Assembly (NCBI GenBank): GCA_026709625.1
Contig: JAPOSR010000039.1
Span: 45,649-109,648, forward strand
DNA length: 64,000 bases
From: Chloroflexota bacterium
GTDB lineage: Bacteria > Chloroflexota > Anaerolineae > Aggregatilineales > Phototrophicaceae
Direction: 5' to 3'
The translations under genes and the position numbers were made by a program. Positions 1 to 64,000 of this stretch are shown here, one piece after another. The notes below the pieces were generated by a model that was given only the letters and a program-made list of their open reading frames with translations, was not told the origin of the DNA and made no database searches. The stretch's first letter is position 1, and every line of letters starts with the position of its first letter.

Positions 1-30
1 CCACCCTTCCAGCAGCGTCTCTGCCGACAT
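1..30 (-). CDS. Start of an unidentified gene downstream of mazG (partial, runs off the window)
   Basis: Ten codons are visible, beginning MSAETLLEGW. The ATG overlaps the TGA stop of mazG in an ATGA arrangement. A GGAGAA Shine-Dalgarno stretch lies a few bases upstream, inside the end of mazG, so the start looks genuine and translationally coupled to mazG. Nothing can be said about function from ten residues. Confidence 0.5.
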   Translation of the reverse strand, partial: MSAETLLEGW

Positions 31-1499
31 CACTTCTCCAACTGTTTGGCTTGCTGCCACCAGGCTTCCAACTGAGCGAGCGACATGTCCGAAAGCGCTA
101 GTCCCCGCGCCAAAGCCTGCTCTTCCACATAGCGAAAACGCTGGTAGAACTTGGCGTTGATTGAGCGCATCAGGCTTTCGGGGTCATCCACGCCCAGCCA
201 GCGCAGCCAATTCGCCAGCACAAAGATCAAGTCACCGATTTCGAGCGCGCGCGCCGCATCACTTTCAGCAGAAAATATCTCGCCCCATTCTTCATGGGCT
301 TTAGCGATGACGCCTTGAACATCTTCCCAATCGAAACCGACCTTGGCGACGCGAGCCGAATAGCGATACGCCACCAGCAGCGCCGGCGCCATCTTGGGGA
401 TGCCATCAAGGATCGAGCGGCTGCTGCCGGCCAGCGTGGCTTTTTCGGCGCGCTTGATGTCTTCCCAGTTGCGCGCGACCTTGTCGCTGTCGCCCGCGAC
501 CTCGACATCGGCGTAGATATGCGGGTGGCGGCGAATCAGCTTTTGATTCAGCTGACGCAGCACATCAGCCATCTGGAATTCGCCTTCGTCAACCGCAATC
601 TGCGTGTGCAGCGCGATTTGCAGCAGCAGGTCGCCCATTTCTTCGCATAGCGCGGCGGGATCGGATGTGTCTAGCGCCTCCAGCATTTCATAGGCTTCTT
701 CGATCAAAAAAGGGCGCAGCGACTGGTGAGTCTGCTTGCGGTCCCAAGGGCAGCCAGCGGGCGAGCGCAACTGAGCGATGATATTTTGCAAAGATTGAAA
801 ACTGCTGAGCGCGTCCAACTGTGGCAAAAAGAGAGCGGTCATAACGCCTATATGCGGGCTGCGGTCAATTTCGTACAAGGGCAGCGCCTCCACCAGCGCC
901 GCGTCGGTGCCGGCAGCGTGCAAGAGCTTGACCGGGAAAGTATCTGGATACTGGTTCATCAAGGTCAGTTTAAGATCGGAAGCGACGCCACGGCTGTAGA
1001 CTTGCGCCAGCAGCGCCGGCAAGGCCGGGTTGGTGAGCGGGTGATATGCCGCGGCGATTTCCAGCGCATCCAAGATCTGCAAGCCATCCAGCGCGTCGAT
1101 CTGCAACTGCGCCAGACAAGGCTCGATAAAGCTCAGCCCGTGTATGATTTCGACTGGCAGATTCGCTTGCGCAGCGAGTGGCAGCAGGCGTGTGACGGTC
1201 GCTTCGCCAACCAACGGGTCGCCAGGCACAGCATAGACGGGCGATTCGCCGCGCCGCGCCGCATCCAGCAGCCGCGCTGTGATCTGGGCATAGACATCAT
1301 CAAAGCGGCTGTGGGCTTCGTAAATATCGTCAAAGCTGATGTATTGCTCGGTGGTTGGCAGTTCGGCAACTGCGGGATGCCGATTCGTGCGCAGGTAGAG
1401 CGCGTCGGCGTCTTGCAAGGCACGCCAAGCACGGCGAGTCAGGTGCTCAGCAGAGCCTGGCCCCAAACCGACAATCGTTATTTTTGCGCGGCTGGAGAT
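30..1499 (-). CDS. mazG: YabN-type fusion: tetrapyrrole methylase-like domain plus MazG nucleoside triphosphate pyrophosphohydrolase
   Basis: The N-terminal ~220 residues look like a SAM-dependent tetrapyrrole (corrin/porphyrin) methylase fold, with the glycine-rich first strand VGLGPGS and a later YAVPGDPLVGEATV loop. The C-terminal ~250 residues are MazG, which hydrolyses (d)NTPs to NMP and pyrophosphate: PWDRKQTHQSL is followed by the metal-binding EEAYE and EEMGDLL motifs. The first conventional start codon (TTG, 1464-1466) would cut into the first beta strand (ITIVGLGPGS). In-frame sequence continues upstream without ATG, GTG or TTG. An ATC at 1497-1499 sits 7 nt after AAGGA (1507-1511) and is the best-placed start, so I used it. 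The gene is last in the rpmJ-rpsI run, 65 nt after rpsI. Confidence 0.85.
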   Translation of the reverse strand: MSSRAKITIVGLGPGSAEHLTRRAWRALQDADALYLRTNRHPAVAELPTTEQYISFDDIYEAHSRFDDVYAQITARLLDAARRGESPVYAVPGDPLVGEATVTRLLPLAAQANLPVEIIHGLSFIEPCLAQLQIDALDGLQILDALEIAAAYHPLTNPALPALLAQVYSRGVASDLKLTLMNQYPDTFPVKLLHAAGTDAALVEALPLYEIDRSPHIGVMTALFLPQLDALSSFQSLQNIIAQLRSPAGCPWDRKQTHQSLRPFLIEEAYEMLEALDTSDPAALCEEMGDLLLQIALHTQIAVDEGEFQMADVLRQLNQKLIRRHPHIYADVEVAGDSDKVARNWEDIKRAEKATLAGSSRSILDGIPKMAPALLVAYRYSARVAKVGFDWEDVQGVIAKAHEEWGEIFSAESDAARALEIGDLIFVLANWLRWLGVDDPESLMRSINAKFYQRFRYVEEQALARGLALSDMSLAQLEAWWQQAKQLEK

Positions 1500-1564
1500 G
1501 ACGCAGTCCTTTTTCTCGCCGATGAATCGAGCGTCTGCGCAGGGCGTCTGGCTGCGCTGGCGAG

Positions 1565-1960
1565 CTAGCGCTTGGTATAAGTAGGCGCTTTGCGGGCGCG
1601 CTTCAAGCCAGGCTTTTTGCGCTCTTTGACGCGGGCATCGCGCGAAAGAAAGCCCTCGCGCTTCAAGGCGCCGCGCAGGTCAGGGTCGATCTTTTCCAGC
1701 GCGCGCGCCACGCCCAGCAAGATAGCATCTCGCTGCCCGGTGATGCCGCCGCCACTGACATGCACGGTGACATCATAGCTGCGCTCTTGTCCAATATGCG
1801 TCAGAGGTGCCAGGCAGACCAGCATATCGCCAAAGCGAGGCAAGTAATCCTCGCCTGCCTTGCCATTGATGATAAAACGGCCGGTGCCGCCCGGAAAGAG
1901 CCGCACGCGCGCCGATGCCGATTTGCGCCGCCCGATGCCTTCGTAGTATTGTGCTGACAT
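1565..1960 (-). CDS. rpsI: 30S ribosomal protein S9
   Basis: 131 residues, normal length for S9. The N-terminus YYEGIGRRKSASARV and the C-terminal basic tail ending TYTKR are diagnostic; the final Lys-Arg reaches towards the P-site tRNA anticodon stem in known ribosomes. It follows rplM by 22 nt, the usual rplM-rpsI pair. The central VHVSGGGITGQRDAI segment is the conserved S9 core. Confidence 0.98.
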   Translation of the reverse strand: MSAQYYEGIGRRKSASARVRLFPGGTGRFIINGKAGEDYLPRFGDMLVCLAPLTHIGQERSYDVTVHVSGGGITGQRDAILLGVARALEKIDPDLRGALKREGFLSRDARVKERKKPGLKRARKAPTYTKR

Positions 1961-1982
1961 GATGGTCTCCTTGCCGGCTCGC

Positions 1983-2426
1983 CTAGAGCTCGAGCATTTG
2001 CGGCTGCTGAGCCTGGTGCGGATGGTCAGCGCCGGCGTATATCTTGAGTTTGCGGTACATCTGCCTGCCCAGAGGCCCCTTGGGCAGCATGCCTTTGATA
2101 GCGAATTGCAGCGCGCGGGTGGGAAAGCGGCTCATCAGCTCGCGCAAGGTCATTTGTTTCAAACCGCCAGGATAGCCAGAATGACGATAATAGATCTTCT
2201 GATCGAGACGTTTGCCAGTGACATGGATTTTGTCGGCATTGACGATGATGACATAATCGCCCGTATCCAAATGCGGGGTGAAATAGGGTTTATGCTTGCC
2301 GCGCAAGATGGGCGCGACCTTGGATGCGAGGCGGCCGAGCGTCATGCCGCGGGCGTCAATCACGAACCAGCGGCGCTCAATATCAGCCGGTTTTGTCGCG
2401 TGTGTCTTTTGAATTGCTTGCTTCAT
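1983..2426 (-). CDS. rplM: 50S ribosomal protein L13
   Basis: 147 residues. Recognised by [18 protein letters not shown], the [20 protein letters not shown] core and [19 protein letters not shown]. Two consecutive ATGs occur (2427-2429 and 2424-2426). GGAGG upstream has the better 7-nt spacing to the second, which I chose. The start and its ribosome binding site lie within the 3' end of truA (overlap about 44 nt), so translation is probably coupled. Confidence 0.97.
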
Positions 2427-3249
2427 CATTGTTCCTCCAGCGATGCGCCGACTCTGCTTTTGCGCTCTCGCCCCTTGCTGTTTCCCAAATACCAGGCGGA
2501 TAACCCACCGCTTCCAGTGTCAAACCCTGTGGCGGAGCCAAGCGCTTGGCTCGCTGTAGGTCGCGGCTGTTCAAGATGGCTGCGAACTCCTTCACTGTCA
2601 GCCTGCCTCTGCCCACCATCACCAGCGTCCCGACCAAACGGCGCACCATGTGATACAAGAAAGCGGTGCCGCGGATGCGATATGTCCAGATTTCGCCATC
2701 TTCCTCTGCCACTTTGCTCCAGCGCGACATATAAACGTTGCGAATCGTGTTGATGCTGCCAGCCTGCGGCGGCCTGCCAAAAGTGGCAAAGTCGCGCTCG
2801 CCCAGGCAGTGTTCCGCCGCCGCTTGCATCCTCGCCATGTCCAGTTCCACCCCAGCCAACTGCCATTCGTAGCGCGCCGTCAAGGGGCTGCGAGCCCCAG
2901 CCGTTCTGATTCGGTAGGCATATTGCCGCCAGAGCGCATCGTAGCGCGGGTGAAAATCCGGGGCGCTCCAACAGCTTTGCAAGGCGATGTCCAGTGGCAG
3001 CTGCGAATTCATCGCTCGCTGCAAATCAGACTCGCTGTGCCGCCAAGCCATATCAAAGGCGATGACTTGCCCGGCCGCATGCACGCCTGCATCCGTTCGC
3101 CCCGCCGCCACAATCGTCACATCCCGTCCACATAACCTGCTCAGCGCCGTCTCGACCGCTGCCTGGATGCTTGGCGCTGGCGCGGGCTGTCGCTGGAAGC
3201 CTTGGTAGGCTGTGCCGTCATAGGCAAGCAGCGCCCCGTAACGGGTCAT
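2383..3249 (-). CDS. truA: tRNA pseudouridine(38-40) synthase TruA
   Basis: Isomerises uridines 38-40 of the tRNA anticodon stem-loop. The catalytic aspartate is in [11 protein letters not shown], and the [10 protein letters not shown] and [16 protein letters not shown] motifs are typical of TruA. I took the ATG at 3247-3249 ([12 protein letters not shown]). A TTG at 3265-3267 overlapping the rplQ stop would add six residues. The C-terminal tail is hydrophilic and overlaps the start of rplM. The order rplQ-truA-rplM-rpsI is widespread. Confidence 0.95.
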
Positions 3250-3263
3250 CAATTGTCGATAGC

Positions 3264-3671
3264 TCAATCCTCGTCTGCGTAATCAACCAGCTCAATCAAA
3301 GCCATTTCGGCATTATCTCCTTTGCGCGGACCCAGCTTCAATATGCGCGTGTAGCCGCCGGGACGATCGGCATACAAAGGCGCGAGCTCGTCAAACACCT
3401 TGCCGACCAGCACGCGGTCATTGTTCAGCCGGCGAGCCACCTGGCGGCGCGCATGCACGGCGATCAGGTCATCGCCACGCGCTTCTGCCCGCGCCAGTCC
3501 GCGTTTGGCAATGGTGATCAGCCGCTCGGCGTGGCCCTGCACAAACTTGGCTTTGTGAAAGGTCGTGCGGATGCGTCCGCGCTTGAGCAGCGCAGTAGCC
3601 AGGTTCATGCGCAGCGCCTTGCGGTGACTGCTGCTGCGATTAAGTTTTTTGCCGTGATGTCGGTGTCGCAT
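3264..3671 (-). CDS. rplQ: 50S ribosomal protein L17
   Basis: 135 residues with the [20 protein letters not shown] start that identifies L17, and the [23 protein letters not shown]-terminus. L17 sits by the peptide exit tunnel. It follows rpoA by 20 nt, as in most alpha operons. Confidence 0.98.
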
Positions 3672-3691
3672 GTCCGCGCCTCGCTAGTCGC

Positions 3692-4714
3692 TTATTCTGC
3701 CCGATCGAGGGGCCAATAGTTCTTTTCCGCCAGCTTCTCGGTCAGCTCGTCCAGCGACTTTTCGCCAAAATTGCGGATAGCGAGCATGGCGTCTGGTCCG
3801 CGATGCAGCAGATCCAGCACATCGCCCACCGAAGTCACGCCAGTGCGCTTGAGCGAATTAAAAACGCGCACGCTCAAATCCAGCTCCTCAATCGGCTTGT
3901 CATACAGTGGCGGGTAGGTCGGTTCGTCGTCGATTGGCGCGGGCAGCTCAATGGCTTGGAACCATTCTTCGTCGACGCCAGCGACGACCTTGAGATGGTG
4001 CATCATAATCTGCGCCGCTTGCGCCAACGCTTCCTGCGGGCGGATGGTGCCGTCAGTCCAAAGCTCAAGCACCAGGCGGTCGTAGTTGGTGCGCTGGCCG
4101 ACGCGAGCGCGCTCGACCTCGAAGTTGACACGCTTGATCGGGCTGAAGATGGCATCGACAGGCAGCTCGCCGATTGGCAATCGTCCCCGGTCCTCAGCTG
4201 GGCTGAAGCCGCGCCCGCTGCCCACCTCAAATTCCATTTCAATGTGGGCATCGCGGTCATCGACCGTGAACAAATAGAGGCTGGGGTTTTCGATCTGCAC
4301 TTCGGGCGGCGCAGCGATGTCGCCAGCTGTGACAGTGCCTTCCGCGCCACGGTGTTCCAGCCGCATGCGCGAGCTTTCAACGCCGTGCAGCACCAGCCGC
4401 AGCTGCTTGAGCTGCAAGATGAGCTGCGTCATATCTTCCCGCACGCCGGGTATCTTGGAAAATTCGTGATTCACATCGGATACGCGCACACTGGTTATCG
4501 ATGCGCCGGGCAACGACGACAGCAAAACACGCCGCAAGCCATTGCCGAGCGTCAAGCCATAGCCGCTTTCCAAAGGCCCGATGACAAAACGCCCATAGTC
4601 GCGCGTGGGGTGTTCACACTCGATTCGGTGTGGCAGCACCATGTTGGCGGTTACAGAGCTGACCTCAGCGACCGCCGCCGGCCCAAAATCTGACGAAGTT
4701 GCAGGAAACACCAT
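3692..4714 (-). CDS. rpoA: DNA-directed RNA polymerase subunit alpha
   Basis: 340 residues. The N-terminal dimerisation and assembly domain carries FVIGPLESGYGLTLGNGLRRVLLSSLPG. A linker near residues 250-265 leads to the C-terminal DNA- and activator-binding domain (LDLSVRVFNSLKRTGVTSVGDVLDLL, then AIRNFGEKSLDELTEKL). An N-terminal extension of about 20 residues precedes the usual core. The order is rpsK-rpoA-rplQ; rpsD, which usually separates rpsK from rpoA, is not here. Confidence 0.98.
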   Translation of the reverse strand: MVFPATSSDFGPAAVAEVSSVTANMVLPHRIECEHPTRDYGRFVIGPLESGYGLTLGNGLRRVLLSSLPGASITSVRVSDVNHEFSKIPGVREDMTQLILQLKQLRLVLHGVESSRMRLEHRGAEGTVTAGDIAAPPEVQIENPSLYLFTVDDRDAHIEMEFEVGSGRGFSPAEDRGRLPIGELPVDAIFSPIKRVNFEVERARVGQRTNYDRLVLELWTDGTIRPQEALAQAAQIMMHHLKVVAGVDEEWFQAIELPAPIDDEPTYPPLYDKPIEELDLSVRVFNSLKRTGVTSVGDVLDLLHRGPDAMLAIRNFGEKSLDELTEKLAEKNYWPLDRAE

Positions 4715-4735
4715 AGAGTCGTTAAGTCCTTTCGG

Positions 4736-5134
4736 CTAGACGCGCCGCCGTTTGGGCGGCCGCACGCCATTGTGCGGCACGGGAGTCACATCGCTGATCG
4801 AGCGGACCTTCAAGCCACTCTGCTGGATGGAACGAATGGCTGCTTCGCGGCCTGGACCAGGCCCCTTGACAAAGATATCAACCTCTTTCATGCCGTGCTG
4901 CTGCGAGTTGGCAGCGGCTGTTTCGGCAGCCATGCGTGCCGCATACGGTGTATTCTTGCGGCTGCCAGTGAAACCGGATGTGCCAGCGCTCGCCCAGGTG
5001 ATGACATTCCCGGACTGGTCGGTCATGGAAATGATGGTGTTGTTGAAGGTCGCATAGATGTGCGCCTGCCCATACGGGATATTTTTGTAGACCCGCCGGC
5101 CAGCGCTGCGGCCAGCTCTTCTTGCTCTTGCCAT
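4736..5134 (-). CDS. rpsK: 30S ribosomal protein S11
   Basis: 132 residues. Contains [27 protein letters not shown] and the C-terminal [18 protein letters not shown], both highly conserved in S11, which lines the platform near the mRNA exit. It lies 122 nt after rpsM; that gap holds no gene I can see. Confidence 0.98.
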
Positions 5135-5256
5135 GCGGCTGCTCCAAATTGCCTAATCGTTACTCGTCCGGTTCGTCTTTCAACGTGTCAAAGTGAATAT
5201 TGCGCAAAAGGCGCGCAAATGATCAGCGCCCACCGCCTGATGCGCTCGGCGAATCG

Positions 5257-5643
5257 CTACTTTTTTGTCGCTCCGCGCCGCCGTCCGCGCCCTGCGACTG
5301 TTTGCTTTTTGCCGCGCCGCGTCCGTCCATTGGTGCGCGTCCGCTGGCCCCGCGCGGGCAGCCGCCGCCGATGCCGCAAGCCGCGATACGAGTTTATCTC
5401 CATCAAGCGTTTGATATTAAGCTGGGTCTGCCGGCGCAGGTCGCCTTCGGTCGTCAAGCTGACGATCAATTCACGCAGACGCTGCACTTCGCTTTCACTG
5501 AGATCGCGCACACGCGTACTGTGATTGATGCCCGCGCTGTCCAAGAGGCGCTGGCTTGTCGACCGGCCAATACCATAGATATAGGTCAAACCAATGACGA
5601 CTCGCTTGTCACGTGGCAAGTCTACTCCTTCAATTCTCGCCAT
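5257..5643 (-). CDS. rpsM: 30S ribosomal protein S13
   Basis: 128 residues. Begins [26 protein letters not shown] and carries the [21 protein letters not shown] segment typical of S13, which contacts the P-site tRNA and forms intersubunit bridges. The C-terminal basic tail runs to KK. It follows rpmJ by 32 nt. Confidence 0.98.
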
Positions 5644-5675
5644 GGATCTGTCTCCTGGTTAGCTTTGGGCTAGCT

Positions 5676-5789
5676 CTAGCCCTGCCTTTGCTTGTGCTTG
5701 GGATTTTCACAGATGATCATGATGCGGCCCTTGCGCTTGATGACACGGCATTTCGGACAGCGCCGCGTGACACTAGCTGATACTTTCAT
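5676..5789 (-). CDS. rpmJ: 50S ribosomal protein L36 (zinc-binding form)
   Basis: 37 residues starting [21 protein letters not shown]. The CPKC pair plus a later Cys and His ([12 protein letters not shown]) make the zinc ribbon of the classical L36. The ATG at 5787-5789 is used rather than an upstream alternative because L36 has a fixed length. It is the first gene after the promoter at 5868-5896. Confidence 0.97.
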
Positions 5790-5867
5790 TGGCTGTTCCT
5801 CAGTATTCGACCTTGCACGCGCTGGCGCAAAACTCCCCGCCATCTGGCACGCTGACAACGAAAGAGC

Positions 5868-5896
5868 ACTATAGCATGGGTCCGCGCGCAGGTAAA
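5868..5896 (-). promoter_or_regulatory. Predicted sigma70-type promoter for rpmJ-rpsM-rpsK-rpoA-rplQ-truA-rplM-rpsI
   Basis: Read on the minus strand: TTTACC, 17 nt, TATAGT, then about 70 nt of leader before rpmJ. It lies in the 134-nt gap after the hydrolase gene and would give the alpha-operon half independent transcription. Sequence match only. Confidence 0.5.
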
Positions 5897-5923
5897 GGAT
5901 AACTTTTGTTCATAACAGAATCG

Positions 5924-7414
5924 TCATCGGTGATGAAAATCGGGCGGCCGCAGCGCTGCGAGGCAGTCGGCAGCCGGCTCCACAGTCGGCTGGCGCAAAA
6001 AAGCCTGCGCAAGAGAAGCGGCGCAATCGCTATTGCTCAGCGCGCCATGTCCCGCGGCCGGCAAGACAAAATGCCAACTGGCGCTCAGGTATTGCGCGGC
6101 TGCATCAGCCCAGGCGGGCGGCGTTATCGGGTCGTAAGCGCCAGAAAGCAGCAAGGTCGGGATTTCGCTGAGGATCGGCCGCTTCGCATTGGCAGCGGCT
6201 GCGGGCACATCCCAAACACGGCAATCATCAACGATCTGCATAGCGGCTTTGGTCAGCGCAGCATCGATGCGCGGCGGCAGCTGCTCGCCAGTCGCGATCA
6301 AATCGGCTGTGTCTGCGAACGGAGCCGTCTCAGTGCAGATGACGCTGTAGTGCATACCCTCGCTATGTCCATCAATATCATAGGCATAACCGGGCAATAA
6401 CGGTCTAACTGGTTCAGCGCCAGCCAGCGATGCCGGTTGGGGTGGCGCAGCAGGCGCTTGGAAATCGTACTCGCCAGCGGCATGCGCGCTGATCATCGCC
6501 GGCAGCCACGGTATCAGGCTTGTGTCGTAGAGCAATTCGAATACGCTATTGACCCAGGCTTCGCCGTCCATCCAGGTTGCTTCGCCTGTCGGCAAGTGGA
6601 TGACCAGGGCTGGCTCTTGACTCAGCCTATCGATCACGCGGTCAAACCTGTCGCGCAGATCGGGATAAGCGGCGCTGCAGTTTGGGCTGGCGGCGCAATC
6701 GACAAACAGTTGTTCAAAAGCGCGATTGGCATTGGCGGCTTGCTCGGTGAGGCTCTGGGCTTGCCAAGGCACGACGCCATCGAGAATCAATGCGCGCAGC
6801 CGCTGGGGGAAGTCGCGCGCCAAAGTCAGCGCCAGCCGCGTCCCATACGATATGCCATAGATATTGGCGACTGGCAAATCTAGCGCAATCAGCAGATCTT
6901 GCACATCCTGCGCGCTGGCGACGGTGTGATAAGCCGCCAGGTTGATGCCCGCCGCCAGCATGCGCGCCCGGCATGTCGCCAGCGAATCTTCGCTCGTCAT
7001 TTCGTCATTTTCCGCGCAGTTCAACGACGGCTGGGAAAAGCCGGTGCCGCGTTGATCAATCAAAATGAGCTCGTTCCAGGTTCGCAGCGGCGAGCCCAAC
7101 AAATCTCCCAAAGACGCCGATGCCGCGTCGCCGGGGCCGCCCGCCAAATAAATAACTGGCGGGTTGTCTCGCTGAATCTGCGCCGCCAAGCGCAGCACAA
7201 ACAAGCGCAGCCTGGCGCTGTCCTCGCCAGCCGCTCGGTCTTCGAGCACATGCAGGTAGCCGCAACTGAGCAGGTCCACCTCAAGAAAGGCCATCCAGAG
7301 CACGATCTCTGGGCAAGCGCCCACTTCATAGTTGGGCAGTGCGCCTTGAGAAAAAACCGGCGCAGACCTCAACAAGCCAAACAGGCAGGTGAGCAGGCAT
7401 AGCGCGCGAATCAC
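5924..7414 (-). CDS. Secreted alpha/beta hydrolase, proline iminopeptidase/TAP-like family
   Basis: 496 residues with a signal peptide (about 1-23, hydrophobic core CLLTCLFGLL). The family hallmarks are YLAGGPG (oxyanion region, near 90), LIDQRGTGFS, the nucleophile elbow GISYGTRLA (Ser189), a GAYDPITPP acid region near 430 and GHG with the catalytic His. This is the arrangement of exported tripeptidyl aminopeptidase and prolyl aminopeptidase relatives, so an extracytoplasmic peptidase or esterase is likely; the substrate is unknown. The gene overlaps the map stop in an ATGA junction and occupies the place where infA usually stands between map and rpmJ, an unusual insertion in a ribosomal cluster. 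Confidence 0.85.
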   Translation of the reverse strand: MIRALCLLTCLFGLLRSAPVFSQGALPNYEVGACPEIVLWMAFLEVDLLSCGYLHVLEDRAAGEDSARLRLFVLRLAAQIQRDNPPVIYLAGGPGDAASASLGDLLGSPLRTWNELILIDQRGTGFSQPSLNCAENDEMTSEDSLATCRARMLAAGINLAAYHTVASAQDVQDLLIALDLPVANIYGISYGTRLALTLARDFPQRLRALILDGVVPWQAQSLTEQAANANRAFEQLFVDCAASPNCSAAYPDLRDRFDRVIDRLSQEPALVIHLPTGEATWMDGEAWVNSVFELLYDTSLIPWLPAMISAHAAGEYDFQAPAAPPQPASLAGAEPVRPLLPGYAYDIDGHSEGMHYSVICTETAPFADTADLIATGEQLPPRIDAALTKAAMQIVDDCRVWDVPAAAANAKRPILSEIPTLLLSGAYDPITPPAWADAAAQYLSASWHFVLPAAGHGALSNSDCAASLAQAFLRQPTVEPAADCLAALRPPDFHHR

Positions 7415-8232
7415 GGATATGCCGGCGAGGTCAAGATGCGCGGACCCGTTTCGGTGATAGCGATGGTGTGTTCGAAGTGGGCGGTCAGCGAGCCATCTTT
7501 GGTTGCGACTGTCCAGCCATCGTCCAGCTCGATCAGCTCAGGTCGGCCAGCGATCAGCATGGGCTCGATGGCGTAAGTCATGCCGATTTGCAGGTCATGG
7601 TCCTGCCATTGGAACTTGCTTTTGCGGCTGTGCCACCAGTTGGGCACCTGGGGCGCTTCGTGCATGGCGCGCCCAACGCCGTGCCCTGTATATTCCAGCG
7701 CGACGCTGTAGCCCATGCGACCAGCGACTTTGGCAGTGGCTCGGGCGACATCGCTGATGCGCTTGCCGAGCGTGGAAGCCTGGATGGCAGCCGTCAGCGC
7801 TGCCTCGGTGGCTTGCATGAGCCGCCGCGCCGACTGCGAGACTCGTCCGACCGCGTGGGTATACGCCGCATCGCCGATAAAGCCGCGATACTTGCAGGCG
7901 AGATCGATGCCGATGATGTCGCCTTCGCGCAGGATTCGCGATTCAGACGGGATGCCATGCACCAACTCGTGATTGATCGAGGCGGTGATGGTGGCGGGAT
8001 AAGGCGGCCGCTCGCCTTGCACATAACCGAGGAAACTGGGCTCTGCGCCATGGTCGCGCAAGACTGATTCAGCGAGCGTATCGAGGGCTTTGGTGCTGAC
8101 CCCGGGCGCGATAGCCTGCCGCACGGCTTCGTGGGCTATGGCGACAATGCGGCCGGCCTCGCGCATGATTTCGATTTCTTGGGGCGTTTTAAGCACCGGC
8201 GCGGGCTGTTCTTCGCTGGCTTGCGCAAGCAT
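7411..8232 (-). CDS. map: Type I methionine aminopeptidase
   Basis: 273 residues. Removes the initiator Met from nascent proteins. The five metal ligands are visible: Asp in IGIDLACKYRG, Asp in GDAAYTHAVG, His in TGHGVGRAMHEAP, Glu in MTYAIEPML and Glu in HFEHTIAIT. A short (~15-residue) N-terminal extension precedes the fold. The start overlaps the adk stop, and the adk-map pair follows secY in the classical spc order. Confidence 0.96.
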   Translation of the reverse strand: MLAQASEEQPAPVLKTPQEIEIMREAGRIVAIAHEAVRQAIAPGVSTKALDTLAESVLRDHGAEPSFLGYVQGERPPYPATITASINHELVHGIPSESRILREGDIIGIDLACKYRGFIGDAAYTHAVGRVSQSARRLMQATEAALTAAIQASTLGKRISDVARATAKVAGRMGYSVALEYTGHGVGRAMHEAPQVPNWWHSRKSKFQWQDHDLQIGMTYAIEPMLIAGRPELIELDDGWTVATKDGSLTAHFEHTIAITETGPRILTSPAYP

Positions 8233-8933
8233 CAGGCTTGGTCCAGCGCGCGCTCAATATCTGCCCAGACTGCTTCGATGCTTTGGTCGGCGTTGATCTT
8301 GCGCAGCAGGTCTTTGGCGGCGAAATAATCAATCAGCGGCTGTGTCGTCTCCACATAGGTATCAATGCGATGGATGATGGCGTCGGCGCTGGCATCGTCG
8401 GGTCGGCGTCTGAGTGGCGCGTCGCTGTCAGCCTGGGTCGCTTCCAGGCGCGGCGGAAATTGCCCATTTACATCCGCCAGCCAATGAAAATCGACACCGC
8501 CAGTCTTGTAATAACAGTTGTAGCTGCTGCCATCGGCCGCCGTTACCCGCCCAAAGGCGCGCTTGAAGGCGACATACAGGTCCAGCTCCAGCAGCAGCAC
8601 CGCATTGAGGCTCGTGCCTTGCTGTGCCAGGTGCTCTTCCAAAAAAGCGGCTTGCGCCTGATTGCGTGGATAGCCATCCAGGATGAAACCAGCGCGCGTA
8701 TCACGTTGGGCGAGACGGTCGGCGACGATTACATTGGTGGTGGCGTCATCAATAAGAAAGCCTGTCGCCATGATGTTCTGCACATTGCGCGCCAGCGAGT
8801 CGCTGCGTACGCGCATCGCCCGGAACAGGTCGCCAGTCGATACCTGGGGGATGCCATAGCGCGCTTCGATTCGTTTGGCTTGCAAGCCCTTGCCAGCGCC
8901 CTGCACGCCCATCAATATCACATTCAAGCTCAT
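8232..8933 (-). CDS. adk: Adenylate kinase, divergent
   Basis: 233 residues from ATG 8931-8933; GGAGG lies 9 nt upstream, and a GTG-less longer reading from 8951 is less likely. Interconverts ATP+AMP and 2 ADP. The P-loop reads GVQGAGKG followed by LQA where most Adk have TQA. The NMP-binding region STGDLFRA, the DGYPRNQAQA segment and RRRPDD are present. The LID (GRVTAADGSSYNCYY onwards) has no four-cysteine zinc site and is longer than usual. The gene starts just after an intrinsic terminator that separates it from secY. Confidence 0.88.
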   Translation of the reverse strand: MSLNVILMGVQGAGKGLQAKRIEARYGIPQVSTGDLFRAMRVRSDSLARNVQNIMATGFLIDDATTNVIVADRLAQRDTRAGFILDGYPRNQAQAAFLEEHLAQQGTSLNAVLLLELDLYVAFKRAFGRVTAADGSSYNCYYKTGGVDFHWLADVNGQFPPRLEATQADSDAPLRRRPDDASADAIIHRIDTYVETTQPLIDYFAAKDLLRKINADQSIEAVWADIERALDQA

Positions 8934-8970
8934 GATGACTAACCTCCACATTCATCCGCGAGATGCGGAC

Positions 8971-9004
8971 AAAAATAGAGCCGAGCATGCGCCAGGCTCG
9001 GCTC
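8971..9004 (-). terminator. Intrinsic terminator between secY and adk
   Basis: Perfect 9-bp inverted repeat GAGCCGAGC (8978-8986) and GCTCGGCTC (8996-9004) around a 9-nt loop. Read on the minus strand, the hairpin is followed directly by TATTTTT. It begins 26 nt past the secY stop and would end or attenuate the S10/spc transcript before adk-map. Confidence 0.85.
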
Positions 9005-9029
9005 CAGGTTTGAAATGACTCGTCCGCGA

Positions 9030-10376
9030 CTAGCGCATAAAGCCTTCGTAATTGCGCATGACCAACTGCGCTTCCAGCTGGCGCATGGTGTCGATGACCA
9101 CGCCGACCACGATGATCAAACCCGAGCCGGAGATAACCAGCCCGGCATTGATGACCGCGCCGCCCGCCGATGCCTCCAGCGGAAAAATGATGCGATTGAC
9201 CAGATCAACCACGCCGGGGATGATGGCGATGACACCCAAGAAGAACGCGCCCACAAAGGTGATGCGCCGCGTCGTCGACTTGATGAAATCTTCGGTGCGC
9301 TTGCCGGGGCGGATGCCCGGGATAAAGCCGCCATTGCGCTGCAAGTTCTCAGCCAGGTTTTGGTTGCCCACCATGACCTCCGCATAGAAGAAGGTGAAGC
9401 CAACCGTCATCAGGAAGAAAGTGCCCCAATACAGCAAGCCCTGCTGGTTGCCGAAGGTCGTCTGGATGGTATTGCCGACCGCGCCGGGCGGGAACAGACT
9501 GGCGATGATGGCGGGAAAGGTGATGATCGACTGGGCGAATATCAGCGGGATCATGCCCACTGGATTGACGCGCAGGGGAATGAAGCTGTCTTGCTGGGCA
9601 AATTGCCGGTTGCCGCGCACACGCCGCCCGTATTGAACCGGCACGCGGCGCACGCCTTCTTGAATCACCACGACAGCCAGCACGCTGAGCACCGTGATGA
9701 CGATAAAGAGCGCCAGGTTGTATAGTGTTCGGTCGGGCTGCTGCGTCAAAAGCTGGATCAGGTTCTGGGGGGCTTGCGCGACAATGCCAGCGAAAATGAT
9801 GATGGAAATGCCGTTGCCGATGCCCTGCTCGGTGATCAGTTCGCCCAGCCAGATAGCGAACATCGTGCCCGCCGTCATGGTCGTCAGCACTGATACAGTC
9901 AGCAAAATGTTGCTGCCGATGCCAAAGCCGAAGCCGGGAATAATCTCCGCGCCGGTGCCAGTCGCCAGATTGAAAATGCTGATCTGCCCCAGCGCCTGCA
10001 AGACCGCCATGGGGATAGACACAAAATAGGTATAGCGCTGGATCTTTTCTTGGCCGCCCGGCTCGCGTTGGATTCGCTCCAGCGCCGGCACGATGGGCAC
10101 CAGCAACTGGAAGATGATGGAAGCGGTGATATAGGGGTAGACGCCATTGGCGATGACGCTGAAGTTGGCGACCGCCCCGCCCGAAAGCAGGTTCATCACC
10201 TGGATCAAGTTGCCCGCGCTGCTGCCGCTTTCGAAGACCTGCCGCAGCACACTCCGATCGACACCCACCACCGGCACATGCGCGGCGAATTGGTAGACGA
10301 TCAAAATGAAGGTGGTAAACAGCAGCTTGTTGCGCACATCGGGCAAGCGCCAAGCGTTACGCAATGCTTGTATCAT
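9030..10376 (-). CDS. secY: Preprotein translocase subunit SecY
   Basis: 448 residues with ten hydrophobic segments. The N-terminal RNKLLFTTFILIVYQFAAHVPVVGVD, the plug/TM2 region GGAVANFSVIANGVYPYITASIIFQLL, LGELITEQGIGNGISIIIFAGI and the C-terminal VMRNYEGFMR tail are all canonical. It forms the membrane channel with SecE and SecG, neither of which is here. It follows rplO and is followed by an intrinsic terminator. Confidence 0.98.
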   Translation of the reverse strand: MIQALRNAWRLPDVRNKLLFTTFILIVYQFAAHVPVVGVDRSVLRQVFESGSSAGNLIQVMNLLSGGAVANFSVIANGVYPYITASIIFQLLVPIVPALERIQREPGGQEKIQRYTYFVSIPMAVLQALGQISIFNLATGTGAEIIPGFGFGIGSNILLTVSVLTTMTAGTMFAIWLGELITEQGIGNGISIIIFAGIVAQAPQNLIQLLTQQPDRTLYNLALFIVITVLSVLAVVVIQEGVRRVPVQYGRRVRGNRQFAQQDSFIPLRVNPVGMIPLIFAQSIITFPAIIASLFPPGAVGNTIQTTFGNQQGLLYWGTFFLMTVGFTFFYAEVMVGNQNLAENLQRNGGFIPGIRPGKRTEDFIKSTTRRITFVGAFFLGVIAIIPGVVDLVNRIIFPLEASAGGAVINAGLVISGSGLIIVVGVVIDTMRQLEAQLVMRNYEGFMR

Positions 10377-10413
10377 CAGATCGTGTCCTCGTCACTCAGT
10401 CGCCGGGATCTGG

Positions 10414-10947
10414 TTATGCCGGGTCAGCCTCGCCATACAGTCGCTGCAGGTCAACCTTGCGCAGCCGTTTGACCGTTGCGCGCGCGCCAGTCACTTTCAA
10501 GGCATGGGCATGGGCAGAGCCGCCAGCCGCTTCGATTTTTGCGGCAGCGCTCTTGGTGAACTTGTTGGCATGCACGTCCAGCTTCTTCGCCAGTTCGCCG
10601 CGCCCCAACACCTTGATAGGCTCGTCGGCATCGCGCACCAAGCCAGCCGCTGCCAGCGCCGCGCCATCGACCACAGCGCCATCGTCAAAGCGGGCTTCGA
10701 GCAGATCCACATTCACTTCTTGGAAGACAATGCCAAAGATGTTGGTGAAGCCGCGTTTGAAAGGCAGACGCCGCACCAAAGGCAGTTGTCCGCCTTCAAA
10801 ATAGGGGCCTTTGCCGCCGCCGCTGCGCGCGCCTTGTCCCTTGTGGCCGCGCCCGGCGGTCTTGCCTCGCCCGGCGGCGATGCCCCGGCCGACGCGTCTG
10901 CGCCGGCGTCTGCTGCCTTTGTCGGGCTTCAAATCATGCAATCTCAT
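10414..10947 (-). CDS. rplO: 50S ribosomal protein L15
   Basis: 177 residues. The glycine/arginine-rich N-terminus ([21 protein letters not shown]) and [18 protein letters not shown] are diagnostic. It is longer than E. coli L15 by about 30 residues, mainly at the C-terminus. The ATG overlaps the rpmD stop (ATGA). Confidence 0.97.
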
Positions 10948-11144
10948 GTCTCGACCTCTTCTACAGCCACCAAATGGCTGACCTTGGCGATCATGCCACG
11001 AATTTGCGGCGCATCGCCGATGAGCACCGATTGGCGCATTCGCCGCAAGCCCAAGGATTTGACAGTCGCTTTCTGGCGGCTATTATAACCGATCGGGCTT
11101 TTGACCAAGGTTACCTTCAGCAGCTTGCCAGCGCGCTCAGGCAT
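10944..11144 (-). CDS. rpmD: 50S ribosomal protein L30
   Basis: 66 residues from ATG 11142-11144 ([20 protein letters not shown]). The [32 protein letters not shown] core is L30. The start overlaps the end of rpsE by 8 nt and the stop overlaps the rplO start, so the three genes are translationally linked. Confidence 0.96.
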
Positions 11145-11700
11145 TGTCGGCTCCTTCGCGGCGGCGCTCCCAGAATGGCGCGACTTCGTAGGGACGTTTG
11201 CCACGCATCTCGGCGATTCGCGCGGCGCTGCGCAGTTGCTTAAGCGCATCCAGAGCCGCCATCGTGACATTCAGCAAGTTGGCGCTGCCTTGGCTTTTGG
11301 TCAAAATGTTGCGCACGCCGACCACCTCCAGCACAGCGCGAACGCCGCCGCCAGCGATGACGCCGGTGCCGGGCGCAGCCGGCTTCAACAGCACGCGCGC
11401 CCCGCCATGCCGCCCGATTACGGTGTAGGGAATGGTCGTGCCCGACAGGGCGACCGTCTCGATATTGCGGCGCGCCCGCTCTGAGGCTTTGCGGATGCTG
11501 TCGGGCACAGCCCGCGCCTTGCCAATGCCGATGCCGACTCGACCTTTGCTGTCGCCGACGACGACGACGGTTCGAAAGGCGAAGCGCCGTCCGCCCTTGA
11601 TTACCTTTGCCACGCGGCGGATATCCACCACGCGCTCGTCAAATTCATCGCGTTCTTCGTCGCGGTTGCGACGCGAATCACGTCTTCTGCGATCTGCCAT
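11137..11700 (-). CDS. rpsE: 30S ribosomal protein S5
   Basis: 187 residues. A charged Arg/Asp/Glu-rich leader (1-25) precedes the S5 double-stranded RNA-binding domain ([27 protein letters not shown]). The C-terminal half has [22 protein letters not shown]5 helps decoding fidelity and the mRNA entry helicase. Confidence 0.98.
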
Positions 11701-11714
11701 CTGCCAACTCCCGC

Positions 11715-12089
11715 CTAAACTTGCAATCCGGCTTCGCGGGCAGCCTGCGCAACAGCCGCCACCCGTCCGGTGTAGGTAAATCCGCCGCGGTCAAACACAA
11801 CGACATGGATGCCAGCCGCCTTTGCCCGCTCGGCAACTGTCTGTCCGACCAGTTTTGCCGCTTCCAGCTTGCTGCTGTCGCCCAGTTGCGGCGCCAGCTC
11901 GCGGTCGATAGTCGAACACGCGACCAGAGTGCGCCCCGCAACATCGTCAATGACCTGCACAAACATGTTGCGGTTGCTGCGATACACGCTCATGCGCGGG
12001 CGCGCAGCCGTGCCAGAGATTCGTCTGCGCACGCGCCGATGTCGTCTCTTGCGCGCCAAAACTTTTCTGCGACCCTTAATATCTGCCAT
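11715..12089 (-). CDS. rplR: 50S ribosomal protein L18
   Basis: 124 residues. The [35 protein letters not shown] segment and the C-terminal [21 protein letters not shown] are L18, which binds 5S rRNA. It lies 27 nt after rplF and 14 nt before rpsE. Confidence 0.98.
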
Positions 12090-12116
12090 CGTTCCAATTC
12101 CTCGTTTCGCGGTCGG

Positions 12117-12665
12117 CTAGCGTTTGCCGGCTTTGCCCGCTTTGCGCCGCACATATTCGCCCAGATAGCGCACGCCTTTGCCCTTGTATGGCTCGGGCGG
12201 CCGCCAGCCACGTATATCCGCAGCAACTTGTCCGACCACCTGCTTGTCGATGCCGTCGACATGGATGAGAGTGCCCCGCGAATCTTTTGGCACATCAAAG
12301 GTGATATTCGCAGGTGGCTCGACGATGACCTCGTGCGAATGTCCCAGCCTCAGCTGCAAATTGCTGCCTTGCAGGGTCGCCTGATAGCCGACGCCTTGGA
12401 TCTGCAGGGTCTTGCGATAGCCGCTGGAAACACCCTCGACCATGTTGGCGAGCAGAGCGCGCGTCAATCCGTGCAGGGCTTTGTGATGCCGCTGGTCAGA
12501 CGGACGAGCAACAATGATGCTGCCATTCTCCTGGCAGATGGCCATATCGGGGTTGAAGTCGCGGCTCAATTGACCTTTCGGACCACTGATCGTGACGCTG
12601 TTGCGGTCGATGTGGACAGTGACCTTGTCGGGCAGCACGACCGGCTGCTTGCCTATGCGTGACAT
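12117..12665 (-). CDS. rplF: 50S ribosomal protein L6
   Basis: 182 residues, normal length. Starts MSRIGKQPVVLPDKVTVHI and has the second-domain VDGIDKQVVGQVAADIRGWRPPEPYKGKGVRY near the C-terminus. L6 sits near the sarcin-ricin loop. It is 17 nt after rpsH. Confidence 0.98.
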   Translation of the reverse strand: MSRIGKQPVVLPDKVTVHIDRNSVTISGPKGQLSRDFNPDMAICQENGSIIVARPSDQRHHKALHGLTRALLANMVEGVSSGYRKTLQIQGVGYQATLQGSNLQLRLGHSHEVIVEPPANITFDVPKDSRGTLIHVDGIDKQVVGQVAADIRGWRPPEPYKGKGVRYLGEYVRRKAGKAGKR

Positions 12666-12682
12666 TGCGCTTCCCTCCCCGC

Positions 12683-13096
12683 CTACCAGATGTAGCAGAG
12701 CACTTCGCCACCGACGCCATCGCGCCGCGCTTGCTGGGCGGTCATTACGCCTTTTGGCGTGGTGACGATGGCGATGCCAGTGCCGCTGAGCACAATAGGC
12801 AGCTCGCGCCGCTTGCGATACACGCGCCGACCTGGTTTGCTGATCCGCCGCAGCTGCGTGATGACTGGCTGTCGGTCGCGCCGGCTGCCGATGTATTTGA
12901 GTTGAACGTTGATCAAAGGCACGGGACTCTCATCACCGATGCTGAATTCGTGGATATAGCCCTCTTCCTTGAGGATGCGGGCGATCTCCACCTTAATGTT
13001 GGATTTGGGCACGATCACTTCGGGCTTGCCACGAACCAAGGCGTTGCGGATGCGCGTCAGCATATCGGCAATGGGATCGTTGGTAACATTAGACAC
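12683..13096 (-). CDS. rpsH: 30S ribosomal protein S8
   Basis: 137 residues. Begins with the DPIADMLTRIRNALVRGKPEV segment of S8 and ends GVMTAQQARRDGVGGEVLCYIW, the conserved C-terminal 16S-binding region. S8 is the spc repressor in E. coli; no target site was identified here. Confidence 0.98.
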   Translation of the reverse strand: MSNVTNDPIADMLTRIRNALVRGKPEVIVPKSNIKVEIARILKEEGYIHEFSIGDESPVPLINVQLKYIGSRRDRQPVITQLRRISKPGRRVYRKRRELPIVLSGTGIAIVTTPKGVMTAQQARRDGVGGEVLCYIW

Positions 13097-13109
13097 GATA
13101 ACCGCCCTC

Positions 13110-13292
13110 CTACCAGCTCGCCTTTACAACGCCGGGAATCTCGCCTTCCAGCGCCATTTCGCGGAAGCAGATGCGACATAGGCCAAAACGCCGGATATAG
13201 GCGCGCGGACGCCCGCATACCTTGCAGCGGTTGCGCACACGCACCGGGTATTTGCGCCGCTCTTCCCGATACTGCATACATTTCTTTGCCAT
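13110..13292 (-). CDS. rpsZ: 30S ribosomal protein S14, type Z (zinc-binding)
   Basis: 60 residues from ATG 13290-13292. The short length and the two knuckles RCKVCGR and LCRICFR define the zinc-containing S14 form, common in Gram-positives, Thermus and Chloroflexota and unlike the ~100-residue zinc-free form. The C-terminus [11 protein letters not shown] is canonical. Confidence 0.97.
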
Positions 13293-13302
13293 AGGTTCCC
13301 CT

Positions 13303-13845
13303 CTAATTCCCCTGGAAAGGCATGCCGAGCAACGCCAGCAAACGCCGCCCTTCCTCATCAGTCTTGGCGGTGGTCACGATAGAGATTTCCATCCCGCGCA
13401 CCTTGTCGATCTTGTCAAAGTCGATCTCTGGGAAGACCAGCTGCTCACGCAAGCCGACCGTGAAGTTGCCGCGGCCGTCCAGTTTCGCGGGTACGCCTCG
13501 AAAGTCGCGGATGCGCGGCAGCGCGATATTGACCAGCCGGTCATACAGCGCCCACATCCGTTCGCGGCGCAATGTAACCTTGGCACCGATCGCCCTGCCC
13601 TCGCGCAGCTTGTAAGTGGCGATACTCTTCTTGGCACGCGTCACCACCGGCTGCTGGCCCGTGATCGTCATCAGGTCTTGCACCGCGCCATCCAGCGAGC
13701 GCGGCTCGTCAATGGCTTCGCCAACGCCGATATTCAGCGTAATCTTGCTGATGGTCGGCACCTGCATGCGGTTGGTATAGCCGAACTCCTGCGTCAAGGT
13801 CGGCACGACCTCTTCAACATAGCGGGTGTACATGCGGTTTTCCAT
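13303..13845 (-). CDS. rplE: 50S ribosomal protein L5
   Basis: 180 residues. Contains [18 protein letters not shown], the [22 protein letters not shown] stretch and [40 protein letters not shown], all characteristic of L5, which binds 5S rRNA and the P-site tRNA elbow. It is 18 nt after rplX. Confidence 0.98.
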
Positions 13846-13863
13846 GGTATCGCCTCGCCCAGG

Positions 13864-14190
13864 TTACTCGATATCTCTGCCGCTTTTTTTGCTATAGCGC
13901 ACCTTCAAGCCAGCGCTGTTTATGCGATAGCCAACGCGCGTGCGCTCATCGCTGTGCGGGCAGACCAGCATCACATTCGACAAATGGAGCGGTGCCTCGA
14001 ATTCGATGATCTGGGCGGGGATCTGCTGCCCGCCGGGGCCGGGGCGCGCCTTTTGATGCCGCTTCAAAATGTTAACGCCATTGACAATGACGCGGTTCTT
14101 CTTCACCAAAACACGGACGACTTCGCCGCGCAAGCCCTTGTCGCGTCCGGCGATCACCTCGACCGTGTCCCCTTGCTGCACTCGTTGCAT
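13864..14190 (-). CDS. rplX: 50S ribosomal protein L24
   Basis: 108 residues. The KOW motif is near the N-terminus (GDTVEVIAGRDKGLRGEVVRVL), followed by NGVNILKRHQKARPGPGGQ and a short C-terminal part. It is an early 50S assembly initiator. It lies 14 nt after rplN. Confidence 0.97.
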   Translation of the reverse strand: MQRVQQGDTVEVIAGRDKGLRGEVVRVLVKKNRVIVNGVNILKRHQKARPGPGGQQIPAQIIEFEAPLHLSNVMLVCPHSDERTRVGYRINSAGLKVRYSKKSGRDIE

Positions 14191-14204
14191 GTGGCTGTCC
14201 TTTG

Positions 14205-14576
14205 TTACAAAGTCTCGGGCGCAAGCGAGACGATCTTCATGAATCCCTTGTCGCGCAGCTCACGCGCCACCGGTCCAAATACTCGCGTCCCACGCGGGTT
14301 TTCCAGGTCTTCCGCTAGCACCACCGCGGCGTTGTCATCAAAGCGAATGGTCGAGCCATCGGCGCGGCGATATTCCTTGTGCGTGCGTACGATTACAGCG
14401 CGCACCAACTCGCCTTTTTTGACAGCGCCGCTGGTCGACGCCGATTTGACCGTCGCCACCACGATATCGCCGACATGGCCGTATTTGACTCGCGAGCCCC
14501 CCATGACGCGGATAACCAGGATCTCCTGCGCGCCACTATTGTCGGCGACTTTCATGCGCGATTCTGTCTGAATCAT
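14205..14576 (-). CDS. rplN: 50S ribosomal protein L14
   Basis: 123 residues, standard length. [47 protein letters not shown] and [26 protein letters not shown] are textbook L14. It is 41 nt downstream of rpsQ and opens the spc half of the cluster. Confidence 0.98.
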
Positions 14577-14617
14577 CGGTTTGCTCTCTCCGTTCTTGCA
14601 GCGCGCCTGCGCCTAGC

Positions 14618-14878
14618 TCAGCTATCCAGTTCGGGCGGCGCTTCCAGCACAGTCTCGACCACCCAGCGCTTGCGTTTGCTGATGGGGCGACTCTGCACGA
14701 TGCGCACCAGCGCGCCGATGCCAGCGCCGGTCTCGTCATGCGCCATCACCTTTTTTGTGGAGGTGACGACCTTATGATAGACCGGGTGCATCTTGCGGTT
14801 TTCGATGGCGACCACGACTGTTTTTTGCATCTTGTCGCTGACAACCGTGCCCACCAGGCGCTTGCGGTTATTCGGCAT
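14618..14878 (-). CDS. rpsQ: 30S ribosomal protein S17
   Basis: 86 residues from ATG 14876-14878 (MPNNRKRLVGTVVSDKMQKTVVV). The OB-fold core with RKMHPVYHKVVTSTKKVMAHDE matches S17. A start 45 nt upstream inside rpmC would add a non-conserved segment and is not used. The chosen start still overlaps the rpmC end by 11 nt. Confidence 0.97.
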   Translation of the reverse strand: MPNNRKRLVGTVVSDKMQKTVVVAIENRKMHPVYHKVVTSTKKVMAHDETGAGIGALVRIVQSRPISKRKRWVVETVLEAPPELDS

Positions 14879-15095
14879 TGCTTCCTCCTTGCCCAACCAG
14901 TTCCGCAGCCAGTTCGCGCTCACGCAGGGCAGTTTTCAGCCGAGCGATATCGCGCCGGGCTTTGCGGAACAACGTGGTGTCTTGCAACTCGCCCGAAGCC
15001 TGCTGGATGCGATAAGTATACATTTCGACCTTAAGGTCTTCGATCCGATCAAGGATGGCATCATCGGACAATTCGCGGATTTCGTTCATATACAT
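14868..15095 (-). CDS. rpmC: 50S ribosomal protein L29
   Basis: 75 residues, two helices, with NEIRELSDDAILDRIEDLKVEMY and the conserved LFRKARRDIARLKTALRERE. It binds near the exit tunnel and is part of the docking site for SRP and trigger factor. The ATG overlaps the rplP TGA in an ATGA junction. Confidence 0.96.
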   Translation of the reverse strand: MYMNEIRELSDDAILDRIEDLKVEMYTYRIQQASGELQDTTLFRKARRDIARLKTALRERELAAELVGQGGSNAE

Positions 15096-15529
15096 CAGTT
15101 GACCTCCCGTCCGGAGATCGGGTCAAAACGCTTGACAAACTTGGTTTTGATCGGCAGCTTGTGCGCGGCGAGGCGCAGCGCTTCACGGGCATCAGCTTCA
15201 GGAACGCCGCTCATTTCAAACAAGATGCGACCTGGCTTGACGACGCAAACCCACTTCTCGACCGAGCCTTTGCCTTTGCCCATGCGGGTTTCGGCGGCTT
15301 TTTGGGTGACCGGCTTGTCAGGGAAGATGCGGATCCAAACTTTGCCGCGCCTGCGAATATAACGCACCATAGCGCGGCGGCAGGCTTCGATCTGTCGGCT
15401 GGTGACCCAACTGGGCTCCAGCGCCTGCAAGCCATAATCGCCAAACTGCACGACAGCGCCACGGCGGGCTTTGCCACGCATGCGACCGCGCATCTGTTTG
15501 TTGTACTTTCTGCGTTTGGGCATCAACAT
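15095..15529 (-). CDS. rplP: 50S ribosomal protein L16
   Basis: 144 residues from ATG 15527-15529 ([19 protein letters not shown]); a second ATG lies two codons on. [49 protein letters not shown] is highly conserved L16. It organises the A-site region of 23S rRNA. Longer upstream readings would run into rpsC. Confidence 0.97.
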
Positions 15530-15560
15530 GGTTGCCGCTCTCCTCGTTTTCCCGCAACCG

Positions 15561-16256
15561 CTAGTTGCGGCGGCGTCTGCCATCGGGCTGGCTGCTGCGT
15601 TGCGCGCCGGTGCTGAACGGGTCTTCGCCTGGCAAGATGTCGCCCTTGTAAATCCAGACTTTGACGCCGATTTGTCCAAAGGTTGTCAGCGCCTCGGAAA
15701 AACCATAATCAATATCGGCGCGCAGGGTGTTGCGGGGCACGCGCCCATCAAAAAGCCATTCGCGCCGCGCCATGTCCGAGCCACCCAGCCGCCCGCTAAC
15801 TTCGATGCGAATGCCGCCCGCGCCTTGACGCATCGCTTGCATGATCGCGCGTTTCATCGCCCGGCTGTGGCCAATGCGCCGCACCAACTGGCTGGCAACA
15901 TTGTCCGCCACCAGTTTGGCATCCAGGTCGGGCTTGTCGATCTCGCTGACTTCGACTTTGACAGTCTTACCGGTCATGTCTTGCAGCTGCTGGCGCAATT
16001 CTTTGACCGCTTCGCCCTTGCGCCCGATAATCAAGCCGGGACGCACGGTATTGATGGTGATAATGACCAGATTGGGTTGCCGTTCGATTTCAATGCGCGA
16101 AACGCCGGCGCGCGTCGTCTTCTGGCGGATGAACTTGCGAATCTGCCGGTCTTCCATCAGCAGGTTGACAAACCGCTCGCCCTCTGCATACCAGCGGGCA
16201 TCCCACTCGCGGATGACTTTAAGACGAAAGCCTTTTGGATGAACCTTGCGACCCAT
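15561..16256 (-). CDS. rpsC: 30S ribosomal protein S3
   Basis: 231 residues from ATG 16254-16256, which overlaps the rplV stop by one base (TAATG). [25 protein letters not shown] starts the protein. The KH domain has [20 protein letters not shown], and the C-terminal domain has [14 protein letters not shown] short Ser/Arg-rich tail follows. S3 forms part of the mRNA entry helicase. Confidence 0.98.
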
Positions 16257-16606
16257 TAGTCTTCTTCCTCTCGTTCTGCCACCATCACCCACAGGTGCGC
16301 TGTACGTTTCAAACGCGGCTTGTAACGGCCGCGCGCGCCAGCCTTGAAGCGCTTTAGTGTCGGACCATCGCCGGCGTAGATTTGCGAAACATACAACTCT
16401 TCGCGGTTGAGGTCGAAGTTGTTGACTGCGTTGGCCATCGCCGAATTTAATGTTTTGCTGACGATATCTGAACCCTTTTGGGGCATGAATCGCAGCACGA
16501 CCAGCGCTTCTTCGGCATCCATCCCGCGCACCTTGTCGCAGACCAGCCGCAGCTTTTGTGGCGATATAGGCAGGTAGCGGGTAATCGCTCGCACTTCCAT
16601 CGGCAT
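16256..16606 (-). CDS. rplV: 50S ribosomal protein L22
   Basis: 116 residues. RYLPISPQKLRLVCDKVRGMDAEEAL and the tunnel-lining hairpin region GDGPTLKRFKAGARGRYKPRLKRTAHLWVMV identify L22. The tip of that hairpin is a known macrolide-affecting site; no unusual insertion is visible. It lies 5 nt after rpsS. Confidence 0.98.
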   Translation of the reverse strand: MPMEVRAITRYLPISPQKLRLVCDKVRGMDAEEALVVLRFMPQKGSDIVSKTLNSAMANAVNNFDLNREELYVSQIYAGDGPTLKRFKAGARGRYKPRLKRTAHLWVMVAEREEED

Positions 16607-16611
16607 CGTCC

Positions 16612-16881
16612 CTATCGTCTGCTATCAGTGATATGACCACGGAAGGTGCGAGTCGGCGCGAATTCGCCTAATTTGTGCCCCACCATGTTCTCGGTGATGT
16701 AGATGGGCACATGCCGGCGCCCGTCGTGCACGGCGATGGTGTGCCCGACCATCTGCGGAAAGATGGTGCTGGCGCGGCTCCAGGTGCGGATGACCACTTT
16801 TTTGTTCTGTTGGTTGAGCCGATCGACCTTTTCCAGCAGCTTGGGCTGGACAAAGTAGCCCTTCTTTAGTGAGCGTGACAT
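16612..16881 (-). CDS. rpsS: 30S ribosomal protein S19
   Basis: 89 residues. [70 protein letters not shown] spans nearly the whole S19 consensus. It contacts the A-site finger in the 30S head. It follows rplB by 18 nt. Confidence 0.98.
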
Positions 16882-16899
16882 GCAGGTGCCTCCTGAAGA

Positions 16900-17733
16900 T
16901 TACCGGCGCTTGCCGCGGCGGCGAATAATAAATCGGCCGGTGCGTTTGTTGCGCCGCGTGCGAACGCCCAACGCTTTTTTGCCCCAGGGCGTCTTGGGCG
17001 CAGCCATGCCGATGCCGGTTTTGCCCTCGCCGCCGCCATGTGGATGACTAGCGGGGTCCATCGCTGTGCCGCGAACAGTCGGACGCCAGCCCAGCCAACG
17101 CCTGCGGCCAGCCTTGCCCAGCTTGACATTGCCATGCTCGGCATTGCCCACCTGCCCGATGGTAGCGCGGCAGCTGCCCAGGATCATGCGCATCTCGCCA
17201 CTGGGCAGGCGCAAGGTCACATACTTGCCTTCGGCTGCCAAAATTTGCGCCGAAGTGCCGGCGCTGCGAGCGATCTGCGCGCCTTTGCCAGGCCGCATTT
17301 CGATATTGTGCACGACTGTGCCCAAAGGGATGTCCTTGAGCGCGCGGCTGTTGCCCGGACGCAGGGCGCTCATCTCGCCATTGCCGACTGTATCGCCGAC
17401 CGATACGCCCATCGGCGCGATGATATAACTCTTCACGCCATCTTCATATTGCAGCAAGGCGATGCGAGCCGAGCGGTTGGGGTCGTATTCGATGGCGATG
17501 ACCTCGGCGCGGCAATCTTCTTTGTCGCGCTTGAAATCAATCAGCCGATAACGCCGCTTGTGCCCGCCGCCACGATGCCGGACCGTGATGCGCCCGGTAT
17601 TGTTGCGACCACCCTTCTTGCGCAGCGCGCGCGTCAGTGAACGCTCGGGCTTGCTCTTGGTGATCTCCTCGAAGGAGAAGCCGGTCATGTCGCGGCGACC
17701 GGGCGATGTGGGTTTGTATACCTTGATCGGCAT
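16900..17733 (-). CDS. rplB: 50S ribosomal protein L2
   Basis: 277 residues, normal length. The N-terminal [25 protein letters not shown] and the C-terminal [14 protein letters not shown] carry the universally conserved histidine region near the peptidyl transferase centre. It is required for subunit joining. Confidence 0.98.
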
Positions 17734-17746
17734 CGCTCATGCTCCC

Positions 17747-18049
17747 CTAGACATTAAAGAGTTCAATCGTCACGCCCTCTTCCAGTGTGACAACCGCTTT
17801 TTTCCATTGCCGCGAGCGGATGTAGGCGTTGCGCCCACGCCGGCCGCGCTTGGCTGGCATCACCATGGTGTTCACCTTGACGACTTGGCCATCCAGGTCA
17901 AAGATCTCTTCAACCGCTTCTTTAATCTGGATCTTGTTGGCTTTGCCCGCCACTTCAAAGACATATTTGTTTTCCAATTCCGCAATCAAGGTCGACTTTT
18001 CTGTGATGACCGGGCGGCGGATAATGTCGTAAATATGCAGCTCAGCCAT
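17747..18049 (-). CDS. rplW: 50S ribosomal protein L23
   Basis: 100 residues from ATG 18047-18049 (MAELHIYDIIRRPVITEKSTL). KYVFEVAGKANKIQIKEAVEEIFDLDGQVVKVNTM and KRGRRGRNAYIRSRQWKKAVV are L23, the main docking site for trigger factor and SRP. Its start overlaps the rplD stop by 8 nt. Confidence 0.97.
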   Translation of the reverse strand: MAELHIYDIIRRPVITEKSTLIAELENKYVFEVAGKANKIQIKEAVEEIFDLDGQVVKVNTMVMPAKRGRRGRNAYIRSRQWKKAVVTLEEGVTIELFNV

Positions 18050-18680
18050 GGTATTTCTCCTTGCCCCACAGGCTTTTGACGACATCCAGCGCTGCCAGCG
18101 GCATGATGACCTTGTCGTACTTCAGCAGGTCGCGGATATTCAGATAATTGACAACGATGCTGTGCGCGTTCGCCAGATTGCTGACGCTCTTGCGCACCGT
18201 CTTCTGCTCTGCGGTTACGACGACCAGCGCCGATTGCTCGCCGACCAGCGATTCAATCAACTGGCGCATCGACTTGGTATTTGGCGCGTCCATCGCCAGC
18301 TTATCCAAGAGAATCAGCTGTTCATCGCGGATTAAAGCGCTTAATGCAGAACGGATGGCACCTTGGCGCATTTTGCGAGGCATCTTTTTCGAATAATTGC
18401 GCGGTTTGGGCCCGTGCGCCAAGCCGCCACCGACAAAAATGGGCGCGCTTTGAGCGCCATGACGCGCGCGGCCGGTGCCCTTTTGCCGATACCACTTGCC
18501 GCCAGTCGCGCGGATCTGCCCGCGAGAGCGCGTACTATGCGTGCCTTGACGGGCATTGGCCATCTGCCGGACAAATGCCTGGTGCATCAAGCCCACATTG
18601 ATCTTGGTTTCAAATACATCGGGCGGCAGCTCGACCTGCGAAACTTCTTGCCCGGCGCTGTTCATGACTGGAAACTGCAT
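18042..18680 (-). CDS. rplD: 50S ribosomal protein L4
   Basis: 212 residues from ATG 18678-18680 (MQFPVMNSAG), chosen because AGGAG lies 8 nt upstream; an ATG two codons earlier is too close. The tunnel loop QGTHSTRSRGQIRATGGKWYRQKGTGRARHG is the L4 hallmark. In E. coli L4 represses its own operon; no leader target is evident here. Confidence 0.97.
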   Translation of the reverse strand: MQFPVMNSAGQEVSQVELPPDVFETKINVGLMHQAFVRQMANARQGTHSTRSRGQIRATGGKWYRQKGTGRARHGAQSAPIFVGGGLAHGPKPRNYSKKMPRKMRQGAIRSALSALIRDEQLILLDKLAMDAPNTKSMRQLIESLVGEQSALVVVTAEQKTVRKSVSNLANAHSIVVNYLNIRDLLKYDKVIMPLAALDVVKSLWGKEKYHG

Positions 18681-18712
18681 TGCCATAACTCCTGTAATGT
18701 CGCGTTGCTGGC

Positions 18713-19351
18713 TCAAGCGCGCTTATTGGCCGGCCGGATCATGACGATGCCGCCCTTGGCGCCAGGCACAGAGCCCTTGACCGCCAGCAGATTCCTCTCG
18801 GCATCGACGAGCACCAGCGGCAGGTTTTGCATCGTGACGCGGTCGTTGCCCATGCGACCCGCCATCTTCTTGCCCTTGAGCGTGCGACCTGGCGTCGCGC
18901 ACATGCCAATCGAACCGGGCGAGCGCATGCGGTCGGACTGGCCATGTGTTTTTGGCCCGCGCGCGAAGCCGTGCCGCTTAATCGTGCCAGCATGCCCCCG
19001 TCCCTTGCTCGTGCCGATGACATCAACCCGCTCGCCCCGCTCAAAGACGGACACGGTGATTTCTTGCCCTTCTTCGACTTCGATAGCGGCGTCATTAGCC
19101 AGGCGGAATTCGCGCAGGTGACGCAGCGCCGGCAGATCCGACTTTTGCAAGTGGCCCAGCTGCCCCTTGGTCAAGTTCTTGGGTTTGGTTTCGCCAAAGC
19201 CCAACTGCACCGAAACATAGCCATCGCGCGCCTGATTGCGCACTTGGGTCACATAACAGGGACCAGCCTGGATCACCGTCACAGGGGTGGCTGTGCCTTG
19301 CTCGTCAAAGACCTGGGTCATGCCCACTTTTCTGCCAATCATGCCTTTCAT
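18713..19351 (-). CDS. rplC: 50S ribosomal protein L3
   Basis: 212 residues. [19 protein letters not shown] starts it, and [26 protein letters not shown] with [15 protein letters not shown] form the long loop that reaches the peptidyl transferase centre. It follows rpsJ after an 83-nt gap in which I see nothing. Confidence 0.98.
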
Positions 19352-19434
19352 GATTTAGCCTCCGCACGGGCGCTGGCGTTTGCGCTGAACCACGAAGCTG
19401 CCCGAATTCTGTCTAGGCGACAGCGCTGCCGCGC

Positions 19435-19743
19435 CTAAATCTTGATCTCAATATCGACGCCAGCCGGCAAATTCAGCCGCATCAATGTGTCGATAGTCTT
19501 GCTGTCTGGGTCGAGCACATCAATCAGCCGCTTGTGTGTGCGCACTTCGAAGTGCTCTTGCGAATCTTTGTCGATAAATGGCGAGCGCCGCACAGTAAAT
19601 CGCTCTATGCGGGTAGGCAGCGGCACAGGCCCCACAACGCGCGAGCCCGTGCGCTCGGCTGTGTCCACGATGCGCACCGCCGACTGGTCAAGCACGCGAT
19701 GGTCATAGGCTTTCAAGCGAATGCGGATTTTGTTCTTTGCCAT
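19435..19743 (-). CDS. rpsJ: 30S ribosomal protein S10
   Basis: 102 residues. [30 protein letters not shown] and [39 protein letters not shown] are canonical. S10 is also NusE in antitermination. It begins the S10 operon genes, 74 nt after tuf. Confidence 0.98.
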
Positions 19744-19817
19744 GCCCCAACCTTTGGCTCTTTGCGCGGCACGGGCGGCATCTCCACTGGGAAGCCGAGC
19801 CCGCGCTGCGAACAGTT

Positions 19818-21017
19818 CTACTCGAGTATCTCGGTGATGCGCCCGGCGCCGACAGTCAAACCGCCCTCGCGGATGGCGAAAGACGAGCCGCGCTCCAGCG
19901 CAACCGGCGTGATCAGCTCGACATCCAGGTTGACATTGTCGCCTGGCATGACCATCTCGACGCCATCGGGCAAGGTGATCGTGCCAGTGACATCCATGGT
20001 GCGAATATAGAATTGCGGGCGGTAGCCGGTAAAGAAGGCTTTGTGCCGCCCGCCTTCATCGCGGCGCAGCACATAGACCTCGCACTTGAATTTCTTGTGC
20101 GGGGTGATGCTGCCGACCTTGGCGATAACCATGCCACGCTGCACATCGGTGCGCGCGACGCCACGCAGCAAAATGCCAGCGTTGTCGCCAGCCTGCGCTT
20201 GGTCCAACTCTTTGTTGAACATTTCGATGCCGGTGACAACCGTCTGGCGAATGTCGTCGCGCAGGCCAACGATATCGACCTCAGATCCCTTCAACAGGGT
20301 GCCGCGGGCAACGCTGCCGGTTACCACTGTGCCGCGCCCTTTGATGGAAAAGACATCTTCAATCGCCATCATGAACGGTTTGTCGACATCGCGGACAGGC
20401 GTGGGGATCCAGTCGTCAACCGCTTCCATAAGCTCAATGATCGAAGCGTATTCCGGCGAGTCGGGGTCGTCGCTCGCGCATTCTTCCGCAGCCAGCGCCG
20501 AACCTTTGATGATGGGGGTGTCGGGGTCGAAGTCGTAGCCTTCCAGCAACTCGGCCAATTCCATTTCGACCAGCTCAATGAGTTCTTCATCATCCATCTG
20601 GTCGGTTTTGTTCAGATAGACGACCATGGCCGGCACTTCAACCTGCTTCGCCAGCAAGACATGCTCGCGAGTCTGTGGCATGGGGCCATCGGGCGCGCTC
20701 ACGACGAGAATCGCGCCATCCATCTGCGCCGCGCCGGTGATCATGTTTTTGATGTAGTCGCGGTGGCCCGGGCAGTCTACATGCGCATAATGACGATTGT
20801 CGGTTTCGTATTCGACATGGCGGATATTGATCGTGATGCCGCGGGCGCGTTCTTCTGGCGCATTGTCGATGTCGCCATACTCACGCAGCTGCGCCTGCCC
20901 TTTCAATGCCAAGACCTTGGTGATCGCGGCAGTCAAGGTCGTCTTGCCATGATCGACATGGCCGATCGTGCCGATATTTACATGTGGTTTGCTGCGCTCG
21001 AATTTTCCCTTTGCCAT
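19818..21017 (-). CDS. tuf: Translation elongation factor Tu
   Basis: 399 residues. Delivers aminoacyl-tRNA to the A site with GTP. The P-loop GHVDHGKTT, the DCPGH motif, NKTDQ for guanine binding and SAL later in the G domain are present. Domains 2 and 3 follow ([36 protein letters not shown]). Placed fusA-tuf-rpsJ, as in many bacteria. Only one copy lies in this window. Confidence 0.99.
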
Positions 21018-21104
21018 CGTTCTGTTCCTCTTGTGTACCTCTCGGATGCGAATAGATTGAGATAACGGACGAAATCAACAGCTGAGCGCGCTCAGCCCCT
21101 GCCT

Positions 21105-23204
21105 CTACAGCGCCCCAGATTTCACCAACTCGGCAATGTCGCCAGGCGCGATCGTATAGGTGTCGAACTCCATGCTAAAGTTGCCGCGACCCTGGGTGTT
21201 GTTGCGCAGGTCGTTGGCATAACCGAACATCTCGCCCAAGGGCACTTGCGCCTTAATGACCGAGATGCCTTCGCTATGCGGCTCCATGCCAGTGATAATG
21301 CCACGCCGCGCCGATATATCGCCGACCACCGCGCCCGTATGGCTGTCAGGGACGACCACTTCCACGCGCATCGATGGCTCCAAGATGACGGGCGCGCCTT
21401 TCTGAATGCCTTCTTTGAGGCACATTGATCCCGCGATGGTAAAAGCGATTTCGCTGGAATCCACCTCATGAAATGCGCCGTCAACCAGTGAGGCTTTGAT
21501 GCCGACAACCGGATACCCAGCGATGACGCCGCCTTGCATCGCCTGGGCGACGCCTTTTTTTACAGCCGGAATAAATTCCTTGGGGATGTTGCCGCCACGG
21601 ATGGCGTCTACAAAGTAGAGTTCGCCAACCGCTTCGTCTTTTTCATCGGCGGGCAGCGGCTCAAAGCGAATCGCGCAGCGCGCATATTGCCCAGCGCCAC
21701 CCGTCTGGCGGCGGAAGGTCGTATCGACTTCAGCCATGCGAGTAATGGTCTCGCGGTAGGCGACTCGCGGTCGACCTACACGCGCTTCCACGCCATATTC
21801 GCGCATCAGCCGGTCGACCAGCACTTCCAGGTGCAGCTCGCCCATGCCTTTGATCTTTGTCTGCCCCAACTGGTCATCGACCTCGACAAGGAAGGTGGGG
21901 TCTTCTTCGGCCAGCTTGCGCATGCCGATGCCCATCTTGTCTTGGTCGGCCTTGGTATTTGGCTCGATCGCCACCTCGACCACCGGCGCGGGAAACGTGA
22001 TAGTCTCCAGCAAAATCGGGCTGGCGGGCGCGCAGAGCGTATCGCCAGTAAATGTCTCTTTCATGCCGATGACAGCGGCAATATCGCCAGCGTGGATTTC
22101 TTTGACATCTTCGCGGCGGTCGGCGAACATGCGCAGAATCCGTCCGATGCGCTCGCGGCGGCCATTGGCGGGATTCACGACCATCATGCCGGCTTTCAGC
22201 ACACCCGAATACACGCGGGTGAATGCCAGCCGTCCGTACTGGTCGGACACGATTTTGAAGACCAGCGCCGCCAGCGGATCGTTGTCATCGGCGCGGCGCA
22301 GCAACTCAGAGCCATCTTTGGGGTGCTCGCCCGTGATCGGCGGAATATCCAGCGGCGACGGCAAAAGCGCCACCACCATATTCAGCAGCGCCTGCACGCC
22401 CCTGTTCTTCAGCGCAGCGCCACACATGACCGGATGCAGCGCGCCCGATATCGTGCCAGCGCGCAAGGCACCGAGGATTTCTTCATCCGTGATTGGCTCT
22501 TCTTCGAGGAACTTCATCGTCAGGTATTCGTCGTTTTCGACGATCTTTTCGATCATCTCTTCGCGGCGCGTCTCCGCCATTTCGCGGTGGCTCTCGGGGA
22601 TGGTGTGATAGCGAATATCGGTGCCTTCGTCGTTGCCATAGGTGATCAACTGCATATTGAGCAGATCGATAATGCCTTGAAAATTCTCGCCGCTGCCATA
22701 GGGTACCTGGATGATGACCGGGTTGGCGCTGAGGCGGTCGACCATCATATTGACGCAACGGTCAAAGTCTGCGCCGATGCGGTCCATCTTGTTGACGAAG
22801 CACAGCCGCGGCACATTGTAATCGGATGCCTGCCGCCAGACCGTTTCCGATTGCGGCTCGACGCCAGCCACGCTGTCAAAGACTGTGATGCCGCCATCCA
22901 GCACGCGCAGGCTGCGCTGCACCTCGGCTGTGAAATCGACGTGGCCGGGCGTGTCAATGATGTTGATCTGATGATCGTCCCAGCCAGCTGTCACCGCCGC
23001 CGATGTGATGGTAATGCCGCGTTCGCGCTCCTGCGCCATATAATCGGTGGTGGCCGAGCCTTCATGAGTCTCGCCGATCTTGTGCACCATGCCCGTGTAA
23101 TAGAGCACGCGCTCAGTCACAGTCGTCTTGCCGGCGTCAATATGAGCGATGATGCCGATATTGCGCACTTTAGCGAGTTCAAAACTTGGGTTCAACGTTG
23201 CCAT
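21105..23204 (-). CDS. fusA: Translation elongation factor G
   Basis: 699 residues from ATG 23202-23204 (MATLNPSFELAKVRNIGIIAHIDAGKTT). A GTG 12 codons upstream gives a non-conserved extension and is less likely. The G domain has AHIDAGKTT, DTPGHVDF and NKMD. Domains II-V follow, ending with LGEMFGYANDLRNNTQGRGNFSMEFDTY. It catalyses ribosome translocation and, with RRF, recycling. Confidence 0.98.
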   Translation of the reverse strand: MATLNPSFELAKVRNIGIIAHIDAGKTTVTERVLYYTGMVHKIGETHEGSATTDYMAQERERGITITSAAVTAGWDDHQINIIDTPGHVDFTAEVQRSLRVLDGGITVFDSVAGVEPQSETVWRQASDYNVPRLCFVNKMDRIGADFDRCVNMMVDRLSANPVIIQVPYGSGENFQGIIDLLNMQLITYGNDEGTDIRYHTIPESHREMAETRREEMIEKIVENDEYLTMKFLEEEPITDEEILGALRAGTISGALHPVMCGAALKNRGVQALLNMVVALLPSPLDIPPITGEHPKDGSELLRRADDNDPLAALVFKIVSDQYGRLAFTRVYSGVLKAGMMVVNPANGRRERIGRILRMFADRREDVKEIHAGDIAAVIGMKETFTGDTLCAPASPILLETITFPAPVVEVAIEPNTKADQDKMGIGMRKLAEEDPTFLVEVDDQLGQTKIKGMGELHLEVLVDRLMREYGVEARVGRPRVAYRETITRMAEVDTTFRRQTGGAGQYARCAIRFEPLPADEKDEAVGELYFVDAIRGGNIPKEFIPAVKKGVAQAMQGGVIAGYPVVGIKASLVDGAFHEVDSSEIAFTIAGSMCLKEGIQKGAPVILEPSMRVEVVVPDSHTGAVVGDISARRGIITGMEPHSEGISVIKAQVPLGEMFGYANDLRNNTQGRGNFSMEFDTYTIAPGDIAELVKSGAL

Positions 23205-23254
23205 CTCTTCGTCCAGCTCGCGCGCATTCACTGCAAGCACGTTCTTAACAAGCT

Positions 23255-23722
23255 CTAGCGAAAATGAGCGAAGGCGCGATTCGCCTCCGCCATGCGATGA
23301 GTCTCGTCCTTGCGGCGGACCGCGTTGCCCTGCCCGTTATAGGCATCCAGCAATTCATTGGTGAGCTTTTCAGCCATGCTCCTGCCGCTGCGGGCGCGAG
23401 CAAACATAATCAGCCAGCGCATCGCCAAGGTGATGCCACGCTCGTGTGACACATCAATAGGCACCTGATACGTCGAGCCGCCGACGCGCTTTGGTTTGAC
23501 TTCGACCGCCGGCGCGACATTGCGAATGGCGATCTCGAACACTTCCACTGGGTCTTTCTTGGCGCGCTCTTCCATACGGTCAAATGCGTCATACATGATC
23601 CGAGTCGCCAGACTCTTTTTGCCGCCGCGCATCATGCGGTTGATGAACATAGCCACATGCAAATTGCCGTATTTGGCATCGGGCGGCGGAATGCGTTTGG
23701 GCGGACGGTTTCTTCTGGGCAT
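23255..23722 (-). CDS. rpsG: 30S ribosomal protein S7
   Basis: 155 residues. Contains AMFINRMMRGGKKSLATRIMYDAFD, VEVKPKRVGGSTYQVPIDV and AMRWLIMFARARSGRSMAEKLTNELLDAYNGQGNAVRRKDETHRMAEANRAFAHFR, the full S7 consensus. S7 nucleates 30S head assembly. It lies 17 nt after rpsL. Confidence 0.98.
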   Translation of the reverse strand: MPRRNRPPKRIPPPDAKYGNLHVAMFINRMMRGGKKSLATRIMYDAFDRMEERAKKDPVEVFEIAIRNVAPAVEVKPKRVGGSTYQVPIDVSHERGITLAMRWLIMFARARSGRSMAEKLTNELLDAYNGQGNAVRRKDETHRMAEANRAFAHFR

Positions 23723-23739
23723 TGCTTGTTTTCTCCCGC

Positions 23740-24156
23740 TTACCTGGGACGTTTAGTCCCGTATTTGCTGCGCCGTTGGCCGCGCCCTTCGACGCCATTG
23801 GTATCCAGGCTGCCACGCACGATATGATAGCGAACGCCCGGCAGATCTTTGACGCGACCGCCGCGCACCAGCACCACGCTGTGCTCTTGCAGGTTGTGGC
23901 CCTCGCCACCGATATAGGCGGAAACTTCAATGCCATTGGTCAAGCGCACGCGAGCGACCTTGCGCAGAGCCGAATTGGGTTTCTTGGGCGTCATTGTCTT
24001 GACCTGCGTGCAGACGCCACGCTTTTGTGGAGCGCCTTTCTGCTGACGCGCCCGGCGATTCTTCAAGGCGTTGAAGGTGTACTGCAAGGCTGGCGCCTTG
24101 TTCTTTTTGCTTTTGGACCTGCGACCTTTGCGCACCAACTGATTGATGGTCGGCAT
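23740..24156 (-). CDS. rpsL: 30S ribosomal protein S12
   Basis: 138 residues. [23 protein letters not shown], the [19 protein letters not shown] loop with the lysine that is streptomycin-sensitive in wild-type S12, and [17 protein letters not shown] are visible. About 13 extra residues before GAPQKRGVC give the longer form seen outside Proteobacteria. It is first in the str operon. Confidence 0.98.
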
Positions 24157-24338
24157 ACGCTACTCCACAATGTCTATCGGCTGCTCTTCCAGCGCTTAGG
24201 CAAGCAAACAGGCGCACTCGGACGCCCATCTTGGTGTTTCACTGGCGAGATGTCCCGTCTCTGCCGGGCTCTTTCGCCACATTTGCTCAGTTCAGCCAAC
24301 CTTGCCTCCGGCGCGGAGGATGCTGGCTGCGTGTGCGA
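24157..24338 (-). promoter_or_regulatory. Long 5' leader of the str operon
   Basis: About 180 nt separate the predicted transcription start from the rpsL ATG with no open frame of note. A leader of this length before ribosomal genes often holds autoregulatory structure, but I could not recognise a known element in it. Confidence 0.3.
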
Positions 24339-24344
24339 GGATGG

Positions 24345-24373
24345 AGAATAGCAGGGGCGCTACAACCTGTCAA
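24345..24373 (-). promoter_or_regulatory. Predicted sigma70-type promoter of rpsL-rpsG-fusA-tuf and downstream genes
   Basis: On the minus strand: TTGACA, exactly 17 nt, TATTCT. Full -35 consensus and 5/6 -10 match. No other promoter of this quality is evident until 5,896, so this may drive most of the 15 kb down to the terminator after secY. Confidence 0.75.
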
Positions 24374-24415
24374 GGCATGAATTTGCCGAATTTTGACATT
24401 GAGCCGGCCTGACGG

Positions 24416-25578
24416 TCAGCGGCCGCGGAAGAGCTCGCGCACGATGATATTGCGCTGGATTTCGCTGGTGCCTTCATATATTTGGAAGATCTTTACATCG
24501 CGCAGCAGCTTCTCGACCGGGTATTCTTTCATATAGCCATAACCGCCGAAGACCTGCACGGCATCGACCGCCGCCCGAGTCGCCATGTCTGCGGCGAAGG
24601 CTTTGGCATAGGCGGGGATGCGCGGATTATGAATGCCGTTGTCGATTTGCCAGGCGGATTGCCAGGTCAACAAACGCGAGGCTTCATAGTTCATCGCCAT
24701 GTCAGCGATTTTGTGTCCGACTGCCTGATGCTGATAAATCGGCAGACCAAAGGCTTCGCGCTCAGCCGCATAGTTGACACTCTCTTCCAGAGCGCGGCGC
24801 TGCAAACCGGTGGCGGCCGCCGCCACACCAGGACGACTGTGATCAAATACCTGCATAGCGAGATAGAAACCCTGCCCGATGCTGCCGACGACATTGGCTT
24901 CGGGCACTTCGACATTCTCAAAGACCAATTCTGCCGTATCCGACGCCCGCTGACCGAGCTTGTCAAACTTCTTGCCGACGCTGAGACCAGGCGTTTCGCG
25001 GTCGATGATGAAGCATGTTATGCCACGATGCCCCGCGCCGGGATCCGTCTTGGCGAAGATCGTATAAAAATTGGCATAGCTGGCGTTGGTGATAAAAGTC
25101 TTGCTGCCGTTGATGATATAAGCCGCGCCCCGTTTCTCGGCGCGTGTTTGGATGCCGGCGACATTGGAGCCAGCGTTGGCTTCGGTGACGCCATAAGCCG
25201 CGAACTCCCCCGGTCGTTGATGCGCTCGCCCATCCAATACGCTTTTTGCGCATCGCTGCCCGCCAGCAAAATCGGCAGCAGCGCCAATGAATTCAAGCCC
25301 AGGCTGGTGCTGATGCCGGTGCAGCCATAAGCCAGCTCTTCGCTGACCAGGACTTCTTCAAATGCGCTCGCGCCGACCCCGCCAAAGGCTTCTGGGATGA
25401 GCATATTGACGATGCCCAGCTCGCGGGCTTTATGAAAGATGTCGGCGGGGAAAGTCGCATGTTCGTCATAGTCAGCAGCCACCGGGATAATATGGTCGGC
25501 TGTGAACTCGCGCGCCATCCGCGCCAGCATGACCTGCTCTTCGTTCAGTTTGAATTGCGGGCCTGCCACGCCGTCCAT
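24416..25578 (-). pseudogene. Acyl-CoA dehydrogenase with a one-base frame break
   Basis: Two overlapping frames together make one ordinary medium/short-chain acyl-CoA dehydrogenase of about 387 residues. The upstream frame (25018-25578) gives the N-terminal helical domain to WMGERINDRG. The other (24416-25237) resumes at EFAAYGVTEANAGSN, the substrate/FAD beta-domain motif, and runs through GSKTFITNA to QIYEGTSEIQRNII with the catalytic Glu. The break maps to a run of five G (25207-25211, C on the plus strand); one extra G restores the frame. It may be a real pseudogene or a homopolymer error. If intact it would oxidise acyl-CoA at the alpha-beta bond and pass electrons to ETF. Confidence 0.85.
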
Positions 25579-25629
25579 CGGTCTCGCCTCTCACGCCAGC
25601 TGTAGCGGCCAATCTAGCACGGATTCACG

Positions 25630-26385
25630 CTAAGCGCCAGATGTCTCCAAAAGGCGGCGGACCGCTTGTACGACTTGTTCGTGCTGCTGTTGATGGCTGA
25701 TTTGCGCCGGGTTGTCGCCCGCCTGCTCGCCGTACCACCCGAACTGCGCATGATTGCCGCCGGCGATGCGCACTGTCATGGCATCTGCGGGCAGCAGCGA
25801 GAACGATGCCTCGATTTCTGCGGCTGTCGCCAATCCGTCAAGCTCGCCATAAATCGAAGCCACTGCCAAGTCGCGCTGGCTGAAGTCGATCTGCGCTTCG
25901 GGGTAGGCTGCCAGGATCGCCAGCCCGGCGATTTGCTGTGGATTGCTGTGCGCATAGCGAGACGCCATCGCGCCGCCCAGCGAATGGCCGCCGATGACCC
26001 AGCGCTTGATCTGTGGGTGCGTGTTGATGACCGCGCCAGCCGCATCGATATTCAATATGGCGAGATTCATCGGCATGGGCGTGATCACAGCCAGATAACC
26101 GGCTTGGGCGAGGGCTCGCCCCAATGGCGCATAGGCTTCGGCAGCGACCCGTCCGCCAGGGTAGAAGATGAACCCCGCGTCAGGCTGCTGGGCAACGGGC
26201 ATGAAAGTGATCCAGCCGCCGCGGGCGACCTGGACGGCAGCGGTGGACTCCAGAGCCGCCAGCGCCTCGGGCATGACTTCGCCTGACGGTGTCCCGAAAT
26301 AGACCAGCGCGCCAACAAGGGCGGACACAAGCAGCAGCGCGACAATCAGAACAATTCGTATTGAGCGGCGGCGAAAAAGTCGCAT
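25630..26385 (-). CDS. Membrane-anchored alpha/beta hydrolase (family 5 type)
   Basis: 251 residues. A basic start (MRLFRRRSIR) and one hydrophobic segment (11-31) form a signal anchor, so the catalytic part faces outside. FYPGGRVAAEAY, the nucleophile elbow GGHSLGGAMA, the acid region YGELDGLAT and GGNHAQFGWYGEQ with the catalytic His match the alpha/beta hydrolase-5 family. The substrate is unknown. It stands 51 nt downstream of nothing co-directional except the ACAD remnant beyond it. Confidence 0.8.
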   Translation of the reverse strand: MRLFRRRSIRIVLIVALLLVSALVGALVYFGTPSGEVMPEALAALESTAAVQVARGGWITFMPVAQQPDAGFIFYPGGRVAAEAYAPLGRALAQAGYLAVITPMPMNLAILNIDAAGAVINTHPQIKRWVIGGHSLGGAMASRYAHSNPQQIAGLAILAAYPEAQIDFSQRDLAVASIYGELDGLATAAEIEASFSLLPADAMTVRIAGGNHAQFGWYGEQAGDNPAQISHQQQHEQVVQAVRRLLETSGA

Positions 26386-26499
26386 GGCTCAGACCCTGAC
26401 CGATGACGATAGCTGTATCAACACTGCGCACTGCCTTGATTATCTCGCAAGCACAGACAGGCTTGTATTAGAATCGTATTATTTGCGAATCGGCGCGCA

Positions 26500-26527
26500 T
26501 TGCAAGCCAATAAATCTGTGCTACAAT
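26500..26527 (+). promoter_or_regulatory. Predicted promoter for the tmRNA
   Basis: TTGCAA, 16 nt, TACAAT; the start would fall near 26,534. That leaves about 50 nt of 5' precursor before the mature tmRNA end, which RNase P would remove. Sequence match only. Confidence 0.6.
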
Positions 26528-26584
26528 ATGCGCAAGCTGCTGACAGACGCCGGGTTGGGCTGGCGGATGTCTCTCAGCCAACAA

Positions 26585-26973
26585 GGGAGCGAATCAGATT
26601 CGACGTTGGTGGCTGAAAGCGCACGGCAGGCCGTGGTGTCACAACACGTTAAACTGGCAACGCACATAGGTGCAAAACCCAACTTCCAACCCCTCCCAAT
26701 GGTTGCTTAGGCAACCGGGATAAGGGTGCAGGGACCAACTGTTCCCTGCCGCTCTCGCAAGGTCGTCTCCTGGCGCGGCCGGCGATGAGTGTCATAAAAA
26801 GCCCGGGTGCCCACCGCCGATGCCGATAACGCGGTGCCAAGTCCCATTCGGCTAGCGCGCAGCAAACCGCGCCCACTGGGGGTGCCGCGCGCGAAACCTA
26901 ACAGCGGGCTATGCTTGTAGATGTGCGCCTTTCGAAACCAGCGGACCCGGGGGGCAGGTCCCCGGCGCTTCCA
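26585..26973 (+). ncRNA. ssrA: Transfer-messenger RNA (tmRNA)
   Basis: Rescues stalled ribosomes. The 5' end GGGAGCG pairs with CGCTTCC (26966-26972) as a 7-bp acceptor stem, and CAGATTCGACG follows as in other tmRNAs. The long helix 2 is visible: GTTGGT with ACCAGC, and GAAAGCGCAC with GTGCGCCTTTC. The tag frame begins at the GCA resume codon (26657-26659) and reads ATHIGAKPNFQPLPMVA, then TAG. That stop lies in the loop of the hairpin GGTTGC-TTAG-GCAACC (26701-26716). A further hairpin follows (GCAGGGA/TCCCTGC). The discriminator is A26973 and CCA is not encoded. Oddly, the expected TTCRANN T-loop is GGCAGGT in a 6-bp stem. Confidence 0.88.
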
Positions 26974-26983
26974 CTGCCCATAG

Positions 26984-27018
26984 CCGCCTCGCGAACATTG
27001 CGGGGCGGTCTTTGTTTT
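26984..27018 (+). terminator. Intrinsic terminator of ssrA
   Basis: CCGCCTCGC (26984-26992) pairs with GCGGGGCGG (27000-27008) with one G-U pair and a 7-nt loop, followed by TCTTTGTTTT. It begins 11 nt past the tmRNA 3' end. Confidence 0.8.
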
Positions 27019-27024
27019 CTGCGT

Positions 27025-27030
27025 TATACT
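27025..27030 (+). promoter_or_regulatory. Possible -10 box giving a leaderless lipoprotein mRNA
   Basis: TATACT ends 6 nt before the ATG of the lipoprotein gene, so transcription would start at or next to the start codon. No good -35 is present at 17 nt, and no Shine-Dalgarno sequence fits in the gap. Confidence 0.35.
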
Positions 27031-27036
27031 GCCGCT

Positions 27037-27786
27037 ATGAAATCGCCACGCGGACTCGGCGTTTGGCTGCTGCTGCTGCTGCTCTTGACGGGCTGCGCCG
27101 CTTCGGCTGTGGAACAGACCGCAGCCACCGAGCAGAGCAGCGCCGAAACAGCCATAGCGCAGTTGCGCGCCACCAGCACCGTTGCGCGCGCGCGCATGCA
27201 AACCACGCTGGATTATGCGGGCTCGCGTGTGACCGAAGCCGCCGAGGCGCAAGAATTTTTGCGCTTTAACCTGATCAGCCTGGGCACAGAAAGCGCTTGG
27301 CTGTCCACGGCGATTGGGCAGTTGGGCGAAGTCGGCGAACAAGCCACAGCCACCGCCCAGCCCGCCGCCATCGGCACAGATGCCGCCCCGTCCGCGCCGT
27401 CATCATTTGCCGTCATCGTAACGCCGCCAACCCCGCAGCGCTCTGGACCGCGCCTGGAAAATGTGTTGATGGCATCAGGTGTAGACAGCCGCGACTGCGC
27501 GATCGACAACAATCCGCGCTTTACTCCCGCCAGCAGTCAAATCTATGTCGTGGCGCAGGCATACAATGTTTTGGCTGGCGCGACAATCTCATCAGTCTGG
27601 CGCCGGCAAGACAGCGAAGTCGCCAAGTTTAGTTTTCAGCCGCGCAATAATCTCGATGGCGATTGCATCTGGTTCTTCATCGACCAGAGCGATGCGGAAT
27701 TCACTGTCGGCGCGTGGAGCGTGGAAGTCACTGTCGATGACATCCTCCCCGCGCCATCGCTGGCTTTTCAGATCGTGCCGGGGTGA
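27037..27786 (+). CDS. Putative lipoprotein of unknown function
   Basis: 249 residues. A lipoprotein signal peptide ends in the lipobox LLTGC, so Cys20 would be lipidated. Residues 21-120 are Ala/Thr/Gln-rich and look helical or coiled. A Pro/Ser linker follows (near 125-140). The C-terminal ~110 residues (LENVLMASGVDSRDCAIDN to the end) look like a compact beta domain with NNPRFTPASSQIYVVAQAYNV and a pair of cysteines. I do not recognise the family. It is monocistronic. Confidence 0.75.
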   Translation: MKSPRGLGVWLLLLLLLTGCAASAVEQTAATEQSSAETAIAQLRATSTVARARMQTTLDYAGSRVTEAAEAQEFLRFNLISLGTESAWLSTAIGQLGEVGEQATATAQPAAIGTDAAPSAPSSFAVIVTPPTPQRSGPRLENVLMASGVDSRDCAIDNNPRFTPASSQIYVVAQAYNVLAGATISSVWRRQDSEVAKFSFQPRNNLDGDCIWFFIDQSDAEFTVGAWSVEVTVDDILPAPSLAFQIVPG

Positions 27787-27827
27787 ATCGGCCGGATTGG
27801 CGCTTTTTGTGGACACGCGTTGCTTTG

Positions 27828-27913
27828 CCCCTCACCCCAAACAATGAGGGAGGGGCTAGCATGCTGCGGAAGCGCAGGAAAAACATCCCTTCCCTCGTTC
27901 TGGGGGTCAGGGG
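27828..27913. repeat. Imperfect 27-bp inverted repeat, REP/MITE-like palindrome
   Basis: Arm CCCCTCACCCC onwards (27828-27854) is an imperfect reverse complement of 27887-27913 (CCCTTCCCTCG to GGTCAGGGG), around a 32-nt centre. It lies in the 308-nt gap between two plus-strand genes. GC-rich palindromes of this kind are common as dispersed intergenic repeats; only one copy is in this window. The rest of the gap holds no gene I can see. Confidence 0.65.
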
Positions 27914-28094
27914 CCGGGTGATGGGGGAGGGTGGGGGCTTGGTGCCATATCCACGCAGCTAGCCACTCCCGAAGCGTCCACCGTCTTTATCCTCAGCGCT
28001 TTTTGTGCTATGGTAAGCTGGAAATCTGTAGCGATGCGCGGGCGCGTTGGCGCGCGGGCGCTCGTTGCTTGCGGCATGACAAGGAACAGGCAAA

Positions 28095-28487
28095 ATGGCA
28101 ATCATTACCCGCTGGGACAACAAGCAGAAGTCGGCAATTATCCTTGAATTCGAGTCGGAATGGACGCGCGCTGATTTGGAAGCGGCTGTACAAAAGACCG
28201 ACCAGCTGATTGGCAGCGTCGACCAGGTTGTGCACCTGATCATCGACCTGGAAGGCACATCCATCCCAAGTGATATTTTGTCGCTGGCGCGGGATCTGCT
28301 TTCGGCTGGCGAAGCTCGACCCAACGAAGGCGCTCGCGTGGTGGTCGGCGCGAATGGCGCGATACGAACCGGGTATCAGATGCTGCAAAGGACCTTGGTC
28401 GGCGCTGTCGAAGGGCGCGAAGTGCTCTTTGCGGCCAACCTGGCCGACGCGCGCGCGATACTGCGTGGACTGGCGATGGGCAGCTAG
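28095..28487 (+). CDS. Small SpoIIAA/STAS-like protein, function unknown
   Basis: 130 residues, no signal or membrane segment. The alternating strand/helix pattern (IITRWDNKQKSAIILEF; helix WTRADLEAAVQKTDQLI; strand VVHLIIDLEG; helix; strand GARVVVGANG; helix; strand EVLFAANLADARAIL) resembles the SpoIIAA-like STAS fold found in single-domain proteins of Chloroflexota. The fold is inferred from pattern only. The next gene is an ABC transporter 120 nt downstream on the same strand. Confidence 0.7.
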   Translation: MAIITRWDNKQKSAIILEFESEWTRADLEAAVQKTDQLIGSVDQVVHLIIDLEGTSIPSDILSLARDLLSAGEARPNEGARVVVGANGAIRTGYQMLQRTLVGAVEGREVLFAANLADARAILRGLAMGS

Positions 28488-28607
28488 GCAAAAGCCGCTG
28501 GGCATCCTGGTCATTGCGCCGATGTCCACCTGGCCAGATTGGCAGGCGCGCCCAAGCCCCGCCCCGCATACACTGAAGTCCAATCCGAAAACGCGAGGGC
28601 GACGATT

Positions 28608-30542
28608 ATGATGCGCGGCAGCGGCTGGTTTCGTTATCTACACAGCGCGGACGACGCCAAGCCGAATGTGACGCGGCAACTGCTGCTGCGCGTGCTGGCT
28701 TATGCCGGCCCGTATCGCAGGCAGATCGCCAGCATGTTGGCGACGATTCTGCTGACGACCGGGCTGGGCTTGCTCAACCCGCTCATCTTCCGCGAAATCA
28801 TCGATGGCGCATTGGCAGAGAAAGACATTAACCGGCTGCACATCCTGGCGCTGGGCTTGGTGGTCATCCCGGTGGTCAGCGGCGGCGTGCGCATCGTCCA
28901 GCGCAGACTGAATGTGTCTATTGGCGAAGGCGTCATCTATGACCTGCGGGTGGCGCTTTATCATCACTTGCAGCAGATGTCGCTGCACTTCTTTACAAAT
29001 ACCAAAACCGGCGAGCTGATGAGCCGGCTGAACAACGATGTGGTCGGCGCGCAGAATGCCATCAGCAATACCATCGTCTCGATCATCACCAATGTCATCA
29101 CAGTCGTGGCGACGCTGGCGGTGATGCTCAGCATGGAATGGCGGCTGACCATTTTGGGCGTGCTGGTGCTGCCCTGCTTTGTTTTCATCGCGCGGCGGCT
29201 GGGCAGGCGGCTCAAAAAAATCGCCCGCGAGCAAATGAGCCACAACGCCCAGATGAACGCCATGATGAACGAAACGTTGAATATCAGTGGCGCGCTGCTG
29301 GTCAAGCTATTCGGGCGCATCGACCAGGAAGTGGCGCATTTTGAAGACCGCGCCGCCGATGTGCGCGATGCCGGCATCTTGCGCGCGGTGCTGGGCAGCC
29401 AGTTCTTCGTGCTGATCGGTTTGGTCAGCGTAGTGGGCACGGCGCTGGTCTATTGGGTTGGCGGCATTCTGGTCATCCAAGACGCCTTCACCATCGGCAC
29501 CATCGTGGCATTTGGCGCCTACTTGACTCAGCTATATACGCCGCTGCAAGCGCTGACCAACGCGCCGGTCGACTTTGCGCAGAGCATCGTCAGCTTCGAG
29601 CGCGTCTTCGAGATTATCGACCTGCCGCTGGATATTGCCGAGCATTCCGATGCTGTTCATCTACAGTCGGTTCGCGGCGCGCTGAATTTTGAGGATGTGA
29701 CCTTCCGCTATACGGTGAGCGACGAGCAGCTGCTTTCGGATGTCGAGCGGGTGGGGCGGATGGACAATGTCGCCGCCACGCGCACGGGCCGCTTCAAACA
29801 TGGCGAAAATGGCTTTGCGGCGGGCGGTACGGCGCACCAAGCGCGCGAGCTGGCGCTGAACAGCGTGAGCTTTCGCATCGAGCCGGGGCAGCTGGTGGCG
29901 CTGGTGGGTCCAAGCGGCGCAGGGAAGACCACGCTCACTTACCTCATTCCGCGCCTGTACGACCCGACAGCCGGGCGCGTTACGCTGGATAACTATGACC
30001 TGCGCGAACTCTCGCTGGCTACGCTGGCTGACAATACCGGCATGGTTACCCAAGAGACATATCTTTTTCATGACACCATCCGCACCAACCTGCTCTATGC
30101 CAAGCCCGATGCGACCCAAGCCGAGATCGAAGCGGCGGCGCAGGTCGCGCATATTCACGATTTCATCCTGGGCTTGGGCGAAGGCTACGACTCGATCGTG
30201 GGCGAACGCGGCTATCGGCTCAGCGGCGGCGAAAAACAGCGCATCGCCATCGCCCGAGTCGTGCTAAAAGACCCGCGCATCCTGGTGCTGGACGAAGCCA
30301 CCAGCCACCTCGACAGCCAGTCCGAAGCGTTGATCCAAGACGCGCTTAGCCGGGTTATGCGGGGGCGCACCAGCATCGTCATCGCGCACCGGCTGAGCAC
30401 GATCCTGGCTGCCGACAAGATATTGGTGCTCAACCGCGGCGCGATCGTCGAACAAGGCACGCATGATCAACTGCTGCGGTTGGACGGCGTGTATGCGCAG
30501 CTCTATGAAACGCAATTTAGCCAACAGAGACAACCAGCATGA
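28608..30542 (+). CDS. ABC transporter, fused permease and ATPase (exporter type)
   Basis: 644 residues from ATG 28608-28610 (a second ATG follows directly). Six transmembrane segments lie in the first ~320 residues, with the coupling region HFFTNTKTGELMSRLNNDV. The ATPase has the A-loop FRYT, Walker A GPSGAGKTT (near 433), signature LSGGEKQRIAIARV, Walker B ILVLDEATSHLD and the H-loop IAHRL. About 45 extra residues (371-416) lie between the A-loop and Walker A. A homodimeric lipid, peptide or drug exporter is likely; the substrate is unknown. The stop overlaps the next gene (ATGA). Confidence 0.93.
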   Translation: MMRGSGWFRYLHSADDAKPNVTRQLLLRVLAYAGPYRRQIASMLATILLTTGLGLLNPLIFREIIDGALAEKDINRLHILALGLVVIPVVSGGVRIVQRRLNVSIGEGVIYDLRVALYHHLQQMSLHFFTNTKTGELMSRLNNDVVGAQNAISNTIVSIITNVITVVATLAVMLSMEWRLTILGVLVLPCFVFIARRLGRRLKKIAREQMSHNAQMNAMMNETLNISGALLVKLFGRIDQEVAHFEDRAADVRDAGILRAVLGSQFFVLIGLVSVVGTALVYWVGGILVIQDAFTIGTIVAFGAYLTQLYTPLQALTNAPVDFAQSIVSFERVFEIIDLPLDIAEHSDAVHLQSVRGALNFEDVTFRYTVSDEQLLSDVERVGRMDNVAATRTGRFKHGENGFAAGGTAHQARELALNSVSFRIEPGQLVALVGPSGAGKTTLTYLIPRLYDPTAGRVTLDNYDLRELSLATLADNTGMVTQETYLFHDTIRTNLLYAKPDATQAEIEAAAQVAHIHDFILGLGEGYDSIVGERGYRLSGGEKQRIAIARVVLKDPRILVLDEATSHLDSQSEALIQDALSRVMRGRTSIVIAHRLSTILAADKILVLNRGAIVEQGTHDQLLRLDGVYAQLYETQFSQQRQPA

Positions 30543-31309
30543 AAGCGACCATCACCCAGATCGATGCGGGGCAGCTGGAAGACAGCTGGGCGCGGCTGCA
30601 GGCGCATGTCGCGGCGCAAACAAGCCAGCTAATTTTGCTGCCCGAAATGTGCTTCGCAGCCTGGTTTTGCGCGACGCCACAATATGACAGCCGCGTTTGG
30701 AACCGGGCGGTCGCTGCGCATGACAGCTGGCTGGAGCGGCTCCACGAGCTCGGCGCGGAAATCGTGGTTGGCACCGCGCCGCGCAACTTGGCTGGCAGAC
30801 GAAGCAACCGCGCCTATTGCTGGACGCGCGATCATGGCTTGACCTGGATTCACAGCAAGACTTACCTGCCGCGCGACGCCGGCTATTGGGAAGCGAACTG
30901 GTATCAGCGCGCGCCGATTGACTTCCAAGCAAAACGACTCGGCGAATTGAGCATCGGCGCGATGATTTGCACAGAGATCTGGTTCATGCAGCATGCGCGC
31001 GAATATGGGAAGCAAGGCGTGCAGCTGCTGCTGAATCCGCGCTGTACGCCCTGGGGCACCAATGACAAGTGGCTGGCAGGCGGTCGAACCGCGGCGGTCG
31101 TGTCTGGCGCATTTTGCTTGTCGTCCAATCACGCCGGGCAAGCGGACCAGACCAAGCTGGGCGGCGCAGGCTGGATCTGCGAGCCAGATGGCGCTGTGCT
31201 GGCGACGACATCAGCCAAGCAGCCCTTCGTCACGCTGGAGCTGGATCTGCGCTTGGCGGACGCGGCAAAGGCGACCTATCCGCGCTATGTGGGTGACAGC
31301 GCACTTTGA
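30539..31309 (+). CDS. Carbon-nitrogen hydrolase (nitrilase superfamily)
   Basis: 256 residues. The Glu-Lys-Cys triad is visible: Glu36 in LLPEMCF, Lys107 in HSKTYLP and Cys144 in GAMICTEIWF. It most likely acts as an amidase on a small C-N substrate; which one cannot be told. The ATG overlaps the stop of the ABC transporter, so the two are co-translated. Confidence 0.9.
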   Translation: MKATITQIDAGQLEDSWARLQAHVAAQTSQLILLPEMCFAAWFCATPQYDSRVWNRAVAAHDSWLERLHELGAEIVVGTAPRNLAGRRSNRAYCWTRDHGLTWIHSKTYLPRDAGYWEANWYQRAPIDFQAKRLGELSIGAMICTEIWFMQHAREYGKQGVQLLLNPRCTPWGTNDKWLAGGRTAAVVSGAFCLSSNHAGQADQTKLGGAGWICEPDGAVLATTSAKQPFVTLELDLRLADAAKATYPRYVGDSAL

Positions 31310-31386
31310 TTCATCGCAGAGGCACAGAAATAAGCGCAAGTAAGTCATTAAACAATTATTCACCACAGAGACACAGAGAAAATCTC
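31308..31386. repeat. Left arm of a long imperfect inverted repeat enclosing an XRE gene
   Basis: Contains GATTCATCGCAGAGGCACAG and then ATTCACCACAGAGACACAGAG. The same two blocks occur in the same order and spacing, reversed, at 31,661-31,753. The CACAGAG core resembles a dispersed intergenic repeat seen in many bacterial genomes. Confidence 0.75.
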
Positions 31387-31433
31387 TTGCTCTTCATAAG
31401 GAAGTTTGCTTTGCAAGGGGCAGAACTCTATGC

Positions 31434-31661
31434 ATGAGCAAGCTGGGCAAGCCCTTGGGAAGCGCGATACGGATCCGCCGCCAGGAACTGGGGCTATCTC
31501 AAGAGACGCTTAGCGAGCTATCGGCAGTGCATTGGACTTACATAAGCCAATTAGAGAATGGGCATAAATCACCTTCCTTGCGGGTGATGGAAGACTTAGC
31601 CGAAGCCTTGCAGATTGAAGTATCGACGCTCAGTCAAATGGCAGAAAAACTACGGACTTGA
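31434..31661 (+). CDS. Small XRE-family helix-turn-helix regulator
   Basis: 75 residues that are almost entirely a Cro/C1-type HTH: GSAIRIRRQELGLSQETLSELSAVHWTYISQLENGHKSPSLRVMEDLAEAL. This resembles stand-alone HTH proteins linked to restriction systems or mobile units. No partner toxin or methylase is adjacent. It is framed on both sides by arms of an inverted repeat, so it may travel with it. Confidence 0.85.
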   Translation: MSKLGKPLGSAIRIRRQELGLSQETLSELSAVHWTYISQLENGHKSPSLRVMEDLAEALQIEVSTLSQMAEKLRT

Positions 31662-31753
31662 ACAAAAACCCTCTGTGCCCTCTGTGCCTCTGTGGTGAAT
31701 ATATTTTTTCACAACGAACTTGCATTTACTTCTGCGCCCTCTGTGGTTAAATC
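31661..31753. repeat. Right arm of the inverted repeat enclosing the XRE gene
   Basis: Reverse complement reads GATTTAACCACAGAGGGCGC, AGAAGTAAATGCAAG, then ATTCACCACAGAGGCACAGAG, matching the left arm block for block. An additional CACAGAGG unit is present on this side. Confidence 0.75.
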
Positions 31754-31783
31754 AACGAAAGAAAAATTGGACGGTCGCAGCGC

Positions 31784-32833
31784 ATGATGGCTGGCAAACA
31801 TCTCGTCGTCGGGCTGGGCAATCCTGGCGCGAACTATGCGAAGACGCGGCACAATGCCGGCTTCTGGGTGGTCGATGAGCTGGCGCGGCGGCATGATTTC
31901 AGCGGCGAACGCAGCCAAAAACGCGCCCAAACCCAAGACGGGAGCATACAGGGCGCGCGCGTCAAACTGGCCAAGCCGCAGACCTTCATGAACCGCAGCG
32001 GCGAGTCGCTGGGCGCTTTGGTCGCCTATTATGACATTCCGCTTGAGCGCCTACTGGTGATTCATGACGACCTGGATACGCCCTTTGGCAGCATCCGACT
32101 GCGCAAATCGGGCGGGCATGGCGGGCAGAATGGCTTGCGCAGCATCATCCAGCATCTGGGCAGCCAAGAGTATGCGCGGCTGCGATTTGGCATTGGCCGC
32201 CCACCGGGCCGGATGTCGCCAGTGGACTTTGTCTTGCAGCCATTCAAGGGCGATGCAGCGATCCAGGCGGATGAGCTGGTCGGGCGCGCCGCCGATGCCG
32301 TCGAATGCTGGCTCGTGGACGGCATCGAAGTCGCCATGTCGCGCTTTAATGGAGATGGCCGCCCCGCAAAGCCAGCGCCGACAGCGGAAGAACTGAATGC
32401 GCGACTGGCAATCGCGCTGCGGGCGCATGAGCTGTCCCCGCGCGATCCTGGCCCGCTAAAAGCGTTGATCGCCCTGCAAAAGAAACTGTGCCGCATAGAC
32501 GAAGCGGCGCAAAACCATCTGCGGCTGGCCGCGCTGTACGAGACGCTGGGCAAAGGCGCGCTGGCGAATGCGGAGCGAGTCAAAGCGGTTACGATGCAAC
32601 CAAGCCTGGTCGATGCGCAGCGGCAGATCGCCAACTGGTTCCTCTCACAAGACAACAAGAAAAAAGCCGTAGCGCGTTATCTGACCTTGGCGCAGCACTT
32701 CAAGCAGGCTGGCCAGCCGGCTGCCGCGCAAGAGACAATCGAACGGGCGCTGACAATCAACCCGCAGCACCCCAAAGCGCAAAAAATGCGCGCCGAACTG
32801 CCCGGAAAAACAGACGAGGAGAGCAAAGCATGA
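31784..32833 (+). CDS. pth: Peptidyl-tRNA hydrolase with a C-terminal TPR-like extension
   Basis: 349 residues, against ~190 for normal Pth. Residues 1-190 are Pth, which cleaves peptidyl-tRNA released from ribosomes: VVGLGNPGANYAKTRHNAGF with the catalytic His23, KPQTFMNRSGES, VIHDDLDTPFG and SGGHGGQNGLRS. From about 200 to 345 the sequence is helical with repeated Ala/Leu patterns (AALYETLGKGALANAERVKAV; AAQETIERALTINPQHPKAQKM) typical of tetratricopeptide repeats. The stop overlaps the next start (ATGA). Confidence 0.93.
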   Translation: MMAGKHLVVGLGNPGANYAKTRHNAGFWVVDELARRHDFSGERSQKRAQTQDGSIQGARVKLAKPQTFMNRSGESLGALVAYYDIPLERLLVIHDDLDTPFGSIRLRKSGGHGGQNGLRSIIQHLGSQEYARLRFGIGRPPGRMSPVDFVLQPFKGDAAIQADELVGRAADAVECWLVDGIEVAMSRFNGDGRPAKPAPTAEELNARLAIALRAHELSPRDPGPLKALIALQKKLCRIDEAAQNHLRLAALYETLGKGALANAERVKAVTMQPSLVDAQRQIANWFLSQDNKKKAVARYLTLAQHFKQAGQPAAAQETIERALTINPQHPKAQKMRAELPGKTDEESKA

Positions 32834-34038
32834 TGATCATCGCGCCAGAAGCCTTGGGGATTTCCGCAGAGCGCCTGAGCCGCATCAACAGCCGGCTGCA
32901 AACTTATGTCGACAAGCAGCAGGCAGCCGGCTTCGTAACTTTGGTGGCGCGGGATGGCGAAGTGGCACACTTTGAAGCCTGTGGCTGGCGCGATGCTGAG
33001 CAGGCGCTGCCTATGGAACGCGACACCATCTTCCGCATCTACAGCATGACCAAGCCCATCACCTCGATCGCGCTGATGATGCTCTATGAAGAAGGCGCTT
33101 TCCAGCTCTTCGAGCCAGTCAGCCGCTATATCCCGGCTTTTGGGAACAGCAAGGTCTTGACTGGCTTTGGCTATATGGGCGCGCAATATGCAGCGCAAAG
33201 CCCGCCCATGACCATTCACCACCTGCTGACGCACACGGCTGGCTTGAGCTATGGCTTCTATTTTGATACGCCCATTGAGCAGATGTACCGCGACTCGGTC
33301 TTGCGCAGCGCGACAGCCACGCTGGAAGAAAAGGTCCTGGGCTTGGCTGGACTGCCGCTATGCTTTCAACCGGGCAGCGGCTGGAATTACAGCTATGCCA
33401 CCGATGTCTGTGGCTATCTGGTGCAGGCGCTGGCAGATATGCCTTTCGAAGATTTCTTGCAGCAGCGCATCTTTCAGCCTTTGGGCATGGTGGATACCGC
33501 TTTTCATGTGCCCGCGGACAAGCTCGGTCGCTTCGCCAAGTTGTATCAGCACGATGCGGGCAGCGGCGCGTTTCATGAATTTCAAGGCGCTGCGCACATC
33601 CCGGCGCATGACTTCACCCAGCCGATGAGCGCGCCTTCGGGCGGCGGCGGGCTGGTGGCGACGACCAGCGATTTTTGGCAATTCGCCAAAATGCTGCATC
33701 ATGAAGGCGAGCTGAACGGAACGCGCATCATCGGACGCAAGACACTGGAATATATGACGCGCAATCACATCGCGCGGGAATTGCTGCCGCTGGAGATCGG
33801 CATGAGCAAGATGCCCGGGCAGGGTTTCGGCTTGGGCTTCAGCGTCGTCATGGATGCCGCGCAGACAGGCGTGCTTAACTCCGATGGCAATTATGGCTGG
33901 AGCGGCGCGGCGGCCACCAACTTCTGGGTTGACCCGCAAGAGCAGTTGGTTGGCATCATCATGACGCAGTTGATGGACAATCGGCTGCCATTCCGAGAAG
34001 ATTTTCGCGCGCTGGTTTACCAAGCGCTTGAGGAATAG
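32830..34038 (+). CDS. Serine hydrolase, beta-lactamase (class C)/esterase fold
   Basis: 402 residues, no signal peptide, so probably cytoplasmic. The nucleophile motif is S72-M-T-K. The tyrosine motif reads YSY (in WNYSYATDV) instead of YxN. MTIHHLLTHTAGLSYGFYFD, QRIFQPLGMVDTAFHV and GWSGAAATNFWVDP match the beta-lactamase-related esterase and peptidase family. An esterase or amidase acting on a small substrate is more likely than antibiotic resistance. Translationally coupled to pth. Confidence 0.88.
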   Translation: MMIIAPEALGISAERLSRINSRLQTYVDKQQAAGFVTLVARDGEVAHFEACGWRDAEQALPMERDTIFRIYSMTKPITSIALMMLYEEGAFQLFEPVSRYIPAFGNSKVLTGFGYMGAQYAAQSPPMTIHHLLTHTAGLSYGFYFDTPIEQMYRDSVLRSATATLEEKVLGLAGLPLCFQPGSGWNYSYATDVCGYLVQALADMPFEDFLQQRIFQPLGMVDTAFHVPADKLGRFAKLYQHDAGSGAFHEFQGAAHIPAHDFTQPMSAPSGGGGLVATTSDFWQFAKMLHHEGELNGTRIIGRKTLEYMTRNHIARELLPLEIGMSKMPGQGFGLGFSVVMDAAQTGVLNSDGNYGWSGAAATNFWVDPQEQLVGIIMTQLMDNRLPFREDFRALVYQALEE

Positions 34039-34139
34039 CCGCGTTTGACTGGCGCACTGCGCAGTTGACCGCACCTAGACCCGATGCCGGCAAGGCTGTT
34101 ATACTGGCGCGCCCACAAACAATCGCAGACAACGCATCC

Positions 34140-37100
34140 ATGACGCTTCAACTTGCAGGCTTGCTTGAACTTGTGCGCGGCAGCTTTGTCTATCAGGAGC
34201 TGGTCGCCGGGCTGGACAATGGCAGCTTGGGCAAAGAGATCAATGTGACGCGTGCGGCGCGGCCCTGCCTGTTGGCGGCGCTGGTCGGCGACTGGGGTGG
34301 CCCCATCATCTACCTCACCACCACAGCGCGGCGCGCATACAATGTCAGCGAGCAGCTGCCCATCTGGCTGGCAGATGCGAGTCGTTTGCATCGCTTTGCC
34401 GAGCCGTCTGCGCAATTTTATGACTACGCAGCCTGGGATGCAGGCGTCATCCGCAGCCGCATCGCCGTTCTGGACGCCTTGGCGCGCTCCAGCATCAAAA
34501 CGCCGCCCATCATCGTTGCCTCTGCGCGCGCTTTGATCCAAGGCAGCATCCCGCCCGACCGCTTCCGCGACCACACGATCACCCTGCGCGTGGGGCAGCG
34601 GCACCGCATGGACGCGCTGATCTCGCGCTGGCTGGGTATGGGCTATGAACCAGCGACCGTCGTTTTGGATCCCGGCACATTCAGTCGGCGCGGCGGCATT
34701 TTGGATATCTTCCCACTGGCCAGCGAGCAGCCTCTGCGCATCGATTTTTTTGATGACGAGATCGACAGCTTGCGCCGCTTTGACCCAGGCAGCCAGCGCA
34801 GCAATGCCAAGCTGCTTTCGGCGCGGATCGTGCCAGCCCGCGAGGCGCTGCCAGTGGATTCGCGAGCCGCCGGGGCGCGGCTGCAAACCTGGGCGAAAGC
34901 AAGGACAGACGATGCTGACGACTTTTCCAACATCAGCGCCGATATCTCCGCGCTTGCGCAGGGCAGCGCCTTCGCCTGTTTGGAGCATTACCTGCCCTAT
35001 TTGTACAGATCTCCGGCTTGCTTGCTGGATCATGCGCCGGACAATTGCCTGGTGATCATCGAAGAAGCGGATCAACTCGAGCAGGCCTGCGCAGATCTGG
35101 CGGAAGATGCCGAAGTCAATCGCGTAGATGCGCTGTCTTCTCTGCAAATCGCGCCCAGGCACCCCAGACCCTATCTGGATTGGCCGGCTGTGCGCGCCAG
35201 CCTGGGCAAGCTGCCGCAATTTGCCTTGGGCAGTTTTGGCGGTGGCGAGTCGCCGACCTTGTTTGCGCCGAGCGAACGTTTTGGCGGGCAGCTGCGCCTG
35301 ATGCTGACACAGTTGCGCAGCTACAGCCAGCGGGGCGAGCGCATCGTCATCCTCAGCGAACAGGTCGATCGGCTGGGGACGCTATGGGCAGAGCAAGACG
35401 CATCGACCTTTGTCGCCACCGTTGCGCAGATCAATGCGCCGCCCGCGCCGGGCAGTCTGCGCTTCGTCCGCGGCGCCGCGACCGAGGGCTGGACATTGCC
35501 AGGCGCTGATGGCGGTCTGCGCTTCATCACCGATGCAGAGATCTTTGGCTGGTCGCGCCCTGAACCACGCCGGCGACTCGATGTCAAACGCAGGCGCGCG
35601 CCCGATACGCGCTATGCCGACTGGGAACATGGCGCTTATGTCGTGCATGTCGACTTTGGCATTGGGCGCTTCGCCGGTTTGCAACACCGCAGCATCCGCG
35701 ACAGCCGGCGCGAATACCTCATGGTCGAGTATCAAAATGCCGACACCATCTATGTGCCCATTCACCAAGCCGACCGACTGTCGCGCTATGTCGGCGCGGA
35801 TGGCAAAGCGCCCAAGCTGAGTCAGTTGGGCAAAGCCGATTTGTGGCTGAAAGCGCGCGAAAAAGCCCGCCGCAATGCCGAAGCGGAAGCCAAAGAATTG
35901 CTGAATATCTACAGCCGGCGCGCGACCGCCCAGGGGCATGCCTTCAGCCCCGACAGCGCATGGCAGCATGAGATGGAAGCGGCCTTCCCATTTGTAGAGA
36001 CTGAAGATCAACTGCGCGTCATCGAACAGGTCAAAGGCGATATGAGCGCAAGCAAGCCGATGGACCGGCTCGTCTGCGGCGATGTCGGCTTTGGCAAGAC
36101 CGAGGTCGCCTTGCGCGCAGCTTTCAAAGCCGTGCAGGATGGCGTCCAGGTCGCGGTTTTGGTGCCGACCACCGTGCTGGCGCAGCAGCACTATGACAAT
36201 TTCAAGGCGCGTCTGGCGGCTTTCCCCGTCTGCGTCGAGATGATGTCGCGCTTCCGCACCAAGGCGCAGCAGAGACAGATCGCCACAGGCTTGGCAAACA
36301 GCGAGGTCGATATCATCATCGGCACGCATCGTCTGCTTTCGGACGATATCCACTTCAAGAATCTGGGTTTGATGATTATTGACGAAGAGCAACGTTTTGG
36401 CGTCAAGCACAAGGAGCATTTTAAGAAGCTGCGCGCGCGCATCGACATCTTGACGCTCACCGCCACGCCTATCCCGCGCACGCTTTACCTCAGCCTCAGT
36501 GGCATCCGCGACATCAGCATGATCCAGACGCCGCCCGAAGAGCGCCTGCCGGTCATCACCCAGGTGGGCGCATGGGACGACAAATTGAGCCGCATGGCGA
36601 TCCGCCGCGAGCTCGACCGAGGCGGCCAAGTCTTTGTGGTGCACAACCGCATCCGCTCCATATACGGCCTCCGCGACCAGCTCGAGCGGCTGGCCCCCGA
36701 AGCGTCTGTCGCGGTCGCGCATGGTCAGATGCCAGCGCGCGCTTTGGAAGCTGTCATGGCGGATTTTGCGCACGGCGAATACGATATTCTGCTCTCGACA
36801 GCCATCATCGAAAATGGCATTGATATGCCGCGCGTCAACACACTGGTTGTCGACCGCGCCGACACCTTTGGCGTTTCGCAGCTGTATCAACTGCGTGGGC
36901 GCGTGGGACGGTCGGCACAGCAAGCCTATGCGTATTTTTTTCACAGCCCCGGCTCGTTGACTGAAGAAGCGCGCGCGCGCCTCGAGACGCTGGCAGAAAA
37001 CACGCAGCTGGGCGCGGGCTTCCAAATCGCCGTGCGCGATCTGGAAATGCGTGGCAGCGGCGACATATTGAGCATGCAGCAGACGGGGCATGTCGCCAGC

Positions 37101-37634
37101 GTCGGCTTGCACCTCTACACAGAAATGCTCCAGCAGGCAATTCTCGAACAGCGCGGCGATGCGCCTCCCAATGAAGCGGCGCCCGCCTCTGCCCGCGAGC
37201 GCATCATCATCGACCTGCCCTTGCCCGCCTATCTGCCGACAGATTGGATACCCGAGATGGCGCTGCGCTTGCAGTTGTATCGGCGCATCGGCAATATCGC
37301 CCAACTTGACGAAGTCGATGCCATGCGCGACGAACTGATCGACCGGTTTGGCGCGCTGCCAGCCGCTGTCGAGGGGCTGCTGGTTCAGATACGCGTCAAG
37401 GCGCTGGCGCAAGAGCTGCGCGCCACCCATGTGCAGCTGCGGCGCGGCCAGATTCACATCAAGCTGCCGTATCTGGCGACGTTGAAACGCGATCTGCTGG
37501 AGATTGTCTTGGGCGAAGAGATCGAAGTTACGCGAACCGAATTGCGTTTGCCCGCCACCGCAGACTGGCAAGCGCGCCTGCTGCGGCTTCTTGCGATGCT
37601 GAAAGAGCGCGTTCGGCTGGTTGGCGGCGTTTAG
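34140..37634 (+). CDS. mfd: Transcription-repair coupling factor Mfd
   Basis: 1164 residues. Removes RNA polymerase stalled at DNA lesions and recruits UvrA. The N-terminal UvrB-like module (to ~350) is followed by the CarD-like polymerase-interacting domain (DWEHGAYVVHVDFGIGRFAGLQHR), then the RecG-like translocase with Walker A DVGFGKTEVALRAA (near 650), DEEQRFGVKHKEH and TATPIPRTLYLSLSGIRDIS, motif VI QLRGRVGRS, and the C-terminal TRCF domain (IDLPLPAYLPTDWI onwards). I used ATG 34140; a -10-like TATACT lies at 34,100-34,105. Confidence 0.97.
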   Translation: MTLQLAGLLELVRGSFVYQELVAGLDNGSLGKEINVTRAARPCLLAALVGDWGGPIIYLTTTARRAYNVSEQLPIWLADASRLHRFAEPSAQFYDYAAWDAGVIRSRIAVLDALARSSIKTPPIIVASARALIQGSIPPDRFRDHTITLRVGQRHRMDALISRWLGMGYEPATVVLDPGTFSRRGGILDIFPLASEQPLRIDFFDDEIDSLRRFDPGSQRSNAKLLSARIVPAREALPVDSRAAGARLQTWAKARTDDADDFSNISADISALAQGSAFACLEHYLPYLYRSPACLLDHAPDNCLVIIEEADQLEQACADLAEDAEVNRVDALSSLQIAPRHPRPYLDWPAVRASLGKLPQFALGSFGGGESPTLFAPSERFGGQLRLMLTQLRSYSQRGERIVILSEQVDRLGTLWAEQDASTFVATVAQINAPPAPGSLRFVRGAATEGWTLPGADGGLRFITDAEIFGWSRPEPRRRLDVKRRRAPDTRYADWEHGAYVVHVDFGIGRFAGLQHRSIRDSRREYLMVEYQNADTIYVPIHQADRLSRYVGADGKAPKLSQLGKADLWLKAREKARRNAEAEAKELLNIYSRRATAQGHAFSPDSAWQHEMEAAFPFVETEDQLRVIEQVKGDMSASKPMDRLVCGDVGFGKTEVALRAAFKAVQDGVQVAVLVPTTVLAQQHYDNFKARLAAFPVCVEMMSRFRTKAQQRQIATGLANSEVDIIIGTHRLLSDDIHFKNLGLMIIDEEQRFGVKHKEHFKKLRARIDILTLTATPIPRTLYLSLSGIRDISMIQTPPEERLPVITQVGAWDDKLSRMAIRRELDRGGQVFVVHNRIRSIYGLRDQLERLAPEASVAVAHGQMPARALEAVMADFAHGEYDILLSTAIIENGIDMPRVNTLVVDRADTFGVSQLYQLRGRVGRSAQQAYAYFFHSPGSLTEEARARLETLAENTQLGAGFQIAVRDLEMRGSGDILSMQQTGHVASVGLHLYTEMLQQAILEQRGDAPPNEAAPASARERIIIDLPLPAYLPTDWIPEMALRLQLYRRIGNIAQLDEVDAMRDELIDRFGALPAAVEGLLVQIRVKALAQELRATHVQLRRGQIHIKLPYLATLKRDLLEIVLGEEIEVTRTELRLPATADWQARLLRLLAMLKERVRLVGGV

Positions 37635-38119
37635 GCGTCGCTCGCCAAGTCGGCAACTTCGGCGGCAGCGATCTCGCGCAGCTTTTCTGTACGCACAGGG
37701 AAGATGGCATGGCCCGCGCCACCGGCTGCGTAAACCGTTTCAAAGCGCCGCAGGCTGGCATCCATGAGAATCGGCAAGCCGCTGCTGCGATGCGCGATCG
37801 GCGGGACACCCCCAGGCGCGTAACCCAGCAGCTCGCAGCATTGCCGCGCGTTCATCATGCGCACCTTTTTGCGCCCGACCCCATATCGCCGCGCCAGTTT
37901 GCGATCGTCGATGTGCTGGTCGCCGCTGGCCAAAACGAGCAGTGGCTGTGATTTGTTGATCATGAACCGCAGGCTTTTTACAATCTGCCCCAGCTGGCAG
38001 CCGATATTGTCCGCCGCTTGCTGCGAAGTCGCGGTGGACGACTCGAACTCAATGATGACGATGCCCAAGCCCAGGTTGTCCAGCGCCGCCTGCACATCCG
38101 CCACACCCATCGCTTGCAT
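37631..38119 (-). CDS. YbaK/aminoacyl-tRNA deacylase-type protein
   Basis: 162 residues from ATG 38117-38119, which has AAGGGA at good spacing; a TTG 20 codons upstream is less likely. The conserved lysine lies in GQIVKSLRFMI, and RRYGVGRKKVRMMNARQCCELLGYAPGGVPPIAH and the late strand AAGGAGHAIFPV fit the YbaK/ProX editing domain that deacylates mischarged tRNA (for example Cys- or Ala-tRNAPro). The specificity cannot be read from sequence alone. It is convergent with mfd (4-nt overlap). Confidence 0.88.
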   Translation of the reverse strand: MQAMGVADVQAALDNLGLGIVIIEFESSTATSQQAADNIGCQLGQIVKSLRFMINKSQPLLVLASGDQHIDDRKLARRYGVGRKKVRMMNARQCCELLGYAPGGVPPIAHRSSGLPILMDASLRRFETVYAAGGAGHAIFPVRTEKLREIAAAEVADLASDA

Positions 38120-38202
38120 AGACGCATCCCTTTGCGCTATGATTTGCGCAGATTGTAGACTGTTGTCAGCAATGCGCAACAGCGGCTTCGAGGAGTGAGA
38201 CC

Positions 38203-39024
38203 ATGCAAGTAGATGTGCAGGCTTTTCAAGAGCGCGGCTGTGTTGCCGTGTCGGGCTTGTTCAGCGATGACGAAGTGGCGCGGTATCGGCAGCATTTCAT
38301 GGATATGCGGCAAAATGGCAGCTATCCGGGCGATTTCGCTGGGGTTGACGCGACCAGCGACGACCCGCTGAAACGGTACCCGCGCCTCATTCATATGCAC
38401 CGCTGGGACGAGCTCAGCCTGCGCTGGCTGCTGGATGACCGGCTGGCGGAAGTCTTTGCGCGGCTGCTGGGCAAGCTGCCACTGGCTGTGCAGACGATGC
38501 TCTACTTCAAGCCAGCTGGCGCGCGTGGGCAGGCGCTGCACCAAGACCAGTATTATCTGCGCGTGCAGCCGGGCACTTGCATCGCCGCCTGGATGGCGCT
38601 GGATGATTGCGATGAAGAGAATGGCTGCTTGCAGATCGTGTCTGGCAGCCACAATATGCCGCTGCTCTGCCCCACAGAAGCCGATGTCAACCAGAGCTTC
38701 ACCGATGTGACTGTGCCGCTATCCGCCGATATGCGCACCGAGCCAGTGCCCCTGCGCGCGGGCGATGTCTTTTTCTTCAATGGGCAGCTGATCCACGGCA
38801 GCTTCCCCAATCGCTCGCAGACTCGTTTTCGGCGCGCTTTGATCGGCCATTATATTGATGGCGATGCGCTGCAGGTCGCCAAGTATTATCACCCCGTCTT
38901 GCGGTTTGCGGGCGGAACAGCCGACCTGGCTGTCAGCGAAGGCGGCGGAAAATGTGGCGTGTGGGTCGACCAAAACGGTCGCGAAGTCCTAGAGATGACA
39001 GGTGCCTTGCATCAACTCGCTTAG
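38203..39024 (+). CDS. Phytanoyl-CoA dioxygenase (PhyH) family protein
   Basis: 273 residues. Non-haem iron, 2-oxoglutarate-dependent oxygenase fold. The iron ligands are His113 and Asp115 (ALHQDQYYLR) and His198 (GQLIHGSFPN), with Arg208 or Arg210 for 2-oxoglutarate. The middle CIAAWMALDDCDEENGCLQIVSGSH is typical of PhyH. A strong GAGGAG lies before the ATG. The substrate is unknown. The stop overlaps the convergent gene by 4 nt. Confidence 0.9.
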   Translation: MQVDVQAFQERGCVAVSGLFSDDEVARYRQHFMDMRQNGSYPGDFAGVDATSDDPLKRYPRLIHMHRWDELSLRWLLDDRLAEVFARLLGKLPLAVQTMLYFKPAGARGQALHQDQYYLRVQPGTCIAAWMALDDCDEENGCLQIVSGSHNMPLLCPTEADVNQSFTDVTVPLSADMRTEPVPLRAGDVFFFNGQLIHGSFPNRSQTRFRRALIGHYIDGDALQVAKYYHPVLRFAGGTADLAVSEGGGKCGVWVDQNGREVLEMTGALHQLA

Positions 39025-39548
39025 TCGGCATAAAGCTTGCCGCCAGCGCGCTCGAAGCTGCTGGTTGGCTCGGCGATGTCTGCGCGTGGGTGGCTGCGCG
39101 GCAGCATATTCAGCATGATGCGCCGTCCGCCCGACTCGATATAATATACATGCAGCGATTGGTCGGCTTCGAGCCGCAGCTTGCTGCCCAGCCGCCGCTC
39201 GAAGCGCACTGTCTCTCCCGACTTGCTCATCAGCATGGTCTTGCCCCAGAAACGCCAACGCGCGGGGACATGCTCGGCGAACAGCACACGATAGGTCAGC
39301 TTGGCGCGAGCGAACCTCCAGGCGCGCATGGCGATTGTGATCGCAAAAGCCGCCACCAAAGCCAGCACGATCAGCCGTCCCGCCGGACCATAGCGCCCCG
39401 CCAGCAGAATCAACGGCACCGACAGCAGCAGCAGCGCCGAAAGCGGCTCGGTGATGAGCGCGATCCACTGCCGAGACGACAAACGTCCAGCGCGGTTGCG
39501 TTGGAAGTCGCTTATGACCTCCGCTGGCAGATCATGCAGGCTTGTCAT
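39021..39548 (-). CDS. Small membrane protein of unknown function
   Basis: 175 residues from ATG 39546-39548. Two close hydrophobic segments (PLSALLLLSVPLILLAG and LIVLALVAAFAITIAM) form a membrane hairpin near residues 30-75. The soluble C-terminal ~100 residues are beta-rich (KLTYRVLFAEHVPARWRFWGKTMLMSKSGETVRFE, LHVYYIESGGRRIMLNMLPRSHPRAD). I do not recognise the family. It lies 4 nt after the EamA transporter gene and is probably co-expressed with it. Confidence 0.7.
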   Translation of the reverse strand: MTSLHDLPAEVISDFQRNRAGRLSSRQWIALITEPLSALLLLSVPLILLAGRYGPAGRLIVLALVAAFAITIAMRAWRFARAKLTYRVLFAEHVPARWRFWGKTMLMSKSGETVRFERRLGSKLRLEADQSLHVYYIESGGRRIMLNMLPRSHPRADIAEPTSSFERAGGKLYAD

Positions 39549-39552
39549 GCGC

Positions 39553-40470
39553 CTATCCCGCTTCGTAAGCGATGCTGATATCGAGTCGATTGCGCGGACG
39601 CAACTGCAACACGACAACGCTGCCGATGATCAGCGCCGCGCCAACCCATTGTAACGCAAGAATGAGCTCGCCCAGCACAAACATCGACACCAGCATTGAC
39701 AAAGGCGGCTCGACCGTGCTGATCAACGAAGCCTGCGCCGCGCCGATCCGCTGAATAGCCAGATTGATGCCAAACACAGGCAGTACCGTGCACAACGTGG
39801 CGATGCCCAGCAGCATCAGCCCGGTGAGCGCGTTGGGGGGCATTTGCAAGCCGCGCAGGGGGATCAGCAGCGCCAGAACAAACAATGTGCCCAGCATCAT
39901 CCAAGCGCTCGCGCCAGAGATATCGACCACGCCAGCCAGCGCCCGCCTGGAAAGCAGATAATAGACAGCCACGACTGCCGCATTCGCCAAAGCCAGCGCC
40001 ACGCCGAGACGACCGACGCCGCCCGCTGCTTGAAAATCGGGCACGGTCAAGGCCAACCCAATCAAAGCCAGCCCCAAAGCCAGCCAGGCGCGCGCGCCAA
40101 TCGCTTCGCCCAGCAGGCGCGAAAGCAGCGCCACCATGGCTGGATACGAGTAGAAGAGCACGATGTATGTGCTGCCCGGCAGCCGCTCCAGCCCGAAAAA
40201 AGCCAGCAGAGCCGCAGCCGACAGCAGCATGCCAATCAGCAAGGGTTGGCGGATAGGCGCATCGCTCGTGGGCTTGCGCGGGGCGCTGCGGCGCGAGACC
40301 AACACCAGCGTCCACATCAGCGGCGCTGCAAGCAAAAAACGCCAGAAGGCGATGTCCATAGGCGTAAATGTCGAATGCGCGAAGGTGATCTTCACCATAG
40401 AGGGCATAACCGAAAAGCCGCCAGCCGCCAGCAGCACCCAAACAATGCCGGCGCGTTCCCTAGATGACAT
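39553..40470 (-). CDS. EamA/DMT-superfamily transporter
   Basis: 305 residues, about ten hydrophobic segments in two EamA repeats. The first repeat contains FTPMDIAFWRFLLAAPLMWTLV and LFFSYPAMVALLSRLLG-like sequence; the second has QRIGAAQASLISTVEPPLSMLVSMFVLGE, which is highly typical. Probably a small-metabolite exporter or importer; the substrate is unknown. It follows nuoN by 27 nt and may share its transcript. Confidence 0.9.
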   Translation of the reverse strand: MSSRERAGIVWVLLAAGGFSVMPSMVKITFAHSTFTPMDIAFWRFLLAAPLMWTLVLVSRRSAPRKPTSDAPIRQPLLIGMLLSAAALLAFFGLERLPGSTYIVLFYSYPAMVALLSRLLGEAIGARAWLALGLALIGLALTVPDFQAAGGVGRLGVALALANAAVVAVYYLLSRRALAGVVDISGASAWMMLGTLFVLALLIPLRGLQMPPNALTGLMLLGIATLCTVLPVFGINLAIQRIGAAQASLISTVEPPLSMLVSMFVLGELILALQWVGAALIIGSVVVLQLRPRNRLDISIAYEAG

Positions 40471-40497
40471 GAGAGCGAGAGTCGGTCAATGCGCGAA

Positions 40498-42036
40498 TCA
40501 AGCGATGCTGACCATGCTGACGAGGTTGCTGGCCAGGGGATAAAAGATGCCAAAGATCAATGTGCCGGCGAGCGCGATATGGATCGCCCAGCGCACATAG
40601 ACAGTTTCCAGCGCCGGCGCTAGCTCGCCGCTGCTATCGCGCAGGTACATATTGACGACCACGCGCATGTAATAAAAGGCGCTGACCACACTGGTCAATA
40701 CCCCGATGACGGCCAAGCCAACCAAACCAGCCTGCACCGCCGCAGCAAAGACCATGAACTTGCCGATGAAACCGGCTGTCAAAGGGATGCCCGTCAGACT
40801 CAGCATGAACAGGGTCATCGCCATCGCCATCAGGGGGCGTGTGCGCGCCAGGCCTGTGATGTCATCAAGGTTGCCGCCGCCGCCATCCACGCGCTCGATG
40901 GTCATGACGACCGCGAACGCGCCCAGGTTGGTGAACATGTAGGCGAGGATATAAACCAGCGCGCCCTGCGTCGCCGAGTCGGCCGAGCCAGCTGTGCCAG
41001 CCGCCGCCAATGCCACCATGATGTAGCCGGCATGGGCGATTGACGAATATGCCAGCATGCGCTTGAGGTTGCGCTGCGAGATAGCCACAAAGTTGCCCAG
41101 CACCAGGGTCAGCGCAGCGATAATCGAGATAGTCGTTTGCCAGGCAGTTGCCCCGCCCTCGACCAGCGCCAACGCCGAGAGCGCTGTCAGCAGCACGCGC
41201 AGCAGCGCCGCAAAGCCGCCGATCTTGGCGGTAACGCTCATCAAAGCCGTCACTGGCGTGGGAGCGCCTTCATAGACATCAGGCGTCCACATGTGGAAGG
41301 GCACAACCGCCACTTTGAATCCCAAGCCGACGATCAGCATCGCCGCGCCGATCACCAGATAAAATGTCGCCGACCCAGCCGCGCCGACGACCGCCGGGAC
41401 AGCCGCGAGTATCTGCGGAATGTTGGTGGCGCCGGTCGCGCCATACACCAGCGCCGCGCCAAATACCAGGAACGCGCTGGAAAACGCGCCCAGGATGAAA
41501 TACTTCATGCCGCTTTCTTCCGACTTCAAGGCCATCTCGCTGCCATCATTCTTGATAGAGCGAAATGCCGCCAGAATGTAAAGCGGGATGCTCAGCAATT
41601 CGAGCGCGACGAAGATGACAATCAAGTCATTGGCAGCGACCATAAACATAGCGCCAGCCGAAGACAGCAAGGTGAGAATGTAATACTCGCCGCGGTGGAT
41701 GCCGGCGCGCTTGAGATAATCGCGGCTCATCAGCAAAGCCAGCAGAGTCGCGACCAAGATGACGATATTCAGGAAGCCGGTGAAGGCATCGGCGATAAAC
41801 ATGCCATAGAGCGCGGTCTGCTGGTCGGCGGCGGGGGCATAGACGAAGAGGTTGGCGACAAAGCTGACGCCCAAGCCCAGACAAGCCATAAACGGCGTCC
41901 AGTGCTCGCGCTCTTCGCCAGCAAAGAGGTCGACAAGCACCAGCAGCAGTGTCCAAGCCACCAGCAAGCTGCCAGGCAGGGTCGCAGCCAGGTTGGATTC
42001 GGCTATGAACTCCGCGATAGTGGGCGATTCAAACAT
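40498..42036 (-). CDS. nuoN: NADH-quinone oxidoreductase subunit N
   Basis: 512 residues, about 14 membrane segments. Antiporter-like proton-pumping subunit. LGFKVAVVPFHMWTPDVYEGAPTPVTALMSVTAKIGGFAALLR carries the key buried lysines, and LKRMLAYSSIAHAGYIMVALAA is diagnostic. It is last in the nuo operon, 8 nt after nuoM. Confidence 0.97.
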   Translation of the reverse strand: MFESPTIAEFIAESNLAATLPGSLLVAWTLLLVLVDLFAGEEREHWTPFMACLGLGVSFVANLFVYAPAADQQTALYGMFIADAFTGFLNIVILVATLLALLMSRDYLKRAGIHRGEYYILTLLSSAGAMFMVAANDLIVIFVALELLSIPLYILAAFRSIKNDGSEMALKSEESGMKYFILGAFSSAFLVFGAALVYGATGATNIPQILAAVPAVVGAAGSATFYLVIGAAMLIVGLGFKVAVVPFHMWTPDVYEGAPTPVTALMSVTAKIGGFAALLRVLLTALSALALVEGGATAWQTTISIIAALTLVLGNFVAISQRNLKRMLAYSSIAHAGYIMVALAAAGTAGSADSATQGALVYILAYMFTNLGAFAVVMTIERVDGGGGNLDDITGLARTRPLMAMAMTLFMLSLTGIPLTAGFIGKFMVFAAAVQAGLVGLAVIGVLTSVVSAFYYMRVVVNMYLRDSSGELAPALETVYVRWAIHIALAGTLIFGIFYPLASNLVSMVSIA

Positions 42037-42044
42037 ACGATCTC

Positions 42045-43649
42045 CTAGCGAACGAAGAGCGCCGCGATGCGGTCGACCGAGATATCCAGCATGTTAAAAA
42101 AGACGATCGGCTGGATGCCCATCCAGAAGATCATGATGAGAATCGGGATGTAAGCCGCGATTTCGTGCCAGCGCAGTTTATAGCCGTCTTCGTCTTTCAA
42201 CGGCTTCGTCAGCTCGCCCATGAACACATGCTGGAACATTTTCAGCAGGTAGACCGCCGCCAGGATGACGCCCAGCGTGCCAAACAGCGTGAAGGCAAAG
42301 CCGAGATAATCGCTGCCCAGCGAACCCAGCAGGATAGTGAACTCGCCGATGAAGCCGTTCAAGCCCGGCAAGCCCATGCTGCTCAAGGATATAACGAGGC
42401 TGATGCCGCCAAAGACGGGCATGACCTTCCAGATGCCGCCATAGTCAGCCATTTCTTTGGTGTGCCAGCGCTCATAGAGCATGCCCACGATGAGGAACAA
42501 GCCGCCGGTGCTGATGCCATGATTGACCATTTGCAGAGTCGCGCCCTGCAAGCCCTGGGCGTTCAAGGCGAAAATGCCCAGCACGACAAAACCAAGGTGG
42601 CTGACCGATGAATAAGCGACCAGCTTCTTGACATTGCTCTGGGCATAGCTGACCCATGCGCCATAGATGATGCCAACCACGCCCAAGAAAGCGATTGTCG
42701 GCGCCCAGGCCACGGTTGCTTCGGGAAACAGGTTGAGGTTGAAGCGCACGATCCCATAAGTGCCCATCTTCAGCAGCACGCCAGCCAAGATGACCGAACC
42801 AGCGGTTGGCGCTTGCACATGCGCATCAGGCAGCCAGCTGTGAAAGGGGAAGATAGGCACTTTGATGGCAAAGGCGACCAGAAAGCCCAGGAACAGGAAG
42901 CTCTCGACCGAGCTGAAGAGGAAGCCGTCTTCGCTCTCGGCATCAGGCGGCGCGGCATCCCAGTAGGTGCCAGCGCCTTCGTGCGTCTGCACCATTTCGA
43001 TAACGCCGATATCGCCACCGGCGCTGTATGTGCTGAAGGTGCCAGTGGTGTTGCCGACATACAGAATGGCGATTAGCATCAAGATGGAGCCGGCCATCGT
43101 GTACAAGAAAAACTTGACGGCGGCATAGATGCGTTCTTCGCTGCCCCAGATGCCGATCAAAAAGTACATGGGCACCAGCGTGACTTCCCAAAAGACATAA
43201 AAGATGATCAAGTCGTGCACGACAAAAACGCCGATCATCGCCCATTCCAGCAGCATCAGAAAGATGTAATACAGCTTCTCGCGGCCCCGTTCTGCAAAGA
43301 TATGGCTGCCGAAAGAGCCGAGTATGGCGATGGGCATGATGAAGGTCGTCAGCAAGACCAGCAGCATGCTGATGCCATCGACGCCGACAAAATAGCTGAT
43401 GTTGATCGCCGAATCGCCGAGGGACACCTCAGCCCAGGTATTGCGCTGCACCATTTGCAGATCGGCTGTGGCGGGGTCGAAGTTGATCCACATCACCACC
43501 GATGCCACAAAGGTCACCAGGCTGGTCGCAAAGGCCACCCACTTGAGGTTTTCCCGCTGCGTTTCGCCATTCATAAACATCAGAATGGCAAGCCCCAGCA
43601 TCGGCAAGAAAAGGGTGATGGTCGTCAACGAGAGTCCAGTTACATCCAT
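42045..43649 (-). CDS. nuoM: NADH-quinone oxidoreductase subunit M
   Basis: 534 residues. The TM4-5 region has LLEWAMIGVFVVHDLIIFYVFWEVTLVPMYFLIGIWG (conserved Glu), and KVPIFPFHSWLPDAHVQAPTAGSVILAGVLLKMGTYGIVRFNL carries the pumping lysine. About 35 extra hydrophilic residues (roughly 200-235, THEGAGTYWDAAPPDAESEDG) lie in one loop. It is the second of three antiporter-like subunits. Confidence 0.97.
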   Translation of the reverse strand: MDVTGLSLTTITLFLPMLGLAILMFMNGETQRENLKWVAFATSLVTFVASVVMWINFDPATADLQMVQRNTWAEVSLGDSAINISYFVGVDGISMLLVLLTTFIMPIAILGSFGSHIFAERGREKLYYIFLMLLEWAMIGVFVVHDLIIFYVFWEVTLVPMYFLIGIWGSEERIYAAVKFFLYTMAGSILMLIAILYVGNTTGTFSTYSAGGDIGVIEMVQTHEGAGTYWDAAPPDAESEDGFLFSSVESFLFLGFLVAFAIKVPIFPFHSWLPDAHVQAPTAGSVILAGVLLKMGTYGIVRFNLNLFPEATVAWAPTIAFLGVVGIIYGAWVSYAQSNVKKLVAYSSVSHLGFVVLGIFALNAQGLQGATLQMVNHGISTGGLFLIVGMLYERWHTKEMADYGGIWKVMPVFGGISLVISLSSMGLPGLNGFIGEFTILLGSLGSDYLGFAFTLFGTLGVILAAVYLLKMFQHVFMGELTKPLKDEDGYKLRWHEIAAYIPILIMIFWMGIQPIVFFNMLDISVDRIAALFVR

Positions 43650-43664
43650 CGGAATGCGTTCTCC

Positions 43665-46157
43665 TTAAGAGCCAGTTTGCAGCAGGGGCTGAATAAATGG
43701 CAGCAGCATAAGCGCGATCACCGCGGCGACGCCAAAGAAAAGCACGATCGCGTACAAGCGCACATAGCCGGTCTGCCAGCGGCGCATCCAGTTGGCAGCG
43801 CGCTCGACCAGCGCTCCCACGCCATTCACCGCGCCATCCACGATGCCCAGGTCAATCGGCTGGCTGAGCAGCGTGGCGATGCTGTCGAAGCCGCGCTTGA
43901 TGAGGCTGTCGTGAAAATAATCGTGCAAGAAGTCCCAGTCGACGCGGTCAGCCAAGAAGCCCGCCAAGCGATTGAAGGGCTGTTCGATGATATTGGTATA
44001 GAGCTCGTCCCAATACAAGCGCGCGTTTGCCAAGCGGAAGAGAGGCCGCGATGCGCCGCCCAGCTCCAACTGGTCGCGTTTGCCGCTGGCCAGCCCCTTG
44101 CCCTTGTAGATACGGTGCGCCGCCACGATAGAGCCGATGCCCAGCGCCAGCGCGACGCCGGCGATCAACAGGTTAAAGTCCAGCACATGACCTTTTGAGA
44201 TGCTGGACACGCTGTGCTCGAGGAAGTGCTTAAACTCGTAGGGATGATAGATGCCAGCGAATATCGGCGTGGCTTTGGGCACATTGATAAAGCCAATCAA
44301 CAACGTGAAGACCGCCAATATCAACAAGGGCAACAGCATAGCGCCATTGCTTTCTGGCGCGCGCTCAGCCGCTTCGCTGCGCGCTTCATCAAAGAAAACC
44401 AGCACGATTTGCCGCCACATATAGAAGGCTGTGAAAGCCGCCGCGACCAGCAGAATGCCAAACGCGATGAAACCGCTGGCTTCGTTCATCTGGAAGCCCT
44501 CATACCAGGCATCGGCGAGGATCTCGTCTTTTGACCAGAACCCCGCGAAAGGGAAGATGCCGGCCAGCGCCAACGTGCCGATCAGATAGGTGATATAGGT
44601 GATGGGCATGCGTCTGCGCAAGCCGCCCATATTGCGCATATCCTGCGGGTCGAAGTCCGCCTCGCCATGAGCGGAAGCATGTTCGCCATGTTGGGCGTCA
44701 TGGCTATGGCTGTGCGCATGATGATGCCCGTGCTCGACCCCATGAATCACCGAGCCACTGCCAAGGAAGAGCAGCGCCTTGAAAACCGCGTGCGTCACCA
44801 GGTGAAACATCGCCGCGACATAGGCGCCGATGCCGACTGCCGCCACCATAAAGCCCAGCTGCGAGATGGTCGAGTAGGCAAGCACGCGCTTGATATCCCA
44901 TTGCCCTAGCGCGATAAAACCCGCCATGATGGCTGTGCCCGCGCCAACCAGCGTGATAACCATGCCAATGATGTAACCAGCGTGATTCAACTCCCACAAA
45001 AAGACATTGGAGCGCACCATCATATAGACACCGGCCGTTACCATCGTAGCGGCGTGAATGAGCGCGCTGACGGGAGTCGGACCGGCCATGGCATCGGGCA
45101 GCCACACAAACAGCGGGATCTGCGCCGACTTGCCGGCCACGCCCAGTAGCATAAACAGAGCCGCCAGGAAAATCACATCGTCAAAAGCCAGTTGGAAGCC
45201 ACCGAAGTCGACCATTTCTGCGGCGCCAAAGCGCGTGGCAGTTTGCCCGAAGACACCCAGCATCGCGCTGTCAAAATGCTGGTTGTCACAGTACTGGTTG
45301 CGGATGTCAGACGCGAGCGGATTCGCAGCGCTGTACGCATCATCGGCGGATTCGTAGGTATCGGCAGGGCGCTGGGCAGCTGGCACACAGACGGGTTTCG
45401 CGCTATGCCCGGCGTCGGTCGCCGCATCGTCCTGGCTGTCATCGGCATGGGTCAACAGCCCGTTGTGTTCTTGCCAGCCTACCAGATACTTGGCGCTGGT
45501 ATTGGGCAGCTCGCCAGCTTTGAAAAAGTCGAGCGTGCCAAATGTCCAGAAGATCAAAAACATCGCCATCAGCAAGCCAAAATCGCCGATGCGGTTGACG
45601 ATGAAGGCTTTGCGCGCGGCATTGCTGTTCTTCCAGCCTTCGGGCGCTTTTTTGTCCCACCAAAAGCCGATCAGCAAGAATGAGCACAAGCCCACGCCTT
45701 CCCAGCCGACAAACAGCATCAAAAAATTGTTGGCGGTCACCAAGATTAGCATGAAAGCCAAGAACATATTCAAATAGGCAAAGAAACGCGGATACCCTTT
45801 GTCGCCGTGCATATAGCCACGCGCGTACAGGTGGATCAGCGAGCCGACGCCCGTGACCACCAGCATCATCGTGACGCTGAGCGAATCCACCCGCAGCTGC
45901 CAGCCGATATCCAGGTTTATGGATTCGATGCGCAGCCAGCCATCGACAAAGGGCGGATTGACCACCGCCGCCGCGCCGTTGGTGCCGGTCACATACACGA
46001 GCAGCAGCAGCGAAACCACAAAGGCGAATAGCGAGGCGAAGCAGCCGATATAGCCCGACCATTTTTCATCCAGGCGCGCGCCAAAGAAAAAGTTCGCCGC
46101 CGCCCCGAGCGCAGGGACAAAAATAACCAGCGGGACCAGGAGTGGCAGATTTTCCAT
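43665..46157 (-). CDS. nuoL: NADH-quinone oxidoreductase subunit L, with loop insertions
   Basis: 830 residues, against ~610-660 usually. The conserved core shows FVGWEGVGLCSFLLIGFWW, the pumping half-channel KSAQIPLFVWLPDAMAGPTPVSALIHAATMVTAGVYM and the terminal amphipathic-helix region. Two additions stand out: about 90 hydrophilic residues (226-315, with several Asp/Ala and three Cys) between membrane segments, and a histidine-rich loop (470-500, HGHHHAHSHSHD). It lies 30 nt after nuoK. Confidence 0.96.
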   Translation of the reverse strand: MENLPLLVPLVIFVPALGAAANFFFGARLDEKWSGYIGCFASLFAFVVSLLLLVYVTGTNGAAAVVNPPFVDGWLRIESINLDIGWQLRVDSLSVTMMLVVTGVGSLIHLYARGYMHGDKGYPRFFAYLNMFLAFMLILVTANNFLMLFVGWEGVGLCSFLLIGFWWDKKAPEGWKNSNAARKAFIVNRIGDFGLLMAMFLIFWTFGTLDFFKAGELPNTSAKYLVGWQEHNGLLTHADDSQDDAATDAGHSAKPVCVPAAQRPADTYESADDAYSAANPLASDIRNQYCDNQHFDSAMLGVFGQTATRFGAAEMVDFGGFQLAFDDVIFLAALFMLLGVAGKSAQIPLFVWLPDAMAGPTPVSALIHAATMVTAGVYMMVRSNVFLWELNHAGYIIGMVITLVGAGTAIMAGFIALGQWDIKRVLAYSTISQLGFMVAAVGIGAYVAAMFHLVTHAVFKALLFLGSGSVIHGVEHGHHHAHSHSHDAQHGEHASAHGEADFDPQDMRNMGGLRRRMPITYITYLIGTLALAGIFPFAGFWSKDEILADAWYEGFQMNEASGFIAFGILLVAAAFTAFYMWRQIVLVFFDEARSEAAERAPESNGAMLLPLLILAVFTLLIGFINVPKATPIFAGIYHPYEFKHFLEHSVSSISKGHVLDFNLLIAGVALALGIGSIVAAHRIYKGKGLASGKRDQLELGGASRPLFRLANARLYWDELYTNIIEQPFNRLAGFLADRVDWDFLHDYFHDSLIKRGFDSIATLLSQPIDLGIVDGAVNGVGALVERAANWMRRWQTGYVRLYAIVLFFGVAAVIALMLLPFIQPLLQTGS

Positions 46158-46187
46158 ACTCAGACAGCCTCTTCCTTCGGAAAGCGC

Positions 46188-46496
46188 CTAGCCGCGCATC
46201 TGCTGCAAGTCATCGATATTGATGCTTTGGCGCTCGCGGAAGATATTTACGATCAATGCCAAGCCGATCGCCACCTCCGCCGCCGCCACGGTCATCACAA
46301 AAAAGACAAAAATATGTCCATCAACCTGCCCCCACTCGCGCGCGAACGCCACCAAAGCCAAATTCGCCGAGTTCAGCATCAGCTCCACAGACATGAAAAG
46401 CAAGATGGCATTGCGCCGAATCAAAACACCCAGCGCGCCCATCAAAAAGAGCACCATGCTGAGGATGATGTAAGGCTCTGTGCCGATCGCGTTCAT
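46188..46496 (-). CDS. nuoK: NADH-quinone oxidoreductase subunit K
   Basis: 102 residues, three membrane helices, normal length. The two conserved membrane glutamates lie in MSVELMLNSANLAL and VAAAEVAIGLALIV. It forms part of the E-channel/hydrophilic axis next to NuoJ. It is 19 nt after nuoJ. Confidence 0.97.
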   Translation of the reverse strand: MNAIGTEPYIILSMVLFLMGALGVLIRRNAILLFMSVELMLNSANLALVAFAREWGQVDGHIFVFFVMTVAAAEVAIGLALIVNIFRERQSINIDDLQQMRG

Positions 46497-46515
46497 CGTC
46501 GCTAGCTCCCGCCTG

Positions 46516-47898
46516 CTAATCGGCTGGCTCGTCGCCGGGTTTCAACTTGGGCATATAGTCTCCGCTGAGCGCATCAGCGCCGGTCTGCTGGGCGATCACA
46601 CTGGCGAGCGGGCGGCTGACTCTGCGGCGGCGATTGATGCGGCGGCGTTCGGCTTGCGCCAAGGCATCGGGACGCGCCAGCACAATCACGCCAATCAGCG
46701 CCACCAGCAGCAGCACGCCCACCAGCATCACGGGCAGCACATAGTCGATGAACAGCACTTGGCCGATCGCTTCTGGGCTGCCAAAGGCTGGCGCGGCAAA
46801 TGCATGGTACACAGCCGCTCGATAGGCGGGCTGGCTGCCGGGCACGCCTGGTTCGCGCGCCAGCACCCGCGTTTCTACGACGCCGCGCTCGGCTTTGTAG
46901 CCGGCGAGGATACGCAGCACCGCGCTGTCCTGGTCGACAAATGCTAGGTTGTATTCGCCTTCATCGAGTTCAATGCTGATCTGGCTGCCCAGCGGCAACT
47001 GGTCAATCAACACGCGATGCGGCAGCAGCGAGCTGCAAGCGGCGTCCTCGCACAAGCTGCGGATGGTGGTGTATTGCCCGACATCGACCAGCGAGACCTG
47101 CCGCCCCGCCACACCGTTGACCAGCCCAAGGCGCATCTTGCCCACGCTCGGCGCATGGATCCTGTCTTCCAGCAGGGTATAGTCCAGCAAGCCGTCGGCA
47201 TTCTGATAAAGCAGCACGGTATATGCGCTTTCGGCTGCCAGGCTGACATTCGCGCTGTAGACATCGCCCGATTCGTAGCTGCTGTCCCCGACGGTGGCAG
47301 TGAGCGTGTAATCACCAGCCGGCAAATCCGTATAGCGGCGGCTGGCGGGGCGCTCATCGTTGTAACGCACAGCTTCGATGGCAGCGGCGGCGGCATCCTC
47401 ACCCAGCCCGACTAGGTTGACTGTCGCGGCGACTTCGTCGGACAAGGGCACCTCGAAGTCCATTTCGAGCACGCGGAAGACCTGCGCATCGCCACCGGGC
47501 ACAGCATTGATTAGGCGCAGACTAGCGCGGGCATCATGCGACTCGCTGCTGTTGTCGCCTAGCATGTCCGAGGCGAGGGGAAACGCGAAGATCAACAGCA
47601 GAGCGATGGCCACCAGCGAGCCAGCCCAGCCCAGCCAGCGCATGCGCCCAGAGGAATCGGTCGTTGTCTCGGCACCCAGCAGCATGATTACAAACAAAAA
47701 CAGCACCATGATCGCGCCAGTGTAGACTGTGACCTGCACCATAGCCAGGAAGGGCGCATCCAGCATCAGATACAAAAGCGCGACGCAGCCAAAGTTGACA
47801 ATGAGGAAGAGCGCGCTGTGCACAGCATTTTGCCGCGTCAGCATCATGCCAGCCGCAAAGACTGCCACTATGCTCACCATCAAAAACAGCCATTCCAT
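46516..47898 (-). CDS. nuoJ: NADH-quinone oxidoreductase subunit J with a large inserted domain
   Basis: 460 residues, against ~160-220 normally. Residues 1-110 carry TM1-TM4, including VQVTVYTGAIMVLFLFVIMLLG with the TM3 pi-bulge region. The usual last part resumes at about 372 (FGSPEAIGQVLFIDYVLPV, then TM5). Between them, residues 112-370 form a soluble beta-rich domain: ASLRLINAVPGGDAQVF, LPAGDYTLTATVGD, YTVLLYQNADG, KMRLGLVNGVAGRQVSLVDV. This resembles DUF4397 extracytoplasmic beta domains, which contain similar repeats. From NuoJ topology the TM4-TM5 loop is on the outer face. A basic tail follows TM5. Confidence 0.92.
   Translation of the reverse strand: MEWLFLMVSIVAVFAAGMMLTRQNAVHSALFLIVNFGCVALLYLMLDAPFLAMVQVTVYTGAIMVLFLFVIMLLGAETTTDSSGRMRWLGWAGSLVAIALLLIFAFPLASDMLGDNSSESHDARASLRLINAVPGGDAQVFRVLEMDFEVPLSDEVAATVNLVGLGEDAAAAAIEAVRYNDERPASRRYTDLPAGDYTLTATVGDSSYESGDVYSANVSLAAESAYTVLLYQNADGLLDYTLLEDRIHAPSVGKMRLGLVNGVAGRQVSLVDVGQYTTIRSLCEDAACSSLLPHRVLIDQLPLGSQISIELDEGEYNLAFVDQDSAVLRILAGYKAERGVVETRVLAREPGVPGSQPAYRAAVYHAFAAPAFGSPEAIGQVLFIDYVLPVMLVGVLLLVALIGVIVLARPDALAQAERRRINRRRRVSRPLASVIAQQTGADALSGDYMPKLKPGDEPAD
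46789..47565 (-). other. DUF4397-like domain inserted into NuoJ
   Basis: This is the nucleotide extent of NuoJ residues ~112-370. It stays in frame, has no internal stop, and its base composition looks like the flanks. Two similar halves seem to be present, beginning near ASLRLINAV and KMRLGLVNGV. The family name is inferred from pattern, not from a search. Confidence 0.6.
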
Positions 47899-47978
47899 AG
47901 GATTTAGTTCCCACCCTGAATGCAGTTGCGCAGTTTAGCACGATTGATTTCGCGCTTCAATTTGCAGTTCCTTCGCGC

Positions 47979-48473
47979 TTATGACGGATCTTCCATATCG
48001 GGTATGGAGCGATTGTATGCGCCGGCTTCGACCTGCTGGGGGGTGCTGGATGCGCCCGCGGCTGGCGAGTCGATCAACATCTCTTTGGTATAGATGGCAT
48101 CGCGGCGGTCGGTATAAGACATTTGGTGTTCATGCCCTAGTTGAATGGCTTCGGTTGGACAAGCATCTTCACAATATCCGCAGAAAATGCAGCGCAGCAT
48201 GTTGATTTCGTAGGTCTTGGCAAAGCGCTCGCCGGGGCTGTATCGTTCTTCGTCGGTATTTTCCGCGGCTTCGACCCAGATGGCGTCGGCTGGGCAGGCG
48301 GCGGCGCAAAGAGAACAGCCGATGCATTTTTCCAAGCCATTTTCATAGCGCCGCAAATGATGACGGCCTTTGTAGCGCTGATGAAATTGTTGCACCTGCT
48401 CGGGATATTGAATCGTGACAGCCTCTTCCATCAGATGTTTGGCTGTTGTCTGGAAGCCTTTGATCACATTCAT
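47979..48473 (-). CDS. nuoI: NADH-quinone oxidoreductase subunit I
   Basis: 164 residues from ATG 48471-48473 (MNVIKGFQTTAKHLMEEAVTIQYPE); upstream readings fall inside nuoH. Two [4Fe-4S] motifs, CIGCSLCAAACPADAI and CIFCGYCEDACPTEAI, carry clusters N6a and N6b. A ~35-residue Ser/Pro-rich C-terminal tail follows the fold. It lies 80 nt before nuoJ. Confidence 0.97.
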   Translation of the reverse strand: MNVIKGFQTTAKHLMEEAVTIQYPEQVQQFHQRYKGRHHLRRYENGLEKCIGCSLCAAACPADAIWVEAAENTDEERYSPGERFAKTYEINMLRCIFCGYCEDACPTEAIQLGHEHQMSYTDRRDAIYTKEMLIDSPAAGASSTPQQVEAGAYNRSIPDMEDPS

Positions 48474-48520
48474 CGTCGCCAACCTTTGCGTCGTTTGTGG
48501 GAGTGGTTTCGCATTGAATC

Positions 48521-50089
48521 TCAGTCGCCAGCGCGCTTGATGGCTGTTTCGCCACTTTGCAGAGCGCGGTCTTCTTCGGGCGTTCGTCCGAGCGAAGCCA
48601 AGCCCTCCAATGCGCGCACCTGGAAGCGGATATGCGCCAGCGGGATCGCCACCAGCATGCCGACCAGATGCACAAGCGCCCAGCCCAAACCGCGCCTTTC
48701 GCCCGTGTAGGCGGGGTCGTCTTCCAGCGGGATAGCGGCTTCGCTGTCGCGGTCGCGGTTTATGCGCTGCAAAGCCACATAGCCGATCAACAGCGCCAGC
48801 GCGAACACGAGGCCGGAGATGAATGGATAGGCTGTGCCGCCCAGCGCATCGCCCACCACGATAGCGACCGCCGTCCAAGCCACCGCCAGCAGCGCCAGCG
48901 GGATCATCACTTTCCAGCCAAATTGCATCAACCGGTCATACCGTATGCGTGGCAGGGTCGCGCGCACCCAGATCATAGCGCAGAGCATCAGCACGACTTT
49001 AATGATGAAAACCAGCGGCGCAAGCATGGGCAATCCATCCATGGGCCACAGATGATAGCCGCCAAAGAACATCGCGACCGCCACCAGACTCATCGCAATC
49101 ATGCCCAGGTATTCCGCCATCATGAACAAGGCGAACTTCATGCCGCTGTATTCGGTCATGTAGCCTTGGGTGAGTTCTTGCTCAGCTTCGGTGAGGTCGA
49201 AGGGGGCGCGGTTGGTTTCTGCCAGCAGCGCCAGCAGCAAGACGGCGGCCGCCAGCGGATTTTGGAATACGAACCAGTCCCAGATATTGCGCTGCGCATC
49301 GATAATATCGCCCAGCGCCATGCTGCCGACGATCATGACCGGCACCGCCAGCGTCAACGCAAAGCTGAGCTCATAACTGATCATCTGCGCTGATGCCCGC
49401 AGCGCGCCCAGCATGGCGTATTTGTTGTCGCTCGCCCAACCAGCCAGCACAACGCCATAGGTCGCGATGCTGGTGATGGCGATCACCCACAGCACGCCGA
49501 CGTTGGAATCGATCAATCCCTGTGGCACCTGGAACCAAACATCGCCCAGCGATGGCGCGAACCAGGGCAGCGCCAGGTCAGGTCCCATAGGGATGACCGC
49601 CGCGATCATCAAAATCGGGATAACCTTGATCATAGGCGCGAGACGGAAGACCCACTTGTCGGCGCCCGCGGGCAGCAGATCTTCTTTGAAAACCAGCTTG
49701 ACGCCATCAGCAGCCGGCTGCATAAAGCCAAGCGGGCCGACGCGGTTGGGACCGACGCGATGCTGCAAGAAAGCCAGCAACCGCCGTTCCAGCAGCGTCG
49801 TATAGGCAAAGCCGGTGACGATCACAAAAGCGAAACCAGCCGCGAAAATGATGGGCCAAAGCGCCGAGCAGCCAGCATCGTCCTCGCATTGGATGACCCG
49901 GCCCACGCGCGCTTCGGGGTTCAACAGCATGCCGATCGCGCCTTGGCGTCCGTCCAGGTTGCCGGCTTCGTCAAAGCCAATCCAAGCGGCGATGGCGCCC
50001 AGGTTGGCGATGACCAAACCGACAACCAGCACAGCAAGCGCCAGTCCGATGACAGCTGCCACGATGCCTAGTCTCACATTTCGGCTCAT
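48521..50089 (-). CDS. nuoH: NADH-quinone oxidoreductase subunit H, extended at both ends
   Basis: 522 residues, against ~320-350 for most NuoH. The core is clear: LLERRLLAFLQHRVGPNRVGPLGFMQPAADGVKLVFKED near the quinone site, LAETNRAPFDLTEAEQELTQGYMTEYSGMKFALFMMAEY and LPRIRYDRLMQFGWKVMIPLALL. The first ~75 residues add one membrane helix and a CEDDAGCSALWP loop. The last ~110 residues add one or two membrane helices and a charged tail. No frame break is evident. Confidence 0.95.
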   Translation of the reverse strand: MSRNVRLGIVAAVIGLALAVLVVGLVIANLGAIAAWIGFDEAGNLDGRQGAIGMLLNPEARVGRVIQCEDDAGCSALWPIIFAAGFAFVIVTGFAYTTLLERRLLAFLQHRVGPNRVGPLGFMQPAADGVKLVFKEDLLPAGADKWVFRLAPMIKVIPILMIAAVIPMGPDLALPWFAPSLGDVWFQVPQGLIDSNVGVLWVIAITSIATYGVVLAGWASDNKYAMLGALRASAQMISYELSFALTLAVPVMIVGSMALGDIIDAQRNIWDWFVFQNPLAAAVLLLALLAETNRAPFDLTEAEQELTQGYMTEYSGMKFALFMMAEYLGMIAMSLVAVAMFFGGYHLWPMDGLPMLAPLVFIIKVVLMLCAMIWVRATLPRIRYDRLMQFGWKVMIPLALLAVAWTAVAIVVGDALGGTAYPFISGLVFALALLIGYVALQRINRDRDSEAAIPLEDDPAYTGERRGLGWALVHLVGMLVAIPLAHIRFQVRALEGLASLGRTPEEDRALQSGETAIKRAGD

Positions 50090-50123
50090 GTTATGCGTCC
50101 TTTGCCATCACCACCTGCCATCA

Positions 50124-52655
50124 TCAGCGAATCCCCACAGCGGCTGCCACGCGGCTGATTGTGCCGGCGCTTGCGGACAAGGGCGCGGCCGCGTCCGTCA
50201 AATGGCGCGGCAATGCCACCCCGCCCGCCACGATCTCGCTGCTCACCGACGCGCGAACATGCACGCGTGAAGCGCCAGCGACGATCTCAACCATATCGCC
50301 GTCGATAATGCCAGCATTCGCCGCATCGTCAGGGTGAATCAACGCGTAGGCATCCAATATGCGCGCCTCGACCAGCAAGCTCGGGCGGAAGCTGCGTTGG
50401 CGATTGTATAAACGAGTGATGGGCATGATGAGCAACTCGCCTTCGCCAGCCTGCATATCCGCCGCATCAGCCAGGTCGGCGACCGCCACTGTTTCGCCGC
50501 GGTCAGCAGTGGCAGGGATTTGCCAACCGATGCCGCCCTCATTGGCATAGGCCGTGCCGCCATAATACTGGTCGCGGCCGCCTACATCAGGGAATTGCCT
50601 TTCGGTCTGGGAAAGCGCTTTGTAGCGGGCGCCTGCAAAGGCGGCGATCGACCCGCTCAATTCCAACATCACCGCCGCGGCCGATGGCGGCAGGTTGGCG
50701 ATGCCGGCGCTCTGGCTGATGCCGCCGAAGAGTTTCCAAGCTGGCAGCGCCTGCCCCATGGGCCCCTGTGCGGTATAAAATCGCTGCACGCGCCGTTCGC
50801 CATTGACAAAGCTGCCATCGCGCTCGGCAAAAGATTGCAGCGGCAAGATGAAATCGGCGCGTTGAGAAATGCCATCGTCAAAGAGCCCGGCATAGATGAT
50901 CGTTTCCACCTGGCTCAACCATTGCTGCGCGGATGGATCATCGTCCAGCAATTCAGCCTGGGCGACAATCAAGACGCGCGGCGGCTCTTGCATAATGTTC
51001 AGCGTCGTTTGCGGCGTAAAGCCGAGGTAGTGCAAACCCAAGCCATTCGCGCCCGGCAAGGGCGAAAGCAGCCCGTTGTTGGCGGAGCCCACATGCCCGC
51101 TTGTGACCAAAAAGTTGGCGGCTGCCTTTGCCAGCGCCTCGCTGCCCGCCAGGCTTAGACCTTCCGCGCCAGTCACGATGACCAGATTCGCGGCGCTAGC
51201 CAGCCGTTCAGCAATTTGCGGATGCATTTTTTGCAGGTCGCGCATCACCGCGGCGGCTTCGCCCGGCGCATAGCGGATGGCATCGCCTTCGACAACCTTG
51301 TCATTCCGCGCGCCTTGCACAGCGAAGTCTTCCAGCCGCGTGTCGCGCGCATTCGCCACCACCAGATAGGCGCCGCGGTCTTGCGCCTGTTTCAAGCGCA
51401 GACGCCAGATCGGCACTTCTTCTTCCAAATCGCAGGCGATGACCAAAATCGCATCGCCTCTGCCCAGTTCGCTCAGGTTCGTGCCCGCGCCGACGCCGAC
51501 CTGCTCCACGAGTGGAGCCGCGCCATGCGTGGGCGGCCATGCGCCCAGCCGTCCGCCGCCGACGCCTTCCAGCAGTTGCCGCAGCGCCCACAGGTCTTCG
51601 TTGGCCATGCCGCTGCCGGCGATCGCCGCGACATCGCCACCTGCGCCTTGCAAGGTCGCCGCCGCGGCCGCGAGAGCCGCTTCCCAGTTGGAGCTGCGCA
51701 AGGTGCCGCCGGTGCGCATTTGCGGCTGCTGCAAGCGGTCTTCGCTGCGCGTGAAGTGATGCCCAAAGCGGGTTTTATCGCTGATCCAAATCTCGTTTAC
51801 CCATTCGTTCTGGCGCGGCATAACCCGTTTGATCATGGCTTTGCCGCCGAAATCGCGGTCGAGGCGCATGCTGAGGCTGATATTTTCGCCAGCGGCATCC
51901 CAAGGCGAGATGCTGGGCACTTCGCTAAGTTCCCATGGGCGCGCGCCAAAGCGAAAATCAGCGGTGGTCAACGCGCCAACCGGGCAGATGTCGGTGGTAT
52001 TGCCGCTGAAATAGGTGGCGAAGCCGGGGTCAGAATGGGTGATGATCTGCAAGCGGCGGCCGCGTTCGTGAAAAGCCAGCACATCGTCGCCAACCACTTC
52101 GTCCTGGAAGCGAACACAGCGCGCGCACTGGATGCAGCGTTCGCGGTCGAGGAAGATCAGGTCGCCCAGCGGATAGTGTTTTTCCAGCAGCTGTTTGTCT
52201 TCGAAATACATGCGCGAGGCTTGCGGGCCATGGCGCATGGTCAGGTTTTGCAGCGGACATTCGCCACCCTTGTCGCAGATTGGGCAGTCCAGCGGATGGC
52301 TGCTGAGCAAGAATTCCAGCACATCGTTGCGGGCGTCGATGACCGGCTGAGTGTTTGTCTTGATGTGCATGCCATCGCTGACGGTGGTGGTGCAAGCGGT
52401 TTGCAGCTTGGGGAAGTAGCGAATTTGCAGGCTGCCATCGTCGTCGCGCAGCAGCTCGCCAGTCGCTCGGTCGCGCCCGGGCATACCCAGCTCGACCAGG
52501 CACATGCGGCACATGCCGACTGGGTCCATCTTCGGGTGGTAGCAGAAGACGGGGATATCGTTGCCAGCGTGCCATTTGGCGGCATCCACCAAGTTTGCGC
52601 CAGCCGCCACTTCATAATCTGTCCCATCGATATTGATGGTCACTGTGTCGGACAT
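50124..52655 (-). CDS. nuoG: NADH-quinone oxidoreductase subunit G
   Basis: 843 residues. The N-terminal [2Fe-2S] domain has CYHPKMDPVGMCRMCLVELG and later QTAC. The His-Cys3 cluster motif is HPLDCPICDKGGECPLQ, and CIQCARCVRFQDEVVGDDVLAF with TTDICPVGALT binds further clusters. The rest is a molybdopterin-oxidoreductase-like scaffold with a C-terminal MopB-type beta barrel (SFRPSLLVEARILDAYALIHPDDAANAGI). It passes electrons from NuoF towards NuoI. Confidence 0.96.
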   Translation of the reverse strand: MSDTVTINIDGTDYEVAAGANLVDAAKWHAGNDIPVFCYHPKMDPVGMCRMCLVELGMPGRDRATGELLRDDDGSLQIRYFPKLQTACTTTVSDGMHIKTNTQPVIDARNDVLEFLLSSHPLDCPICDKGGECPLQNLTMRHGPQASRMYFEDKQLLEKHYPLGDLIFLDRERCIQCARCVRFQDEVVGDDVLAFHERGRRLQIITHSDPGFATYFSGNTTDICPVGALTTADFRFGARPWELSEVPSISPWDAAGENISLSMRLDRDFGGKAMIKRVMPRQNEWVNEIWISDKTRFGHHFTRSEDRLQQPQMRTGGTLRSSNWEAALAAAAATLQGAGGDVAAIAGSGMANEDLWALRQLLEGVGGGRLGAWPPTHGAAPLVEQVGVGAGTNLSELGRGDAILVIACDLEEEVPIWRLRLKQAQDRGAYLVVANARDTRLEDFAVQGARNDKVVEGDAIRYAPGEAAAVMRDLQKMHPQIAERLASAANLVIVTGAEGLSLAGSEALAKAAANFLVTSGHVGSANNGLLSPLPGANGLGLHYLGFTPQTTLNIMQEPPRVLIVAQAELLDDDPSAQQWLSQVETIIYAGLFDDGISQRADFILPLQSFAERDGSFVNGERRVQRFYTAQGPMGQALPAWKLFGGISQSAGIANLPPSAAAVMLELSGSIAAFAGARYKALSQTERQFPDVGGRDQYYGGTAYANEGGIGWQIPATADRGETVAVADLADAADMQAGEGELLIMPITRLYNRQRSFRPSLLVEARILDAYALIHPDDAANAGIIDGDMVEIVAGASRVHVRASVSSEIVAGGVALPRHLTDAAAPLSASAGTISRVAAAVGIR

Positions 52656-53003
52656 TTATGCCTCCACATGGGTCGCTGCCATAGCCGGCGGCAGATGGCG
52701 CGCCACAGCTTCCAGTCCAAAGAGCGCTCGGTCACGCATGAGTTGTTCTTCGATCAACCAGCCCGCTCGCATATCCAGCGCCTCGCCCATGCCCAGCGCA
52801 GCTGCAAAGTCGGCGCGGGCTCGCGGGTAGTCGCGCCGTTCAAGCAGCATTTCGCCACGGAGAACGCGCAAGCTCAAGTTGTCGGGCGCTGCGGCGATAC
52901 GGTCGCACAGCAGCCGATAAGTCCGAAAGAAGTCGCGCTCTCTCTGCAAAGGCGAGCGCAAAAAACCGCCGGGCAATCCCCGCAACCATCGCATCCAGTT
53001 CAC
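52656..53003 (-). CDS. Small TPR-like protein encoded between nuoF and nuoG
   Basis: 115 residues. It directly abuts both neighbours (3-nt gap from nuoF, adjacent to nuoG), so it is surely co-translated. Residues 30-75 (APDNLSLRVLRGEMLLERRDYPRARADFAAALGMGEAL) fit one or two tetratricopeptide-like helices. The N-terminus is basic and aromatic (MNWMRWLRGLPGGFL). No cluster-binding cysteines are present. I do not recognise it as a standard complex I subunit; an assembly factor or accessory subunit is a guess from position. Confidence 0.7.
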   Translation of the reverse strand: MNWMRWLRGLPGGFLRSPLQRERDFFRTYRLLCDRIAAAPDNLSLRVLRGEMLLERRDYPRARADFAAALGMGEALDMRAGWLIEEQLMRDRALFGLEAVARHLPPAMAATHVEA

Positions 53004-53006
53004 CGC

Positions 53007-54257
53007 CTAAGCCTGCACATGTCGAGCGAAATCATCGGGAAAGTGGCGGATGGTATGGATAATCGGGTTGGCGGCGAAATCGCCCAAGGCGCAGAGGGTC
53101 GTGCCCGCCATATTTTCCGCGACATCGGCGATGCGCTTGATATCGTCGGCGGTGCCGCGTCCCTCCAAAATGCGGTCAATCACCTTGTCCAGCCAATACG
53201 TGCCTTCGCGGCAGGGCGTGCATTTGCCGCAGCTTTCGTGCTTGAAGAACTTGGTCACTTTGGAAGCGACCCAGGTCATATCGACCGATTCGTCCATGAT
53301 GATGATCGACGCCGAGCCGATGATCGTGCCAATGTTCGCACAATCTTCATAGCTCATCCGCGTATCAAGCACCTCGTCGGTCAAAGGCACGATGGGGCCC
53401 GAGCCGCCGGAGGGCAGCATAGCTTTGAAGGGGCGGTCGTCATGCAGGGGTCCGCCAGCCTGTTCATATAGCAGTTCGCGGAAGGTCGCGCCCATAGGCA
53501 GCTCATAATTGCCCGGTCGCTTGACATGCCCGCTGACGCAATAGACCTTGTTGCCGGCGCTCTGTTCGGTGCCGATAGCTTTGAAGGCATCCGCGCCTGC
53601 GCTCATAATGAAGGGCACATTGGCCAGAGTCTCGACATTGTTGACGACGGTGGCTTCTTTATACAAGCCGCCGCCTTTCTGCGCCGGGAATGGCGGACGC
53701 ACGCGCGGCTGCCCCAGATAACCTTCCAGGCTGTTGAGCAAAGCGCTTTCTTCGCCACAGATATAAGCGCCCGCGCCGAGATGCGTATAGACCTCGCAAT
53801 CATAGCCCGAGCCGAGGATGTCCGCGCCGATGAGCCGCTTGGCGCGCAAGGCTTCGATACAGGCGTCCAACTGCGCGCCGATATCCCAAAACTCGCCGCG
53901 CAGGTAAATGTAAACGGCTTTGGCTTGGATGGCATAGGCGCAGATCAACGAGCCTTCGATGAGCTGATAAGGATTTTCTTCCATGATTTCACGGTCTTTG
54001 AAGGTGCCGGTTTCGCTCTCGTCGGCATTGACCGTGACATATTTGATCGGCTCGTGCTGGGGAATAAAACTCCATTTGACGCCGGTGGGGAAGCCCGCCC
54101 CGCCCCGTCCGCGCAGTCCCGAGGCTTTGACGACATCAATGACCTCGGCCGGCGTCATCGCCAGCGCTTTTCGCAGGCCAGCGAAGCCGCCGTGCGCCTC
54201 ATAAACATCCAGCTGCTTGATATTGGAGATGTCGCGTCCACGCAGGAGAATATGCAT
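53007..54257 (-). CDS. nuoF: NADH-quinone oxidoreductase subunit F
   Basis: 416 residues. Oxidises NADH with FMN. SGLRGRGGAGFPTGVKW binds NADH/FMN, ADESETGTFKDREIMEENPYQLIEG and GAGAYICGEESALLNSLEG follow, and ESCGKCTPCREGTYWL with TTLCALGDFA supply the four cysteines of cluster N3. It lies 15 nt after nuoE. Confidence 0.97.
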   Translation of the reverse strand: MHILLRGRDISNIKQLDVYEAHGGFAGLRKALAMTPAEVIDVVKASGLRGRGGAGFPTGVKWSFIPQHEPIKYVTVNADESETGTFKDREIMEENPYQLIEGSLICAYAIQAKAVYIYLRGEFWDIGAQLDACIEALRAKRLIGADILGSGYDCEVYTHLGAGAYICGEESALLNSLEGYLGQPRVRPPFPAQKGGGLYKEATVVNNVETLANVPFIMSAGADAFKAIGTEQSAGNKVYCVSGHVKRPGNYELPMGATFRELLYEQAGGPLHDDRPFKAMLPSGGSGPIVPLTDEVLDTRMSYEDCANIGTIIGSASIIIMDESVDMTWVASKVTKFFKHESCGKCTPCREGTYWLDKVIDRILEGRGTADDIKRIADVAENMAGTTLCALGDFAANPIIHTIRHFPDDFARHVQA

Positions 54258-54272
54258 GGTTGGCTGTGCTCC

Positions 54273-54770
54273 TTATTCGCCGCGCCCGTTCGCTTCGCTG
54301 CGCCACTTCGCCAATAGCTGGCGCATCTGTTGCTGGTCGAGATTTTCTACATAATGAAAATTGCATTGCAGCATGGGGGCTTTGTCGCATGCCGCCAGGC
54401 ACATAACATGCTCGACGGTGAACAAGCCATCGTCGGTCGTGCCGCCTTCTTCAACGCCCAGTTCTTGCTTGAGCCAGGCGTGGAAATCGTCAGCGCCCTG
54501 CAGCGCGCAAGGCAGGTCGGTGCAGACTTGCAGCCAATACCTGCCCTTGGGCTTTTCACTGTACATGGTATAGAAGCCGGCGATGGACTTGACCTGCGTG
54601 GGGTCAAGGCCGAGCAGCTGCGCCACCTCGCCGACGCCCTCGCTGTTGACCCAGCCGTATTCTTCCTGGGCGATGTACAGCAGCGGCATGACAGCCGAAC
54701 GTTTTGTCTCGTATTTGGCGAGGTGCCGCTCGATGCGCGCCGCGTATTTTGGATTGCCGATGATTGCCAT
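54273..54770 (-). CDS. nuoE: NADH-quinone oxidoreductase subunit E
   Basis: 165 residues from ATG 54768-54770, which has AAGGA 8 nt upstream. A thioredoxin-like fold carries the N1a [2Fe-2S] cluster: CTDLPC and CLAACDKAP. The N-terminal helical part has SAVMPLLYIAQEEYGWVNSEGVGEVAQLL. It works with NuoF. Confidence 0.97.
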   Translation of the reverse strand: MAIIGNPKYAARIERHLAKYETKRSAVMPLLYIAQEEYGWVNSEGVGEVAQLLGLDPTQVKSIAGFYTMYSEKPKGRYWLQVCTDLPCALQGADDFHAWLKQELGVEEGGTTDDGLFTVEHVMCLAACDKAPMLQCNFHYVENLDQQQMRQLLAKWRSEANGRGE

Positions 54771-54806
54771 GAACTGCTTTCCTTCGTTCGTCAACCCATC
54801 GCCAAC

Positions 54807-56087
54807 TTAGCGGTCGCAATCGCCCAGCACAATATCCACGCTGCCGATGATGGCGACCATATCCGCCAGCAGGTAGCCTTTCGAGACCACGGGCAGCGCG
54901 CTGATGTGCATAAAGGAGGGCGTCTTGAAGTGCACGCGGCGCGGCTTGTTGGTGCCGGCACCATGGATATAACAGCCGATCTCGCCACGCGGACTTTCGA
55001 TCGCGCAGTAGATTTCGTCATCCGGCGCATCATAGCCGTAGGTCCACAATTTGAAGTGGTGGATGACGGCTTCCATGCTCTGCCCCAGCTCGCTGCGCAG
55101 CGGCGGGCAATACTTGCGGTTTTCCGAGCGGGTCGGGCCTTGCGTCCGCTCCAGGCGAGAAACCGCCTGCTGCAAGATTTTGAGGCTTTCGCGGAATTCA
55201 TGGATGCGTATCAAATAGCGGTCATAGACATCGCCATGGTCGCCCAGCGGCACATTGAACTCATAGGTTTCATAGCCGCTATACGGCTGCGCCTTGCGCA
55301 GATCCCAGTTGACGCCGCTGCCGCGCAGGGCTGGTCCCGTCATGCCATAAGCCAGCGCAACATCTGGCTCGACCACGCCAACGCCTTGCGAGCGGTCTTT
55401 CCAAATCGGATTTTGCGTCAGCAGCGCTTCATAGTCATCGACTTTGTATGGGAAATCATTCAGGAATTGCTTGAGCGTCGGCAGAAAGTCAGCCGGCACA
55501 TCGCGCCAGACGCCGCCGGGGCGAATGTAGCTGCTCATCATGCGCTGCCCAGAGAGCATCTCAAACATGCCCAAGATGCGTTCGCGCTCGCGGAAGGCAT
55601 AAAGCAAGACGCTCATCGCGCCCATGTCAATCGCGTGTGTGCCCAGCCAAACCAGATGACTGGCGCAGCGCGCCAACTCCAAACAAACGACGCGGATGAT
55701 CTGCGCGCGCTCGGGCACATCAAGGTCGAGCAGTTTTTCCACAGCCGCCGCATACGCCATGTTGTTGGACATAGGCGACAGATAGTCCATGCGGTCGGTG
55801 AGCGGCACAGCTTTTTCGTAGGTCTTGTCTTCGATCGATTTTTCGATGCCTGTGTGCAAGAAGCCGATATCGGGCAGGCAGGTGACAATTTGCTCGCCAT
55901 CCAGCTCCAGCAGCAGGCGCAAGACTCCATGCGTGCTGGGATGATGCGGCCCCATATTCAGCAGCATGGTATCGCCACTGACAGCGCGGTCGGAAACCAG
56001 TCCGCGCAGCTGTTCGATGCTGCCTTCCCAGCGACGCTGCTCTTCTAGCGATGCCGCTTGTGATTGTGGTGGCGCTGCGACTGCCAT
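54807..56087 (-). CDS. nuoD: NADH-quinone oxidoreductase subunit D
   Basis: 426 residues. NMGPHHPSTHGVLRLLLELDGE carries the quinone-head region, HTGIEKSIEDKTYEKAVPLTDRMDYLSPM and the C-terminal DIVLGDCDR are typical of the 49-kDa subunit. A ~40-residue N-terminal extension (Gln/Ala-rich) precedes the core. GAGGT lies before the ATG. Confidence 0.97.
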   Translation of the reverse strand: MAVAAPPQSQAASLEEQRRWEGSIEQLRGLVSDRAVSGDTMLLNMGPHHPSTHGVLRLLLELDGEQIVTCLPDIGFLHTGIEKSIEDKTYEKAVPLTDRMDYLSPMSNNMAYAAAVEKLLDLDVPERAQIIRVVCLELARCASHLVWLGTHAIDMGAMSVLLYAFRERERILGMFEMLSGQRMMSSYIRPGGVWRDVPADFLPTLKQFLNDFPYKVDDYEALLTQNPIWKDRSQGVGVVEPDVALAYGMTGPALRGSGVNWDLRKAQPYSGYETYEFNVPLGDHGDVYDRYLIRIHEFRESLKILQQAVSRLERTQGPTRSENRKYCPPLRSELGQSMEAVIHHFKLWTYGYDAPDDEIYCAIESPRGEIGCYIHGAGTNKPRRVHFKTPSFMHISALPVVSKGYLLADMVAIIGSVDIVLGDCDR

Positions 56088-56099
56088 AGCGACCTCGTC

Positions 56100-56669
56100 C
56101 TAGTCCTTGGCGAAAGGCTTGTGCGCGTGAATGTCTTCGACGTTAAAAGAGAAGGCCACGGTCTCCTTGCCCAACGGATAATCGCGCCGATGGGGGTGGC
56201 CGTGCCAGTCTTCGGGCATTAGCAAACGCCGCGGATCAGGATGGTCGTCAAAGACGATGCCCATCATATCGGCGATCTCGCGCTCCAGCCAGTTGGCGGC
56301 CGGGAAGACGGACGTGCCAGTCGGCAAGCGCGGATCAACAGCGGGGGTGAAGGCTTTTATGCGCAGCCGCCGATTGTAAAGCATGGACAGAAGGTGATAG
56401 CAGACGCCATAGCGCTCGGGGCGATAGTCGCTCTGGATGCCATCATAGGCATCGCCATAATCGTCCGGGAAATAATCAACTGCGCTGACATCAGAGAGCA
56501 TATTGTAGACCAGTCCCGCCCTCCCGCGGAAGAATCCCAGCAGGTCTGGCAGGCGCTCGGCTGCGACCACGACAGTCGTTTCGCCGCGAAAATGCTTGAC
56601 ATGCAAGATAGCTTCGCCAAATGCATCGCGCGCCGCTTGCACCGGGTCTCTCGCCGCTGGTATCTCCAT
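56100..56669 (-). CDS. nuoC: NADH-quinone oxidoreductase subunit C
   Basis: 189 residues. The LPTGTSVFPAANWLEREIADMMGIVFDDHPDPRRLLMPEDWHGHPHRRDYPL block is the signature of the 30-kDa subunit. It lies beside NuoD in the peripheral arm. It is 27 nt after nuoB. Confidence 0.97.
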   Translation of the reverse strand: MEIPAARDPVQAARDAFGEAILHVKHFRGETTVVVAAERLPDLLGFFRGRAGLVYNMLSDVSAVDYFPDDYGDAYDGIQSDYRPERYGVCYHLLSMLYNRRLRIKAFTPAVDPRLPTGTSVFPAANWLEREIADMMGIVFDDHPDPRRLLMPEDWHGHPHRRDYPLGKETVAFSFNVEDIHAHKPFAKD

Positions 56670-56696
56670 CGATAATTCCTTCTCCGCGCCCTTTGC

Positions 56697-57179
56697 CTAT
56701 GCCCAGTCGGCGATGCGCTCGCCCTTGACTTTTTCGTGCAGAGTCAAGATGCCATGCAGCAACTGTTCGGGGCGTGGCGGGCAGCCGGCGATGTACACAT
56801 CGACCGGGATGATCTCGTCAACGCCCTGCACGATGGCATAGTTGTTATACACGCCGCCGCAAGAAGCGCAGTCGCCCATGGAGATAACCCACTTCGGCTC
56901 GGCCATCTGGTCATAGAGCTGGCGAATGACCGGCGCCATCTTGCGCGTCAGCCGCCCGGATACGATCAGCAAGTCAGCCTGGCGAGGCGTTGCGCGATTC
57001 AATTCCATGCCAAAACGCGACAGGTCATAGCTGGAGGCTTGTGAACTCATGTATTCGATGGCGCAGCAAGCCAGGCCAAAGAGCAGGGGCCACATCGCCC
57101 CCGTGCGCGCCCAGTTGACAGCTTGCTCGACGGTGGTGGTGACGACGCCGAGATTGCCCAGCTTTTCGCTTACTCCCAT
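56697..57179 (-). CDS. nuoB: NADH-quinone oxidoreductase subunit B
   Basis: 160 residues from ATG 57177-57179 ([19 protein letters not shown]); an ATG 7 codons upstream is possible. [24 protein letters not shown] and [12 protein letters not shown] hold the cysteines of terminal cluster N2, the donor to quinone. It overlaps the end of nuoA by 10 nt. Confidence 0.97.
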
Positions 57180-57529
57180 TCCAAGCCGCCTTTCTTCCAT
57201 TCATACACGAAGCCGACGATCAATATCAGCGTGAAGACAGCCATGACAGCCAGCCCATAGACGCCCAGGTCGCGCATGGACACCGCCCAAGGCAAGAAGA
57301 AAATCACTTCAATATCAAAGATGATGAACAAGACCGCGACCAGATAAAACTTGATTGGCAGGCGGCGCGTGGCGGGGCCAATCGGCTTCATGCCGCTTTC
57401 GTAGGGCACTGCCTTGCGGTAGGTCGGGCGCTGCGGGCCCATCACCCGCGAGATGTTGGCGATAATCAGCGCCAAGCCGACTGAGATGATTAGCAGGGCG
57501 CTAACAGGTCCGAATTCAAGGATGGTCAT
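57170..57529 (-). CDS. nuoA: NADH-quinone oxidoreductase subunit A
   Basis: 119 residues, three membrane helices. [45 protein letters not shown] contains the conserved quinone-site loop and the membrane Asp/Glu pair. It is the first gene of the operon. Confidence 0.97.
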
Positions 57530-57577
57530 CGCAACAGGCCACGCGCTTGTGCTTTTTGGAACAAGACAACGCGCATG

Positions 57578-57606
57578 AGGCTAGCACACCATTCTGGCGG
57601 AGTCAA
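57578..57606 (-). promoter_or_regulatory. Predicted promoter of the nuo operon
   Basis: On the minus strand: TTGACT, 17 nt, TAGCCT, about 45 nt before nuoA. The -35 is good and the -10 weak (3 of 6). Confidence 0.4.
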
Positions 57607-57679
57607 GCAAGAGTAGAGGCGGGATTTTTTGGGAAGCGGCTGGCGGCATTACAATCCAGAAAATGGCAAATAAATAGCG

Positions 57680-57708
57680 TTGACACATTATGTATAGAGA
57701 TTTATACT
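57680..57708 (+). promoter_or_regulatory. Near-consensus sigma70 promoter of the HARE-HTH/GHKL island
   Basis: TTGACA, exactly 17 nt, TATACT, with the predicted start near 57,715, about 30 nt before the first ATG. It is among the strongest promoter matches in the window. The surrounding bases (57,655-57,720) are much more AT-rich than the flanks. Confidence 0.8.
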
Positions 57709-57746
57709 GCGTGTATCGAACTACATTGGACGGCGGGGACTGGTAG

Positions 57747-58223
57747 ATGAACAGCAGCGAAGACAATACGGCGGACTTGCTGCGACAATCGCTAATCGGC
57801 GAGCGCGACAGGTTGCAGCCAGAAATAGAGCAATTGCGCCAAGAGCTTGCCAGCAAGGGACAGCGTCTTCAGCATGTGCTGGCTCTGCTTTCCAACGAGC
57901 CTATCGCCGGCGAAGGCCCACCGAGACGCGCCCGACCACGTTCTGGCGCTACGCCAACCGCGCAGCTTCTCGACATGGCAGAAGCGATTCTGCGCGAGCG
58001 AGAAAGCGAACCAATGCATTATCGCGATCTTACCGATGAAATCAGGCGGCGCGGCAGGGTCATCGGCGGCAAGGACCCGGCCGCTTCGTTGGTGTCGCGG
58101 ATGACGCAGGATAAGGCGCAACGCTTTATCCGCCCGACCAGCAAAGGCTTCTATGCGCTGCGGGAGGATTATCCCAATGCGCGGAATGTGGGCGCTCGGC
58201 AGCGCAGAAACGCAAGCGATTAA
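57747..58223 (+). CDS. HARE-type winged-helix protein with N-terminal coiled coil
   Basis: 158 residues. Residues 10-45 (RQSLIGERDRLQPEIEQLRQELASKGQRLQHVLALL) form a coiled coil. A basic Pro/Arg linker follows. Residues ~72-138 (AQLLDMAEAILRERESEPMHYRDLTDEIRRRGRVIGG, then DPAASLVSRMTQ and a final FIRPTSKGFYAL strand) fit the HARE-HTH winged helix found in RNA polymerase delta, restriction and chromatin proteins. It probably binds DNA or a partner for the ATPase encoded 41 nt downstream. Confidence 0.8.
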   Translation: MNSSEDNTADLLRQSLIGERDRLQPEIEQLRQELASKGQRLQHVLALLSNEPIAGEGPPRRARPRSGATPTAQLLDMAEAILRERESEPMHYRDLTDEIRRRGRVIGGKDPAASLVSRMTQDKAQRFIRPTSKGFYALREDYPNARNVGARQRRNASD

Positions 58224-58264
58224 AAAACCATTAATGCAAGGAAAAGACGAAAAGGAAAAGCGAC

Positions 58265-60817
58265 ATGCAATTCACAAATACGTCGACAAATATGGTGCAA
58301 GCAATAAGCAATATCATTAATGGCTACAAAATGGGCGCAATGCGGGCTTTGGCGCAAGAGCCGGTACAAAATGCCTTGGATGCAAAGCGCAAAGGCACTC
58401 CGAAGGTGGTGGTGGAATACCGCTTACTGTGGCGAAGCATGGCTACTGGCGAACCGTGTTATATGCTCACAGTAACTGATTCTGGCACAGTTGGTTTGCG
58501 CGGCGATATGGTGACCACAGAAGAACTGGAAAGACGAGATCACAAACTCTTGCCAGAAGAAAATTGGGCAGCATTTGAAGCGCAAGGCTATACCAAAGAA
58601 AGTGAAGATGCGCTTGGCTCGCGAGGGCAAGGCAAAGCCGCCTTTCTGTATCATTCGCATGTCCCTGGCCCCACGCGCCGTATGCTGATGCTCTATGACA
58701 CTTTGCTGGAAAGCGACGAGTACAGGCTGGGCATGCGCTTTGCTCGTCCAGTTGACCAAACCATGGATCCGCCTTTGGTTGATGAAAAGGCGCGAGCAAT
58801 GGTCCGCAGCGACCTGTTCCGGGTGAATGACGAATTGGCTATTCCGCTCAAATTAAAACCTTTACGCAAGATCGGCACACGCATCATTGTACCGTTTCTT
58901 GACGAAGCCGATGTACGCGAAACTAAGCCCTACGGCGAATTATCTCGCTGGCTGCAGCGCTGCTGGTGGCGTGCTATCCAACTTGACAAGTTGGAAATCC
59001 GCATTGTCGATGATACGACTGGTCAAACCGAAGTGATCGCCGTGCCAGCCTGGTGGCGGGATTTGCCGCGCATCAAGGGCAAGCCTTCAACAGATGGCAG
59101 CTGGTGCGACTTGCCCGACGGCGGCCGCTCATGCGTTTGGGGCAACTTGCCGTTGGAAGATGGGCACAAAGTCCGCCGTTTGGTTCTGCTGCATAGCGAT
59201 GCCATCCTTGAAGACGAAATCTCAAAGGAGCCGGAATGGTCTGGTATTCAACTGCTGCGTCACTCACAGTGGATTGAGACCTACGGTGCCAGAGAAGAGT
59301 ATGGGGATTTGATCCCGGCTGAGAAACGCGCCGGCTTCCGCGGCTATGTTGAATTTGCGAAACATACCGAAAGTGCGCTGAGACATCATGAAGTGGAAAA
59401 CTCGCAGCACGATCGCTTCAATCGCCGGAAGAAGATCATTAGCGATATTCGCAATTTGCTAACAGAAAGAGTGCGCGACTTCAGCCATGAAATGGGCTGG
59501 AAGGAAGCTGTCTCAACTTCACAGCAAACGGCCTCTCAGCGCGACAAAGACACCTATATGCGATTTTTGAAGACTTTTCTGAATCCAAATGGGCGCAAAC
59601 CCAAGCCTGGGCAAGGCAAAGGTGAGCCAGATGGCAAACAGTTAATCTGGGATCTTCGCCTCGACCTGGGTTATCCCGACCCGAAAAGCGCGCGCGTCGA
59701 TTGGGGGCAAGCGATCCGAAATGTGTATGTAGAGGTGAGCGTAGAACCAGGCGAAGAGTTGATTGGCAGCGCCGACTTGGTATTGGAATGGGTGGATGCC
59801 ACCGGCGAGTCGACAAACATAATCAGAAAAGAAGCCACCATAGGCAACAGTTGGGGCGAAGACAGCATACAAGCGCAGTTTCAACTTGGGGACTGGCAAA
59901 TCCATCGCGGTCACGCCGAACGTGAGAGAGTAATCAATTGCCCAAACCCGGGCGAGTATCGACTGCGGGCAGCAGTCGAATATCATGGTGAGCGAGTGAA
60001 AAGCGCAGCGCGGACTATCTATGTGCAAACCAAGCCACCGCTTCCGCCAGAGAAGAATCCGATCACTTTGTCTATCAGCGCCGTGAATGCCGACGATGGA
60101 GAGAAGCGGCGCATTGACCATGGCGAGGTCTTGCATATTGAATTCAAGTCGCGTAATCGGATGCCCGATACCGCTACAGTCTACTTGAACGCGACATTTT
60201 GCGATGAAGTATTCGCACGGGGAATGCCGGTCGATCTGGCTGGAACCCCAGCTGGCGACACCTCTACCCCGTATCCTATCTTAACTGTGAAGTGCCAACT
60301 ATTGGACCCGCTTCAGTCTGCGAACTTGCTAATCGCGGACACTTTAGTCCTGAAGATGCCTGAGTCGAGCGGCACCTTTCGTATCCGCGCCGATCTACTC
60401 GATGCGCAAGGAAACCGCATCGCAAACTCCAGCAAACCAGTCTACTTCCAGCGCGATCCTAGCCGTGCGAAGAACGAGCTGCCATTCGAAATTCGGCAAG
60501 AATCCCAACAAAAAGAAATGTGGAAGCTGAATCGAGATCTCACCGAATTAACCTATCCGGGTGACTATCCTCTGCGCAAAGAATTGCCAGATGTGCGACG
60601 GCAAAATCATCTGCTGCAAGGCAAGAATGCCTTCATCGCCGAAATCAGCGCAAACGGCTTGCTGGAATGGGCACTGCGACCGAAGCAGGAAAACGGGGAT
60701 GACAGCAACTATGACCAATTGCGCGATAGCATCGGCAACCCAGATGATCCCAAATGGGAACCTTATATTCGCCGGCTGGAAAAAACTGGGCAACGGAGCA
60801 ACAGAATCCGCGCTTGA
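58265..60817 (+). CDS. Large GHKL-family ATPase
   Basis: 850 residues as read. The N-terminal GHKL (gyrase/Hsp90/MutL/histidine kinase) nucleotide pocket is clear: N box EPVQNALDA (Glu32, Asn36, Asp39), G1 DSGTVG (Asp72) and G2 GSRGQGKAAF (118-127). A transducer-like region follows to ~400, with a charged linker (TSQQTASQRDKDTYMRFL, then KPKPGQGKGEPDGK). The last half is beta-rich, with repeated immunoglobulin-like strands (NVYVEVSVEPGEELIGSADL; EYRLRAAVEYHGERVKSAARTIYVQ; LHIEFKSRNRMPDTATVYL). It has no kinase, topoisomerase or MutL endonuclease motif. The C-terminus as read is probably out of frame after 60,785. Base composition is lower in GC than the flanks. Confidence 0.88.
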   Translation: MQFTNTSTNMVQAISNIINGYKMGAMRALAQEPVQNALDAKRKGTPKVVVEYRLLWRSMATGEPCYMLTVTDSGTVGLRGDMVTTEELERRDHKLLPEENWAAFEAQGYTKESEDALGSRGQGKAAFLYHSHVPGPTRRMLMLYDTLLESDEYRLGMRFARPVDQTMDPPLVDEKARAMVRSDLFRVNDELAIPLKLKPLRKIGTRIIVPFLDEADVRETKPYGELSRWLQRCWWRAIQLDKLEIRIVDDTTGQTEVIAVPAWWRDLPRIKGKPSTDGSWCDLPDGGRSCVWGNLPLEDGHKVRRLVLLHSDAILEDEISKEPEWSGIQLLRHSQWIETYGAREEYGDLIPAEKRAGFRGYVEFAKHTESALRHHEVENSQHDRFNRRKKIISDIRNLLTERVRDFSHEMGWKEAVSTSQQTASQRDKDTYMRFLKTFLNPNGRKPKPGQGKGEPDGKQLIWDLRLDLGYPDPKSARVDWGQAIRNVYVEVSVEPGEELIGSADLVLEWVDATGESTNIIRKEATIGNSWGEDSIQAQFQLGDWQIHRGHAERERVINCPNPGEYRLRAAVEYHGERVKSAARTIYVQTKPPLPPEKNPITLSISAVNADDGEKRRIDHGEVLHIEFKSRNRMPDTATVYLNATFCDEVFARGMPVDLAGTPAGDTSTPYPILTVKCQLLDPLQSANLLIADTLVLKMPESSGTFRIRADLLDAQGNRIANSSKPVYFQRDPSRAKNELPFEIRQESQQKEMWKLNRDLTELTYPGDYPLRKELPDVRRQNHLLQGKNAFIAEISANGLLEWALRPKQENGDDSNYDQLRDSIGNPDDPKWEPYIRRLEKTGQRSNRIRA

Positions 60818-60884
60818 ATTCGCCCAGATTAGTCGTGAAACTGTCGCAATCATGCTCGAAATCTTCTCGCAGGAGAACCACTAA
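60780..60884 (+). other. Alternative C-terminus of the GHKL ATPase in the +1 frame
   Basis: Skipping one base of the A6 run (60780-60785) changes the ending TGQRSNRIRA into LGNGATESALEFAQISRETV and then AIMLEIFSQENH. That frame stops at TAA 60882-60884, overlapping the ATG of the next gene by one base (TAATG). The helical, protein-like tail and the tight junction suggest this is the true end. Confidence 0.7.
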
Positions 60885-61669
60885 TGCCCGTCCTCGTCTG
60901 GAGCGACCATGATGGCGCGCTTGGCAACAGCATTCGCACGGGCAGGCGAGTCTCGCTCAGCGCTGAAGAGTTTCGCCCCGAAGCCGAAGACCTCGACCGC
61001 GCGTTGGACGACCTGCTGGATATGGCTTGGCATGCGCTGACGGTCATCACGAAACGCGAGAAGGGCAAGCCGCGCTTTAATTCCTTCGAGCAAGCCTGGG
61101 CGCTGGGGCGCGCCGTCTTCGTCAGCGAGATTCTGCGCCATCCCGCCATGCAAGGCGAAGAGCGAGGCTTTCTGTGGCAGGCGCTGGCACCAAAAGCCTG
61201 GTATGGCATCCGCCACGATGCCTCGCGCGATTCCCGCTGGCGCGGCCTTATCCCGGCTCGAGCAAAAAAATGGCAAGCGAAGCCCAAAGATGCCACAGCG
61301 TACCGCTTCATGGAAATCGGCTATTGGCTGCGAGACCAACAATTACAAGACGCTGGCGAAGTCTTTGGATGGAAGTACAGCAATGCTTATGATCTCTATC
61401 ATTGCGCCTCACTGCGTTCCATTGAGCTGCGGCAAGTGGCGCTGGATTGGATCCGGTGGCAGAAACCTGTGGTGAAGGAGACATTCAACAAGGCAACCGG
61501 CTTTCGCATATTCCAGCAGGCCTTGCAAAAACGCTTCCCCGCTCGCGGTCCCGGCTCGGCGCTTTTGCCCCAACATTATCCGCCGGACGAATTGCGCGCC
61601 ATCGTCTTCGAGACGTTGGACGCCGCGCGTGATTTGCATTTCGCGCAAATCGCGGACGCAGCGCCCTAA
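60884..61669 (+). CDS. Third protein of the GHKL island, unknown family
   Basis: 261 residues, no signal or membrane segment. Mostly helical: AEDLDRALDDLLDMAWHALTVIT, then FNSFEQAWALGRAVFVSEIL, FLWQALAPKAWYGI, RFMEIGYWLRDQQ and a C-terminal PDELRAIVFETLDAARDLHFAQIAD. Tryptophan-rich. Conserved-looking polar positions include RHD (near 109) and HYPPDEL. I see no catalytic motif and no known domain. Its start is coupled to the +1-frame end of the ATPase, which argues that the two work together. Confidence 0.75.
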   Translation: MPVLVWSDHDGALGNSIRTGRRVSLSAEEFRPEAEDLDRALDDLLDMAWHALTVITKREKGKPRFNSFEQAWALGRAVFVSEILRHPAMQGEERGFLWQALAPKAWYGIRHDASRDSRWRGLIPARAKKWQAKPKDATAYRFMEIGYWLRDQQLQDAGEVFGWKYSNAYDLYHCASLRSIELRQVALDWIRWQKPVVKETFNKATGFRIFQQALQKRFPARGPGSALLPQHYPPDELRAIVFETLDAARDLHFAQIADAAP

Positions 61670-62775
61670 TCCAACGCGCCGCTGCCCGCCAGGTAGTCGG
61701 CCAGCTGCCGCGCCATCTCGCTGGTGCCGGCGTCGCTCTGGTGCACGCCATTAATCCAGTACTGCCGTTCGCTTGGCAAGTTGGCGGCCATATCATAAAA
61801 AAGCAGCGCTCGCTCAGCTGCCAGCTCGCGGATGATCGCATTGTGCTCGGCGACAGCGGCTTGACGGAAGGGCTGGCTCATCACATCGCCGTTGGGCGCG
61901 TCATAGACATACGGCGAATAGGCCCAGGTCAGCAGCAAGGTTGCGATGTCGCGGCTCTGCGCCATGCTGATGATGTTTTGCAAGTTGCGCTCGAAGTAGA
62001 TGGGCGGGTTGGCGTCCAAAACCTGCACTGCTGTCATGCCCAGGTTGGCGCAGACCGCTTCCGCCCCGCTTGTATCCAACTGGCATCCATGCGCAGCGGG
62101 CGGCGGCGGCATTCTCTCGTCTAGCGAAAAAGCCAGCTGCAGCGAATTGCCCAGCTTGTGCATAAGCAGGCGCTGCAAAGCGCTGGCTGGCAGATTCTGA
62201 TCAAGCGTTCGCCAGGTGCCGCGCAGCTCATAGCCGCCTCGATAGTGGGCGGGGTCGACCAGGCGCGCCCGCACATCGTTGGTCGCGTGATAAAGAATGA
62301 TCATGTCAGGGTCAAGGTCCTGCGCGCGCAGCATGAAGTTGACCGCCGACTCAAAGGTCGAATAGGCTGGCACGCCCGCATTGACCACTTCAATCTGGCT
62401 GTAGCCATAGTCATCAGCCAGCAGCCGCTCAAGTTTGTGAGGCCAGGTCAATTCATGCCTATCCAGATAACCGCCATACGTGGTGCTGCCGCCCAGCGCG
62501 ACGATGCGGTAGCGATCTGGCGGTTTGGGCTGGGTGATGTCTGGTCCGCGGTAGCCCAGCGAGTTGACATCGCCGCGGTTGGGAGTCAGACCATAATTGA
62601 CGAAGGGGATGGGGCGGTACAGCGACTGCAGCTCGTCGATCTCGGCGCGCGAAAAGAGATAGAGAAGCTGTTGCTGCCGCGTGCCAAAGTTGGCGACATA
62701 AAAGCGCCAGCCGGCTTCCAGCGCCAGCAGAGTCAGCACAATCGCGGCGGCTGACAAAGCGAGCTGCTTGCGCAC
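61666..62775 (-). CDS. Membrane-anchored SGNH/GDSL-like hydrolase
   Basis: 369 residues from a GTG start. Residues 5-22 are a signal anchor, so the enzyme faces outside. Block I is ALGGSTTYGGY with the nucleophile Ser, the Gly block is VVNAGVPAYSTFESAVNF and the Asn block is LYHATNDVRARL. The final block reads NGVHQSDAG, with Asn where the family usually has the catalytic Asp. An esterase or acyl-transfer role on an envelope polymer is plausible. It ends convergently over the unknown island gene (4-nt overlap). Confidence 0.85.
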   Translation of the reverse strand: MRKQLALSAAAIVLTLLALEAGWRFYVANFGTRQQQLLYLFSRAEIDELQSLYRPIPFVNYGLTPNRGDVNSLGYRGPDITQPKPPDRYRIVALGGSTTYGGYLDRHELTWPHKLERLLADDYGYSQIEVVNAGVPAYSTFESAVNFMLRAQDLDPDMIILYHATNDVRARLVDPAHYRGGYELRGTWRTLDQNLPASALQRLLMHKLGNSLQLAFSLDERMPPPPAAHGCQLDTSGAEAVCANLGMTAVQVLDANPPIYFERNLQNIISMAQSRDIATLLLTWAYSPYVYDAPNGDVMSQPFRQAAVAEHNAIIRELAAERALLFYDMAANLPSERQYWINGVHQSDAGTSEMARQLADYLAGSGALD

Positions 62776-62851
62776 GAGGCTGGCTCGTCTCCTGGCGGAT
62801 TATGGCTGGGAGCGGCGCTGGCTTCTGCGCGCCCCCAGGTTATAACGCCGT

Positions 62852-64000
62852 CTAAAATTCAGCCGAGCGAGCCGCCCCCAAGCCCAGCAAGCCTGTTTCG
62901 GGCTGGGGTCTGCGGTACTGCTCGTCGTATTTGCCAAAGCGGATGACATCGCCAGCGCCGGTGATGGCTTCGACCGACAAGCCCAGGCTCTGCAATTCCT
63001 TGACCAGCACGCGGAAGCTGGTAGGGATGCCCGGTTCTTCGATTGGCTCGCCCTTGACGATGCTTTCGTAGGTCTTGACGCGCCCCTGGACATCGTCCGA
63101 CTTGACCGTCAGCATCTCTTGCAGGATGTGCGCCGCGCCATAAGCCTCCAGCGCCCAGACCTCCATCTCGCCGAAGCGCTGCCCGCCAAACTGCGCCTTG
63201 CCGCCCAGTGGCTGCTGGGTAACCAGGCTGTAGGGGCCGGTCGAGCGGGCATGCGCCTTGTCTTCGACCAAGTGCGCCAGCTTCAGCATATGCACATAGC
63301 CGACGGCAACGGGGCGGTCGAACTTTTCGCCCGTGCGGCCGTCATAGAGCGTCATCTTGCCGTAGTGGGGGACAGGCTGGCTGGTGGCGAACATAACGCG
63401 GTCGGCGATTTCAAACAATTCGCGTGCGCCGAGGCCGTCGGCCAACTGCACTTCGTCCGGCGCATAATGTTGAATCCAGAGACGCAGCGAAGCATCCAGC
63501 GCATTGGCATCGCGGCGGTCGCGCACTTCGGCAGGCAAGCCGGTGTTGTCGTAGACCATGATTTCGGCGGGGTCATAGCCATGCTCGCGCAGGACCTCGC
63601 TGACTGCGACGCGGCGCGCATAGGTTTCCTGGCGCTGCAAGATGATTGCTTCTTTGTCATATTCGCTCGATTCGCCGACCAGATCCAGCAGGTAGGCGCA
63701 GATGACATGCGTATCGTCGTCAAAGTCTTCGGACTGCATGCCAGCGCTGGCAGCCATGCGCGCTTGATTTTCCCAGGCGCGGGCGGTGGTCAGCTTCCAT
63801 GCCCAGTCGATCAGCCAGGCGCGGCCCAATTCTGCCTGGATTTCCAACTCCTGGACGCCATCAAACACAGGAGTGATGGCGCGGAAGCCCAGCCGGTCAG
63901 CCGCCCAGCCCAGATGCAGCTCCAGGATTTGGCCGATATTCATGCGACTGGGAACGCCCAGCGGGTTCAGGATGATTTCGCAGGGGATGCCGCCATCGAT
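62852..64000 (-). CDS. rpoB: DNA-directed RNA polymerase subunit beta, C-terminal part
   Basis: The frame is open to the window edge and ~382 C-terminal residues are visible, beginning [69 protein letters not shown] is the conserved clamp-anchoring end. The stretch after ERI-like Pro/Val sequence holds an insertion of ~150 residues between NIGQ and the [16 protein letters not shown] end, as in other beta subunits. The end [12 protein letters not shown] is lineage-specific. rpoC would be expected downstream but is not there; an SGNH gene follows 76 nt later. Confidence 0.97.

Follow-up and report, generated by a model that had tools for sequence, protein, structure and literature searches.

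The window, by which we mean the whole 64,000-nucleotide stretch of DNA analysed here, carries three close genes on the plus strand, opposite to both of their neighbours (57170–57529 and 61666–62775, minus strand), an arrangement that the preliminary description had already reported. The upstream neighbours are presumably NADH dehydrogenase subunits, and downstream lie what we take to be an SGNH-hydrolase-like gene and then the end of rpoB; all were named by reading the sequence and not by family search. The features of the locus are:

57680–57708, plus strand: sigma-70-like promoter, TTGACA-17-TATACT, 11 of 12 consensus matches.
57692–57707: inverted repeat GTATA-N6-TATAC overlapping the -10 box, read by eye.
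57747–58223, plus strand: HARE protein, 158 aa, with a coiled-coil-like N-terminus, a HARE-HTH winged helix (residues 75–130) and a basic C-terminal tail.
58265–60817, plus strand: GHKL ATPase, 850 aa, its last ~10 residues out of the family frame; GHKL + S5 head (~1–410), low-confidence linker (~411–460), Ig/FN3-like sandwiches (~460–730) and helical C-terminus.
60786–60884, plus strand: conserved ATPase C-terminal tail, out of frame with the gene and lying within ORF 60561–60884.
60884–61669, plus strand: P3, 261 aa, mainly helical, with relatives detected within its own family only.

The near-consensus promoter that had been noted ahead of the trio scores highest among three candidates over 4.5 kb, for which a looser 9/12 cut-off predicts 2.6. 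Strong sites are also kept in relatives: of 18 stretches of 150 bases upstream, with the window's among them, 15 hold a site of at least 10/12, in a count for which several HARE start codons are guesses; 0.94 were expected, and none of 300 simulations reached 15. Inverted repeats over the -10 box were observed upstream of HARE at L008 (AAACAGTATAATACTGTTT), L013, L003 and L010, and a shorter one in the window, and their overlap with the box suggests autoregulation. The trio had also been taken for an AT-rich island. This is true of the ATPase gene (52.6% GC) and not of HARE (60.3%) or P3 (59.9%); low GC being confined to one gene, the set as a whole is not marked as foreign.

The winged helix proposed for the first gene was recovered by the HARE-HTH model (PF05066) above its Pfam gathering score (33 vs 25.9 bits, E 8.3e-8). 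The coiled-coil N-terminus was assigned by reading, and coiled-coil matches to it are weak.

In the ATPase, a Bergerat fold is followed by an S5/transducer domain, the order by which the GHKL superfamily is recognised, and its head is, as modelled, a GHKL-S5 module of the MORC/SMCHD1/Hsp90 type. The N, G1 and G2 boxes described as intact are indeed so: each residue examined in these and in the fourth GHKL motif is kept in 30–31 of 31 family rows, except T205 (24/31). Neither the ATPase nor P3 reached a Pfam or NCBIfam cut-off or had a PHROGs match at E ≤ 1. The window's genome encodes one copy of the ATPase, and the 850-aa protein is represented by one sequence on three contigs. Close relatives are mostly 866–880 aa long and end in a conserved C-terminal tail. 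The window's gene departs from the family frame at ~60786, beside six consecutive A, and ends at 60817; the tail reads on in another frame, up to a stop that shares one base with the ATG of P3. This break may be a sequencing error or a real mutation. Interrupted frames were found in 6 of 19 near-full-length ATPase copies (the window, L003, L006, L016, L017 and L019; L018, cut by a contig end, was set aside), and no HARE or P3 frame holds an internal stop, a contrast that is only suggestive since the ATPase is the longest gene. Assembly error is possible, and with 6 of 19 frames interrupted some copies of the cassette may be inactive.

P3 had been introduced as a helical protein of no recognised family. 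No Pfam domain was found among the matches listed for its relatives (113 by sequence search; the best 120 of 172 by profile search), and its predicted structure found no convincing match in the fold libraries searched. The predicted model is confident (pLDDT 90.7, pTM 0.86) and mostly helical, and the earlier wording needs amending only in that two strands at the N-terminus precede the helices. P3 thus represents a protein family whose fold is predicted with confidence and is so far without a match. Across 26 sequences, 30 columns do not vary, among them R31, E35, D38, D42, D46, R76, K104, R183, P219, G222, G224 and H231; in the model, the acidic residues E35, D38, D42 and D46 are spaced helically along one long helix.

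Whether the trio is conserved as a unit in other genomes had been named beforehand as a check, and it is. We scanned some 85,000 species genomes by pattern, using two seed peptides; relatives lacking these peptides would escape. The scan returned 19 ATPase loci. All but one carry titles of Chloroflexota or of its subgroups, the exception being Candidatus Hopanoidivorans (Actinomycetota). Counting the window's own locus, HARE, ATPase and P3 occur in identical order and strand at 18 of 20 loci. The exceptions are L018, whose contig stops short of P3, and L015, which has no HARE; none was found elsewhere in that genome. Homologues occurring singly in housekeeping contexts had been named as one outcome that would speak against the trio. 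Across 98 genomes of the window's family, ATPase and P3 are both present in 15, and neither was found without the other. HARE accompanies them in 13 of these and occurs apart from them in two genomes, G082 (at a contig end) and G047 (as a lone copy). The lone copy (L121:5198–5782) lies near a Vsr-like endonuclease gene at the position of the full trio of G049 (L014); as the Vsr-like gene and a second gene are neighbours of both (89.7% and 84.6% identical, respectively), G047 has the appearance of a partial loss. A sample of 400 genomes from the phylum gave strong matches only in the window's own genome and one other, and weak, partial ones in four more.

Within genus g1 (34 genomes) the cassette is present or absent at a single chromosomal site. 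Thirteen genomes carry ATPase and P3, whole or as remnants, and one more (G082) has HARE at a contig end. In 10 of the 13, nuoA and rpoB lie on either side on one contig; in G083, G092 and G093 a single flank is visible beside the cassette, and the remnant of G092 is followed on its far side by about 8 kb of other genes. The remaining 20 genomes lack the cassette wholly: 12 have a gap of 269–417 bases between the nuoA and rpoB matches, five have the SGNH-like gene alone and three have other DNA (0.8, 2.2 and 9.8 kb). Cargo in two trio-free genomes includes a 559-aa ORF (L068, G067) and ~9.8 kb of other genes (L078, G063). The SGNH-hydrolase-like gene (61666–62775) is itself accessory: at this site it occurs both with and without the trio, and also as a 24-codon remnant. 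A separate observation concerns the RpoB-like ORFs, which are longer in L002, L003, L004 and L005 (1564–1647 aa; L002:14600–19480) than in others (1315–1349 aa); the long ones align as two pieces that are ~200–300 residues apart near residue 550, which may reflect an intein or a lineage insert.

When presence and absence were mapped on a 31-genome tree of the RpoB end (three genomes with missing sequence were omitted; remnants and G082 were scored present), the state changed at least 10 times, a count blind to gain versus loss. Loss was seen directly once, in G079, the sister of the HARE-bearing G082, where a deletion scar fuses the first SGNH-like codons to 46 bases of the 3' end of P3 (83% to G064; 22 bases 95% to G062). 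Remnants survive in G094 (a C-terminal piece of the ATPase, and P3) and in G092 (ATPase pieces and P3). The fixed position between nuoA and rpoB could point to a host chromosome organiser or regulator, a nucleoid or transcription factor set serving nuo, rpoB or the whole genome, and the HARE protein has a weak NCBIfam match to RNA polymerase delta (18.4 bits, below the cut-off of 42). We consider such a role improbable, given that 20 of 34 genomes do without any part of the cassette, 12 of them with a bare gap, that the trio adjoins unrelated genes in lineages outside the genus, and that it diverges fast and is lost.

The trio proteins diverge faster than the flanking NuoA and RpoB. Median pairwise identities in 11 trio-bearing genomes of genus g1, each from the best matching piece per gene, are 68.7% for HARE, 63.4% for the ATPase and 68.9% for P3 (55 pairs each), vs 92.4% for NuoA and 84.3% for the RpoB end (45 pairs each). 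HARE and ATPase similarity tracks that of the host in part (rho 0.51 and 0.40, the latter 0.65 without G080); P3 similarity does not (rho 0.09). Identities of P3 and ATPase are uncorrelated (rho -0.07, n=55; 0.24, n=45 without G080), which lends no support to a tight complex that co-evolves. Among 19 rows, the nearest relative of the window's ATPase is in L002 and that of its P3 in L007. A second type has replaced the ATPase of G080 (L020): it is 31–35% identical to the others, and the HARE and P3 beside it are ordinary. A place for the G080 ATPase inside the genus clade was rejected (p 0.009), as was a place for its P3 outside (p 7e-5), in quick trees with a long G080 ATPase branch; the HARE tree decides neither way. 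The G092 remnant is 64% identical to this second type over 176 residues.

GHKL ATPases are known in defence, and a defence-island setting had been named as a further check. In genus g1 this expectation failed, as the trio sits between housekeeping genes; elsewhere we found a weak enrichment of defence-like neighbours. At eight non-syntenic loci, 59 of ~92 listed neighbour ORFs were scanned, and PADLOC models (E ≤ 1e-10) match at least 6 of them. For the window's control ORFs, of which 52 out of 54 were scanned, the number is at most 3. The matched neighbours include two methylases and a mad2-like gene at L010, an AbiLi-like gene and PDC-M32A at L015, the latter ~580 bases from the ATPase, and Vsr at L014, placed by sequence. 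The two methylases of L010 are the only methylase matches among the 59. Twenty neighbours were scanned with Pfam; eight have no family and most others are metabolic or housekeeping. At L010 a DUF2130 gene (13423–14484) begins 27 bases 3' of P3 on the same strand and may be a fourth gene there. One of the 52 control ORFs (window 1–56700) matches PADLOC mads_3 at 1.1e-32.

Patchiness, gene loss, a strong promoter, palindromes across the -10 box at some loci and the interrupted ATPase frames would also suit a selfish or addictive cassette of toxin-antitoxin type that persists without defending the cell. This we regard as the most improbable of the readings. The trio has no match to a toxin or antitoxin family; P3 is uninterrupted in the remnants of G092 and G094 and is therefore not obviously lethal alone; and none of 50,697 phage and 72,556 plasmid records matched the window's ATPase, while 38 pattern matches in viral contigs yielded none confirmed.

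The suggestion of a defence or DNA-surveillance system thus loses the defence island in genus g1 and keeps patchiness, a loss scar, remnants, fast divergence and a swapped ATPase in its favour. Our tentative reading, to which we give somewhat less than an even chance, is that a cassette present or absent at one site serves DNA surveillance against phages or mobile elements, with HARE marking target DNA and a MORC-like ATPase acting as an ATP-driven clamp. Defence by DNA clamping is what we infer. The HARE protein would recognise and mark target DNA, perhaps modified bases, for which HARE-HTH domains are proposed as readers (excerpts of PMC11037411 and PMC10853773), and might also act in autoregulation. 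On binding ATP, two MORC-like heads would pair up as a dimer and form a clamp. DNA or partner molecules would be held by the Ig-like arms and the helical tail, and the ATPase, with no nuclease recognised, would silence the DNA by trapping or compacting it; MORC2 is reported to trap and compact DNA (excerpt of PMC12216690). P3 might be an adaptor or effector. The wholesale replacement of the ATPase in G080 suggests that it may carry part of the specificity.

The strongest rival to the clamp is a restriction-like system, in which P3 would be a nuclease, RNase or toxin of unrecognised fold, the ATPase an ATP-gated loader, as in paraMORC and GHKL-Shedu, and HARE a reader of modified DNA. Prokaryotic MORCs and paraMORCs are placed mostly alongside helicases and nucleases (PMC2292703, in part), and the GHKL head of VcSduA is proposed to control its nuclease (PMC12137116, in part). 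The invariant R31, E35, D38, D42, D46, R76, K104, R183 and H231 of P3 might be read in the same way, but the helical spacing of the four acidic residues would fit a structural salt-bridge network. P3 matches no nuclease family or fold and no host-protecting methylase was recognised in the unit, so that we judge this system unlikely, though worth keeping in view. More doubtful still is the fullest form of the clamp reading, a nuclease-free immune system in which a HARE reader loads a MORC/SMCHD1-type clamp that compacts invading DNA, together with the new-fold P3, as a counterpart of eukaryotic MORC transposon silencing. If true, it would place such a clamp in a compact, testable bacterial setting and mean that these ATPases can serve immunity without a nuclease, with a bearing on the origin of eukaryotic MORC silencing. 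Presence, loss and part-swapping at a single site would offer a natural experiment, and P3 adds a new protein family.

That the trio is not a described system, as had been supposed, agrees with the literature matches listed: in their titles and abstract starts (preprints outside), the combination, with its unmatched-fold partner and no recognised nuclease, is absent. The head of the ATPase appears distantly related to PDC-M33A, a GHKL protein that is itself only a candidate defence protein in PADLOC. The PDC-M33A model matched 24 of 31 ATPase family rows weakly (best 3.9e-6), and the GHKL + S5 head can be aligned over 372 columns with two PDC-M33A-matching proteins (hhalign 95.5%). These proteins are shorter (633–672 aa vs ~870 aa) and have a different tail, and their ~250-aa neighbour, taken as the PDC-M33 partner at two loci and not from PADLOC's own definition, is unrelated to P3 (hhalign probability 0.2%); no HARE gene was found at the two loci read. 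Like RNAP delta, HARE-restriction enzymes and ASXL, the window's first protein has a HARE-HTH domain above the Pfam cut-off; unlike them, it is separate, small and basic-tailed, with no recognised nuclease or polymerase subunit fused to it. Eukaryotic MORC4 and SMCHD1 are 13% and 10% identical to the trio ATPase, and no Pfam match to a CW zinc finger or SMC hinge was found in the 31 ATPase rows. With prokaryotic MORC and paraMORC, as covered by the excerpt of Iyer et al. 2008 (PMC2292703), the ATPase shares an N-terminal GHKL domain with intact motifs and an S5 domain. Its segment G-h-Q-h-h-R-x-x-Q-W-h resembles the MORC S5 motif GhXhhpXXRhl given there, which is itself matched by none of the 31 trio ATPases, the R near its end being Q in 31 of 31. 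Of the SFII helicase, nuclease and methylase of MORC/paraMORC operons (same excerpt), none was recognised among the three trio genes; nor did the Shedu nuclease domain (DUF4263/PD-(D/E)xK) give a Pfam or PADLOC match in the trio. What the trio has in common with VcSduA, a Shedu phage-defence protein with a GHKL head, is a GHKL-type ATPase, which in that protein is the proposed control part (excerpt of PMC12137116).
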